64,000 nucleotides of DNA from Cladorhizidae sp. MBARI D1340-BT2. Lineage: Eukaryota > Porifera > Demospongiae > Poecilosclerida > Cladorhizidae. The stretch is taken from NCBI GenBank assembly GCA_028752905.1, contig JAQNBH010000017.1:37238929-37302928 (forward strand), written 5' to 3'. Of this stretch, positions 1 to 64,000 are shown piece after piece; the first letter of the stretch is position 1, and the number at the start of each line of letters is the position of its first letter. The notes under the pieces are model-generated. The model made no database searches. It was given only the letters and a program-made list of their open reading frames with translations, and was not told where the DNA came from. Made by a program: the position numbers and the translations under genes.

Positions 1-841
1 CACTCAAAAATGGTGAAAGAAAATTTTAAGACAAGCCATGCCAGCGGCTTGCTTAGTGAAGTGTAGTTCAAGAAGGACCTCGGCAATATTTAGTGATACA
101 ATTGTAGGTTAGGTTGCCTCAACGCCTAGTGTATTGCAAAGGCAAATTTTGTGTTAAACACCTACATCACCCAGAGAGGCCTGGCACTGCCATGCAAAGT
201 TTTGTAGAACATTGCAACAGAGCTAATCTTAGATAGAGGCTGCTCAATATCATTAGAAATCAGGATTTTGTAGCTGGGAAGAATGAATGCTGAAACAGTG
301 GCCTTCCAGGTGCACATGGAGACACTGTGCTGTACCCACTTGCATGGGGGGGAAGGGGGGGTGTAGAAGTTGATGGTCATGTCATTGAAGTTGAAGCAGC
401 CGTATCAGACTCTTCCTGTATCTATGCTATTAGGTACATATCTACCTGAGCCAGCAATGCTGCTGGATAAAGATTGAGAGCTCAACAGAAGAAGAAGAAT
501 CAGCCAGAAGATGTCACTTTAATGTTTACTACTAGAACACAAGTGGAACATCAGATCAAAGAAGCAGAAGAATGCCAGGAAAGACAGAAGAAATCAGATG
601 TAGAAGTGAATTCACTTGAGGATTACAGGGATCTGGAGAAGCAGAGGACATTCGATGGCAAGGAGTAGACAACAATCTGTCATTGTTTACACCAAGCTGA
701 GACGTGAGAAATGAGGAGAATGACCGTGATACTGACAGGAAAACGTTCTGGACTAGATGAGACAGATGAGACAAGAACAACAGGAGCCACAACAGGCACA
801 CCGTATCTCTGCAAGAGATGAAGACACCTCAAGAGACAGAC
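1..841. other. No recognisable gene
   Basis: I see no recognisable coding domain, RNA gene or terminal repeat here. A 64-codon lysine/glutamate-rich frame at 474-668 (plus) has no motif I know. It may be a stray piece of the transposon whose integrase relic lies downstream, but nothing proves that. Confidence 0.5.
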
Positions 842-1640
842 ACCACCCTCGAGTCGGCATGATAAACATCACCCTGGAGTCAGCATGACAGACATCACCC
901 TGGAGTCGGCATGACAAACATCACCCTGGAGTCGGCATGACAAACATCACACTGGAGTCGGCATGACAAACATCACCCTGGAGTCAGCATGACAGTCATC
1001 AACCTGGAGTCAGCATGACAAACATTACCCTGGAGTCGGCATGACAGACATCAACCTGGAGTTGGCATGACAGACATCAATCTGGAGTCGGCATGACAGA
1101 CATCACCCTGGAATCAGCATGACAAACATCATCCTGGAGTCAGCATGACAAACATCATCCTGGAGTCGGCATGACAGACATCACCCTGGAGTCAGCATGA
1201 CAGACATCACCCTGGAGTCAGCATGACAGACATCACCCTGGAGTCAGCATGACAGACATCACCCTGGAGTCGGCATGACAGACATCACCCTGGAGTCAGC
1301 ATGACAGACATCACCCTGGAGTCGGCATGACTCACATCACCCTGGAGTCGGCATGACAGAAATCAACCTGGAGTCGGCATGACAGACATCACCCTGGAGT
1401 CAGCATGACAGACATCACCCTGGAGTCAGCATGACAGACATCACCCTGGAGTCAGCATGACAGACATCACCCTGGAGTCAGCATGACAGACATCAACCTG
1501 GAGTCGGCATGACAGACATCAACCTGGAGTCGGCATGACAGACATCACCCTGGAGTCGGCATGACAGACATCACCCTGGAATCAGCATGACAACCATCAT
1601 CCTGGAGTCAGCATGACAAACATCATCCTGGAGTCGGCAA
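842..1640. repeat. 26-bp minisatellite, about 31 copies
   Basis: A head-to-tail array of a 26-base unit whose core reads CCTGGAGTCGGCATGACAG followed by ACATCAC. Units differ by single substitutions (GTCGGC/GTCAGC, ATCACC/ATCAAC/ATCATC), and some neighbouring variants are shared, as expected from unequal exchange. The array stops next to the integrase relic that begins near 1680. No long reading frame crosses it. Confidence 0.93.
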
Positions 1641-1679
1641 GAACAGGGTTTTTCAGAGAATGGATAACTGTACAGGCAT

Positions 1680-2340
1680 TTGGCTCCGATCAAAGGGGAC
1701 CCAGAAGTGATGGCAGTTGTCTTCCTTCCATTGCAATGTTCTTCTTGGAGGCCATCTAGGAAGGGATATAACTGCTCAGTGAGTTTTACAGAGATTATAT
1801 TGGCCCGCTCTATTCAGGGATGTAAGTTGAGTATTGTTAGAGCTGTTCTACATGTCAGAAGAACTTTTACACTTAGCCACCTGCCATTGAATAACACAGG
1901 AACCTTCAGAATTGCCATGGACATCATAGGACCGGTACCAGGAAGTAACTCAGGGAAGTGTTATGACTGGTCATCTGTGATTATGCAACATGCTACCCAG
2001 AGGCAATCCCCATGCAATCAGTAGATGCTGCATATGTGGAAGAGGAGCTGATGTCAGTGACATTGTTCCGCCGAGTAGGGATACCGCGAGAGATATTACT
2101 GATCAAGGTTTATACTAATTTCATATTTCAACTTCTGACAAGAATAAATCGGATGCTGAATATATCCACCATACCACCCACGAACAGATGGCCTGCTGGA
2201 GCATTTTAATAGGACTCTCAAGCAAAAGCTTCTGATAAGTAGCATTTGGATATTGGATCACATCACCTGTGCCCTCACAGAACCCAATGGCTTGGCTGCT
2301 TCCAACATTGGATGGTTAACCATCGACAGACTATTCTAGC
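1680..2340 (+). pseudogene. Ty3/gypsy integrase relic
   Basis: Several frames together resemble a Ty3/gypsy integrase. Around 1740-1800 there is a match to the zinc-binding domain (GGHLGRDIT, then YWPALFRDV). At 1900-1960 the catalytic-core start FRIAMDIIGPVP includes the first catalytic Asp. At 2000-2110 a stretch beginning MQSVDAAYVEEEL runs into GIPREIL, just before where the second Asp would lie. At 2190-2240 a remnant of the segment after the catalytic Glu (FNRTLKQKLL) is seen. Frameshifts and stops separate these blocks, so it is dead. I see no LTR nearby. The family is secure at superfamily level, but the lineage cannot be assigned. Confidence 0.75.
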
Positions 2341-2834
2341 TGCTGGTGGAACATTAGAGCCACAACTCCAGTTATTATATACAGTGTGAGCATCTCGCAA
2401 GTACAGCCATTTGGATATTACCACACTCTTGCAAATTGGTGCAGTCAATCAATGTACATCAAACATCCAAACAGTCATTTTTATGTGGTTCGTTCAAACT
2501 GTGCAATAACTGCAGAATGTGTGCACAAAAACACTGCCACAGTGGAATCCAGCAAACAAGCAAAGAAAGATTTAGAAAATGAGACTGCTTGTTTAAATAT
2601 AAAGCCAAAAATACTTGGCCATTCTCATTTCACTGCTTTCATTTTCAGAGGCAAAAATTGGCCTGCCTGTTTCTAGGTTTGTCTTTTGTTTGTGGCTATG
2701 GACAGAGACCTGAAGGTGAAAAAGTTCTACATCATCACCTGCTTTGAGAAGCATGTGTCTGTGTTATGGTTGTTATCAAACAGATATTCTACTTGCCTTT
2801 GGGAAAGTTATTGAGAAATCATCCAGTGTAGTGC
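2341..2834. other. No recognisable gene
   Basis: Unique-looking AT-rich sequence between the integrase relic and the hAT element. A 96-codon frame at 2386-2676 shows no motif and atypical composition. I regard it as chance. Confidence 0.5.
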
Positions 2835-2964
2835 CAGGGGTGGATCCAGCCCCCCCCTCCCCCCCTCCCCCTCCTTCCCTTTCCAATTTTTGGGGGGTTG
2901 GCAAATTTGATCTTGCAAATTTAATCATGCACTTTCTAATTTGGCTGGGTGATTGTCACACTTT

Positions 2965-3029
2965 GTTAGATGGGATGCAGCTGGTTACCTAAGGGCCCTT
3001 AGGTGTTAACCAGCTGCATGCCATCTAAC
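2965..3029. repeat. Long hairpin in the hAT 5' region
   Basis: An inverted repeat with arms of about 30 bases centred on AAGGGCCCTT. The left arm begins GTTAGATGGGATGCAGCTGG and the right arm ends CAGCTGCATGCCATCTAAC. The related minus-strand copy keeps a similar hairpin around 53697-53755, so it belongs to the element. Confidence 0.85.
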
Positions 3030-3107
3030 CGTGTGTTCAAAGTACATATATACAGCCATAAGCATGCTCATGACCTTTGGGACCTTTGACCACATGCAAC
3101 TTCTGAG

Positions 3108-5075
3108 ATGTCTAAGAGAGCTAAGTCTAAAGGACCAGCTGCTAAGAAAGTCCAGAGCATGGACATTCGACATTTCTTCAACAAAGCGTATGTCTATTAT
3201 GTTGTTTAAATTTTTAGCAAAGCTTTAGTTACATTTTTGTGGCATGTAGTGATGAAATTAGATCTGTTCCAACTGTCTGAAGCAACCACCAATGATTGTA
3301 GCCATTTTAATTTGGTGAACTCATTGAACTCAAATTATGAATCCTCTGCTGATACCACTGATACTGAATCAAGTCCAAGTTATTTTGAGGATGAAAGCAG
3401 TTCTTCTATAATGACCATTGGTCCTGCTATTGAATCAGGTAAATACAGTTCTTCGACAATGACTATTGATCCTTCCATTGAATTAGGATTCAGCAAGACA
3501 ATGGACCTCTCGAGCTAAATAGTAGTGAGAACATGGGGAACTTCAAATCTCTGTTGAAGTTTCGAGTTGATGCAGGTGATCAATTCTTGAAGGAACATTT
3601 GGAAACAGCAAGTGCCAATGCTTCATATATTAGCAAAGAAACTCAAAATCAGATGATAGAGATCTAATTCGGAGTAAAGTTTTAACAAATGTGTAGGAAG
3701 CTAGGTTCTTTTCTATTATTGCAGACAAAGCAACAGATTCTGCAAATGAAGAACAGCTAGCCATCAGCATAAGATACGTTGATGATGTAAAGCCACAAGA
3801 AAGTTTTTAGGGTTCCGTGAGTATCTTTCTGGTGTCACAGGCGAGGCAATTGCCAATGATATTCTTGGTCAGACTAATTGGCAGTTAGATCCACACTTGT
3901 TGAGAGGCCAGGTATTTGGTGGTGCTGGTGCAATGGCTGGTAGGTCAAGAGTAGCTGCATTGTGCATCCCACAAGTTAAACTTGTGCATAGTGAAATGTT
4001 GTAGCTACCATAAGAGATGTTGGCAATAATTATGATGGGAGTAGACAAAGTAGTTCGTTTTTCCCCGAATTCCCCTAAAAGGCAGTTGTCTTTAGAGAAA
4101 TGGATACTCTACCTGAAGAAAGAAGAAAAACTCTAAAATCACTATGTCGCACCAGGTGGGTGGAATGCCAAGAGGCTTTTCAGGTCTTCACTGATCTTTA
4201 CATTGCTATTGTCAGTTCTTTGGAGTCAATTGCCAACAGTACAGGGTGGAACAGAGAATCCAGATCAGATGCTCGATCACTACTCTTGGCTTTATCTCAA
4301 TTTCAATTTCTTGTAGCCTTAGAAACCACGAAGAAGGTTTTGGAGTACACAAGAGGATTAAACAGGGACAGTATAAGCCATCTTGCTCTCTCTAACTTTG
4401 TTTTTCTGTATTGAACTTCAAGGTCGATACATTGATGTAGCACGTGCTAACCAGGAAGTGGAAATGGTAATAAAAAAACTATGAAAGGCTTCGCACAGAG
4501 GTGGAGACATTTCATGCAAAATGTACACTGCAGCAAAGAGAATGGCCCTGACAGTAGGTATTGAAGAGTCACCAAGACTTGCATCCAGGCAGCAACATTG
4601 AAGTAATACAACAGCCACAAACTACCAGGAATATTACTTTCATCAAGCTATTACCATCCTCAATTGTTTCTGCTGATTCTGATATTTGAGCAGTGAAGTG
4701 CTTGAAGGCAGTATTCTACATTTGTACAGAGGTGACCTTCCATCACCAGAGTACCTGGATTCAGAGCTTCAGTTATGGAAACAAAAATGGAGCGATAACC
4801 TTCAAGCATCAGTGTTAGTCTACTCGCCAGAAAAGGCAGTCAACTATGCAGACAAAGATTTTTTCCTTAATATTTTTTTGCTAATGGGTACTTTGCCAGT
4901 GACAAGTTGAAACGTTCTATTAGTATGCTAAAACATATTAAATCACCCTTGAGAAGCACCATAGACTCAATGGTTTATCTATGCTATTTTTTCACCAAAA
5001 TATTGAAATTACATCAGAGGTTTGTAGATGCATTTGCTAGGCGACACCCACGTAGAATGTTGTTGTGAACATTAA
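3108..5075 (+). pseudogene. hAT transposase relic (DUF4371 + hAT dimerisation)
   Basis: The frame opens at 3108 with a basic, nuclear-signal-like start (MSKRAKSKGPAAKK), then an acidic Ser/Asp/Glu-rich stretch (3330-3500). DUF4371 features follow: NMGNFKSLLKFRVDAG (about 3531), ADKATDSANEEQLAIS (about 3721), and GRSRVAAL (about 3940). Then come TLPEERRKTLKSLCRTRWVE (about 4105-4160) and a C-terminal dimerisation remnant with KLKRSISMLKH near 4905. At least five frame changes or stops separate these pieces. Compared with the copy at 48.7-49.7 kb, the TTF-type zinc finger is deleted at the AGGATTCAGCAAGACAATGG junction near 3486. The transposase would have cut and joined element ends; it cannot be made now. 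Confidence 0.85.
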
Positions 5076-5190
5076 TGAACATGCTCTATAAATTATGTAG
5101 TTCTCATTATATCATTGAAACGTATTGTAATACTTTTTTTCAGATTATGTTTCGGCCCCCCCCCCCTTAATAAATCCTGGTCCAACCCTG

Positions 5191-5396
5191 AGTGCAGTAT
5201 GCATGTTCAAAATGTATAAGTGAGGCATCTGCTCAGGGCACTGATGTAGAGACACTCACCTGACACAAGGTAAAAACAAACATATTCACTTTTGACACTT
5301 TCCAACAAAATTGGTTACAATTTGGCCCAGACAATCTCAATAGATGTGTTTATATCGACAACAAAAGACAAGCCATCTGTGTCAGACATATATATA
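5191..5396. other. Spacer between two hAT elements
   Basis: Short spacer with no gene or repeat recognised. It ends in a TA-rich run that includes the 8-bp target of the next element. Confidence 0.5.
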
Positions 5397-5404
5397 CCTA
5401 TATA

Positions 5405-5833
5405 TAGGGTTAGATAAATTATGCTAGCATAATTTTGATAGCATAATTTTGAGAATAATAGGTATGCCTAAGAATCCAAGGCATATAGAATCCAAGAATA
5501 GTGCTGAACTTCCCCTGTGCTCTAACAGTGTACAACATCTGTTTTGGTTCTTCAGCTGCAGCAGAGAGAGTGTTTTCTCTGCTAGCTAATTCTTTTAGTG
5601 AGAACAAACAGTTTCTTTGGAAGATTATGTACAAGCTTCACTTATGCTACAATATAACTATCGGAACCATGATTCTTAATACATGTTGCATTATCATCGT
5701 TGACAATAATTTTGAGAATAATTGAGAATAATGGGCTACTATTGGGATTCTCAGTACGAATAATAGGTACCTAGTATGAGAATCCGAGAATAGAATCTTA
5801 GGGGAAAATTAGAGCATAATTTACTCACACCTA
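5405..5833 (+). mobile_element. Non-autonomous hAT derivative, 429 bp
   Basis: A short element flanked by a perfect 8-bp duplication CCTATATA (5397-5404 and 5834-5841), the hAT target length. Ends are TAGGGTTAGATAAATTATGC on the left and, read inward on the other strand, TAGGTGTGAGTAAATTATGC. The interior (about 5500-5725) still encodes a piece of hAT dimerisation domain with SAAAERVFSLLAN. Its two sides match both ends of the 2.8-kb element at 35537-38317, so this is an internally deleted copy of that family with most of the transposase gone. It would depend on a transposase made elsewhere. Confidence 0.93.
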
Positions 5834-5841
5834 CCTATATA

Positions 5842-7052
5842 CCTGTGCATTATTACGTCATCTGTTCTCAGCAAGATTGAATCAAATTGCATTGTGTGCA
5901 TGTTCATACAGAGTTTATTTTTGCTTACGTATGCTATATTCTCACTTCCATATATTCTCACTTCCATGCAGAAAAAATTCCAATCCAAGTAATGTTCATC
6001 ATGTCAAGGTGAAACAAGTCCCACTCTCTCTGTGGACTTTTAAAAGTTGTTTGGAGGAATGTTGTCCATGGTAGTGTTGGAAAATCATATGAGCAATATA
6101 TATACTGCTAATTCACTGCACTTCAGAGATATATAGCTCCTGGCAGTATTAAAAAAACAGAGAATGTGATTCTGGAATCATCTTCTTTTACAGCACTGCA
6201 AAACAGAGCATGCATACCACACAACATAGCACGAGTAAAATTAAGACTTAGAATAAATCTCATCATTGCAAACACACGTAGTGAGTTCAGCATTACTATA
6301 CATGCCATTCTGTTGGTCGTCATCCAGGTGTATATGCAATGAATTGCACATAATCAGTTGTGTTCAAAGGAAAAAAGATGTAATCATGAAATGTATTGCT
6401 GGCTATCTGGCATATCCACGAGTGCTTTAGCACCAGTTTGACTTCATCAGAGAGTGTTTCTTCATGTCTACACCTCTGAAAACAGGGTGACTCTGGTGTC
6501 AGTCTGACAACAGAGTGCTTCTGCACCATGTGACCTCTAAACACAAAATATATCTGTACAGCCAAGACATGGTTATGAATCCACATTGAATCTTATTGCA
6601 GACACATGGCAGCAAGTTCAACAGTGCATTTGGCATTATTGTGAACTATACGGCATGTCAATATTGTCATGAGCACAAGTGTGCATGAAAATGCCAATCC
6701 ATTCATGAGCATATATACAATGCTAGAGCAATTATTTTAAAAATTAACCAGCTGTTAATAAGCTCAGAAAATTGTTGTTGCTCTTTGCATTTTGTGGATA
6801 TTGTGTGATTGATACAAAAAGTAAGTTCTGCCTCAGAGTAAGCATGCACTCCGGTGATAGAATACTTTCTTGTGTGCACAAGGGTTAATTTCCTGTGCTG
6901 TTTCCCATCCCACAACAATTTGCATAAACAAAACACTCACAACACCAACCAAAGCAGCTTGCATTAACCTGACCATGGTCATGTGAACATGCTCTCACAG
7001 TAGGATTCCTAAGGATCATGAAATATGCACTGTTAATACTATGGCTAAGCAT
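5842..7052. other. No recognisable gene
   Basis: AT-rich sequence with only short open frames (60-90 codons) on both strands, none with a recognisable motif. No terminal repeats or RNA genes seen. Confidence 0.5.
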
Positions 7053-7273
7053 AGGACTGGGGTAAGGTCTGGAACTAGGGCAGGGTTAGGGATAGCCTAC
7101 CCTATGGACTCTGAGGGAACTTGAAGGACTGGGGTAAGGGATGGATCTAGGGCAGGGTTAGGGATAGCCCAACCCCTATGGACTCTGAGGAAACTTGAAG
7201 GACTGGGGTAAGGGCTTGATCTAGGGCAGGGTTAGGGATATCCCTACCCTGTGGACTCTGAGGAAACTTGAAG
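7053..7273. repeat. 73-74-bp tandem repeat, 3 copies
   Basis: Three head-to-tail copies beginning GGACTGGGGTAAGG at about 7053, 7126 and 7199, each with GGGCAGGGTTAGGGATA and GGACTCTGAGG. The telomere-like GGGTTAGGG occurs once per unit, but the array is not telomeric. Confidence 0.88.
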
Positions 7274-7429
7274 CTATTGGAACCAGTTGTATCAAGTTGG
7301 TCAGTGTCCATAGGGGAGGTTTCCAACATTTTCTTCCCCCTATCCCTTCTTTTAGAAGTGCAGGCTGAACTATATTGGGCTCTTATAGCTCTCCATTGTG
7401 ACTGTGTTAATTAATCTTGAGTATGAATC

Positions 7430-7545
7430 TGATCATACCTTAATAAAATCTCAGTTGACATAGTAGAATTATTCCTGATGAAGGCTAGAGCAACTAGCCA
7501 AAATGTTGAGTAGACCAATTTAAATGGAATAGCATTATAATTATC
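7430..7545 (+). repeat. Dispersed GATGAAGGCTAGAGC repeat, copy 1
   Basis: Carries TTATTCCTGATGAAGGCTAG followed by AGCAACTAGCCAAAATGTTGAG. A related sequence lies inverted at about 10425-10530, and a third with an internal hairpin is at about 48590-48745. Three copies in one window suggest a short dispersed element, probably a MITE or SINE-like repeat. I could not find its ends. Confidence 0.65.
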
Positions 7546-8259
7546 ATACCTCTGCATGTACCCAGTAAAACCCTCTTCTTGTGTGTGTGTGTGGGTGTGG
7601 GTGTGCATAATGCATGTACTTGTTCCTCAATATAGGCAGCAAGGAACATCCGTAAGATCTATGCAGCAGAGGGTTCTTCTTCAAACCTCAATCGAATGGA
7701 TTTTTTTGGCTACACACCTCTTCATTATGCAGCCAAGTTCAATTGCTTCAATATTTTGGTCAATTTGGTTGGTGTAAGCATGTGGAGTGTGGAGTGCATG
7801 CATATTACCACGTATGGTCAAACCTAAGTTCACAGCTGGTGGCCTATTTAAGGGAGCCAGTTACTGAGTTAAAGAGGGCTGCTCAGGGTGTGGTACAGTG
7901 TATGTGAGTGTGTGAAGATTTGCTTTACTCTACTTACTACAAGTCCTGGTAGGATTACTCTGGTACAAAAATAAAATGTAGGGGAAGAAGGACAACAAAG
8001 TTATGGACGTTCACATAAACTATGATAAAATGGGCCTTAAAATGTCAGCCTCTGTCACAGGCTGAGCTGCTAATTTGTTAGTAAGCTCACAACAGAAACA
8101 AATCATATATGACATTTTTCATTTCTTCACTTATCACCAAATAGATGTCAATTTGTGGTCCATGCAGTTAATAATTAATAATCATGACCACGCTTTCTCC
8201 AGTTTTCATGTGATATGTCCCAGGATTAATCATTTCATTATAGACATTCCAGGGGGGAC
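7546..8259. other. No recognisable gene; short GT run
   Basis: Contains a short (GT)n/GGGTGT tract at about 7578-7608. No gene recognised. Small open frames are unsupported. Confidence 0.5.
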
Positions 8260-9857
8260 TTAAGGGGACTGTTTCTTTCGTTACAATCACTACCCTTTCT
8301 TCTCTGTCCACCCCAGACTGTTTACTGAGAGGGGCTTGGTTATGTAATATAGTCTACCTGCCAGTCAGGGTTGCGAGCAATACCAGTTAAGCATCAGTCA
8401 CAAGGCTGAGTTTCCGTGACTAGTATGAGCACAAGATAAAAACTTTACGCTCGCCCAATCATGGCCATCTTCACTAGTCATATAATAATTTTTTAAAGCA
8501 GAGAACAACAAACTCCAGTAAAATGATAACTATGATGACCATTACAAATACACAAAGTAGGCTCAGAAGTGATTGCTCTGCTAAGAGAGTGCATTACCAA
8601 AGCAGTTACATAGCTCATATTCACTACTCAAACTGTAATAAAAAACTGGATTGAGGCATAGCTACACTCAATCAATATCACTCTGGGTTGAGAGTGACAC
8701 TCATTCTGGGTCAAGGAAGGTATAAATACATGTATTATGAAAGAGCTAAACAATATTTTAGCTAGTGCGCCTGTTGTCTAATAAAGATATTCTAGGGGAT
8801 TTTGTTGTTGTTGTTTTTGTTTCCAATTCATAGTTACATGGGGCAGAATGTGAACTTTCAAGATTATTTTGTTTGGACATACATAACGGACCACATGATT
8901 AATAATCTTTTTGTTGTTGTTTTTGATGCAGGTGATATGATGTTTTTAATATCCTTGGTGCGCATAAATAGTGAACATATAGTTCCCACTTGCTGAAATA
9001 AGTAATGACATTCAAGCATCTTTATTCCTCTCACTCTGATTATCCACCACAATTTTCAGGAACTGGACTCAGCAAAACTTTAACACATGATTGATCATTT
9101 ATTGGATGACTATCTATGCAAATAAAGGGGCATATAATAATCTATGTACATACAAGTTGGAGGGAGGGAGGGGAGTGCAGGCATTTCAATAAGGCTGCTT
9201 CTCCATACATATATACAGAAGAGATGACAGGTGTTCAAAATTAAAAATTAGCAACAACTTTAAAAAATCGTTTGGTGTACTCTACATGATAAATCTCTTG
9301 AAGGTCATTAACCAACCCATTACCACTGCCACACCAATTGCCAGACCCATAGCAGTTGCAGTGAGGGATACTTGACAGGTGTGTGGGTTGGAATGATGAA
9401 TATGGTCCAAGATCCAATGCTTTCCATCTCCTTGTTGGTCCAGGTAACTATGTCAGAAATTAGGTGTCTCAGTTCCTCTTGCTATTCACAATAGAGAGCT
9501 ATGTGTGCTAAAATGGTGATAGAGGTCAGAATTCTCCCCTAATATATGTCATCATGAACATCTCTGCAAACAATGATATCAAATATGAGTTTCAATTTGC
9601 TGTCATCCATATTTAGAATGCATAGCATGTCATCAAACTGTTGACTTTTTTGTCTTCCAGTTCTTCTGCAATTTTTGAGCAATTCATGAACAGGATCATT
9701 AGGGTTTTCTACTCCTGGTAAAATACTGTTATCTCGAGAATCAATTCCTCTCAAGCAATGATGTACATTCTTGCTAAAGACTGACAGTTAGTTTCCAGCG
9801 CAACAAGAGATAGTCGGCCAAAAGGCTACTGTATTTATTGAGGCATGCAATATCCAT
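8260..9857 (-). repeat. Segmental duplicate of the Bcl-2 locus, decayed copy
   Basis: Similar to about 39150-40965 in the same orientation. Shared blocks include GCATCAGTCACAAGGC (8390 and 39263), ATGATAACTATGAT (8522 and 39413), GGCTCAGAAGTGA (8570 and 39450), AATGTGAAC with the following GGACAAAC/GGACATAC (8845 and 39815), and the coding part. The duplication therefore took in more than 1 kb of sequence downstream of the gene and was not a copy of a spliced message alone. Confidence 0.82.
9289..9857 (-). pseudogene. Bcl-2 family pseudogene
   Basis: Matches the intact gene at 40363-40965 along nearly its whole length. A start-like MDIA lies at 9857. A BH4-side remnant (FSKNVHHC) is followed by an open block at 9539-9754 with NDPVHELLKN (BH3 region) and QFDDMLC. 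The BH1 tryptophan codon is a TAG stop (Tyr-stop-Gly-Arg in place of Asn-Trp-Gly-Arg), and a second stop follows LYCE. The BH2 region is damaged and shortened. A tail-anchor helix remnant (VSLTATAMGLAIGVAVVMG) ends near 9289. Frameshifts join the parts. It cannot encode a working Bcl-2 protein. Confidence 0.88.
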
Positions 9858-11159
9858 TTTCAATTAGTCTAATATGGTTATTTTTATTATCAGCTAATTA
9901 TCAGCTATGCGTAGGTTACAACTCGGTGCATGAGCTTCTTTTATACCCTTGGGGTGCCATACAAGCACACGGCTCTTGCAACACATGTGCAGTAGGTGCA
10001 CTGCAAGCAACTAGCAGGGTCCAAAGTCAATAGACACATGTGTACAAAGCTTCCATGCCCAGCGACTGGTATATAATAATGTAAATGATATAAAAATAGC
10101 ACTTGGCAGAACAAGACTAACTTTGTACCCTAGAAATCTTTTTTGGTTTTTGGTTTTTCTCTCTACAAATCAATCCAATTGTTAGATAGCATTTTTGCAT
10201 TTCCCAGCTTTTCCTCAAATCTATAAAAAAAATGTCCCAATTGAAGCAAAATAGAGCTTCTTTCGGTTATAAAGGAGAGATTTTGTCATTTAAAGAGTAG
10301 AAACAGTTCCATAATGTTGAAAAGGAAACTAATGTGCCCATTTTGACTAAAATGAGTGATTTCAGACAGACACAATATGCAGACACATGCATACAACAAA
10401 AAATATATCAACAAAAGTTAATATCTCTAATAAACTCTCAGTTTACATAATATAATACAATGACAATAGTCAACTGAATTTTACTCACTCAACGTTTTTG
10501 CTAGATGCTCTAGCCTTATTCAGGAATAACATTGTTTTGGTAATGTAAAATATGTCTTGCAACTTGGCCATTAACTCAAACTACCCATTCACTACGAAAT
10601 ATTGAATTCTTAGGCAATTTTTAATACACATGCATATGAGATATAATTTATGCTGTATGTATATTTGTTTTCTGCTGAACTAAAAGTTTACTCAATATAG
10701 AAGATTGTGTAGCCAAAGTTTCCAAAAGTGCAAAAACTTGCATAATTGAAGATGACAGGTTATTTGTAAAACATTCTGTTGAAATAACAATGACCTTCTC
10801 AACTTATTCACTAACAACTTAGTCCAACTTGTAAATGGCACACTAAACGGGCAACATTCTGTATCAAATTGCCAAGCTAAATCACTATCACCTCCATGAT
10901 TCATCAGCCTGCAGTAACAAATCGTTGGATGTAGTCACCATACATTTGATATATCCTCCTCCCCCTTCTAGTACTCGACTGAACTATGCTAAAGCTAAAT
11001 AAATTTCCATCACCTCTTGTATGTCAATAATGACCTGTGTTCTGCTAATGATGCTCAACAAATTTGGTTCCTGATTTAAGAAGGTATATTAAGTGCAAGC
11101 CACAAGTTTGTTCCTGTTGCCAAAATTATTTCTGCAACTCGATGGTTTAGTTTGGATAT
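9858..11159. other. No recognisable gene; one dispersed repeat
   Basis: The stretch 10425-10530 holds the inverted copy of the GGCTAGAGC dispersed repeat, with CTAGATGCTCTAGCCTTATT. Otherwise AT-rich, with no convincing frame, LTR or RNA gene. Confidence 0.5.
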
Positions 11160-11414
11160 CGTAGTAACTTGGAACTCTGTATTAAACATTTAGTGTTAGT
11201 GTAGAAGTAATTGACACTAGTTGCATGGTTTGTATGTGATTACCTTATATGGTATTGTGTGGCAGTGCCCAAGGGCGACAGGTCAGTCTGGTTTAAGAGC
11301 CAGATGATGGGCAACTGTTGGATTGTAAAAAGGAGACTTCTTGACTTAGTATCAAAAGAGGATTGTGTAACAGGGTTACCTCAAAGAGGCTGAATTGTGT
11401 AACGGGTTACTTCA
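11160..11414 (+). repeat. 5' LTR of the host Ty3 element
   Basis: Shares GTAGTAACTT, GAACTCTGTATTAA, TTGACACTAGTTG, ATGGTATTGTGT and GCAGTGCCCA with 22606-22740, located just past the end of pol. It is followed at 11417-11429 by TGGTGACGAGGAT, a TGG-starting primer-binding-like site. The first base after T appears changed (TCGTAG against TGTAG). Confidence 0.8.
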
Positions 11415-11490
11415 AGTGGTGACGAGGATTTACAATGGCAGTATTGGCGCATTGAACCGGGGAACAGAATATTAATGCGGTCACTTGGTC

Positions 11491-11564
11491 TGTGCAGGAA
11501 TATTCCTGCACAGTCCTGTGTTATTATTTGGTCAACTGGTCAGTGCAGGAATATTCCTGCACTG
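11491..11564. repeat. Two perfect palindromes, 50 bp apart
   Basis: TGTGCAGGAATATTCCTGCA plus CA (11491-11512) and CAGTGCAGGAATATTCCTGC plus ACTG (11541-11564) are each fully self-complementary. They lie in two copies of an approximately 50-base unit that also shares GTCCTGTGTT. They sit between the LTR primer site and the hAT transposase relic, so they could be subterminal hAT sequence or a local duplication. Confidence 0.85.
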
Positions 11565-11710
11565 TCCTGTGTTCACTCAGATCTGTGCATGCAGAGCCAG
11601 AACCCTTTTATCTATGTGCATGCTCATGCATGCTATCTGGTTGGGTATTATCTGGTTGGCCTGATTTGTGCAAGAGTTAGAATCTTTCACAGTGGACAGA
11701 GAGAGTTAGC

Positions 11711-13748
11711 TATGGTATCTTCAGAACCCAGTACTTCAAGGTTGCCAGAAGAAGATTCTTCAGATATGGATTCTGACTCTGATAATGAGGTTTCACAATT
11801 GAAATTGACAGTCAAATCTCTTACATCTATAAGTCTGCAAAACAGCTATTGTGTGTCTATCGTAGACAGTATGCAAAGACTTTCCCATGGGCCACAACTT
11901 GCCTTCTGTATGAAGTGCTCTCATGATATAAAGCTTGGAAGAGGTGGTACTAGAGATCTCAGGAGACATCAGGAAATGAACACTCAAAAAAAGATGGTGT
12001 GGGTGTACTGCTTCTACAGTCTTACTTTGGGCCAATAAGAGAGGAGTCTGTAATCCGTGCAGAAGTATTCTTCGCATATTTCCTTGGAGAGCACCATCTT
12101 GCCTTTCAATTGGGAGATCATTGTACCAAACTATTCAAGTTGATGTTTCCTGATTCTTCGATTGCTAAAGACTTTCTTAAAGTGCAGTTGTAGTAAAGCC
12201 ACAGCTGTGTTGAAAGTTATTGCCCAGCATTGTTGGAAAACCATTTCCACAGCAGTTAGAGAGACTAAATACTTCAGCCTCCAAACTGATGAGACAACTG
12301 ATATTACCGTTACACAACAAGCTGCTATTATGCTTCGATTCTTTGATAACACCCAAGGACAGGTGAGATGTGTCTTCTTTGCCCTAGAGAGTGTAGAGAG
12401 GGTAACTGCAGAGCTGCTATTTAATAGAAATCGATAAGCATTTTCAAGAATCCACCCCCCCCCTTTATGATAATTGTGTCAGATTAGATACAGATGGGGC
12501 CAATGTAATGTTGGGAGCACAAAATTCAGTGATGTCACGGTTACGATGTTAGCAGCCAGCTTTAGTTGCTCTTCATTGTCATTGGCACATAGCAGCACCA
12601 ATAGCAAAAATACCAATAGCAAATGAGGCATACCAAGTCTTGCCTGATGAATTGGAAGATCTGACAACTGATGTATGGTAATATTTCCAGAAGAGCCCAA
12701 GGCTGCGACAGTTTGAAGAATTTCAGAGTTTTGTGGAATGCAAGCCACACAAGTTGTTAAAAGCATGCCAAACACGATGGCTCAGCCTTGAAGCTTGTGC
12801 AAATTGTCTTATCGAGTAATATGAAGCCTTACTCTCATACTTTCGAAGGACTGAGGATAAGCAGGCAGTAGTGAGAAGAGTAAAAATTGTACTTGAAAAG
12901 CCTCTGACCAAAGCTTACTTACTCTTACTATGTTCTGCATTACCAATTGTTAATAATTTCAACAGGTACATGCAGCAGCAATCTCCAATTCTTCATGTTC
13001 TCTACCAAGAGCTCGATGGTTTAATACGAAAATTCTGTTGCGCTTCATGAATTCTGAGTACATGTTTGCTGCTGAACATGTTTCACAAGTGAGTATTGAT
13101 AACTCAGAAGAGTATCTCCCTTTACACGAAGTTTTCGTAGGTCACAACACAGTAGCATACCTTGAAGAAGAGGATGGATTATCATCTGAAGATGTGAGAA
13201 AAATTTAGGGAGACTATCCAAGCTTGGTGGGTTGCTGCAGCCAAGGGAGCTGTCAAACGATTACCTATGAGTCACAAGTTACTCTCCAATCTCAAATGGC
13301 TTCAACCAGGCTTACAACAATTCAGTATGGCTGGTCAGGTGCTTGCTGCAGCAGAGTGTGTTCCTCAGGTAGTTCAAGTTGGTGACAAACCTAACCTTCA
13401 AGAGGAATTTATGGATTTCTGCACATCGCCATTAACTCCTAAAGTTACGGCCATCACAGAGGTGGATATGCAATGAGCCAAATCAAAGACTGCTTGGAAA
13501 CCGAGTATCGCTACTCCACATTGGCAAAACTTGTAAAAGCCATTCTAGTTATATCCCATGGCAATGCTAATACCAAACGTTTATTCAGCCACATTGGTCT
13601 CAACAAAATGAAGCACAGAAACAGACTAGGAATTTCTACATTAAATTCACTTTTAACGGTGCAATTCAATGTTCCTCAAAAATGCTATGAATTTAAACCA
13701 AACACTGAACTATTAAAGACATGTGTAAATGCTATGAACACACTTTAG
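11711..13748 (+). pseudogene. BED-type hAT transposase relic
   Basis: The likely start is at 11711 (MVSSEPSTSRLPEED), followed by an acidic stretch. A BED-like zinc finger lies at about 11900-11975 (FCMKCSHDIKLGRGGTRDLR with RRHQ). Catalytic-core pieces follow: YFSLQTDETTDITVTQQAA (about 12270-12330), with the Asp of a hAT core, and CVRLDTDGANVM (about 12477). RWLSLEACANCL lies near 12778. The dimerisation end is at 13500-13740 (LAKLVKAILVISHGNANTKR, where SHGNANTKR stands for the usual S-x-x-x-E-R-x-F region). Many frameshifts and stops make it inactive. It lies between the primer site and gag of the surrounding Ty3 element, so it inserted there. I could not define its terminal repeats or target duplication. 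Confidence 0.8.
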
Positions 13749-13816
13749 TATGTTATTTCTCATGAAATTGTTGTTTGGATTTTGTTTGGATTTTTTGTTG
13801 TCAAAAAAATTTGATA

Positions 13817-14303
13817 ACACAGGAGAGTAATTGGGAAATTACCAAAGAAAATTATGGCAACACTGTTCAAACAGAACGAATCAGTTGAAAAATGTGTGGC
13901 TGAACTCCATGAGCTTTCTGAACATTGCAACTTCCAAACAACATTGGAGGCCTTGTTGCGTGGTTGCCTTGTATGTGGCATCAGGGAAGTGAATGTTCAA
14001 TGCTGTCTTTTAGCTGAATCTGACCTCAAATTCAGGAAGACTTTTGAGTTGGCCCAATCAGCTGAAGCAGCTGAACAGGATTCACAAGACCTACAACAGA
14101 ATAATCCTGCATCCTTTTCCAAATCGGGTCCCATATACTGCATGGCAACCCAGCCTAAAACACAGTGGCCACAGAGTGTGACTCGCAACTGTGATCATTG
14201 TGGAGAGCCACATGCTCCAGGGGATTGCCACTTCAGGACTGCTGTCTGCCACTCTTGTAAAAAGAAAGGACATTTGGCCAGAGTCTGCAAGAGAAAGAAA
14301 TAG
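13817..14303 (+). pseudogene. Ty3 gag, C-terminal part with zinc knuckle
   Basis: The open part (13854-14303) resembles the C-terminal half of a Ty3/gypsy Gag: ESVEKCVAELHELSEHCNF, then LLRGCLVCGIREVNVQ, LLAESDLKFRKTFELAQSAE, and a CCHC knuckle CHSCKKKGHLARVC at the end, with a preceding CDHCGEPHAPGDCHF. Gag packages the RNA, and the knuckle binds nucleic acid. The N-terminal half is missing or lost in the hAT insertion upstream; the in-frame stretch begins near 13817. The next frame (protease) lies downstream in a different phase. Confidence 0.82.
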
Positions 14304-14399
14304 CATCCACAAGAGTTTTGGTCAAGACAACAGGACAACCAACCACGAGTTCGAACGCATCAGGTCACTGAACAGGAGGAGATGGGGGAAGATGAGATT

Positions 14400-16490
14400 G
14401 CCTACATGCTCTTTGCACTAGGTGGGGTAAAGAAAAGGAAGGTAGACCCCATCATGGTGCCAGTATAAGTGAACGACGCTATACTCTATAATATGGAGGT
14501 GCTGCTATGTCCATAATTATCGCTAACACATATCACCAATTATGGCCAAAGCATTTAGCACCTTCCTTGCAACGCCAGCTTCGCACTTACACAGGAGAGG
14601 TTTGGAAATCCATGGAACTATTCGAGCTACCAAACCCAGCTTGGAATTGATGGTGGTAGCTGGAAGGAGCCCAAGTTTACATGGTAGAGACTGGCTGTTG
14701 GAAATCAATGGGGATGCATACATCAAGTGCCAGTAAGCCATGCACAAACCTTACAATTCCTTATGGACAAGTATGCAGACGTGTTCAAAACTTGGGTTAG
14801 TGGTTGGTAACCCAGCCAAGATTCACATCGACCTAACAGTACCACCCCGTTTTTGTAAACCACAGTCAGTCCCTTTTGCACTTAGAGGCAAAGTTGAACA
14901 AAAATTGAGTCGGTTGGGGCAGCTGAGAGTCATTGAGGGAGTGCAGTTTGCAAAGTGGGCTGCTCCCATAGTGACTGTGATTAAAAAGGATGGCTCTATC
15001 CAAATATGTGTGGACTATACAGTTACAGTCAAGAAGGCATCAAAGGTAGAGACACACCCTCTACTTAAGATCCATGAGCTCCTGGCATCTTTGGGGGGTG
15101 GAAAGACATTTACGAAGTTGGATCACGCACACGCGTACCAACAGATTCCATTGGAAGACAAGTCAAAGAAATTCGTGGCCATCAACACAAAACAAGGGGC
15201 TATGGCAGTACACTCGCTTGCCATTTGGAGTGTCTTCAGCTCCTGCAATTTTCCAATGGACCATTGAAGGTGTTTTATAAAGTATGTCACATGTATGTGT
15301 TTATATAGATGACATCTTAATCACAGGGGTGGCCGAGCAAGAACACTGGAAAACCCTCGGAGAAGTCCTGACGAGACTGTTGAAGCTGGAGAAGTGTGCA
15401 TCTGTGCAACCAGCTGTTGAGTACTTGGGGAACCACATATCAGCCGAGGGAATTCGACCATAAGAAAAGGTTCAGGCAATAGTTGATGCACCTCCACCTC
15501 AGGACGTTCACAGGTCCGTTCTTTTCTGGGGCTGAAAATTTCTACCGCAACTAGCCAATAGGTTGACAACTCTGTACAAGCAGCTACAAAAGGATAACCA
15601 TTGGAGGTGTGTCTGAGGAACAGTTGAAATTGACCACACCATGTGTGCTGGTTCATTTTGACCCAGATCAGGAGCTCGTTGTAGCTTGTGATGCCTCGCC
15701 ATGTGGTGTGGGGGCAGTCCTTTCCCACCAGAAGGATGATAGCACTGACAAGCCCACCGCTTATACATCACATTTATTAGCACCTGCAGAGAAAACTTAT
15801 GCACAATTGGACAAGGAAGCCCTGGCAATTGTATTCGGGGTTAAAAAGTTCCATACTTTTCTTCATGGCCGCAGATTCACTATCTACTCGGATCATAAAC
15901 CATTGCAGCATTTGTTCCGTGAACACAAGACAGTTCCTTACATGGCTACAGCTTGAATCCAGAGGTGGGCACTAATGCTGGGGCAATATAGCTACCACAT
16001 CGTTTATAAACCTGGGAAGGAACATGCCAATGCAGATGGGCTAAGTAGATTTCCACTACCAGAATTTCCATCGTCAGTTCCACAGCCAGGTGAGTCCATA
16101 TTGCTACTGGATCAACTACTACAATACACTCCAGTTACAGCTTCTCAAATCAAGTTGTGGACAGAACGAGATCCCTCATTGTCAAGCGTGAAGAACATGG
16201 TGATACACAGTTGGAAACTTGTAGCCTAGGAACATCTTCAACCATACCACCAACGTATTGAAGAACTCAGTGTCTTGGATGGTTGTGTCATTTGGGTAGG
16301 TCAAATAGTGGTACCAAAACCAGGTCGGAAGTTAGCATTTGAGGAACTCCACCAAGGTCAACCTGTTCAAGGATGAAGAGTCTTGCTCGGACAACTGTAT
16401 GGTGGCCAGGGATAAATGCAGACCTTGAACAACATGTTAAAACCTGCTCTGAATATAAGAAGAACAGGAAAGCACAAATGAAGTTACTAA
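14400..16490 (+). pseudogene. Ty3 pol relic: PR, RT, RNase H, IN start
   Basis: Order as in standard Ty3/gypsy elements. Protease C-terminal remnants with LRTYTGE and GRDWLLEINGD lie at about 14580-14720. RT follows from 14800: RLGVIE-like LRVIEGVQFAKWAAPIVTVI, then KDGSIQICVDYTVTV, FTKLDHAHAYQQIPLE (15108), RLPFGVSSAPAIFQ (15215), YIDDILITG (15303) and EYLGNHISAEGI. RNase H has VACDASPCGVGAVLS (15680) and DHKPLQHLF (15892), then GKEHANADGLSR (16015). An integrase N-terminal zinc region begins near 16260 (WVGQIVVPKPGRKLAFEELH) and breaks off at about 16490. Several frameshifts and stops interrupt the frame. The YIDD motif and order support the assignment; it is non-functional. Confidence 0.88.
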
Positions 16491-16493
16491 AGG

Positions 16494-16625
16494 TGTAGTT
16501 GATGACTGGCTTCCAGATTTTCCCTCAGTGATTACTCCACCAGTTGGAACAACGTCTGCCCCTGGCATCCCTACTTCACCTCCATCAGAAATTCACAACG
16601 GAAGCATTATAAGACGGTCCACTCA
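16494..16625 (+). pseudogene. Pol C-terminal tail split by the Gmr1-like insertion
   Basis: After the integrase deletion, the frame resumes with a Pro/Ser/Thr-rich tail that ends RRSTH at 16625. Directly past the inserted element, from 22545, the sequence reads on as TRNRQPPQ once the 5-bp duplication is discounted. R-R-S-T-R-N-R-x-P-P is a common tail of Ty3 Pol proteins. The insertion therefore landed in the last codons of pol, and the same reading of the join independently supports both element boundaries. Confidence 0.85.
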
Positions 16626-17267
16626 TGTCATGAAAAACCAGTTTTCTCCCAGTACAGACACTTTAGCTGGCTGAGCAGATCCCTGGTTTTCACGCGATGC
16701 CTGATCTTTGACTCCCAGTCTGTCCTACTGGCAAGCCTCAGAACAAGCCAAACTCAGCAACTCTCAACAGAATTGCTGGATTCCCAAATATAACTACAGT
16801 TAGTTATGATGAGATACGTAAATATGCTGAGCAATGACAAGATAAAACAACACAATATCAACCACAATAACAAAGGTTCAGAGGGTTCTTATCTAACAGT
16901 TCTTAATTGCTGGTTGCAGATGTATAGCAGTCTCTGGCAATATTCACCGTATCTGACCTAACTACTCCCTAGCTGTTTCTTATATACTGTTCTAACTACT
17001 CAGTTTGATGTCATCGGGTCATCATGGCACCGACCCTTGGCGACCAATCCGATGTCTTGTCTTATCAGGTGAGAGGTGTGTAGATCTTTCCTCTGGCAGG
17101 TGGACCACATCCTTTATAGTGTCTGGTGGTGAGGTCCTTCGTCTGTTCCCGCACTCGCTACCATAGTTTCCACACATCTGGTGTACGGCTTGACCACTAG
17201 GTTCTTTGGCAACAAGAGCTGCTGGTTTGGCTTGTGAACTCAGTCAGGGAGATAGAATTCCCTGACA
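16626..17267 (-). repeat. 3' LTR of the Gmr1-like element
   Basis: 642 bp. Closely matches 21879-22544 apart from substitutions and small indels. One example is the segment GGCTTCATCCCGGGCTGTTG of the other LTR, which is shortened here near 17230. It starts TG and ends CA on the plus strand, as LTRs do. Confidence 0.93.
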
Positions 17268-17289
17268 TTCCCCCTTCCTCGGCTCGAGA

Positions 17290-18700
17290 CCCATCTCAAC
17301 TTAGGCCATCGGCATTGGCATTGGCGGAACCCGACCGGTGGGAGATGGTGAAATCGTAGTCTTGTAGGTTAAGGGCCCAATGAGTGAGTCGGTCATGTCT
17401 GTCTTTGATATTGGCTAGGTGGGACAAGGGGTTGCGGTCAGTTTCAATGATAAATGTAGTTCCCTCCAAATAGATGTGAAATGTTTAATTCCCACCACGA
17501 TGGCAAAAGCTTCCCGTTCTATTGTCGAATATCTCTGTTCTCTGGGTAGAAGTTTTCGGGAACCGAACACCACCGGATGCTCGTCACCCTTGAGGTCAAT
17601 TTGGCTTAGTACAAATCCCAGCCCTGTCGCTGATGCATCTGTCTGTAGGATAAAAGGTCTTTCCCAGATTGAGGATAATAACACAGGGTGATTAGTAATT
17701 GCGGCTTTTAGAGCTTTGAAAGCTACTTCACAAGAACTACTCCACACAATCTTATTACTCTGATTATTTTTGGTTAAGTCTGTTAAAGGAGATGCTATTT
17801 CTGAGAAGTTGGGTATAAACCTTCGGTAGTAACCGGCTAATCCAAAAAAGGCTCTCATTTGCTTCTTAATCTGAGGGGGTGTATAAGTACAGATGGCCTC
17901 AATCTTGCAAGACAATAGTCTAACTTGTCCTCCACCTACTAAATGTCCCAAATACTCACAATGGCTCACACCAAAGTTACATTTCTCTTGTTTTATTGTA
18001 AGACCTGCTTCTCTCATTCTTCCTAAAACTACTGACACATGTTGTAAATGGTCCTTCCAGTTCTGACTATAAATGACAATGTCATCTAGGTATGCGGCAG
18101 TAAAGGGTTCCAACGCGGACAAGTTGTGGTCCATTAACCTTTGAAACGTGGAGGTGGCCGAGACCAAACCAAAGGGCATAGTCGTAAATTGATACTTCCC
18201 ATAGGGAGTAATAAAAGCAGTCTTCTCTCTACTACCACTCCCCATGGGGACCTGATAGTATCCTTTGGTTAGTTCAAGGGTGGTTAAGAACTTGGCCCCT
18301 CCCAGGTTGTCTATCATTTCTTCAATGTGTGGTAGTGGATATGGGTCTTTTACAGTCACTGCATTTAATTTCCTATAGTCCACACACATCTGTCTCGTTC
18401 CATCCTTCTTTAGGTATAAGCACAATGGGGGCTGCCCAGGGGCTTTTGCTTGGCTCAATGATTCCCTGCTCCAAGAGAAGCTTGATTTCCTTATCAAGAA
18501 ACTCTTTAGAAGCATGAGCTAATCTGTAGAATGGTAACCTAATTGGTAAGGCACCTCCAGTAGGAATCTCATGTTCTACAAGCGTAGTCCTACCCGGCAC
18601 ATCCTTGATTACATCCTTGTACTGTTCTTTCAACTTTTCCAATTGGAAAGATTGACTGTGAGACAGAACATTGCTTTGCTCTTCTCCTATACTTGGTCTA
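17290..18700 (-). pseudogene. Gmr1-like reverse transcriptase and RNase H
   Basis: After the integrase tail comes LLLEQGIIEPSKSPWAAPIV (18480-18420), with a frameshift near 18400, then the 18515-17415 block. This has MCVDYRKLNAVTVKDPYPLP, FLTTLELTKGYYQVPM, QFTTMPFGLVSATSTFQRLM, and AAYLDDIVIYSQ (catalytic Asp pair) near 18080. The RNase H start is FILQTDASATGLGFVLSQ (17650). A second frameshift near 17460 moves the end (IIETDRNPLSHLA, and SGSANANADGLS near 17310) to another frame. It is the element's last coding region; only the purine tract separates it from the 3' LTR. No integrase follows, confirming the rearranged order. Confidence 0.92.
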
Positions 18701-18749
18701 CGCTGGTAGGTTTGTTCATCTTCCTCTAAGGAGAAAAAACCCGCTGCTG

Positions 18750-19860
18750 TGGGGGCAAGCCATTCTTTCAGTGCATTAATGCGATAGGTCTTAAGTGGTT
18801 TCCCAGGCTTCCCAACATCAATCTGGTATGTTACGGGGGTTATCTTTTGTTTTACCACAAAGGGGCCCTGCCACTCAAGTAACAGCTTATTTTGCAGTCT
18901 AGGTCTAAAGACTAGCACAAAATCTCCTTCTTCAAAATTTCTTTCCTTGGCTTGTTTGTCATAATGGTGCTTATGTTGCTTTTTGTGCTGTCTCTCTCTC
19001 TCTCCTGGGCTAGGTTTCTTACTACCTCCATGCTTGCTTTGACCATCTGTATGTATTCAGGTAGGTCTACTTTACTCTCTTTTTCTTTCCCTGTCCAGAA
19101 ACGGACTAACTGGTCAAGAGGCATTCTCATGTAAAGCATTTGGTATGGGGGCAAACCCGTGCTCTTGTGTGGCGTTCCCCATATAGGCCCATAGAATAAA
19201 TGGTAGGCACCTGTCCCATTCTACGGCCTGGTTCTGGGTCAGTTTTCTCAACAGGCTTTTCAAGGTTGAATTGAACCTCTCCACCATACCGTCTGTTTAG
19301 GGATGATATGGGGAGGTTCGAATTCGCTTGATGCCTGTGAGTGCACAAAATCGGTTCATGAACTTCGAGACAAAGTTTGTTCCATTATCGGTTAACAACT
19401 CCAAAGGAACACCTACTCGGGCAGTTAACTCCACTAGACAGTCAGCTATTGACTCCGCAGTTGCATTCTTTAATTGGAACACTTCTGGCCATTTAGTAGT
19501 GTAGTCCATAGCTATGAGTACGAATTTGTGTCTACCAGAAGTTCTTCTAAGGGGTCCAAATATGTCCATGGCTATGCGACTAAAGGGTTGATCAATAATA
19601 GGTAATGGGTGAAGGGGTGCCTTAATACTACAGCTGGGATGGCTTTTTGGCAGATGGGGCAAAACTGACACAGCTCATGCACATCTCTGGCCAGACCTGG
19701 CCAATCCATCCTACCTCTGATAAGTTGGATGGTTCTTTCCCTGCCAAAGTGACCTGCTGCTACAGAGGAGTGAGCTAACCTACCTTGGCTCTGGCTGATT
19801 TGGGCACCATAATCATAATTCTTGGTAGGGCTTCCTTACTAATAACCCATCCTTCCAAAA
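18750..19860 (-). pseudogene. Gmr1-like integrase, located upstream of RT
   Basis: In minus-strand order: a zinc-binding region with HELCQFCPICQKAIP-like remnants (19690-19630), the core start SRIAMDIFGPL (first Asp, near 19580), ELLTDNGTNFVSKF (second Asp, near 19390), and TDGMVERFNSTLKSLL (catalytic Glu, near 19290). The codon before TDG is TAA where Gln is normal, a nonsense mutation. Further on lie LPPYQMLYMRMPLDQLV (19150) and the C-terminal part LLEWQGPFVVKQKITPVTYQ (18880-18820). Frame breaks split it into three blocks. Its place between protease and RT is the diagnostic oddity. Confidence 0.9.
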
Positions 19861-20350
19861 ATACACACTCCCTTTGTGGTTTAATTTTTCCCTTACGCTC
19901 CTTAGGGTAGGATCTCATTTCTGTTCATCACGAAACTCTTCCGGGGAGATGGTGTCCAAGTCTCCGGGCTATGCTGCTTCGGGTGTTGAGGGAGTCACTA
20001 GGTCGTCCTTTGGAGGTCTTTCTGGCTCACCTAGGCTCACTCCTGTTTCTTCTGGTGCTGGTGGGGGAGGGGTCTCTAGCTCGTCTGTAGGAGGTGTTTC
20101 CGGCTCGGCTAGGCTCATGCTCCCCTCATCCATTTCACTTTCACTGTCATCAGGTAGTACTGGTTGTATGATGGGCTCATCCTCGTGGAGTTGTCAGGCC
20201 TCGGCAGGGTCCGAAGCTTGCTTTAAATCCTTGTGGTTGCCAGGCCCAGCTCAGGGGTAGGGAGAGTAGGAGGGACAAGGTCCCTCTTCCCGGCGTCTGT
20301 ATCCAGAGCTTCCCGGAGGTATGTCTTAAATAAGGGAATATCATGCCCCA

Positions 20351-20584
20351 TCAACATATCACACATAAGGCATATCCGTCTACCTGAAGGGTTATCTTGG
20401 CTGCTGGGAAATGGGTTCGAGCAGAACTCGCTGTAGTATATGCTATTTCCCAGGGAAGATAATCTTTCTGGTCTACGTACCGAGGATGCACAATACTTTT
20501 TGTGCATCCATTGTCTAACAAAGCTATCACTGACTGGTTGTTAATGGTTACTCTCCTATTCCATTCAGGCAATTTCTTTCTCAT
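20351..20584 (-). pseudogene. Gmr1-like aspartic protease
   Basis: An open block with NNQSVIALLDNGCTKSIVHP, where D-N-G stands at the D-S/T-G catalytic site of retroviral-type proteases, and a later LQVDGYALC strand. The change to Asn at the second motif position is unusual but seen in decayed copies; it would probably weaken catalysis. It lies just after the gag knuckle and before the integrase. Confidence 0.72.
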
Positions 20585-20618
20585 AGTGAGGGCACAGTTC
20601 CCTCTCTCTATTTAGACA

Positions 20619-21643
20619 CGACAACCCCTCTGCATGTGACCTAATTTCCCACACCTGTAACATTCAACTGATTTTGGCCCTCTCTCTTGAGGAATATTTA
20701 TGTTACATGGGTTAATGTTACCAGGGAGTTCCCTTCCTTGCTCAGACGGTCTGGGGGAGGGGAAACGTCCTCTGTTGCCTCGGGGTTCTCGGGGAGGGGT
20801 TCTTCATCCTCCTTTTTGCTCTGTCCTTGGAACTGCATCCTTCTCTCTTAGTGAGGTACAGAGACATCACAGCACTGCCTCCTTGAGTTCTTCATAACTT
20901 CCAGGCCCCATCTGGCGCATACGGCTCTCTAGCCACCTCGGAAGTTTCTGTAAAGTAAGCTCAATTAAAATAAGTTCTTGGGCTGACTTACCACTAGAAG
21001 CCACTAATCGGGAACAGGCTTGCTTCCTGTCTCGGAACTACTCTTCAGGTTTGTCTTGACTGAAGTGTAAGTCAAACAACTTCTTCCGGTATGTCTCCGT
21101 TGTAATCTGGTAGGTGGATCGGAGGGTTTGACAGACTAGATCGTAATCTTCTTGTTCTTCTATAGTTAGGGAGGTTATGGCCAACATGCCCTGGCCGGAT
21201 AGTGCACTTCATAGGTAGACACTCCAGAGATGCCGTGGCCACTCGCTTGCTCGCGCGGTCTCCTCAAATGAGCTGAGGAATGCTCCCATGTCATCGGTGC
21301 CTTCAACGAATTTTTGTAATGTCAGTTTGGGTGTAGCTACCACTGGTAGAGCTACCGCTGGTGGAGGGTGTCTCTGGTCCACAAAGGCCTGGATCCAACG
21401 ATCCTGTTGCTGTTGTCGGTCCTCGGCCCATCTGGCATCTTCGCATTGTGATCTGGCCTGCCCATTGGCCCATGAAGCGATTCATTTGTCCTCTAATGGA
21501 GGAGGGTCTCCATCCCTTGAGATGCTGCTCCCCGGCTCATCATCCTCACTGCATTCGCCTGGTTCCAAGGGAGGTACACAGTCCTCAATGAGGTTGTGGT
21601 CTTGAGGGGGTCGGTTAAATCCGGATCGCAGAGGGAGAACCAT
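20619..21643 (-). pseudogene. Gmr1-like gag with SCAN-like segment and zinc knuckle
   Basis: The likely start is MVLPLRSGFNRPP at 21643, 18 bases past nothing but the 5' leader. A Pro/Glu/Asp-rich N-terminus follows, then a capsid-like middle part (QKFVEGTDDMGAFLSSFEE). The segment at about 21100-20870 (FRDRKQACSRLVASSGKSAQ, then LPRWLESRMRQMG) recalls the gag segment from which vertebrate SCAN domains descend, a link reported for Gmr1-like elements. A CCHC knuckle CYRCGKLGHMQRGC lies at about 20660-20619. In-frame stops near 21480, 21220 and 21046 break the frame. The SCAN likeness is by eye only. Confidence 0.75.
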
Positions 21644-21878
21644 AACAATACAATGAAAAATACACACTCCCGAAAGAAAATACACTCAGTGGTTATACAA
21701 AACAAAATATAACCTAGAGTTGGGTTTGGTTTCACAAGCCCCAAGGTTCTCAAGTGACCTGGGCTGTTTCCCACTAATCACAAAAAAAAATTATGTACTC
21801 ACAACCTCTCACTCAGGCTGGAGCTACAATAGTAACGTAGATCCTTTTTTTCAACATGGATCCCACCACTGCCACCAA

Positions 21879-22544
21879 TGTCATGAAAAACCAGCCTTCT
21901 CCCAGTACAGACACTTTAGCTGGCTGAGCAGATCCCTGGTCTTCACGCGACGCCTGATCTTTGACTCCCAGTCTGTCCTACTGGCAATCCTCAGAACAAA
22001 CCTAACTCAGCAACTCTCAACAGAATTGCTGGATTCCCAAATAAACTACAGTTAGTTATATTATAATGATGAGATACGTAAATATGCTGAGCAATGACAA
22101 GATAACACAACACAATATCAACTACAATAACAAAGGTTCAGAGTGTTCTTATCTAACAGTTCTTAATTGCTGGTTGCAGATGTATAGCAGTCTCTGGCAA
22201 TATTCACGGTATCTGTCCTAACTACTCCCTAGCTGTTTCTTATATACTGTTCTAACTACTCAGTTTGATGTCATCGGGTCGTCATGGCACCGACCCTTGG
22301 CGACCAATCTGATGTCTTGTCTTATCAGGTGAGGGGTGTGTAGATCTTATTTCCTCTGGCAGGTGGACCACATCCTTTATAGTGTCTGGTGGTGAGGTCC
22401 TTCGACTGTTCCCACACTCGCTACCATGGTTTCCACACATCTGGTGTACGGCTTGACCACTAGGTTCTTTGGCAACAACAGCTGCTGGTTTGGCTTCATC
22501 CCGGGCTGTTGTGAACTCAGTCAGGGAGATAGAATTCCCGGACA
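21879..22544 (-). repeat. 5' LTR of the Gmr1-like element
   Basis: 666 bp. On the minus strand it ends in TGACA and is followed by the primer-binding site TTGGTGGCAGTGGTGGGA. It shares CTAACAGTTCTTAATTGCTG and CAGTTTGATGTCATCGGGTC with the other LTR. Confidence 0.93.
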
Positions 22545-22605
22545 ACTCGCAATCGGCAGCCTCCACAATGATATTGCCCTTGTGCTCCAATTAAGGTGGG
22601 AAGGA

Positions 22606-22745
22606 TGTAGTAACTTAGAAGAACTCTGTATTAACAACTGTCATTTGTGTTAACTGTTATTTAGTTATTAGGATTAATTGACACTAGTTGTGTGGTTTGT
22701 GTTTGATTACTATATATGATATTGTGTAGCAGTGCCCAGGGGCCA
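22606..22745 (+). repeat. 3' LTR fragment of the host Ty3 element
   Basis: Begins TGTAGTAACTT directly after the purine tract and follows the 5' LTR (11160) to GCAGTGCCCAGGGGCC. It then departs from it, so the last third or more of this LTR is missing. Confidence 0.8.
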
Positions 22746-23099
22746 AATTTCAAGTTGTGGAAGTTTAGAATAAAAACTTGGTTTTGGTGCTGCACTTCTA
22801 GGATATTTTTTTCTTCGTGATTTGATCTGAAGTTAGCAAAACAACAAAAAAAGACCTCTCTGTAAATCATCCACACCTTCACTTGGATCATCAAAAGCTT
22901 GAAGACTGTATAGTCCTTGTCTTTATAATCAAGTATAGGCAAGTGAAAACATTTCTTTCTCTTCTAATATAATACGTTAGCTCCAACAAAATAGTACACG
23001 AGTTGGCATGTTTATGGTCATATATTTGCTTCTGCTTCTGCTAAGCTTTTAGTATATTTTCTTTGGCAGTACACAACTTTTTCTAAATGCTCATCTTCA
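22746..23099. other. No recognisable gene
   Basis: AT-rich spacer. A short minus-strand frame at 22661-22942 shows no motif. Confidence 0.5.
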
Positions 23100-23700
23100 A
23101 AAATTAGGATTACCTTGTTACCATCTTCTCTAGCCAACTTATCACTGTAATCTTAGGATGCTGATCATATATCAATTAGAAAGAAAGCTTTGCAAGTTCA
23201 AAATAATGAAGTAAATGGTTCCACAAACTGCAGTTTTATTGGCATACATGCAGCTATCTAGATACTTGTCCCAATTTTTTCATACCATGCGGAGCCTTCA
23301 GTAATATCTTCAGCAGTGTTTGGTTAATTCATGTCAGCATACAAATAATTCGGTATGATATGGCAATGTATCCTATTCCTTGATGCTTTGAAACCTCTTG
23401 AACGAAATCGATTCTTCAACTCCATACCATTTTTAAGTCAAGGAATCCCCTTTGCATAGAGATATAGCTTCATGTACATTAAAAAGAGATGCAGCCACAT
23501 TAACACCACTCTTATCTGGTAATGGCACAGCTTCAACAAACTTGGTGAAATAATCACAGAGTGTTAGTGTACATGTATTTCAATTAGAAGTTGGCTTTAT
23601 TGTGCCAATGAAATCAACTCCAATGTGAAACCAAAGTGATTTAATTAACTGGTACTGGGTGCAGTGCATGTGTTGTATTTTTGTTGGTGTTGTTTTATCC
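23100..23700 (-). pseudogene. Integrase relic (Ty3 or GIN/KRBA2-like)
   Basis: The minus strand carries WFHIGVDFIGTIKPTSN near 23625-23580, the start of an integrase core with its first Asp, and CDYFTKFVEAVPLPDKSGVN with AASLF near 23550-23480. DKYLDSCMYANKTAV-like remnants follow at about 23270-23220. The DYFTKFVEAVPLPDKS string is typical of Ty3/gypsy integrases and of the related host-captured GIN1/KRBA2 and Ginger transposases. No LTR, RT or terminal repeat is visible, and multiple frameshifts make it dead. I cannot choose between those sources. Confidence 0.65.
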
Positions 23701-23869
23701 ATGTTGTCTTTGACATCACTCACAAGAGAATAAAATATTGAGGAAATAAATATTTCTATATATGAAATGATTCAGGTATGATGGACACCAGTTGGTCAAA
23801 GTGGCATGCTTTTCAAAATTGAATTCTGTGACCACATGTTTCTATGTATTTAACCTCAACAATCTAAAA

Positions 23870-24550
23870 AATACATTAGTATATCTGATATAATAATTAT
23901 TATATGGCAAATAAATGTATAATAAAATGCAATGTCTTTCAATAAATATATATACATGTTATGTAAGGTAGAATATCTGATAAAAACAGAAAAAATGTTA
24001 TTCTTGCTAACTGCCCTGTTTAAAAAACTAGACAACATTTTTTGATAACAAATCTTCCTTATTGCCCTCTTGCAGATATCACTGCATCTCTCAGGGTAAC
24101 TACGCAGAATTGAAATATATGCATATATTAACATCTGGTTAAGGAGCTATCACACAATATTGCACAATGTCTGCATGCTTGGTAAAACTTGAAAACTATG
24201 CTAAAAATCATGTGACCTCTGTATGATATTACAAATTGTAACCCTCTAAGTTGGAGATCTCAGGTTTCATGTTTGGCTCCTCCCTAGACCATGCAGTGAA
24301 ATTTGTTACTTGCAGGTACCTGCTGCTTGACTACTATTAGCTTCCATCTCTGCACAACAGAAAGCTGCACTCCATTTTACCGTCATGCTGTATGGTGGTC
24401 GGTCTCAAAATGTATATTTAGAGTTTGAGGGATTATTACTTAATAGGTAAACTATGCAAGCATATTTAGAGTTTGAGGGATTATCTCAATAGGTAAAATA
24501 TGCATGTATATTTAGAGTTTGAGGGATTATTACTAAATAAATCTCCTCAC
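23870..24550 (+). repeat. Dispersed repeat, inverted partner at 57425-58030
   Basis: A long diverged match to the reverse complement of 57425-58030. Shared strings include TATCTGATATAAT, TGTATAATAAAATGCA, TTCCTTATTGCCCTCTTG, TTAGCTTCCATCTCTGCA, ACAGAAAGCTGCACTCCA and TTTAGAG with GGGATTATTACT. The last part, TATTTAGAGTTTGAGGGATT, is repeated three times here (about 24415-24535) and once in the partner. There is no coding content; probably a non-autonomous transposon, ends unknown. Confidence 0.83.
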
Positions 24551-25812
24551 TGTAGTATGCTAGACAACCATGCGGTAGCTCCTACTATTAGGTGTTATCT
24601 TATTTCTTTCTTGCTTTCTTATAGGTAATTGACCTGAATCAATCTACACCATGGCTATTTTCTTAGCCTCAGTTATTTTGCAAATATAACCCACAGAGGA
24701 TTCTCTCCATTTCTTCATTTCACTTTGCTTCTTATCAATCTCCTGATCAAACCTGTTCATGTTTAGGAAGTAGTAGTAATGTAGTATATAATATGCTAGC
24801 TATATCTATCCCTGGATAATTAACTTCTTTAGGAACTGACCTTGAATCGCATGGTAATTGTCCTTTTTAATAGCACCGTTAACCAATCAATAGCTCCTCA
24901 ACCTCATTACAAAGACAGTGTCCGTGATTTGCAACCGCACTTCCACAGTAGAGGGACAATCATTCCACGAGGTGATCGGCATTCTTGTAGTAATATGCCA
25001 GTTCCTCATAAGTTTTATAAACTTCCTTACTGCTGTTGCATGGCAGGCTGTTGTTCTGGATATGTGCTTCACAGGTGTGATCTTTTCTGGAATGGCTACT
25101 TTTTTAACTGCTATGGTGGTGGCACACTGCTTTCTTGCTATCCCCTAGTTTTTTGCTGATTATCTCAAGTTCATCAAGATTTGTGTTCAAGTTTGGTAAT
25201 CGTGTCAAGATCCTGAGTCTGCAGTGAGGGTTTAAGACATTTTCTAAAATCCTCCTGTGTTTATAGCTTCTCGAGAATCGACCAATTTCTATCTATCATT
25301 TTTCAAGGCAGAAATTGCATCTAAAATCTACTAGGATGCACACTCCAAAATCTCACTGTGATGCTGCAGGGCAACTTTGTATGCCACCAGCCTCTGTTTC
25401 AAGGTCGGGGAGTGGCAAGCACCTTGTACACTTGAGAATCTTGCTCTTTAACTTTTTTAACTTGCATGAAAGATGTATGCCCTATTAGTTATCTTCAGTT
25501 TATTTTCAGCTATGGCTGAGCATATCTATCCTCTGTATAAGTAGAGTGAGGAAGGATTGCCATGCGAAGAAAGCATTAAGAAAAATGGGTGGAGCAGAAA
25601 TAAGACCAACTACCACATAAGAGAAATGAAAAAGGGCCGGTTAGCAAGATCTCAGAAAATGACTCGGCAAATACAACATCAGGGTAGATCAACTGAGCTT
25701 CCAGCTCCTTGTACAAATTTCCAACATAGTGAGTGTACCTTCATCGATGCCTACTTCTTCTATGAAGCTGTTGAGGGTTGAGAGTTGGCTGGGAAGAGAG
25801 AAAATCCTTGCC
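24551..25812. other. No gene assigned; weak minus-strand frame
   Basis: A minus-strand stretch near 25120-24890 reads without stops for 61 codons from its first Met, with more open sequence upstream. It has protein-like composition (HATAVRKFIKLMRNWHI, then TRMPITSWNDCPSTVEV), but I recognise no family. Upstream minus-strand fragments near 25240-25180 (LQTQDLDTITKLE) look coiled-coil-like. This could be a decayed gene; the evidence is weak. Confidence 0.35.
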
Positions 25813-25817
25813 ATTAT

Positions 25818-26025
25818 TAGTTAAATGCAATGCACCTTCTCATTCATGGATCAAACTGGATAATAAATCTATATGATGTTCAGAGATGCGTGCTCTAACT
25901 AAAGTGTATGACAAGGGGCATGCGCATGGTAAGGGGTCGCTAACATGGTAAGGGATCGCTATAACAGGTAGGTACATGATACAAGGTGTGTGCATGGAAT
26001 GAATAGTTTAGATGATTATTGTCTA
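25818..26025 (-). repeat. 3' LTR of the intact element
   Basis: 208 bp, starting TAGTTAAATGCAATGCACC and ending TTATTGTCTA on the plus strand. It lacks one copy of a 19-base GGTAAGGG-containing unit that is present in the other LTR. Confidence 0.95.
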
Positions 26026-26040
26026 TCTCCCCCCAAGTCC
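26026..26040 (-). promoter_or_regulatory. Polypurine tract next to the 3' LTR
   Basis: On the minus strand the sequence reads ACTTGGGGGGAGA directly before the LTR start TAGACAATA. This is the expected position and composition for the plus-strand DNA primer. The same TTGGGGGGAGATAGACAATA join occurs in the related element at 49781-49795. Confidence 0.85.
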
Positions 26041-26062
26041 TTCGTCAGGGGGACTGAAAGAG

Positions 26063-29000
26063 TTAGGGAGCCTGTCCGTATCTTTGCGGGGGCTTTATGG
26101 TCCTCGTACTTCTCCGTAGGGTCTGGTCTGGGTTGGTGGGTTTGGGTGGTGGTGGTGGGATCTTGGCCAACGTTTTGGGGGCCAGTGGTGGTAGGTTGTC
26201 TCGGTGGTTCTGGGTGCCGGCGACAGCTGCGTATGTTCGGGTGGTGGCCGGCGTGGTAGTTGGCTGCCTCTGGGTTGTTGGTTCCAGAGAGCCAGGTAAT
26301 GGTTGGCTGGTTGATGTAGCCGGGATGATTGGTAGAGGTTGGCTGGGTGGTGGTGCCTGGGTGCCTGGTGATGAGTGGCTAGGTGGCGGTGCCGGGGTGC
26401 CTGGTGATGGGTGGCTAGGTGGCGGTGCCGGGGTGCCTGGTGATGGTAGGGGGTGGTCCGGTGGTGGGATGGGGAAGGTGTTCCTCCTGAGGTATTGGCG
26501 GTTGCGAGTGGTAAGTCTGCCGTTGCTGTCCATCCGGACTTGATACTGATGATACTGCATGACCTCTACCACCATGCCTGTGCTGTCCCATTTGGTTGGG
26601 TGGTGGCCGGTCTGGTTTTGCACCAGTACTCTGTCTCCGCGTATGAGGGGGGAGAGGTTTTTGGTGTGCTCCGTCCAGCGTATCTTGCCCAGGGATTGGC
26701 GCTTCTCTAGTGCTGTTAGCCTTATCTGTTGGGTAGCACCTTCCTGGGTCGGCTGTTGAAGTCGTGTTGGGAGGGTAGGTAGCAGGTCTCTGGTTGGGCG
26801 GCCAAAGAGGCACATGGCCGGTGACGTCCTCGTGTCAGGGCAAGGGCAGTTCCTGTAGGTCAGGAGTGCCTTGAAGAAGGCTGAATTCAGGGCGCCCCCT
26901 GGGTCTGTGTTACCGGTGATGAGTCGCTTGACGGTTTTGACCCCTGTTTCGGCGCGGTTGTTCGCGTGGGGGTGGTATGCCGAGGATGTCCTGTGGTGGA
27001 CCCCCCAGCTAGCCAGCAGATCTTTTGTTGCGTGGGCGGTGAATTCGGGTCCTCCATCTGTTGTGAGCGTGGCTGGGATGCCAAAGGTTGCAAAGGTCTC
27101 CCTGAGTACCGGTATGAGGCCTGTGGCTCCGCTGCTCGCCTGCGATACGATGGGCCATCCCGAGAAGCGATCCACCAGTACGAGGTAGACGGATCCTTCG
27201 TGGTGGAAGAAGTCTGTGTGTAGGTGCTCGAACGGGTGGTCCGCCTCCTCAGGGGTTATTGGTGGCATGTGGGGTTGAGAGGGGGCATTCCCGTTGCAGA
27301 TGTGGCATCTGCTCCTTGTGGCGGCGATATCTGCTGTCAGGCCTGGCCAGTATATGGATGCTTTCGCCCTGGCTGTCATCCCGCTTGTCCCTTGGTGTGC
27401 AGTGTGCAGGGTGGCAAGGCATGCTTGCCGTAGGGAGGAGGGGATGATGAGACGGTCGCCCAGACATACCACGTCGTCGACTATTGTGAGGTCGGTTATC
27501 ACATGAAAATACGCCTGTATCCCCACTGGGAGCAAGTCACGTTTGTTGGGGGATCCTGCTTCTATGACCAGCATAAGGTCCTGGAGGGATTGGTCTGCCG
27601 TGGTGGCTGTCTGAAGCTGTTCCCAGTTGATGGGGGTGGCTGAGATCGCTGTGCACATTGCTGAGGAGAGGCCGTCGTCGTCTGCGAGGGCAAGGGTGGA
27701 GCAGTTCGGGCCGGGGGCTGGCAGGTCATCTGGCAGGTGGAGTCTGGCGGGTGTCCTTGTCCCAGATGGGTGACGTGACAGGGCGTCACTGGTCAGGTTT
27801 CTGGCGCCCGGGATGTATACCATCCTGAAGCGGTACCTGAGGGTCTTCTCTTTGAGATTCCTCAGGCGGGGATTCGGGATGTCCTCCAGGCACCTGTCCC
27901 CGAATAGCTTCAGCAGTGGTTTGTGCTCCACCGCTACTGTCAGGTCCCGGCACCCGAGTACAAAGTGCCTGGGTTTGTCAAGCGCGTCGGCTACGGCTAG
28001 GGCCTCCCCTTCCACAGGGGTGTATCGAGACTCTGCTGCATGAGTGAATCTCGACCCCACCAAGGTGACGCGCCAGCCGTCCCGGCAACAGAAAGGATCG
28101 CGGGACGGGCACTGGCAGTGTTTCTGTGTGAGCCAGAAGCCAATCCCGTCCTTGCTCCAGTCTGTCGCCAGGCAGGTGGGGCGCCCCTTGTCGAAGATCT
28201 CTACTCCCGCTCGGATGCTCTCGTATATGTGTTGTTTGGACGCGGCGAGGGCTTCGGTCAGCTGATCTGACCATTGGAAGGGGGTGGAGGGCATCAGGAG
28301 ATCCCTGAAGGGGAGCATGGTTGCTGTCATGGCGAAGGTGTAGGAAATTTGGTTTACGAGGCCAAACCATGCTCTGATGTCAGTGATGTTTGTTGGGGTG
28401 GGGAATTCCTTGATGGCTGCCGTGAATTTGTCAGCGGGGCGGACCTCTGTGGGGGTGACTGTGAACCCCGCGAACTCCACTTCGTCTTCTGCAAAGCGGA
28501 ACTTCGTTGGGTTCAGGGTGATGCCGTTCGTGGCACAAATGTGCAGCCACCGCACTGCCTGATAGAAGGATCCCTCTATGTCATCCGCCCATAGCAGGGC
28601 ATCATCGATGCACTTGGTCTTGTTGGTTACATTGGTAATGAGGGCGTCGTACCGTGCCGTGTAGGCGTCTCCCGAGGCGATGTAGCCTTGTGGGGCCGTC
28701 AGGTAGCAGTACCTCCCCCAGGGTGTGATAAACGTGGTGTAATGTTTGTCTCCCTCAGCTAGGGCCACGGAGTGGTAGCCGTTCCACGCGTCGAAGATTG
28801 TTTTCTTCATCATTCGTGGGATGGCCCTGGGGTGGTGGAAGGGTGAAGGGCAGTGGTGGGTCTCCCGGGTGGCGTGCTGGTTGAGGGGTTGGAAGTTTAT
28901 GGTCCTCCTTAGCGCCCCGTTCTTCTTGGTGCAGATCACCATTCGGTGGCACCAAGTGACGGGCGTGCCCAGGGGGACCTTTTCCAGCACGCCGAGCCGG

Positions 29001-30910
29001 ACAGCCCTGTCCAGCCCTGCCTTCACCTCCTCCTGCCAGTGAATAGGTATGGTGATGGGGGTGTGACATGGTTTGGGGACAGCGTTGGGGTCGATCTTCA
29101 GCGAGAGAGGGGGGCCGGACATCATAGGCAGAGGCTGGTGTTCGCACGTGTTGAATGCGCTGGATGCGTAGAGGTTGAGGAGATACTTCTCCAGCTTCTG
29201 TCTGTTTCCTTCTGTGGCTGGGAATGGCAGTGTCGTGGGCCTATCTGGTGGTGGGGATCTGGTGGGGCAGGAGCATGGGCGAGCCGCAGGTTGTGTCTGA
29301 GGTGCTGGTGGTTTGGCCTGCCGAGTTAGTGGTGGGCTTGTCCCGGTGGTTCCGGTGTCCCTAATCAGTGCCAGTGGTTGGCTGGTGATCTTGCCGTTCG
29401 GGGCTGGTGAACGCAGCGGGAATCCCAGATTAATTAGTCCCAGGTCGCTGCATGCTGACATGCTGAGGTAAAGCTTGGTGGCTACGGGACTAAAGTACAC
29501 CATTTGACTCGTTTCCTTGTCTGTGTCTCTGGCTCTGATCCTGGTGAGTGCGGCTCCCATGATGGGCATGGGGTTGCCACTGGCAGAGTTCATGGTGAGG
29601 GAGCTTGGGATGAGGTCTTGTGCACTGAGGTTGAGGTCACGCATGAGGGTGGGGCCTGCCAAGCAACTCTGGCAGCCGGTGTCGGCGAGGGCACTTGTGG
29701 TGAGGTTTCGCCGCTCTCTCCTGAGGGTTTGCCCGTGGGTCTGGAAGTCTGCTCGATGGGTGGAGACGATGACGTTGAGGGTTGGTTGGGGTGGTGAGCG
29801 ACGCTGTGCCCAGGTTTGGGATGCCTGGTCCCAGGTTTGGTGTGGCAGGGTGCCTTCCGTCATGTCACTGACCCTTTCCTGGATGGCACTCTCTTGCTCT
29901 GCTGTCTGCCAACACATCTGTGATGTGTGGTTGGGGCGGCCGCAGGATTGGCAAGTTTTGCCAAATGCAGGGCATTGGGTCCTCCTGATGGCCGTCCTTG
30001 CTCTGGTGCCATGGCCTTGGCGGCCGCAGAAGCAGCATGCTGTCTTGCTGTTCGGATGTGGTGTGGGCGTGGTTGTGGGCCATATGGGCGTGGCTGACCA
30101 GTTGGATTTGGGGTGCGTGGCTTTGGGTGGTGGGTGCTGCCGCTGGAGCTTATACCCACTATGCAGTGCATCCCCCTGGTCTGCCTCATCATTGATGGCA
30201 CTGTTGCTAGCTTGGGGTGGGGTAGTCATTGTGGTAAATGATTGCTTGCCTATGACCCTCACCATTATAAACTGTACCAGCTCCTCGACTGTCTGGTCTT
30301 TGTCTGGCTCCCTCAACAGGTCCGCCTGGATGTCGGGGTCGGCGAGGCCGACGCACAGTTGGTCCGCCACTCTGTCCTCGCTCTGGCTGTTGACTATCGC
30401 ACAGCCCGTGCATTTTCGGTCGAATCGACACACCTCGGCCTGGCCTCGCAGGCGGGCCACGAACGACCTGACGGTTTCGCCCCTGTCTTGAGTCATCCTA
30501 GAGAGCGTCACTCTGGCTGCCCTCTTGTTCTCCTCCTGCACTGCCATAGCTATGATGGCTGCCAGGAGGTCTGGCTCTGTGTATTCCCTGAGGGGCGTGG
30601 GGCCGGTGGCATTCATGGTGACTTCCCGGCGGAGCTTGGAGTCTAGGCATGCCAGCAGCTGGATGGTGATATGTGGGGCAGCCAGGCTGGCTGCCTGCGA
30701 GTACTCTTTCCACCGGTTCAGGAAGTACTGCCACCCCTTCGAGGTTTCTCCGGCTGATAGCTCTGGTCTGGGGGTTTGGGTGGGCTTGAAGGAGGCTGCC
30801 TGACTGTGGTCCATCGAGATGTGGCCTGTCATGAGGGCTACTGCCATTCCTGGTTCTGTCCCCTCTGCTATGGTGAAGGGGCAGCCGGCTTTGGGGCAGT
30901 TCGCTGCCAT
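26063..30910 (-). CDS. Gag-Pol polyprotein, single intact frame, 1615 aa
   Basis: One uninterrupted frame carries all retrotransposon functions; no frameshift separates gag from pol. N-terminal residues 5-35 form a possible C2H2-type finger (C5, C10, H30, H35). A capsid-like part follows, then two Cys/His clusters at about 292-333 (CCFCGRQGHG; CQSCGRPNHTSQMC). Protease: ALADTGCQS, active-site D-T-G at 410-412. Reverse transcriptase about 620-830, with KKNGALRRTINFQPLN and CIDDALLWADD at 767-777 (I-D-D instead of Y-x-D-D). RNase H from about 912 (LATDWSKDG). Integrase: zinc region about 1169-1205, catalytic D1232, D1285 (TTDGGPEF) and E1321. The C-terminus has APPPSHPSPGTP repeats and ends RRSTRTIKPPQRYG. 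No chromodomain is seen. The start at 30910 is the first Met after the leader. High confidence; the exact Ty3 lineage is not assigned. Confidence 0.97.
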   Translation of the reverse strand: MAANCPKAGCPFTIAEGTEPGMAVALMTGHISMDHSQAASFKPTQTPRPELSAGETSKGWQYFLNRWKEYSQAASLAAPHITIQLLACLDSKLRREVTMNATGPTPLREYTEPDLLAAIIAMAVQEENKRAARVTLSRMTQDRGETVRSFVARLRGQAEVCRFDRKCTGCAIVNSQSEDRVADQLCVGLADPDIQADLLREPDKDQTVEELVQFIMVRVIGKQSFTTMTTPPQASNSAINDEADQGDALHSGYKLQRQHPPPKATHPKSNWSATPIWPTTTPTPHPNSKTACCFCGRQGHGTRARTAIRRTQCPAFGKTCQSCGRPNHTSQMCWQTAEQESAIQERVSDMTEGTLPHQTWDQASQTWAQRRSPPQPTLNVIVSTHRADFQTHGQTLRRERRNLTTSALADTGCQSCLAGPTLMRDLNLSAQDLIPSSLTMNSASGNPMPIMGAALTRIRARDTDKETSQMVYFSPVATKLYLSMSACSDLGLINLGFPLRSPAPNGKITSQPLALIRDTGTTGTSPPLTRQAKPPAPQTQPAARPCSCPTRSPPPDRPTTLPFPATEGNRQKLEKYLLNLYASSAFNTCEHQPLPMMSGPPLSLKIDPNAVPKPCHTPITIPIHWQEEVKAGLDRAVRLGVLEKVPLGTPVTWCHRMVICTKKNGALRRTINFQPLNQHATRETHHCPSPFHHPRAIPRMMKKTIFDAWNGYHSVALAEGDKHYTTFITPWGRYCYLTAPQGYIASGDAYTARYDALITNVTNKTKCIDDALLWADDIEGSFYQAVRWLHICATNGITLNPTKFRFAEDEVEFAGFTVTPTEVRPADKFTAAIKEFPTPTNITDIRAWFGLVNQISYTFAMTATMLPFRDLLMPSTPFQWSDQLTEALAASKQHIYESIRAGVEIFDKGRPTCLATDWSKDGIGFWLTQKHCQCPSRDPFCCRDGWRVTLVGSRFTHAAESRYTPVEGEALAVADALDKPRHFVLGCRDLTVAVEHKPLLKLFGDRCLEDIPNPRLRNLKEKTLRYRFRMVYIPGARNLTSDALSRHPSGTRTPARLHLPDDLPAPGPNCSTLALADDDGLSSAMCTAISATPINWEQLQTATTADQSLQDLMLVIEAGSPNKRDLLPVGIQAYFHVITDLTIVDDVVCLGDRLIIPSSLRQACLATLHTAHQGTSGMTARAKASIYWPGLTADIAATRSRCHICNGNAPSQPHMPPITPEEADHPFEHLHTDFFHHEGSVYLVLVDRFSGWPIVSQASSGATGLIPVLRETFATFGIPATLTTDGGPEFTAHATKDLLASWGVHHRTSSAYHPHANNRAETGVKTVKRLITGNTDPGGALNSAFFKALLTYRNCPCPDTRTSPAMCLFGRPTRDLLPTLPTRLQQPTQEGATQQIRLTALEKRQSLGKIRWTEHTKNLSPLIRGDRVLVQNQTGHHPTKWDSTGMVVEVMQYHQYQVRMDSNGRLTTRNRQYLRRNTFPIPPPDHPLPSPGTPAPPPSHPSPGTPAPPPSHSSPGTQAPPPSQPLPIIPATSTSQPLPGSLEPTTQRQPTTTPATTRTYAAVAGTQNHRDNLPPLAPKTLAKIPPPPPKPTNPDQTLRRSTRTIKPPQRYGQAP

Positions 30911-31019
30911 AAGGTGGGCGGGCGTTAATTGGAGAAGTGAAAATCGGTCTCCAAAGCGTCCTAAACTCTAGTCAGCACTCCTGCTGGTGAGGCACACTGT
31001 CTAGCTGGATATACTAGAG

Positions 31020-31033
31020 AGTTAGAGCACGCA
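31020..31033 (-). promoter_or_regulatory. Primer-binding site complementary to the element's own LTR
   Basis: Immediately inside the 5' LTR the minus strand reads TGCGTGCTCTAACT. The LTR itself carries, on the minus strand, AGTTAGAGCACGCA at 31116-31103, a perfect 14-base complement (15 with the adjoining LTR base). No TGG-starting tRNA site is present. A transcript starting near 31116 would have a 5' end able to pair with this site, with its 3' side abutting the LTR edge, the geometry known from Tf1 self-priming. Site seen directly; the priming role is inferred. Confidence 0.72.
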
Positions 31034-31260
31034 TAGTTAAATGCAATGCACCTTCTCATTCATGGATCAAACTGGATAATAAATCGATATGATGTTCAGA
31101 GATGCGTGCTCTAACTAAAGTGTATGACAAGGGGCATGCGCATGGTAAGGGGTCGCTAACATGGTAAGGGATCACTAACATGGTAAGGGATCGCTATAAC
31201 AGGGAGGTACATGATACAAGGTGTGTGCATGGAATGAATAGTTTAGATGATTATTGTCTA
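31034..31260 (-). repeat. 5' LTR of the intact element
   Basis: 227 bp. Contains three tandem copies of an approximately 19-base unit with CATGGTAAGGG (two in the other LTR). On the minus strand these precede the inferred RNA start near 31116, so they lie in the probable promoter part (U3). The 14 bases at 31103-31116 are complementary to the primer site at 31020-31033. Confidence 0.95.
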
Positions 31261-31265
31261 ATTAT

Positions 31266-31790
31266 GGCCACATTCTCCTATATGCTCCAGGAATATCTGA
31301 AGAAAGAGACTTATAGCTTTGGAGAATGATGGAGAATTGGTGGTCAGAGCCTTTTTTGCAATAGCATGTGTTCAGCCATTTCTATGCTGTAGCTTCGAAG
31401 TCTGTTCAGAGACTCCATCAACAATGTTGGCTACTATTTCTCACACATCTCACTGCTTGAGGCCTTGCAGGAGAAGTATGTAACCAGCATTCTGTATTTG
31501 GGAAGATTGTAATAATTCTGGGTCAAATAGATCGCAGTGATACTCTTGTGCCTCCCCGCTAAAAAGTTTTCTTGGCCTGGGTCAAGAAGCTTGCTGTCGA
31601 GTCGGATCTTGGTTTATGTATTCGGCTCTGAGGTGGATGTGACCTCATCAGGAGATTTCATGGTGAAGAAGTCTGTGTCCAACAGGTGATAGAGATCTTA
31701 GAAAATAGCATATTTTCCCTGGTCTCTCGACATTGCGTAGATCATCAGTTCACAATGCAGTGACTAGTTCTTCAAAAGCAGGTTGGTCTG
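31266..31790. other. No recognisable gene
   Basis: Continues the sequence that the intact retroelement split at 25817. No open frame of note and no terminal repeats seen. Confidence 0.45.
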
Positions 31791-32439
31791 TGTGACGGAA
31801 AGTCGTCCTTCTGCTGAAACATACACGTTAACTGTTCAGTCAGATCCACACTTTCGTCCGACACCTGGGACCTATTCCTAGCCACCTGCTAGAAATTTTA
31901 TCCCAAGCCGAACTCAGTATCTATCCCCGAGATACTGGCTACCCACTTGAAACAAGTATGTTATATATTAAATACAGATAGAGAATCACACATACACAGT
32001 GTCAATCAACACTATCAACAATCTCCATCAAAGTTCTTACAACAGTTCTTAAAGTTCAACATATCAGGTATCAGTTCTTTTGGGCATAGGCCATAGCGTG
32101 TTTCTATCTTATACATAGTCTCCTTTTATACTCTTTCTATCAGTTCAGTTTGACATCACTGGTCTCCTTGCCAACCTGTGGATTGGACCAATCATCTTAA
32201 CTTGGGTCAGCCCATGTCACAGGCTCCTCAGTCAGGCGAGTGTTCCTGCTTGTTGTCTGTGATGTGGTTGTGGCTTGTTTGTTCCATGAGTGGCTTGTTC
32301 TTTCACATGTATATGTCCCTTTGTTAATACCACAGATAATGATGTTCTGTTGTCAACACCACCTGCTGGTTCTGCCACTGTCAGGTGAGAGTATTTCACT
32401 GACAGTCTGGCTAAATACCATGTTGAGATAATCCCTACA
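31791..32439 (-). mobile_element. LTR of a second Gmr1-type element
   Basis: 649 bp starting TGTGACGGAAAG and ending ATCCCTACA. It resembles the LTRs at 16626 and 21879 in size and layout. Shared elements include CAGATCC near the start, AACAGTTCTTAA, a TTTCT-TAT-TATAC-TTTCTA-type stretch and CAGTTTGACATCA. Directly after it, TCCCCTCCCTCTACTCTGGCC is a purine tract on the minus strand, so this is the 3' LTR of a minus-strand element whose body is missing or unrecognisable. No matching 5-bp flanks, so not a clean solo LTR. Confidence 0.7.
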
Positions 32440-33776
32440 TCCCCTCCCTCTACTCTGGCCTCTCCAAGGAGTTCAAAAAGAAAAATTAACCACTGCAGCT
32501 CCAACCATAAAATCAGAACATCAAGAAGGAAGGCAAGAGGCTCTAAAAAATCTTGTCTCAAGTATAAGTGGAGATTCATTATAGACTTTTCTTGAAACAC
32601 CAAAGAGAAAAATGTGGCAGTCTTCTACGCAACTACAGCAGCTGTTAGTCAAACTGGGTCAGATACATGGTAGGCACCTGGCACCGAAGTGCCACTGTTG
32701 AATATAGATAAGGGTTGATTTAGGTGGTCAATTAAGCACTGAGAGTAATTAATATTTTACTAGTCTACATGCATAAATAAGTGTATCCATCTGTCTGTCT
32801 GCAATATGTGTGTGCATATGTGTGTGTGTGTGTGTGTTTGGGTGTGTGTATGTGCAAGTGTGTGTGTGTGTGTGTTTGTGACTTATGATTAAGCCATTTT
32901 TCAGCAAGTCACATATAACTGGAAACCTCTTGACCCAAGTAAGGTTTGAACACACTTAGAGACCTTTAGTCCATTCCCTGTGACTTTAAAACAGAGATAC
33001 TGCATTGCCACAGAAGTACAATATCAGGGTCAATTAAGGGCGAAGGTCTTTTGACCAGTTGACCATAGAGCAGGATTACAATATAGCGAGATAGAGAAAG
33101 GATTTATAAGGGCAACCTCCCCTGTCCAGACTTGTGGATGCCTGACCACATCTATAGCCTCCACTCAAACTCAATATACCACCATCAGGATGTGGTATCA
33201 TGCTCTGATTACTCATTTCCCTAGAGTTCATGTCTGTGACCATCTTTACTGTAGGGGCCATCTCAGCAGTGCCAAGTTTGGTCTGTCAAATTGTCTGCCG
33301 TGCTTATTTGTCCATGTGTTGTCAGGAGTGTCTGCCTGACATCTCCTTCCCACTGCGGGGGTCAGCAGTAACCACTCACAGGGTCTTAGCCATGCCCCAC
33401 TTCAGCAATAGGAATTGCATCCTATGACCAGGCTGCATGCTACTGCCTTTGGCACTGCAAGTTACCTACAATGGCATATGGTGGATCCTTCACTGGGTAT
33501 AACTGGGGGAGTGTATGTCAGCTATCTACTACCTCTGTTGCAGGGAGGTAATTGACTAACTTGATATAGCTACCCAGTGGGGGGTCTCCCACTACTAAGG
33601 TCACCGTTGAGGTTTCAATAATTCCTTTTACTATCCGTTTTAGTATCCTGTGGGAACCAAGAGTGTTAGTACTTTTCTAGTGCTTCAACAATAGCGAGGC
33701 TCCACTATAGCCCTTGTACTTTCATACCCATCCCTTCAGTGAGGAATAGGGGTGGAAGGTAATGAAAGAGTTTGTA
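32440..33776. other. No recognisable gene; GT-rich run
   Basis: Holds a (GT)n-rich run at about 32808-32878. The minus strand between 33740 and 33070 may be decayed body of the LTR element to its left, but I recognise no domain in it. Confidence 0.4.
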
Positions 33777-34400
<624 letters not shown>

Positions 34401-34454
34401 CCTTCTTATTATTATATTTATGAAATGAGCTCTGGCGATGTGTGGTGGGTGGGA

Positions 34455-34705
34455 AGCATAAATGCTAGCACTGGCTCGTGACACTGGAAACACCCAGGTA
34501 GATCTAATGCTAGCACTGGCTCGTGACACTGGAAACACCCTGGTAGATCTAATGCTAGCACTGGCTCGTGACACTGGAAACACCCAGGTAGATCTAATGC
34601 TAACACTGTCTCATGAAACTGGAAACACCCAGGTAGATCTAATGCTAGCACTGGCTCGTGACACTGGAAATACCCAGGTAGATCTAATGCTAGCACTGGC
34701 TGCCA
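34455..34705. repeat. 45-bp minisatellite, about 5.5 copies
   Basis: Unit begins AATGCTAGCACTGGCTCGTG and contains ACACTGGAAACACCCAGGTA and GATCT. Since 45 is a multiple of 3, both strands stay open through it; this is not evidence of a gene. One unit carries AACACTGTCTCATGAAACTGG, a diverged variant. Confidence 0.95.
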
Positions 34706-34747
34706 AAGCTCTGCTCTGAACCAGACTGGGACTGCACATGGTCTGAT

Positions 34748-35230
34748 TTATACTTGGGCAGAGAAGATGAGGTAGAAGAAATTTAAAGATTGGGAGGTGG
34801 AAGTGGAGAATAGGAACAATATGTATTGGAATAGGTTGGCGAATGGCACATTCAAAGGTATGTGAGATATGAGGTCAAGGTATAGATTAGAGTGGTACAG
34901 CTGAACAATTGCACGATAAGATGACACATGGATTTTCTGGAAATGACAAAATTGTTTGTGTGACTGAAGTGAATATGAATCAGTTTTATGTTGAAAGTGA
35001 GAAATTTTAGTATTGACAACAAGCACTATTAGCAGACGTGAACAGAGTGGGATGGAATTTGAATAGAAGACAGTTGGAACAGGAGAGAGTGGGATAAGAA
35101 CATAGGATTGGGGAGCAGGATGAAGGAGTGGTGACATGTTACATAGGCAAATGGTGGCAATGGAGGAAAGAGTTGTTACTATAAGGTGAGTAGTAGAGCA
35201 ACCACTCCCCACATGTGGAGACTCAAGCAT
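34748..35230 (-). CDS. Unassigned 160-codon open frame
   Basis: A 160-codon frame rich in Leu, Ser, His and Ile, without any motif I recognise, no clear signal peptide and no partner genes. The sequence is AT-rich, where a frame of this size can arise by chance, and the reverse strand is purine-rich, which suppresses stops on this strand. It lies between a minisatellite and a hAT element. I list it because it is the longest unexplained frame outside repeats; it is probably not a gene. Confidence 0.15.
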   Translation of the reverse strand: MLESPHVGSGCSTTHLIVTTLSSIATICLCNMSPLLHPAPQSYVLIPLSPVPTVFYSNSIPLCSRLLIVLVVNTKISHFQHKTDSYSLQSHKQFCHFQKIHVSSYRAIVQLYHSNLYLDLISHIPLNVPFANLFQYILFLFSTSTSQSLNFFYLIFSAQV

Positions 35231-35528
35231 ATTTCTCTATTGCATTTTTGCTATTAAAAAAAAAAAGTATTCTCTTCTTTCCACTCTTTATGCATATATT
35301 GTGATGAATTATGTGATGGCTCTTATGAGCTCAGCACTGAGTAACAAACAATTGCTAGGCTCTGAGTGGTGAGCTGAAGAACCCTTTCTTTCCTTTTTTA
35401 TATTATAAGTGTACATGCATGTTACTTACAGATGCCTGACGTATAAATGGTTGCACCCTAACACAAAGGATACAACAATATGGCAATATGGTTAAAAGAT
35501 GAATTTGTTATGAGAAAGTGCTTGTGCT
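35231..35528. other. Spacer before the hAT element
   Basis: No gene or repeat recognised. Confidence 0.5.
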
Positions 35529-35536
35529 CTGATGGA

Positions 35537-38317
35537 TTTGTCTGAGTAGAATTTTCCCCTAAGATTCTATTCTCGGATTCTCATACAAGGTACCTATTAT
35601 TATTTCACAATTACACTGAGATTCCCAATAATAGCCCATTATGCTCAATTATTCTCAAAATTATTGTCAATTATTCTCAAGATTATTATCATTAATAATG
35701 CAACATGTGGGGGCGGTTCTGCTAAAAAAACGTCTGTTGACTTTGACTGCCCATAACTTTTTTTATAATTGGTTTGTGTAGATAATATTATGCTCAAATT
35801 GTTGCTTGTTCTATGTGCTTTCCAATAATATATAAAATATCTCTAGAAACATGTTTTGTCAGAAGATGCATGCAGAAACATCCAAGGCAGGACCCTCCTC
35901 CTCTTGGCCGACCCCCACTATACTCACACTCAGACGTTTTTTTACCAGTTTGGGGTGAACAACCTCTTTAGAATCATGGTTCCGATAGTTATATTGTAGC
36001 ATAAGTGAAGCTTGTACATAATCTTCCAAAGAAACTGTTTGTTGCTCACTAAAATAATTAGCTAGCAGAGAAAACACTCTCTCTGCTGCAGCAGATGTAC
36101 AACTGTTAGAGCACAGGGGAAGTTCAGATTTGTGTCTTCTCCACCATAGTAGCTTGTCAATATCTGCTGATAATCCATTGGCTTTAGCCATATAAAGAGC
36201 TAACTCGCTCATGATAGTGTCGGTATCAAGAAAAGGAATGACACGGAGATTTTCTATGTCATTACTGGTGGGTTTTAGCTCGTTAATTTTGGTAAGATCG
36301 AAGTAGCGAATATACCGAAAGACCAAAACTGCTTCTTTCAGGTCACTTCCAAATGTTTTGTGGAAATAATCATATGCAGGCTTGGCACATGCTTTAGCAT
36401 AGTCAATTAGCTGCTGTAGCTGATTATTGTTGCTGGATAACTTGCTTGCAACTGCATTTGTATTAGGATAATGCATCGTTGAAATAGCAGCCTGAAGCAT
36501 GCTAACTTCCTCAAAAGCAGTAAAGGCAAGTGGCCCATCCCCTTCTAGTCGATATGTAGCTTTAACAAATGCTTCTCCCACATCAATGGTAATAGCTAGT
36601 TCAATTTGTTGTAATTTTCGATATTTGCCAGCATCAGAAAGTATTTCTTGAAGCCTAATCTTCGACGGTGGAAGGTCATCACTATCAAGAAATGAAGGTA
36701 AATCCCCATCCCCAAATGTGTCGTGAAGATGTTTAATAACCTCCCGCACTTAGACCACCAGTGAGTGACAGAGTATATAGGAAGGAGGTGAGATACCTGT
36801 TTTAGTCTTCCATGCCAGCTTGGTTTTTGGGCTCCTGGAAAAAAGGCCAATCCAGCCTTTCATAAACTCATCCAGTATTTGCGTTCTCATGTGTTCCCCA
36901 ACATGATCAAGAGGGCGAGCAAAACATCCAATATCGACGAGTTAAGGGTAAACAATACTCAAGGTGCGAACTGCAGTGTTGTCAGATGCACAGTACACAT
37001 GCAAGCTAACAGCATGTTTGGTGCAATACTTTGCTCAATAGATAAGCATACAATCAACTGATGAGCAAGTTCCTCTCCAGTTAGGCTCTTTGCTGGGAGC
37101 ATAAGTCTAACCACAAGCTGCTTAATATTAAACTGCTAATCAACAAAACGTAGTAGAATTACCAGTGCCTCACAAACATGAGTAGTTCCATCAAAAATCA
37201 CTGATACTTGCTTTTCGTTGATTTGAGCTTTTACACTAACCAATTCTTGATGATGAATAAATGGTATCAGCTGACGTAGATTCTGGGTGCTGGTGAGTTG
37301 AAATGCAGTTTCTTTGAAAACCTCACAAAAGCAGTCAATTTTATTGATAGGTACACCTGCCTTCATAAAAACTGTTACTACTTTAATCCGAAAAATGCGA
37401 ACAGATTCAGGAAGGGTTTCTCCAACTGGTTGGGCATCTTTACTATAGCATGTCAGCCATATTTCTTTCTCTCTTATCTTTTGTTACCAAACGTTTTTCC
37501 CCAGTATCATGCTTTGACGACTGTAGGTGTTTACATAATACACTTTTTTGAGTGAAAGAGTCTCCCTGCATGCATTACAAAATAATTTCCCCAAAGTTAC
37601 ACTCAAACATTCCTTGGGGAATTCTTTTACTCTCTGTGATGAGTCAATATAGTTTAGCTCAGCAACTACAGCTCCCTTGGCCCGCTTTTTCCCTTTTGGA
37701 GGATTTGCTGTTATCTTCCTCTTTCTTGACAAATCAGAAGCACTTAAGTATGTCTACAAGACTAGTAGTAGTTATATTCACTTCTTCTGGAACAATAGTT
37801 TCTTCTGGTTCAGAGTTGGAGGCCATAATAATGACTCCATAATAATGACTCCAGCATCCACAAGCAGCTCCAGAAGCTCGTTAACGATCACCAGGATGAC
37901 TGGGATGAACTTATAGAATGAAAACATCATGTTGATAACAATGAATATGCAAACATCCTGGTGATAACAATGAATATGTATTTGGAATGATCATTAGCTG
38001 CCATCTTTCACACAGATTCAGAATACACAAGCAGGTGGCCTTGCATCATGTGATTCTCATGTCCATGGCAAGCAGGTGCCTGTGGTTTGTCAACTTGTCA
38101 CTATGTGCAATATATGGTCTGTCAACTTTCATTATGTGCAATACCTATGTGGTCTGTCAAAATCTGAAGCTAGTCACTTATCACAGCTGCTATCCTTATT
38201 CCTTGAGTGTTGTTATTGTTAGGATTCTCAAAATGTTCCCTATTATTCCAGCATTATTCTTGGATTCTTAAGCATACCTATTATTCTCAAAATTATGCTA
38301 GCATAATTTATACCGTA
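35537..38317 (-). mobile_element. 2.8-kb hAT element, parent family of the 429-bp copy
   Basis: The ends match those of the 429-bp element at 5405-5833. On the left are TGTCTGAGTAG and ATTTTCCCCTAAGATTCTAT; on the right are ATGCTAGCATAATTTATACC and GTA. The left end lacks about 10 bases of the inverted repeat. Flanks CTGATGGA (35529-35536) and CTGAAGGG (38318-38325) agree at 6 of 8 bases, a probable decayed 8-bp target duplication. The interior encodes one hAT transposase on the minus strand with a good C-terminal half. Confidence 0.85.
35859..37732 (-). pseudogene. hAT transposase of the 2.8-kb element
   Basis: The N-terminal block (37732-37484) starts MSRKRKITANPPKGKK, a basic nuclear-type signal, and has a BED-like finger LFCNACRETL. 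The next block (37366-37136) contains VSVIFDGTTHVCEALVILLR, where the Asp fits the first catalytic position of hAT cores. The C-terminal block (36749-35859, 296 codons unbroken) ends in the dimerisation motif SAAAERVFSLLANYFSEQQT, very close to the version left in the 429-bp element. Stops or frameshifts lie near 37480, 37135 and 36750. Introns could explain some gaps, but I cannot place convincing splice sites, so I call it a pseudogene. Confidence 0.82.
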
Positions 38318-38325
38318 CTGAAGGG

Positions 38326-39149
38326 AAGACCACGACCATGCAGAAGTTTACAACAACTTCAGACACTATAAAGAAGGTCATCAAGTAATGACGGAATTAT
38401 TGGAGTACTAAAGGGAAGATCATGCAATGCAGTAGCTGCATGATTGACATATATTTTGCTCTCATGCTCTGTTTGTGTCTGGTACGTTCTTCATCGCTAA
38501 CACATCTCTCCTATATCGATTTTTCTTTCCTCTATATTACCATGTAGCCTTTGTATTCACCATCTGAGAGAGCAACATCGGTGAAGAATTGGATAAGTTT
38601 GGTTTAGTTTCGTATATTCTTGTGACAATGGTGTCTCCACTATTATATATATAAGGAATTGAGTAGCTATGTCATAATACAACTCCAGCAGATAGATCTT
38701 TCATCAGCCTTTTTTCTGGTAACCATGGAAACCCTCCTAAAATAGAAGAGTAGTCTCACACAGCCAGACCCTTCACTAAATGATAATTTCAAATCACAGG
38801 TATAAATGTATTTGGAGCATCCAATTTTCCTGTTCTAATCACAAAAGTGAAGTCCGACTGCTTGAGACAAATCATTACCTGGAAATCATTCATGTATTAT
38901 ATACAATAATAAAACAACATGAGTTCTAACCAGGCATTGGTTTTCTAAAATTGTTATGAATATACATGAATTATTTTATTTATTAAATAACAATATATAT
39001 AGAGGACCTTTAACATCATGTAGCTACACTAGTATAATTTTGGTGTAGATGATATTAAATAAGAAGGGGTCCTCTTAATGTGATTTATACACATAATTAT
39101 TATCACAATTCCCCCCCCCCCCCAATTAAGGTACATTCTTTTTTTATTC
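38326..39149. other. No recognisable gene
   Basis: A short direct repeat (CCGTACTGAAGGGAAGACCA at 38313 and GAGTACTAAAGGGAAGATCA at 38403) straddles the hAT boundary. Otherwise AT-rich with no gene. A poly-C run lies at about 39111-39122. Confidence 0.5.
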
Positions 39150-40362
39150 TTTTTGACAGGTCAATCCTGTTTCTATTCAGATTTTGGGGATGTTGTTCTT
39201 CCTCTATGTAATATGTAATACAGTCTAGCTGTCGGGCAGCTGTGGCAATGTTGATAGTTATGCATCAGTCACAAGGCCGAGCTTTTGTGATTCCAGTATA
39301 AGCATCTACAACTTATTTCTTCTCTTAAAACTTTACGTATGTCTTTAGTCACCCAGGATGCCAATTTTCACTAGTTCTATAAAAATTAAAAAAACAGAAA
39401 ATAGTTCCGGAAAATGATAACTATGATAAACATTACAACTACTCAACGAGGCTCAGAAGTGACTACTCTGCTAAGGGAGCGTAAATAGGCTTACCAATGT
39501 AGGTACATAGCTCCTATTTACTGTTTAAAATGTAATCAACAACAGACTGGTTTGAGGCATGTTGACAATAGCTTTACGAGTTACACTCGATCCAGATCAC
39601 ACCATGTTGAGAGAGACATACAAATCAAACATCATAGTCAGGTCAGACAGGTGTAAAATGTGTTATTCTAGACATTTGGATTGAAAGGTGTAAAGACATT
39701 TCAGCTAGTCTGTCATATACCAAATGCAACAAAAACACCATTTTGGGGGTGTTTTGGGGGGGGGGGCTGCTATATATGTTTAAATGATATAATGTTAAAG
39801 TGGTAAAAGGTAAAATGTGAACAAAGATTCTTTTATGGACAAACACACTTACATATTGACGGACAACATGATTACCATACCTTTCTTCAGCATGGGGGAA
39901 CTATGTGTTGATTACTTATGTACGCCAAGGATGACATCATAATTATACCATGCAAAACAAGGTTTGACTCAGTACATATCCAATACCCGTGTTGGATGGA
40001 TCAGTTTCAAGTGTAAAACCCCTTCCCCATGTCGGTGTGTTCAGAACCGGATGTGAGGTTACCAGTTTACAAAAAATATTATAAAGTGATAAAGTAACGA
40101 CATCAAAACATCTCTCTGATCATTCACAATAATTACAACAACTGGATTCACAAGATCAGCAAGACTTTAACACATAATTTATCATTTTTTGGATGATTAT
40201 CTTTGCAAACACAGGGACATATATATATATATATATGTACATAACAAATAGGAGGTAGCAGTGGAGACTTTTCAATAAAGCTGTTTCTCCATCAAAAGAG
40301 AGAACAGGTGCTCAAAAATAAAAATAATAATTTGGTTGTACATGATATGTCATATTTGAAGA
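39150..40362 (-). repeat. Segmental duplicate of the Bcl-2 locus, downstream flank
   Basis: Partner of 8260-9288, in the same orientation and same relation to the Bcl-2 frame. A short (AT)n run lies at 40218-40237. No other gene seen here. Confidence 0.82.
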
Positions 40363-40965
40363 TCATTTGAAGATCATTAACCCACCTATTACCACTGCCA
40401 TGCCAATTGCCAGACCCAAAACAGTTGCAGTGAGTGATACTTGACAGGTATCTGTATTGTAATGTTGAATAAAGGCTTGGAGACCACCTTGATTCAAGAT
40501 CCAATGCTGCAGCTTTTCCATCTCCTTGTCCATCCACATCACTATGTCTGGGATTCGGTGTCTCAGTTCCTCTTGCTTTGCACAATAGACTGCCATGTGT
40601 GCTGAAAATGTGATGAAGGTCACAATTCTCCCCCAATTAATAGTATCCATGAACATCTCGTACACAATGACATCATATAAGCTGTTCAAGTTGCTTCCAT
40701 CCACGTCCACAACGCACAACATGTCAGCAAACTGTTGCCCTCTTTCTTCTTCCAAGTTATCTGCAATTCCTTTCAGCACGTCATGAACAGGATCGTTATG
40801 ATTTTTAACTCCTGGTAGAATATGTGCTATGTCGGAGAATCCATTTTTCTTTAGTTGGGTGATAATGTACATTCTTGATAAAGACTTGCATCTGTCAATG
40901 TCCAGCGCAGTTGTAGACAATCTGTCCTGGAGGTCTGTTCTGTTGTAGTGTCTTGCAAAATCCAT
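40363..40965 (-). CDS. Bcl-2 family protein, multidomain, tail-anchored
   Basis: A 200-residue protein with the full Bcl-2 layout. BH4-like helix at about 28-44 (SLSRMYIITQLKKNGFSD). BH3 at about 61-74 (HDVLKGIADNLEEER, with Leu and Asp spaced as in BH3 but Ala for the usual Gly). BH1 at about 103-123 (INWGRIVTFITFSAHMA, with the family's N-W-G-R). BH2 at about 155-168 (HWILNQGGLQAFIQHY). The C-terminal hydrophobic helix 176-199 (VSLTATVLGLAIGMAVVIGG) ends MIFK and fits a mitochondrial/ER tail anchor. Such proteins control outer-membrane permeability in apoptosis. A BH4 suggests the pro-survival class, but this is inferred. The frame is a single exon through BH2, where most animal Bcl-2 genes have an intron. 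A pseudogene copy lies at 9289-9857. Start at 40965 is the first Met. Confidence 0.93.
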   Translation of the reverse strand: MDFARHYNRTDLQDRLSTTALDIDRCKSLSRMYIITQLKKNGFSDIAHILPGVKNHNDPVHDVLKGIADNLEEERGQQFADMLCVVDVDGSNLNSLYDVIVYEMFMDTINWGRIVTFITFSAHMAVYCAKQEELRHRIPDIVMWMDKEMEKLQHWILNQGGLQAFIQHYNTDTCQVSLTATVLGLAIGMAVVIGGLMIFK

Positions 40966-41440
40966 TTTCGCTATAATTTATGCTTGAACTCGGTTCTGAG
41001 CTTTTTATGTACTCAAACATATTACTCGCGCCATATTACTCGCCACATATTGCGAATGCGCAGACATCCCCTACCGCCCACGCAATCCGGAAACCACTGC
41101 CATACCATTGCTGGGAGACAGATATCTGTATTATAAAAATATTCGCGTAGCTAAGCCATTGCTGGGCAGTGGCGGATCCAGAAGGGATCGACTGGTCTCG
41201 TTTGAGGCCCCCTTTTCTCTAATTTCCAAAACTCTTAACTAAACACAATGCTTTTTGCCTTTTCTTGCTTTTTTCTTTTTCTTATGTTCCTGCGAAGCCA
41301 CAACCCCAAGTGTGGGAAACGTAGGGGTGTGACTGCACCAGACTAAACCTTACCTTTATCCTCGTTCCAAATGTTCAGCACCTGGTTGATTACCTCCCAG
41401 AGAGATTTACTGTCGACTCCTGTCACTCACCAAATATCTT

Positions 41441-44165
41441 ACTCATGGCTCAGTCAAAGTTAAAGGCTTTTTTCAAAGCCACCCCACACAGCTAAGTAAG
41501 TTGATCTAAACTGAGCAGTGATCGAGAATATTATGCTATTGAATAGATTGCCAACTTAGTACTAGTACTAGCTAGCTATAGTCCTTGCAGCCACCCACTA
41601 CTGCTAGCTAGTAGAGTTAATTTACATAGAAATGTCCACATTTAATGCATAGGAAACAAAAAAGGACCAACAAGAACACCACTTTTCCATCTCCAGCTGT
41701 GGTACCTGTCACTCTTCCTGGGTCTCCTGCTTCAGTCCATTGTGTCTCCTCTGAGTCCTCTGTGTCTGTGATTCTCACCCAGCCCTCTGTGTCTGTCACA
41801 GAGAACTCTCTATCTGTGTCTCCCACCCAGCCCTCTCTGTGTGTGTCTCTCAGCCAGCCCTCTCTGTGTGTATCTCCCACCCAGCCCTCAGGCTCTGTGT
41901 GTCTGTGTCTCCCCCTGAGCCTACTGAGCCTGCGCTATTACCGCCTTCATGTTCCGCTTCTGTCCTGCCCTCTCATTCCACGTCTCATCTGCCCTGCACT
42001 TCCTTGTCCACTTTTTCTGCTGCTTCTTCGCCAAGTGCTTCAATTGATTTTGAGAAGTGTAACGATATTGGCTTGCTTATGCGCTCAATGTCCCAAACAG
42101 ATATCTTGAATTTGGCTCCAGAGTGCAAGTATTCACTTTTAGTTAATCATTTTAAGCCTGATAGTTCATTTACATTTCCAAGTAGTTATTTAGATGTATT
42201 TAGATGGCTGTAATAGGTCTTGTCAACATAAATACTTGGCTGAAAACCCTTGGTTTGTTTATAGTAAAGTAGAAGATGGAAGTAGAAGATGGAATATTTT
42301 GTTTGCCATGTGTTCTCTTTGGTTTGGGTCATTTTGTATGTAATGGATTTAATGCATGGTCTAGGAAAACTAAAAAGTTTGCCAGTCACAACTGTATGCA
42401 GTACCATCAGCTGGCTTTAGCTCGGGCAGATGCTTTAAAGTCTTCTCATGTGTGTCCAGAGTCTTCTATTAAGAATCGTTTGCTGCATATAGATGAGAGT
42501 AACATAGCAACAAATAGGTACATAATAAGATGTATGGCTGATGCAATACTTCTTTGTGGCAAGCAATGTATAGCTATTCGAGGTCACAGAGATGATAGCA
42601 CGGCTGATTCTGAGGTCAACAGAGGGAATTTTTTAGCACTTCTTGAATACTCTGTGAGGTCCGGAAAAGCTGCATTAGCCAAGCATTTGAAAGATGCTTA
42701 AAAGAATGCAACTTATAGTACTAGCAAAACCACCCAAAATTAACTCATTGAATGCATAGGTGACTATATTAGAGATAGTATAATACAGGAAATTAATCAA
42801 GCTAAATATTATTCTATTCTTAGTGATGAAGTGGTCGATATATCCAGTAAGGAGCAGGTGTCAGTAGTGTAAGATTTGTAGATAGTAAGTGTACTGTAAA
42901 GAGAAGAATTCTTAGATTTCATAAGTACAGAAAGGATCACTGGAGAGGTTTTGGCTCTTGTAATAAAAGAAGCACTGAATAAGTTTGACTTAGACTTTGA
43001 AGATTGTAGGGGACAAGGCTATGATGGTGCTAGCAATATGTCTAGTGCAAGGGGTGTGCAGGGTCGTCTCTTGGCAGAAAATCCTAAAGTCACATATATC
43101 CACTGTAATAGTCACGTGCTTAATTTTTGTATTGTTGAAGCTTGTATATAGTTTACCTCCTATTCGTAATATGAATTCTACTGTTACTGAGACAGCATAT
43201 TTCTTCCATTATAGTGCTAAACGGCAACTATTTCTTGAGAAAGTAATTGATAAGGGAACTAGCGTTGTTAAAGTATCTTTGTAGAACAAGATGGATTTAT
43301 CGGCACAACGCTTATGAAATTTTTTATGTTTTGTATCAATTCCTTGTAACTGCAATGGAAGCAATTACAGAACGATCCTACATATGAGGATATGAACTGG
43401 GATATGAAAACAATTGTGGCAGCCAATGGCTTGCTCAAGATGTACCTTTCCTTTCCTTTAATAATATCTTTCATAGCAACAATGAATTCTATGTCTGTTA
43501 TAAAACCTAGACGTATAAAATTACAAAAGAAAAGTAGTAATATAGTTAAAGCTTATACGGATGTTAAAGACGTACTGAATGAACTTTGTGTAGTTCGTCA
43601 AAGTGAGGAAATGTTACATTCATGGTATGTGAAAGCTGAAACTATAGCTTATGATGTTGGCGTGGTTCCTGAAGTCCCACGTGTATCTGCTCGACAAATT
43701 TACAGAAATAATGTGGAGTACAGTTCTGTGGAAGAATACTATCGAAGAACTGCTATGCTTCCTTTATTGGACCACTTAGTTCAACAAATGAATGATAGGT
43801 TTGGTAAGACTCAAACAGTAGCAGCCAATTTAATCAATCTTATACCTTCTATAATCACTACTTGGGATGATATATCTTTAGAGGACTTGATTTCTTTATA
43901 TAATGATGACTTGCCAAGTACTGCACTTGTGTCTACTAAGGTGTGGAGGTGGAAGGCAAAGTGGCAGAGTCAAGATGTTGACAAGCGGCCATCCACCCTT
44001 CAAGCTCTGAAAGAGTGTGACAAGGATTACTTTCCTAACCTTTACGTACTGCTGCGCATCGCATGTACTATTTCAGTCACATCATGTGAGAACGAGAGGG
44101 CCAATAGTACACATAGTATGGGGCAGGACAGATTATCCGCATTTGCATTGATATATTCATTATAG
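41441..44165 (+). pseudogene. ZMYM1/DUF4371-type hAT transposase relic
   Basis: The first short coding piece at 41441 reads MAQSKLKAFFKATPHS, followed by a GTAAG-like donor. An acceptor at about 41651 leads into a Ser/Pro/Val-rich region with PSLCVSLSQ-type repeats. Then come a TTF-type zinc finger (FCLPCVLFGLG, about 42300), DUF4371 features (NRGNFLALLEYSVRSG, about 42615; GQGYDGASNMSSARGVQGR, about 43010; HCNSHVLNFC, about 43100) and a long C-terminal block (43392-44165). That block ends with ISVTSCENERANSTHS, the dimerisation motif of this hAT group. Stops and frameshifts near 42205, 42700, 43150 and 43280 disable it. Parts are long enough to be confident of the family. Confidence 0.87.
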
Positions 44166-44595
44166 TTTTCCTGTTGATCTTGATGATGTTGTTCATAGAT
44201 TTAAACTTAAATGTAATAGAATAGCACATGTATGTACGTAATGTATTAATAGGGCAATTCCGGGAAAATGTCAACCAAGGGGTCAAAATTTCAAAATGGG
44301 TTTTGAGTATGCTCTAATTCACCATTCTGAAGCTAAATAAATGAAGTTTCATATTCTGCAAATTTTTAACCCAATATGAAAAACGGGTAACGAGATATGC
44401 TCGTTTTTATGTAATTGCAGATTATGACAGAAGCTTTGTTCTGTTTTAGATCAGACACCTCCTACAGTTGGGAATTGAGTTTTGCTCCAAATTAAGTGTA
44501 TTTGGATCATTTTAATAAAGATTCAATGGATTTTTTTGGGTTACACCCACTAAATAATATTTTACGGTTTGTAGTTTCGGGATATAATTGATGCC

Positions 44596-44798
44596 GTACG
44601 TACGTCACAAATATGTGCATCTTTATTAATTATTTCAGTGATGTTAAAGTATTAACTAAAACTATTTCATATTCTCTTTTAGTTTTCTATTAGGCATCAC
44701 TTCCACCCTTAATGGAAAGGCCACACACCCATGACTTATGGAAAAACCTGTGACGGACGTACAAGGTTCTTGTACGTACGTCATGTACGTACGTCACA
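44596..44798. repeat. Subterminal TGTACGTACGTCACA motifs, left side
   Basis: Copies at 44596-44609, 44750-44762 (inverted, TGACGGACGTAC), 44771-44783 and 44784-44798. Related motifs occur near the right end at 47329-47340, 47351-47365, 47531-47546 and 47699-47711. Such clustered motifs at both ends are often transposase-binding sites; here that is inference. Confidence 0.75.
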
Positions 44799-45029
44799 GC
44801 TTAACAAATTCCCATCTAGACATTGTTAAAAGATGTAGAATTTGTTATTGTACAGCCTTAATCTTTACCCTTTTCTTTGTTTGTCTCTCTGCCATTGACA
44901 ATTCGATCTTCAGAAAAGTTAGAATGGCTACAGCACTAATTCAATCTTCTATTTATAGTTTGCTACCTTACATTTTCTAGAACATTTTAAACTGACTAGA
45001 CTGATTGTCACCTTTATACAGATGACAAG

Positions 45030-45520
45030 ATTAGGGCTTGGACAAAGGATAGGTTTAATGCTTGGACCCTGACTACGGTTAGGGTTGGACAAAGGCTAGG
45101 TTTAGGGGTTGGACATTGACCAGGGTTGGGCTTGGAGAAAGGCTAGGGTTAGGGGTTGGATATATACACAGGATAAGGGCTTGAACAAAGTCTAGGGTTA
45201 GGGGTTGGACATTGACCAGGGTTAGCGCTTGGACAAAGGCTAGGGTTAAGGGTTGGACATTGACCAGGGTTAGTGCTTGGACAAAGGCTAGGGTTAGGTG
45301 TTGGACATTGACCAGGGTTAGGTCAAGGACAAAGGCTAGGGTTAGGGGTTGGACCTTGACCATGGTTAGGGCTTGGACAAAGGCTAGGGTTAGGGGCTGG
45401 ACATTGACCAGGGTTAGGGCTAGGACAAAGGCTAGGGTTAGGGGGTGGACATTGACCAGGGTTAGGTCTTTGACAAAGTGTAGGTTTAGAGGTTGGACAT
45501 TGACTTAGGGCTTTGACAAT
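45030..45520. repeat. 48-bp minisatellite with TTAGGG cores
   Basis: About ten copies of a unit containing AGGGTTAGGGGTTGGACATT, GACCAGGGTTAGGGCTTGGA and CAAAGGCT. The telomere-like AGGGTTAGGG appears twice per unit, but the spacing is not telomeric. It lies inside the 3.5-kb transposon, upstream of its gene. The period is a multiple of 3, which opens artefact frames on both strands. Confidence 0.95.
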
Positions 45521-45918
45521 GACTCGAGTTAGTGCTTGGACAATGACTTGTACAGGTTAGGGCTTGGACTAGGATTAGGCTTGGACCATGACCTGGGTTA
45601 TGGCTTCAGAGGTTAGGGTGTAAAGAAACAAAGCTGCTGCTTGAGTTATAGCTACAAACTGATAGTCATTCCCCAAATACATACACTATCTAGCCTGCAA
45701 GTAAAACTATTTTAGCAGCTGGCATTGAGGAAGTTACAAGATCTGTTAAGAAGTATGTAGTTCACTAGTTTCCTTTCTGTGTGCTACAGGCATCCCTTTT
45801 AGGGAAGAACTGGTGAATATGAATCTACAACCCTTCTGTAAACACTAGTAGGGAAGCTGGGGAGTGGGGAAGTTAGATGCAGCAATGTTTTGCTAGACTT
45901 TACTAGAACAGCTGGGGA

Positions 45919-47248
45919 GTGCAAGACCTTGGGAAGTGTGTTCCTGTTTCGTCCTTCATTGAGCAAGTGACCTGTGATGCCACTTTCAAGAAGTGCATGA
46001 CACGAGAATGCTCAACCTGTGTGGATCTGATTGATGAGTTTGCACCACAAAGCAGCTCAGGGACCTTGCAGTACTACCAGTGGAAGTCTACGGATAGCCG
46101 AATTGAGAAGGTAGACATGACTGATACAGTGGATGCAGTTTTTAATGAGTTGAAGAAACAGCTGAGTACCTTCCTACTCCATACCTTTGTGAAGAGAGAG
46201 CAAGCAGCTTCGTTTGACTCCTTGAAGAACTCGGGTGATGGTAAATCCATTGTTTTGCAAGTCGATTTCTCTGAAAATGCGACAGAAAGAAGTACCACCA
46301 GCCCACTGGCACCACGCTCAGGCAACCATCTTCACCACTCACACTTGGATCAACAATGCCACAAATTTCAGTATGGTAGTAATTTCAGATGACCTCGACC
46401 ACACAAAATACAGCATTTTCGTTTTCATGTCACAGTATATTTTCCGAAGTCTCCGAGCGAAATTCCAAAGCATAGAAACAGTCAATGTTTTCAGCGATGG
46501 TCAAACTTCTCGGTTTAAGCAGAGGTTCCTCTTTTCAAATCTCCACTACTGGGAGCAAGACCATGACATCTCTATCAGATGGAATTTTTTTGCCACATCT
46601 CATGGAAAAGGTGTCATAGACGGGATTGAGGGACAGTGAAGAGGGCAGTTTGGAGACACATTCGGTCAGAGAGAAGTAATATCACCACTCCGCAAGAGTA
46701 TTCAGCACTCGCCAAACAGCTTTGCCCAAATATTCAAGTTGAATTTGTTGCCAAGAGTGAGATTGATCAACAATCTGCATTTCTGGATGCCAAATGGGAA
46801 GGAGTGATGGCAGTCCCCAAACACACAAAGTTCATTTTATTCAAGCTTCTGGTGCGGATGAGGTCAAAGTAGCCGATATTTACAATGAGATGAGAAATGT
46901 TTCCGAGTTTGTCGAATCCGCAACACCAATGATGTCACTCCTCCGACCAATTCAACAATTGAACAGGATTGTCCAATCGAAGACGATGCCCGGCCTCAGC
47001 TACCAGCACTGAACTGGACAATTGGATTGTGGGTTGTTATGGAGTATGATGGTGAAGAGTTTCCAGGGAAGGTGACCTGTATAGAGGATTCTGATGTTGA
47101 AGTAAATGTCATGCATAGAAGTGAAAATGCTTGGAAGTGGCCGAGACCTGAAGACAAAATCTTCTACTCAAGAAACAAAATTGTACGTATCATTAACCCA
47201 CCAAGTGTTGCAGGCAATCGAGGACAGTTTGCGTTTGAAGACATTTAG
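45919..47248 (+). pseudogene. Transposase-like gene with DDE-type pattern, family unassigned
   Basis: At least four frame blocks give one protein. An N-terminal part (45919-46265) has a Cys cluster (CDATFKKCMTRECSTC) and reaches VLQVDFSENAT, where an Asp followed by Ser-Glu could be the first acidic residue. The second block (46235-46639) has NVFSDGQTSRFKQRFLF, a likely second Asp, and WNFFATSHGKGVIDGIEG. A third (46636-46872) continues with KRAVWRHIRSERSN. The last (47027-47248) begins WVVMEYDGEEFPGKVTCIED, a small beta-rich C-terminal part. The SDG..S.FK and HGKG..DGIGG strings recur in an uncharacterised family I recall from cnidarian and insect transposon-like genes. Three frameshifts make it inactive. 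It lies within the 3.5-kb TIR element, so it is presumably that element's transposase. Confidence 0.72.
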
Positions 47249-47328
47249 CATCTGTTTATGTTGCTTACAAGTACTTGCTTTGTCTAATAGTGCCTAGCAA
47301 TGATCAGAATTCTTTCCTTAATCACACA

Positions 47329-47711
47329 TGTACGTCCGTCACGGGTTTTGTGTACGTCCATCACAAAGTTTAATGAGGATTAATTTGATTATACGATATT
47401 CAACAGTTAGGCTTTGGGTATTAAATATGCCTTAGTATATATGAACATTTATAAAACAAGAACAATATCCCTGTTAACTTCACAGAGTTTGGGCTTTAAA
47501 CATTCCTACCCTATGATTTCCCATTTTTCTGCGTACGTCTATCACAGCCCTTTAACGAGGCCTAACCCCTCCCATGGACTATGAGAGTGAAAATAATTTT
47601 TACTAATGTCTAGCCTAGGTCAAGCCTTGCTGTGATATGTATTGTATACAGATTTACCATTTATGAAACTAGCTACAGCTCAATTTCTTGTCTGAATTGT
47701 ACGTAAGTCAC
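47329..47711. repeat. Subterminal TACGT..TCACA motifs, right side
   Basis: TGTACGTCCGTCACG, TGTACGTCCATCACA, GCGTACGTCTATCACA and TGTACGTAAGTCAC occur between 47329 and 47711, mirroring the set at the left end of the same element. Confidence 0.72.
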
Positions 47712-48005
47712 CCGGAAGTGCCCAATAGCATTTCTCTTCCAATTCTTTTTTCCCCTTTTTCCCCTTCAATTATTGACCCTTGGACTTCATGATTCAGATT
47801 CACAATTTTTATATACATATATCATTGTGATACATATATCATTGTGATAACCAATTATAATAACTTGGATTTTTTGTTGGTTTATTCAATGTAATTTAGT
47901 CATAACATTTCTCTCTCTATATGCTGTATTTGATATAATATACTATATTTAAATTTTAATAAAAGAGGCCCCCCACAATAATTCCTAGATCCGCCCCATG
48001 CTGGG

Positions 48006-48589
48006 TGACAGATATCTACAGATAAGTATGTACCAATAATTCCATTTCCCTATGATGTTCATCTAACAAACTATCCCTCAGATATAAAAGGTTGATATTT
48101 GAATTTTCAGGTCAGTCATGGTGCGAATAGAGAAAGACCCACATGTGTTCCTGCGGAAGGTTGAGCACTATTTACAGAATAGTGCATATAGCTGTGACAC
48201 AGTGGCTGGAGAATGCAGTGGTATTCGGAAGAGCAGCATCAGTTTCATGGTATGTAAATAATTCACCACCTGCTTGTGGTGTTTTCTCACAGCTTTACTG
48301 GTTCAGATTGTGGTTGTCATGTGGACATAAATTGATCAATGCCAACGATTTCATAAGCCTCCCATACATGATCGGAATATGCAATGTAGGAAAATCAGCA
48401 GGCTGAACAGACGAAAAGTGTACTACGCTCTCCGTGCCCAGCAATTAGCATGAAGAAAAAATAGTGCTGCAACTAATACCCTGTTTTGTTGTATTTTGTT
48501 TTGCTTGTTTTTTCCCCTCTCGCTATAATTATAGTATTTTTGTGCTCATTTAAAGAATTTCCCTGCCTATCCTATCCTGCACAGACACA
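48006..48589. other. No gene accepted
   Basis: A possible coding exon at 48118-48249 (44 codons, acceptor TTTTCAG before it, donor GTATGT after it) was weighed but not accepted; see rejected items. TGACAGATATCTACAG at 48006 resembles AGACAGATATCTGTAT at 41116 on the other side of the hAT. Confidence 0.4.
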
Positions 48590-48745
48590 ACAAACTGGAC
48601 ATGAAGAATTCTCAGTTGTGAATTTCTCAACATTAAACTTGAATTTAATCACTCGACCTTTTGGCTAAATGCTCTAGCCTTCATCAACAAAAATCCTATG
48701 AAGGCTAGAGCATTTAATTAAAACCTGGAATGAGCTAATTTAAGT
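48590..48745. repeat. Dispersed GGCTAGAGC repeat, copy 3, with hairpin
   Basis: Contains a perfect 19-base inverted repeat, TAAATGCTCTAGCCTTCAT (48666-48684) and its complement at 48698-48716, with a 13-base loop. The arm is the motif shared with copies at about 7430 and 10425. Confidence 0.85.
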
Positions 48746-49669
48746 TTACTATCGAGAAAGTCATTGTGTCCTACTGTGTCACCTGGGAGTTCAATGAGAG
48801 TTATTACAGTTTTTCTTCTTTCTTCAGGTATAGTATCTTCTATCCATTTCTCTAAAGACAGCTGCCTTTTAGGGGAATTGGGGGAAAAACGAACTACTTT
48901 GTCTGCCACTTCCATCATATTGCCAACATCTCTTATGGTACAACATTTCACTATGCACAAGTTTAACTTGTTGAATACACAATGTGCATAGAATATGCTG
49001 ACATTATTCTTGATGCAGCTCCTTTTGACCTACCAGCCATTGTACCAGCACCATCAAATGCCTGCCTTCCTCAACAAGTGTGATCTAACTGCCAATTAGT
49101 AAGTTGACCAAGAATATCATTGGCAATTGCCTCGCCTGTGACACCAGAAAGACACTCATGGAACCCTAAAAACTATTCTTGTGGCATTCATGCACTTGCT
49201 GTTTCAAAATGTTCCTTCAAGAATTGATCACCTACATCAACTCGAAACTTCAACAGAGCTTTGAAGTTCCCCATGTTCTCACTACTATCTAGCTTGAGAG
49301 GTCCATTGTCTTGCTGAATCCTAAAAGCCAATCCTTGCTGCCCACAAAAGATAACAGTGGCTGCAATAGATCTTAGTTTCAGCCGGTTTTCAGTTACAAG
49401 TTTAGCTTTGTGGGAGCTAATTTGCTGATCTACTGACAATACTGTATTTTCTTGAATTGCACAGAAGGCCAGTGCATTTTCTACAGCTATTTGATATGAT
49501 AGCCTTCCCTTAGACTTTGTAGAAAAATGCTCATTTAAATTGCTTTTGCTCTCTTCAAATTTTTGAAAGGCATGACCCCCAACTCTTTTGCAGGTGATTC
49601 ACTCAGTGCACAAAATGTGTAGTATCCACCATCATCTGAAATAGAAAATGTGAGGCCATTGTATCGATC

Positions 49670-49780
49670 TAGCCACAATGTGTATACAGACTGGCTAGTA
49701 ATGTGATGCGCATGCGTACAGGACAATGATAATAGGTACGGATCGATTGTGTGTGAGTGTATGTAGTATAGTATTGTCTA
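49670..49780 (-). repeat. 3' LTR of the short-LTR element
   Basis: Starts TAGCCACAATGTGTATACAG and ends AGTATTGTCTA. It differs from the other LTR by a 3-base (CCA) and a 4-base (ATGT) indel. Confidence 0.88.
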
Positions 49781-49823
49781 TCTCCCCCCAAGTCTTTGGC
49801 CAGTATGGTTGGAGACTGAGTAG

Positions 49824-52800
49824 TTAGTATGTTCCAGAGTAGTAGTAGTCTGGTTTCCGATGGGTTCTCTTTGATCTTCTAAGTCCAGGGTCTGGGGTGG
49901 CTGTCTGGGTGTAGTGCAGTCTCCTAGGCTGGGCGACCATGGCTTCTTTGGGGGTTGTATCCTGGTTCAGGGTCCGGTTTGTTCCAGGGGTGGCAATGGT
50001 AGGCGTGGTGTCCATGAGTGTGATATGTGTTGAGAGGTTTCCTGTCGGGATGTGGTTCGAGTGGGTTTGGTCTTCGGTTTTAGTGGGTGTTCGCATCATT
50101 GGTGTGGTTTTGGTGATTGTTGGTGTAGATTGGGTGGAGGTCTTGGTTCTGTGAAGGCTTTGTGCGATATCTTGGGAGATGGTTAGTTTGGCTGCGGGTT
50201 GTTGGTGTGGGATGTATCTTCTCAAGAACTTCCTGTTCCTGAGGGAGACTTCTCCCTGAGCCGTCCATCTTCACCAGGTACTGCCTCACTTCGATCACTG
50301 TGCCGGTGCGATCCCATTTGTTGGGGTGGTGACCGGTCTGGTTTTGTACCCTGACGGTGTCTCCTGTCTGTAGATGAGTGAGGGGTTTAGTATGCTCGCT
50401 CCAGCGTTCCTGGTTGATGTGATGTCGATTTCGGAGTGCCTGTTCTCTTAGGTTTAGTGTGTTGCTCCAGGGCTGGTGTGGTATGTATTTCCCTTGGAGG
50501 ACTGGTATCAGGTCTCTTGTTGGTGCGAATACGCATTCAGCAGGTGACTGTTTTGTGGAGGGGTCTGGGCTGTTCCGGTATTGGAGCATAGCCTTCTGAA
50601 ATGTGTCATTTGAGAGGTCTCCGTCTGTGCCTGTGTTCCCGGATATTAGTCTCTTGATGGTTTTTACTCCGATTTCCGACCTGCAGTTGCTGTGAGGGTA
50701 GGCAACTGAGCTCAGCCTGTGGTTTACCCCCCATGTCTTCAAGAAGTTTGAGGTGATGTGTGACGTGAACTCGGGGCCACCGTCTGTGGCTAGCTCGTCG
50801 GGGATGCCATACGTTGAGAAGGTCTTTCTCAGGACATCGGTGAGGCCCTTTGCACCGTCTCTTGATCTCTCCACAATAGGCCATTTGGAGTATCGGTCAA
50901 TCACCACTAAGTAGTTTTTCCCTAGATGGTGGAAAAAGTCAGCACATATGTACTGGAAGGGGTACACTGGTAGGGCTGGTGGGATGGGGGGCATGGCTGC
51001 CTGGGATGGGGCCATCCCATTGCAGATCCTGCAATCTGTTCTGGTAGCTACAATGTCGGCAGTGATCCCTGGCCAGAATATAGATGACTCTGCCTTGGCT
51101 ATCATTGCGGATGGGGATTGGGTGTGGTGTGTCTCCCTTGTGGCGTGTTGGTTGAGGGCCTGGAAGTCAATGGTTCGACGAAGGGAGCCATTCTTTTTGG
51201 GGCAGATTACCATCCTGTGGCACCATGTAACTGGGGTTCCAATGGGGACTTTTTCGAAGACGCCAAGCCTGACGTCCCTGTCCAGTCCAGCCTTCACTTC
51301 GTCTTGCCAGTGGAGGGGGACAGGGATTGGGTTGTGGTGGGCAGTTGGTGTTGCGAGGGGGTCGATCCTTAGCCGCAGAGGTGGGCCAGTCATGAGAGGA
51401 AGAGGCTGGTGTTCGCAGGTGTTAAATGCATTGAGCGATACAAGATTCTCAGGGATTCCTCTAGTTTGCCTCGGTTTTCTTCCGTAGCCGGAAGTGGTGG
51501 TGAGGTCGGGATGGGTGGTGGGGGTGATCTTCTCGGACACTGGCATGGTCGGTTGGGTGGGGTCGTCAAGTGGATGGGTGGCGTGGCCCCTGCCTTTGTT
51601 GTGGTGCCTGAATCCGAGATCCTTGCGATGCCTGTTTGGGGGAAAGACTGGTTGATGATCCCTAGGTCGGTGCAGGCTTCCTGGCTGAGGAAGACCTTGC
51701 TCACGTTGTGGGTCACGTATACCATTTTTCTTGTGGTCCTCCCTGATATGGTGTCGGATAGTCTCAGGATTGTGGCTCCTAGGATTCGCAGGTTGCTGTT
51801 GTTGGCAGTATGCATGCATAGGTTCACTGGTATGAGGTCCTCTGTGGTCAGGCCGAGCTTGTGGAGGATGTTTGTAGCAAGGCAGCTCTGGCATCCTGTG
51901 TCGGCCATTGCCTATTTGGAGGTCTTTTTGTTGCCCGTCCTTAGGGTGTGTCCTAGGTGGCGGTAGTCGTCCTTGTTGAGGTCGATGTTGAGCCGGATGT
52001 ACGGCTGAGGCTTTGATCTCCTCTTTATCCATGACTTCGTGGACTGGTTGTATACATGGTGGTCCAGGGTATTGGCTTTGTTGGGGTCGGATGTTGCTAG
52101 GTTGCATACCTCGTCGAACAGGGAGCTCTCGAACTGCGTGGTGTGTTGTTTGCTATCGCTCCTGCACATCCTCTCAGTGTGGTGGTTTCTTCCACAACGA
52201 GTGCATTTTGACCCGAATGCTGGGCACTCTGATCGCCTTATTCGGGTTGGGGCGCTCCTGCCATGGCCTTTTCCTCCGCAATAAGAGCAGATGTCCTCCT
52301 TTGGTGGGTGTACCTTCGTGTTCTGGGGTTTCTTCTGTTGCTTGTATGTACTTCCCAGCGCTTCGGCTGATTGTGAGATGGACAGTCTCGATGCCGACCT
52401 CTTCCCAGCCTCCTTGGCTTCCACGAAACGTAGGGCTTGTTCCACTGTCATCTCCTGGTTGGCTTCCCCGAGGAGGTCGATTTGTATCTCTGTGTCAGCG
52501 AGCCCCCTGCATAGTACGTCTGCCACGTTCTCCTCGGAGTAATCTACAATGTGCCCACATACACTGCATGGTTTCATGAATTTACATACACTTGCCTGTC
52601 CTCTCAGTCGTGCGCCGAATACCCATATCGGCTCATCGCGATCCTGTTTCATGTTATGGAGGGAGACTCTGGCGACCATGGCGTTCTCTTCCCTCACCGC
52701 CAGTGCCTTCATGGAGGCGAATACCTCGTCCTCAGTCTTTCCGGCCAGGGTGCCCCCCGCGTTACGGGTGAGGTCCCCGCGCAGCTGATCGTCGCAGCAC

Positions 52801-53065
52801 TCTAGCAGTTGCATGATCAGGTCCGGTCCGACTAGCTTGGTGGCCCTAACGTAGTCACCTCACCTTGATCTAAAGTATGTCCAGTCTTCTGAGGTGCCTG
52901 CTGATGTGATGTGTGGCCTTTTCACCTTTTCCAACCTGGCCGTCTGCGGAGGCCCAGTCCTGTGGGTCATCAAGTGTGCTGACAGGAATGCAGCTGCCAG
53001 TATACTGGGTCAACGTCGAGTATGACATAGTCGCAATCGTCGAAGGGGCATCTCATCTCTGCCAT
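49824..53065 (-). pseudogene. Gag-Pol of the short-LTR element, RT/RH deleted
   Basis: Starts MAEMRCPFDDCDY at about 53065, with the same N-terminal finger-like cysteines as the intact relative. Gag (52814-51912) has Cys/His clusters CSYCGGKGHG and CTRCGRNHHTERMC. Damage: a Trp-to-TGA stop near 52858, a TAG just before the protease (MADTGCQSC, 51908), and a frameshift near 51410. An in-frame deletion then joins NQHATRETHH (start of RT) to SSIFWPGITAD (integrase), removing about 490 residues compared with the intact copy. Integrase retains its three acids (ICADFFHH, ATDGGPEF, NCRSEIG). A last frameshift near 50225 leads to LRRSKRTHRKPDYY at 49850. Cannot reverse transcribe alone. Confidence 0.92.
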
Positions 53066-53249
53066 CCTACGTAGTGGTGTGCTCCAATTGGGGTCTGTCG
53101 ATCTCGTCTCTTGGTCGCCTCTTTCTGATAGGTGGGGGACCTCCTGGGCTCTTCAACGTGTTGCCCTTGGAGTCTGTATACGCATTGATAATAAGGGGAT
53201 CGCCCTCTTTGGTCGCGATGCCACTGAATCAGAATTGGTAGTTCACGAA

Positions 53250-53361
53250 TAGCAATGTGTATACAGACTGGCTAGTAATGTGATGCGCATGCGTACATGT
53301 AGGACAATGATAATAGGTACGGATCGATTGTGTGTGAGTGTATGTAGTATAGTATTGTCTA
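53250..53361 (-). repeat. 5' LTR of the short-LTR element
   Basis: Starts TAGCAATGTGTATACAGACT and ends AGTATTGTCTA. On the minus strand it is followed by TTCGTGAACTACCAATTCTG; I find no complement of this in the LTR and no TGG-type tRNA site. Confidence 0.88.
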
Positions 53362-53862
53362 AATAGCAGGACCAATGATCATTATCGAAGAACCGCTTTC
53401 ATCCTCGAAATCACTTGGACTTGATTCAGTATCAGTGGTATCAGCAGAGGATTCGTAATTTTAGTTCAATGAGTTCACCAAATTAGAATGACTACGTGGT
53501 TGCTTCTTCAGAAGAGACAGTTGGAACATAATTATCTAATTTAAACAACACAATAGACATACGCTTTGTTGAAGAAATGTCGAAGTCCATGCTCTGGACT
53601 TTCTTAGCAGCTGGTCCTTTAGACTTGGCTCTCTTAGAAGTTGCATGTGATCAAAGGGCATGAGCATGCTTATGGCTGTACTTTGAACACATGGTTAGAT
53701 GGCATGCAGCTGGTTAACACCTAAGGGTCTCACCCTTAGGTGTTACCAATCTAACAAGGTGTGACCATCACTCAGCCAAATTAGAAAGTGCATGATTGAA
53801 TTTGCAAGATCAAATTTGCACAAAAAAATTGGAAAGAGAAGGGGGGCTGGATCCACCGAGTC

Positions 53863-55869
53863 AGCCACCTTATGTCCGATAGGAAATGGCATATTCTCAT
53901 CAAGCATTAGGAGCCTTTACCAGCACTACAGGCAATCAGGGGACTCCTGGTCATGCAAATGGAGACATAAGGCTTTGGAGGTGACAAATTCAGCCAGGTA
54001 CCTAGCATAAGACAGCCCAGATTCTTGGAACAGAGATCAGGTTGGTTCCATAACCACAAGACAGTCTCTGATTGATGGAGCAGAAGAGAGGGCACTGATG
54101 CAAGGGGGCATGAATTTCCGCAAATGTAGATCAATCAGGATTACGGTGACTAGAGCTATATTTTGTTTTACCACTGTAGTTATACTCTTACTTTCTCATG
54201 CATTACACTATTATTATGTATGATACAAGCCTGTCTAGGGCAGTAGTTGGTAGAGCTATATGGCAATGGCTAGAGTAATGACAACACACAATATGTCATC
54301 TCAATGATTTATGTTATGTTCTTGTGACATGAGAAACTAGCCTACACTTTGACTGAGACATAAGCATATAATTATCTAGCAGCCATAACCGCATAGCAAA
54401 GCACATAGATAGATTGGTACTTGATACCAAGTTTTCACTCTACAAGAGTACGTTTGATCACCACAGAAATTATAGTTAGCATATGAAAATAATACAACAC
54501 ATGTACATTATTCATATACTTTGATCCATGATTCATAAACAATATAGGACTCATCAGCATATTCTTTAACTAATTGTTTCATTAGCCAGATGTTAATCAG
54601 ATTGCCCTTCTCCTCCCACTCCCCCTGGATTGGCATCCAGCTTACGAGAATAATGCAGCAAATAGGTACCTGTAATGTGTTAGAATAATGTTAGATAACT
54701 TTTTAACGGGGCATGCATGAAAATCCAGTACCGATTTGAACAGAAAGGTTGCCAACTTTTGTCATCAAGATGATATAATTAATGCCAGGATTATGACATT
54801 GAGAAATAACCAGCATGTATGAATGAAGGATGTGGCAAGTCAGGTCAAGAAAAATGTGGAGGCAGCAGCTCCTGACCTTTATTGCCTTGCATCTCGACCT
54901 GATCTGCAGAAGGATGGTAAAGCATTGGCCACTAGCAGCAAATGACCATTCATCAGGCACATTCACATGATTATAGATTATACTTTACCCATGGTTCACA
55001 GACAGTTTATGGTTGGTCAGTTATGGCAGCATATTCTTCAACTAACCTTGTCTTGCTAGTACATTAATTAGAATACCCTCACCCTCCCTGTCCTCCACAT
55101 TAACATTTATCTTTTGAGGCTAGAAGAACTAACCTTGACGAGAGGGAATTAGTTCTCTCCAATGAAAAGTCTACTAACAGCAATGTCACAAAAAGGCCAA
55201 GGTGTTAGTGATTTTAAAGCCAGCTTGAGTGGCAAGCATTACAGGTAAGCTGTTACAGCAACTGGACCTATAGAATAATAAAAAAATACGTTCTTATCAA
55301 TGTTATTTAATAGATGTTTGCAATTGTATTCCCTTCACTTGCTTGAGGAAAAAATCCTCTCTTCGCATTTGTTGCTGATCATTCAATTGTGCACTTAGGG
55401 GCTCTCAATTGTGGGTCTTACTTGAGACATCCATTTCATTTTGGCCTCTTTATGGCTTTATGGGAGAGGGAACCCATAAGATTTAAACATTTCTATGGCT
55501 TTTTTCCAATTTTGGAAACCTTTTCAGTAAACACTTTCTCTGCACATTTACTGAATGTAAGGAATTTGCACCTGGCGGCATATCGACGGTAATAGCAAAA
55601 TACCTTCCTATGAAATGTACACAGACTAAGCCATGGAAATTGTTCATACCAACTCAATTTAAAGTTGTCGTACTCAATTATTTCAGTGTAATATTAATAT
55701 TTGGCTGAAAGGGTTTCCTTTCACTAAGTACAACATCAGTTCCACCCCCCAACCCCACACACACATACACAGTATCTCAGCCAGTGTGCTGTGGAATGCA
55801 CATCTCAAAAGCACTGAATGGATAAATGCGGTAGAGTGAAAGATTGCACCCAAATGATAAGTAACTCAC
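53863..55869. other. No recognisable gene; weak internal duplication
   Basis: Sequence at about 54520-54630 and 55000-55105 is alike (ATGATTCATAAACAATAT/ATGGTTCACAGACAGTTT; AGCATATTCTTTAACTAA/AGCATATTCTTCAACTAA), suggesting an old duplication about 475 bp apart. No gene or RNA found. Confidence 0.5.
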
Positions 55870-55879
55870 TACACGAGAC

Positions 55880-56680
55880 TACTAGGCTATAGTCACTACA
55901 GCAACTATGGCTATAGCCACTACAGCAGCTATAGCCACTACAGCAACTATGGCCATAGCCACAACAACTATGGCTATAGCCACTATGCTATAGCCACTAC
56001 AGCAACAATGGCTATAGCCACTACAGCAACTAAGGCTATAGCCACTTACAGCAACTAAGGCTATAGCCACTACAACAACTATGGCCATAGCCACAACAAC
56101 TATGGCTATAGCCACTATGCTATAGCCACTACAGCAACTATGGCTATAGCCACTACAGCAACTATGGCTTTGCCACTACATCAAGTAGCTATAGCTTTGG
56201 CCACTACAGAACAATGGCTATAGCACTACAGCCCCAAGGCTATAGCCATAGCCACTACAACAACTATGTCTATAGTCACTACAGCAACTAAGGCTATATC
56301 CAGACGGCAGTACAGCAACTATGGCCATAGCCACTACAACAACTGGCTATAGCCACTATGCTATAGCCACTAGCAACTATGGTTTCTATAGCCACTATAG
56401 CAACTATGGCTTCTATAGCTACTACAGCAACTATGGCTGGCTTTAGCCACTACAGCAACTATGGCAACTATGGCTTTGGCTACAGCAACTATGGTTTTAG
56501 CCACTATAGCAAGTAGCTATAGCTTTAGCCACTACAGAACCATGGCTATAGCCACTACAGCAACTATGGCTATAGCCATTACAGCAACTATGGCTTTGGC
56601 TACAGCAACTATGGCTATAGCCACTACCGCAACTTTGGCTATAGTCACTCCATCAACTATGGCTATATATAGAACTAAGT
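55880..56680. repeat. 24-bp minisatellite, about 30 degenerate copies
   Basis: Unit is ACTATGGCTATAGCCACTAC plus AGCA, with internal near-palindromes (GGCTATAGCC). Copies are diverged and some are shortened. Frames of Ala/Ile/Val through it on both strands are repeat artefacts. Confidence 0.95.
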
Positions 56681-56689
56681 TATAGTTGT

Positions 56690-57424
56690 ACTTTTTGGCA
56701 CAATTATCACAAAATCAAAAATCCAGAGACAGTGTCACGTAAAAATTGGACTAGGGTAAAACATAAACTAGGCGGATCATTTTGGCAGCGAAATGTGGAC
56801 TGGGTTGCCAAAATAGATCTGACCTCATCTTGTGTGATGTCAAAGCATCTACTGATCTCCCTAGTCCTAATTTTAAAAAAAATCCTTTTTTTTTTTGCTG
56901 CTTCAATAATGCGGATTGTTGAAGGTGTGCAACTATTCAAGTGAAGAACACCTGCAGGAGAGAGACTAGATCCTGGTCACGAATGGTGAACTTTTCTGCA
57001 ATTTAGTAGTGCATATTGAATGAGTGGAATATTGAATGAGTGGAGTAAAATATTTTGGTTGAAGAGTGAATGTTCACTTTTCATCACATTTTGTTTTTCT
57101 TCAGTGAATTCCTCTCATTCAGCTATGGCCTAGAGCATCAATAAGAGGACCACAAATAAGTTCAGCTGTTCCTTACAAAAAGGGGGAAAATCCAAAGTGA
57201 ACTCCATTGACATAGTTGTCCATATGTATGTTGTATCTGTGCTGATGGGAGATTACCTTCATGAATGCCAAGGCTTGGTTATGTGGCTTCCTTCTTGTTA
57301 TAAATGAATTATTGTGTGGAATGTTCTTACAAGTGCAACTGTTCTAATCGTGATAAATTCTTGACTGATAATGGTGTAGAGAGTTCAGGTCAGTAACCCA
57401 AGAGATAATTTTAAAGGAGCTATC
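56690..57424. other. No recognisable gene
   Basis: A 77-codon minus-strand frame (56940-56707) has plausible composition but no motif. Nothing else seen. Confidence 0.45.
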
Positions 57425-58030
57425 TCATGGTTGTCTAATATACAGGAAATCCTTTAATGTAGTTCATAAAGTAATAATCCCACAATCTCTAAATATATCT
57501 GCATAGTTTTCCTATTGCTTTTAAGACCAGCCACCATAGCATGGTGATGAGAGTGGAGTGCAGCTTTCTGTTGCAGAGATGGAAGCTAGTAGCAGTCAAG
57601 CAGCACAGACAAGTAACCAATTTTACTGCTGGTCGAGGGAGGAGCCACATGAAACCTGGGATCTCCATCTTAGAGTGGTACTATTTGTAAAATCATAGAG
57701 AAGTCACTTGATTTTTAGCAACTGCTTTTCAATGCGCAATAGCTCTTTCAATATTAATGCATAGCCTGATGTTAATTTACTTCGCTAGGGCATAGCTACC
57801 CTGAATGATGTAGTGATGTCTACAAGAGGGCAATAAGGAAAAAAAGCAGGAATTTTTTTCTTCAAAAATAGTGTCTAGTTATTTAAAGAAGGAAGGCAGT
57901 AAGAATTTTTGTTATTTTCAGGGATTCTATCCTACATATATATACGTTATGTATGAAAGATGTATGCATTTTATTATACACATAACATTCTAATATAATT
58001 ATATCAGATATGTCAATGTATTGTTTGTTT
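57425..58030 (-). repeat. Dispersed repeat, inverted partner of 23870-24550
   Basis: The reverse complement follows the left copy over roughly 600 bases with many substitutions and small indels. It has only one of the three TTTAGAG...GGGATTATTACT units found in the left copy. Confidence 0.83.
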
Positions 58031-58499
58031 AGGTTAGATAATAGAAGCACATGAATCACAGAATTGAATCTTGAGGACATGCCACATTCATTCAACTGGG
58101 ATCATATTGGTGAAAAACAACCATCGCCTCAATTTCTGATCATTTCATGTAGAAAAGGAATGTGAATGCTGTAAAGAGAATGGTATAGTTCTTATGTACT
58201 AATGCATAATTTATCAGTTGTGTACTGATGCTCTTTCAAGTATTACATTTTTCTAGTTATGGCTCTTTTAAATTTCAGAGGCAGTGCTATATTCTTCTAT
58301 GTGCTTTGTATGGCCATTATTTCATATCAAAATGCTATACTCTCTTGCTATATATGTATATATATATGTGACAGTCCCAACAAATATTATTCCAAATTCA
58401 GAGAAAAATGCACTTGAAATGAAGCAACTATAAATCCACACACAACACTCTACTTTACGGACTCAGAGGAAATGCAAGATTGCCATGGGTGCACTATTA
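58031..58499. other. No recognisable gene
   Basis: AT-rich, with a short TATATATG run near 58360. Nothing recognised. Confidence 0.5.
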
Positions 58500-58717
58500 C
58501 AAGTGCTGAAAGTGTGTGGGGGGGGAGGGGGGGGGGGGGGAGCTTTCTAATTGTCTTGCAAACAGCTGCTCAAATCGAGCTCAAAATGCTTCTTCCATGG
58601 AGTCGATTTGCAACAAAATTACATTGCAGTTCAGGCAGAATCTGAAACATCCATATTTCAAGAATCACTTGAATGAAATTTCACTGAAAAAAACTTCTCC
58701 TCTTCCAGATCCACCCC
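58500..58717 (-). mobile_element. Small hAT-type fragment or MITE end
   Basis: The right edge on the minus strand reads CAGGGGTGGATCTGGAAGAG, like the left end of the ZMYM1-type hAT at 2835. The other side ends in a poly-G/poly-C run (58515-58540), as such elements often show after the terminal repeat. No second terminal repeat found. A 108-codon plus-strand frame crosses the edge and is probably meaningless. Confidence 0.4.
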
Positions 58718-59579
58718 TGCGACAGTTTCTGTTGGAAGGGATGGATGTAAGCGCTTTTGCATCGACACTCTTCGCTTCTATTAGCAAGCATCCAGCACAT
58801 ATACTTTTAAAAAACCACTCGCAAAAAAAAGTGACACTATAAACATGCTTCACCAATCCCTTCCCCATCTGTACTGTGATATTGTATTGTCAAAATAATA
58901 ATACAGAGAGCTTTCGCAGGTAATGTATGCACAATAATAACAATGATATCATTTTCCTTTCATCAGCAGACTCGGGTGGCTTCACCAGAATGTTACAGGG
59001 CACCCACAGTAACTTCCTCTTCCTGAAATATATAAACAAATAAATAATTATATATTACATAAACCCATAAACCATCAAAGGAAGAAAAAAGTCCCACAAA
59101 ATCATGGCCAAATTCACTATTACAGAGTAAAATGCTATGAACAAAGGTATTTATATACTATATACCTGTCTAATGTTACAAACAGTTCAGAATCAGTCCC
59201 TGGGAAAAGGATGAATCAGTCCCTGGGAAAAGGATGCATCCTAGATCTAATGTGACAAAGCAGCATCTACTTCAGTAGATGAGAAGTCGATTTTGGTCAG
59301 ACCTAGCACTCACACTGGTTATAGACTCACGGACATGTACAGCTTCTTTACAGGAATAACTAGTTAGAGCTTCAGTTTGCTATAAGATCAGATCCATTGA
59401 AAGGAAACAAGAAAGGGACTCAAGAGTGGTTCCAGGTGCCTGTATAACCTTCCTCGGCAGAAGAGTTTCTAGGAACAGCTGGAAGTGACAGGCTAAGAGT
59501 TGCCATTAGCCTTCACTCCCTCATGCAGTTTTCTGACACCTACAATAGTCCACTGGGCATGTGCAGGGTAAAGAATCTG
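58718..59579. other. No recognisable gene
   Basis: A short direct repeat (AATCAGTCCCTGGGAAAAGG at 59191 and 59214) is present. No gene, RNA or transposon end seen. Confidence 0.5.
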
Positions 59580-59587
59580 GCTTTGAG

Positions 59588-59649
59588 CACATAAATAATA
59601 ATAAAAATTAATAATAATAACAATAATAATAGTAGTAGTATTAGTAGTG

Positions 59650-59681
<32 letters not shown>

Positions 59682-59765
59682 GGTTAGTAATAGTAGTGGT
59701 TAATAATAATAATAACAACAAAAACAATAACAATAACAATATTAACAACAACAACAATAAAAACA
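59588..59765. repeat. AAT/AGT/AAC trinucleotide microsatellite
   Basis: Mixed runs of AAT, AGT, GGT and AAC, similar in composition to the much longer array at 33777-34400 but on the opposite strand. Confidence 0.92.
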
Positions 59766-59884
59766 ACTAAACAGTAACCAGGACGTGCATGTTCATGCAT
59801 GTATGTGGTCAAGAGGTAGAGGCTTTGAAAGGACGGAATATAGATACGACCAGGGAAATGGTGCTTCCACATCAATGACCAAGT

Positions 59885-59955
59885 ATCTAACCAGGTGGCT
59901 GCACTAACCAGGGTGGCTTCACTAACCAGGGTGGCTGCACTAACCAGGGTGGTGG
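59885..59955. repeat. 21-bp tandem repeat, 3-4 copies
   Basis: AACCAGGGTGGCTGCACT and variants (GGCTTCACT) in tandem. Confidence 0.88.
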
Positions 59956-60599
59956 ATGTGTACATGTATCTATATGGCCAACAGCTCTGTGATCTTGTTC
60001 TTGCGAGAAGGAAGAGCTCACAACCTCAAGTGGAGCAGGATGGACAAGATGTCCTCACCTAGGGGGAGACAATGACCACCAACAAGACAAGGCCACACAC
60101 CAGCACATATCACACACCATACCACACACACAGTGTGTGTCAACAACAAACATGCCATCAAACAAGCTATGCAAGCTAGTGCTGCAGTGTATGCGCACCC
60201 AAGAGCCGCCATCACTAACCTCACATACCCACGATGCAACCTCCAACATAAACCTGAATTCTATTAAAATTTGAAAACCAAAGCTTACAAGAAAATACAG
60301 AGATATAAAAAGTTCTCATTGTCGCACATCAACAACTGTAGCTATAGCAACCAGTATTGTACCTTAACTCATACAAATAATTATTGCTGTATATCATATA
60401 TACACGGTGCGTGTGTTATAGCATGTATAATGTTAGAGACCCACCCAGACTGCAGATACGACTGACTGTGCCCATTAGGGCCAGCAACAATGAAGGTATG
60501 TGCAGAGTCCAGTCAGAACCTCTTCCAGCAACTTGCAATCATTCTCCTCACTGCAACACAAAGACAAGTACATCAAAAATCAAATTATGGCACATCACT

Positions 60600-61110
60600 T
60601 GGTTGTGGAGGCATTTCTTGTATATTGGTCAAAAAAATGTCACAATAAAACATGCAGCCATCTAATGGGGATCCAATCCATACACACTACATGCCACTCT
60701 CTCACATACACACACACAAACAGATACTACGTGCACATGCACACTCACAACACATGCGTGTGTACGTATGCATATGCACCACATGTGCATGCATACAAAC
60801 ACCACATGTGTGTGCACATTTGCACACCCTTCGCATGCACACACACCACCTATAGATCACCAATGATGTCTTTATTGGGCACTAAATCATCTTATACTAT
60901 ACAGTCAGCATTAGTAATAGGGCTTCCGCTACAGGAATGTCGAGAGCCCGGCAATGTCTAGAGCCAGGCAATGGCTAGGTGCCGGATAGTAGCTAGAGCT
61001 AAGCAATCCATAATTATAACATTACCATGATTCTAGGATAATTAGTTTCCCCTAGAGGTTAGCTGGTCTCCTTCCCTCTTGCTGGTCAAGGGAGACTAGA
61101 AATAATTAAC
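60600..61110. repeat. Tandem duplication, first copy
   Basis: Parallels about 61370-61835: CA-rich run, then CACC-CCT-T-AGATCACC (60845) against CACCACTTGCAGATCAC (61498), GAGCCAGGCAATGGCTAGG (60962/61632), AGCAATCCATAATTATAA against GCAATCCATAATGCCTATAA, and GGTCTCCTTCCCTCTTG with GGGAGACTAGA (61067/61788). The copies are about 0.7 kb apart. No gene. Confidence 0.8.
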
Positions 61111-61369
61111 AAACACATGCACACATGCACACATGCACAAGTGAGCCTGCTTCACTGCTGCAGCTGATTATATCTTTGACTTGTGGATATGATTGTAATG
61201 TGGATTCCAGTTGCCATGTCCACCGCAGTTGCCACTCCTGACTGTTACTGTAGAAGGAAAGGATGTGAAGAGACAAGCTGCACACCAGCTTAATATTTCA
61301 ATGTTTTTACTTAGAGCATCCCCTCAGTTGTCCATGAATATTGTTGCCCATCACATGTTCTGATCCATA
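61111..61369. other. No recognisable gene
   Basis: Spacer between the two duplicate copies. Nothing recognised. Confidence 0.5.
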
Positions 61370-61835
61370 CCGAAACTACAATATCCTGTTTCCACAATTG
61401 AATCCCACTTATTTCACACACACACATGCATGCACGCAGAACACACAAACAAATATATAACACATGTGTATGCATGCACACACACAGACAGAGAGGCACC
61501 ACTTGCAGATCACAGGAACTGTCTTTGTTGTTTCCTCATTGGCATTCCCCATCATCATCAAAGCTGCAGAGGCAGCACTAATACTAGGGTTTCTGCCATA
61601 CAAGGCCAGGTCAGTGGCTAGTTCAGGCCCAGGACTATGTCTAGAGCCAGGCAATGGCTAGGAGCAGGAGAGTAGCTAAGGCTAGCCAGAGCAATGGTCA
61701 GGGCAATGGCTAGGGCCAGAGGAGTAGCTAGAGAAATGCAATCCATAATGCCTATAATAACAGTATTGTGATGTAATGCTAGGGCTGGTCTCCTTCCCTC
61801 TTGGTGGCTCGAGGGAGACTAGATCAAGTAATTTT
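61370..61835. repeat. Tandem duplication, second copy
   Basis: Second member of the pair described at 60600-61110. It runs directly into the alternating purine-pyrimidine array. Confidence 0.8.
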
Positions 61836-61839
61836 TAAC

Positions 61840-62935
61840 ACATGCAGACAATGCACGCATACACATATGCATGCATATAATATATGCACACACACACATG
61901 CATGCATATATAAGCACACATACATGCATGCATATATATGCATGCACACACACACATGCATGCATATATATGCACGCACACACACACATGCATGCATATA
62001 TATGCACGCACACACACATATATGCATGCATACACACATGTATGCATATATATGCATGCACACACATGCATGCATATATATGCACGCACACACACATGCA
62101 TGCATATATATGCATGCAAACACACATGCATGCATGCATATATATGCACGCACACACACATGCATGCATATATATGCACGCACACACACCTGCATGCATA
62201 TATATGCACACACACACACATGCATGCATATATATGCACGCACACACACATGCATGCATATATATGCACGCACACACACATGCATGCATATATATGCATG
62301 CACACACACATGCATGCATATATATGCACGCACACACACCTGCATGCATATATATGCACACACACATATGCATGCATATATATGCACACACACATGCATG
62401 CATATATATGCACGCATACACACATGCATGCATATATACGCACACACACACACATGCATGCATATATATGCATGCACACACACATGCATGCATATATATA
62501 TGCACGCACACGCACAGGCATGCATATATATGCACACACACACACATGCACGTATATATGCATGCACACACACACACATGCATGCATATATATGTACACA
62601 TACACATGCATGCATATATATGCATGCACACACACATGCATGCATATATATGCACGCACACACACCTGCATGCATATATATGCATGCACACACACATGGA
62701 TGCATATATATATATATATATATGCACGCACACACACATGCATGCATATATAATGCACGCACGCACACATGCATGCATAATATTATATATGCACGCACAC
62801 ACACACGTATATATGCATGCACACACACACACATGTATACATATATATGCACGCATACACACATGCATGCATAATATTATATATGCACGCACACACACAC
62901 GTATATATGCATGCACACACACACACATGCATGCA
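61840..62935. repeat. 1.1-kb alternating purine-pyrimidine minisatellite
   Basis: About 35 copies of a 26-36-base unit such as CACACACATGCATGCATATA followed by TATGCACG. Almost every step alternates purine and pyrimidine: (CA)n, TGCATGCA and TATATA. Frames of 270-390 codons on both strands (His/Ala/Cys/Tyr/Ile/Met repeats) are artefacts. Confidence 0.97.
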
Positions 62936-64000
62936 GTATTATAGCTGTTGCAAAGCCACTTGCTCTGCTCTCCTCTTCTCTGATCCAATTCCAATTAAAT
63001 ACTTGAAGTCAAAGGATATTATTTGTCAGTGAGCACACTTATGGCTGCTCCCAAACACATATATATACCAAGAAAAGGAAACTGCTTCAAACTTAAGAAG
63101 CCACTCATTATCACTCACTCTTGAGGGAAGCCATTATAATGACCCACGCACACACACACACTCTCTCTCTCCCTCTGGTAATCACCACACACACTTAAAA
63201 GCCATTATCCATTTTTAGACATGGTCCTCTCTCTCTCTCTGAAGGCAGCTTGCAACCAAATGCATGTACAATAAATAATTGCATAATTGGTCAATTAGAG
63301 ATCATGACTTCCTTCTGACAACAAATTATACTCCCTACGAAGAACACCACCTTGCTGATTTGACCTAAAATAAGGAAAACTGACCTTATAAGAATACCAC
63401 ACCAACCCTTGTTCTGATCAACACCTTCACACACACACCCACACACACACACAACACACACACCACACACGCACACATACAAACACACAAACAAACATTT
63501 ACTACTCCTAATTGCATGCTGCAAGCACTAGCAGAGATACCCACACTCAGTTTGCAGGAGTCAAGCTGGTGTGGCATCCAGCGGCCTCTAAACACACATA
63601 CACACACAAACATACACACAAACACACACACAGAGAGAGAGACAGACATAGGTATGCATTATGGCAGCCTGCTTTGTTTTTCTTTCTTTTTATCTTGAAG
63701 CCGTCAACTTTGACATTTCCCGCTGTAAATTTTGTCCATTCAGCAATTAAAATGTTAGAGAGGCAGTCTCATCAACAAACTGCTTGTATTATGTTTGCTC
63801 TACATAGCTAGTGCAGTTTATAGAGTGTGGCTAGGCGCAGCCTCACCTAGCATTATATGAGCTCCAAAGTCGCGCATAGTTTATCGGCAACTACCCTCTG
63901 CCTTTACTCCTACCCTCTCTTCCCTGTACCTAGCTCTGACCACAACTCCATCCATTTCTCTCCACCTCTCACCTCTGACTCTCTCTCTCTCTCTCCTTTA
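62936..64000. other. No recognisable gene; CA and CT runs
   Basis: Simple runs at about 63150-63175 (CA, CT), 63225-63240 (CT), 63428-63490 (CA) and 63593-63640 (CA then GA), with CT-rich sequence at the very end. No gene, RNA or transposon end recognised. Confidence 0.55.

Follow-up and report, generated by a model that had tools for sequence, protein, structure and literature searches.

Some Ty3-type retrotransposons are described as priming reverse transcription from their own RNA, and Butler et al. 2001 is reportedly a cited source on such elements. According to the passages cited here, in fission-yeast Tf1 the first 11 nucleotides of the RNA pair with a site adjacent to the LTR and RNase H cuts between nucleotides 11 and 12 (PMC7175516), and in Tj1 of S. 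japonicus a segment of the LTR is complementary to the element's own site (PMC4600332). Vertebrate Tf1/sushi elements and plant Tcn1, also of Ty3 type, are described as or predicted to be self-primed, and the cited part of the same plant survey predicts self-priming for the TAR lineage of Ty1/copia, outside Tf1/sushi, so that more than one clade would have this mode (PMC6317226). Taken together, these excerpts describe or predict self-priming for Tf1, Tf2, Tj1, fungal and vertebrate Tf1/sushi elements, plant Tcn1 and TAR copia elements (PMC4600332, PMC6317226, PMC7175516, PMC6934838).

The plant survey, in the part cited, found a chromodomain in 94% of chromoviruses and in no other group (PMC6317226). 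For Skipper chromoviruses and SM-Tcn1, the cited passages report neither a tRNA site nor a complement in the LTR (PMC5006619, PMC2864245), so the lack of TGG alone proves nothing on self-priming. Bivalve TRIMs have paired segments near their start, for which the cited text proposes no clear priming mechanism, and it refers to similar ones in GalEa elements (PMC6934838); a tRNA-Met-type site is reported for the GalEa-like CoRex1 in the passage cited (PMC3587641).

Architecture of E1 and the match between its LTR and edge site

In the window, i.e. the whole stretch of 64,000 nucleotides of sponge DNA that was analysed, we identified on the minus strand E1, a Ty3-type element whose gag-pol frame is open (31260-25818; Table 1). 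Its protein contains, in this order, the Pfam domains RVT_1, RT_RNaseH, H2C2 and rve, and the solved sequence that matches it best is Ty3 Gag-Pol. With RT-RNase H followed by integrase, LTRs, a polypurine tract (PPT) and a target-site duplication (TSD) of 5 bp, E1 is a Ty3/gypsy element. The U3 part of its 5' LTR contains a 19-nt tandem duplication, and 208 nt is the length of most other full LTRs listed. This unit (window ~31160-31200; copies L023-L052) is found once or twice, and the two LTRs of a single insertion can differ, 227 versus 208 nt, in either direction (L023, L032). TSDs of 5 bp are present in E1 and in the subfamilies C and D described below. The LTRs of E1, C, D and the tubeworm element L001 start with TAG and end with CTA or CGA, not TG...CA.

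An earlier note on this DNA had pointed to a perfect 14-base complement between the inner edge of the 5' LTR and the LTR interior, to the lack of a tRNA-like TGG site and to a predicted primer whose 3' end would lie exactly at the LTR edge. The sequence bears out all three points. The site TGCGTGCTCTAACT is the exact complement of AGTTAGAGCACGCA, which is present in both LTRs, and the helix reaches 15 bp when the last base of the LTR is included. No TGG was found in the first 20 bases of the site. Since the LTR borders, the TSD ATAAT on both sides and the adjoining PPT agree, the site begins exactly at the LTR edge, with a gap of zero. When the E1 LTR, taken with one flanking base, was submitted to dinucleotide shuffling, an anchored match of 14 was reached by none of 20,000 shuffles, the best of them giving 12.

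Table 1. Features of E1 and of its relative E2 in the window
Feature	Position	Strand	Remarks
E1 5' LTR	31034..31260	-	227 nt, TAGAC...AACTA
Target-site duplication ATAAT, 5' side of E1	31261..31265	.	
E1 predicted self-primer AGTTAGAGCACGCA	31103..31116	-	predicted RNA nt 1-14; begins at A of initiator-like TTTAGTT
E1 loop / U5 part	31034..31102	-	69 nt between primer and site
E1 predicted primer binding site TGCGTGCTCTAACT	31020..31033	-	gap to LTR edge zero
E1 gag-pol	26063..30910	-	single uninterrupted frame, ATG at 30910; RT, RNase H, integrase H2C2 and core
E1 polypurine tract CTTGGGGGGAGA	26026..26037	-	immediately precedes 3' LTR
E1 3' LTR	25818..26025	-	208 nt; same primer sequence at 25900-25887
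Target-site duplication ATAAT, 3' side of E1	25813..25817	.	
E2 5' LTR	53185..53361	-	inner edge inferred afterwards from U5 common with subfamily C
E2 predicted primer AGTCTGTATACACA	53256..53269	-	
E2 site TGCGTATACAGACT	53171..53184	-	one A-C mismatch to primer
E2 3' LTR	49676..49780	-	broken off 3 nt beyond predicted primer end
E2 polypurine tract CTTGGGGGGAGA	49792-49781	-	

Elsewhere in the window, two open frames, at 35859-36749 (minus strand) and 43350-44165 (plus strand), have ends that resemble, by eye, the dimerisation region of hAT transposases. Positions 835-1642 hold tandem repeats at 52-nt steps, and at ~61800-63000 there is a long array of low complexity in which several frames are open.

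Primer and site in copies, subfamilies and relatives

We searched the host genome (857 Mb, 325 contigs) for copies of E1; the scoring of 29 of 26,583 first-look candidates gave at least 30 loci with a protein identity of 88-100%. At the 28 5' LTR edges of this subfamily, 14/14 pairs are kept in 20, 13 in seven and 8 in one with a damaged site; these are counts of copies and not of independent events, since some copies are duplicates of one insertion, as seen from the flanks shared by L035-L037 and the 3' flanks shared by L033/L034 and by L038/L044. A TSD of 5 bp was found in 20/20 copies tested, 19 of the TSDs being different, and this fixes the LTR edge with a zero gap to the site. In L031, L033 and L034 a T>C change in the site breaks one pair, in L028 and L041 the pair at primer nucleotide 1 is lost, and in L026 and L049 the primer is altered in the 5' LTR. 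Strict re-templating would be incompatible with the changes in these copies, unless they arose after insertion. The LTR pairs of L027, L029, L041 and L043 are identical over their last 150 nt, which suggests recent activity, and the ungapped LTR differences of 80 and 88 in L040 and L042 were taken as indel artefacts.

Two further subfamilies, C and D, were obtained with the protein P0016 of a relative as query. For this search 28 of 29,974 candidates were scored and 29 matches were listed, two of which are halves of one element; we examined the 5' ends of all 28 elements among the matches listed, ten of them with the 3' end also and 18 with the 5' end only. Direct-repeat borders alone misplaced the edge in L053, L055, L059 and L061, and the borders were re-derived with TSDs. 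These were found in nine of the ten C and D copies with both ends, the tenth, L053, having been left out because no 5' LTR start was found in the piece examined. Subfamily C has the primer ACTTGTCCATGCA and the site TGCATGGACAAGT, and subfamily D has ACTTGTGCATGCA and TGCATGCACAAGT. The C copy L057 shows a two-sided change, with ACTTGTTCATGCA in both LTRs and TGCATGAACAAGT at the edge. An internal TGG at position 5 of the site in subfamily C is absent from L057 and D.

The C and D 5' ends keep 13/13 pairs in 26 cases and 12/13 in one, and the primer is lost in one, L081. The earlier note had named as a refuting observation that copies keep the inner site and lose the LTR site. We did not observe such a pattern in the 56 5' ends: the single copy with a site and no primer is L081, owing to the truncation of its 5' LTR on the outer side. 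Altogether, the match is complete or short of a single pair in 54/56 5' ends, which come from three subfamilies of one genome (27/28 in the E1 subfamily and 27/28 in C and D).

The window contains a second, decayed and diverged relative, E2 (53361-49676), with the same polypurine tract. With the edge that was assumed at first, the anchored test failed (3 nt), and an unanchored match of 13/15 was equalled by two of 3,000 shuffles; this edge was replaced after the fact, using the U5 common with subfamily C. An LTR of 109 nt, at which the repeat stops and the following CTATT resembles a TSD, was tried and is ruled out: the U5 of subfamily C contains TTGCTATTC, so the CTATT at E2 is U5. CpG decay could account for the A-C mismatch, given its position.

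E2 lies inside a repeat (window 53846-48804, minus strand), a second copy of which, at 2869-4136 on the plus strand, shows the empty site as CTATT followed by GAATCAGG; no 3' target duplication was seen at the E2 locus. Two truncated LTRs are broken at the predicted border between primer and U5, namely the 3' LTR of E2 (window 49676) and the 5' LTR of L081. The latter starts at the first U5 bases after the primer and adjoins a satellite that contains TGTCCA. These breaks could be due to chance or to microhomology, or could be the trace of a cDNA that ended at the cut.

A further relative, L001, lies on C44, a contig of 5,200 bp in a bacterial bin that comes from the tubeworm Escarpia laminata; we took it as host DNA. 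The ends of the contig overlap, with one collapsed LTR. The complement in L001 is perfect over 16 nt, and in the shuffle test the best shuffle gave 14 against 15 observed. Animal-type retroelements in deposited bacterial bins were seen in two cases, L001 in the tubeworm symbiont bin and the protein P0188 in Candidatus Thiodiazotropha; presumably they are host DNA.

We then compared primer and site across six variants (E1, E2, C, L057, D and L001), which amount to about four independent lineages since C, L057 and D are close relatives. Among the edge-anchored pairs, 77/78 are Watson-Crick, a number reached by 1/720 primer-site assignments, the true one, the mean being 47.8. Two-sided changes relative to E1 occur at 11/13 positions in at least one variant, and position 7 shows all four Watson-Crick pairs (G-C, A-T, C-G and T-A). 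The two pairs adjacent to the edge are invariant, with CA as the last bases of the primer and TG as the first of the site. The match therefore outlasts the changes of letters from lineage to lineage, suggesting that the likely primer of these elements is the first 13-15 nt of the element RNA. A comparison of genome copies for covarying changes in the two sites had been proposed as a check of a Tf1-style self-priming reading; it gave a positive answer, primer and site covarying between copies and between subfamilies, and this speaks for that reading.

Proteins of the E1 family occur in sea anemones, molluscs and a tubeworm, and those listed include named ones from Batillaria, Mizuhopecten, Mytilus, Nematostella and Actinostola. 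We aligned E1 with 18 proteins chosen from 120 listed relatives. The Chromo family was recognised at E<=1 in 0/19 of these proteins, a chromodomain too diverged for Pfam being conceivable; the absence of a visible chromodomain in E1 thus agrees with what had been noted before. The polymerase motif, previously called an unusual I-D-D, is indeed present and reads C-I-D-D, but it is no peculiarity of the E1 copy, since the 19 proteins have CIDD in nine cases, CVDD in nine and SIDD in one. Viral contigs yielded no relative, 13 loci with the PPT pattern being without tblastn match; no match to the family was found in phages, and plasmids gave two weak integrase matches only.

A proposed self-priming mechanism and its alternatives

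In all six variants the first base of the primer is the A of a YYANT motif (TTAGT, CCAGT, TCACT three times and TCATT), which we take to resemble the animal initiator. The complement ends at this A in 5/6 variants and runs 3 nt further upstream in D. Primer and site are separated by a loop of 52-72 nt; that of E2 is 65 nt by the earlier edge and longer with the moved one. The leaders are predicted to fold more stably than 200 shuffles each, with z of -2.6 for E1, -2.3 for E2 and -2.7 for L001.

We consider that self-priming from the RNA 5' end is very probably the best explanation for this Ty3-type family, judging from its sequences. RNA polymerase II would start at the initiator A in the LTR, so that the transcript would begin with the primer. 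Its first 13-15 nt, which are complementary to the site, would fold back over the loop onto it, in a predicted helix ending at the LTR edge or one to three pairs inside. By analogy with Tf1, the RNase H of the reverse transcriptase would cut after the conserved CA at the 3' end of the primer, freeing a 3' OH opposite the first base of the site. The reverse transcriptase would then copy the loop as minus-strand strong-stop DNA, and the cut would in this way set the end of the LTR. If primer or site is copied in each cycle, both would stay in step while drifting, which may be the cause of the lineage-specific pairs that we observed.

Priming at the site by a host tRNA or a tRNA fragment, the complement in the LTR being a coincidence or a by-product, would place the family with most LTR retrotransposons, which are primed by tRNA; moreover, the E1 primer is a little like a tRNA D-arm, and we counted this in favour of a tRNA. 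However, none of the six variants has TGG at the LTR edge, and their sites change at 11/13 positions and still match their own LTR, which a fixed tRNA would forbid. Judged by TGG, the family would lie outside the tRNA-primed class, which has at the LTR edge this complement of the tRNA CCA end. Two unrelated Ty3-type elements were used as controls, their edges being read by eye. X lies in the window, also on the minus strand, and has LTRs at 16619-17267 and 21872-22544 (~650-670 nt, 93% alike), with TTGGTGGCAGTGGTGGGA, which contains TGG, at the edge and a self-complement of at most 6 nt. L018, a distant element of the tubeworm bin, has TGGTGTCAGGAAGTG, likewise with TGG, at the edge, and neither control shows a match of the E1 kind. 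Both edges resemble a tRNA-Leu end, and the two elements look tRNA-primed; the E1 family lacks such an edge. An inverted repeat of at least 12 at the primer-site spacing was found in 0/6 tubeworm-bin loci (L017-L022, including L018), of which the other five may not include the LTR. Priming by a tRNA is in our opinion highly improbable for the E1 family.

Covariation demonstrates pairing and not its purpose, so the helix might instead be a conserved RNA hairpin for packaging, dimerisation or translation, with priming achieved by other means; bivalve TRIMs, in the passages cited, likewise have paired inner-domain segments with no known priming role (PMC6934838). Against such a hairpin, the site lies exactly at the LTR edge, the required start of the minus strand, in E1, C and D, whose TSDs fix the edge; in 5/6 variants the initiator-like A is the first base of the other strand, and no tRNA-type site remains at the edge. 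We hold this explanation to be quite improbable. Self-priming could also take place from a more upstream RNA 5' end, in agreement with the 3 nt by which the complement of D extends upstream of the initiator A, or in trans by a second RNA copy, pairing in cis and in trans being indistinguishable by sequence. The helix nevertheless stops at the initiator A in 5/6 variants, and the short loops of 52-72 nt would favour cis; we rate this variant, which overlaps with self-priming from the RNA 5' end and is not exclusive of it, as unlikely. Finally, observations of this kind made in a single window can be accidental, but a chance inverted repeat or an assembly artefact appears negligible in view of the 54/56 5' ends that keep the match, its recurrence in another species and a separate assembly (L001), and the covariation of primer and site.

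Comparison with known self-primed elements

Annelid and mollusc surveys define many Gypsy clades, in the part cited (PMC8556966), and we found no report of self-priming in an animal Ty3 family without chromodomain in the open-licence literature searched, as far as the available texts go, which is no proof of absence. Troyka elements are defined, in the cited passage, by CG...CG termini and a 3-bp TSD (PMC12440569); the E1 family differs from them by termini of TAG...CTA or CGA and a TSD of 5 bp. In GalEa-type copia elements and bivalve TRIMs the comparison lies with the paired segments, and unlike these the E1 family has one of the two strands within the LTR and its partner exactly at the LTR edge. 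The TAR elements are plant copia elements, whereas the E1 family is an animal Ty3-type family. Vertebrate Tf1/sushi elements and plant Tcn1 are chromoviruses, from which the E1 family, with 0/19 chromodomain matches, differs by the lack of a recognised chromodomain; the layout of the Tf1/sushi type, i.e. an LTR segment complementary to the edge site and no TGG at the edge, is present in it.

It is possible, and we propose it only tentatively, that self-priming is the mode of a whole metazoan Ty3 lineage with C[I/V]DD and without chromodomain, which would have acquired or retained it separately from Tf1/sushi. The coupled primer and site would then be a private drifting code of each subfamily, barring cross-priming among co-resident subfamilies. 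If true, self-priming would account for elements that yield no tRNA site in the customary search. As primer-site pairs differ among the numerous copies, of which some are young, the coupling can be tested by comparing sequences.

Self-priming has been worked out in Tf1, and the literature excerpts cited describe it chiefly in elements with a chromodomain; the covariation found here supports it for an animal family in which no chromodomain was recognised. Compared with the self-primed chromoviruses Tf1 and Tf2 of fission yeast and Tj1, as described in the passages cited, the E1 family has the same layout. It differs from them by its animal hosts, by the lack of a recognised chromodomain, by the motif C[I/V]DD, by a predicted primer of 13-15 nt and by LTRs of the form TAG...A.
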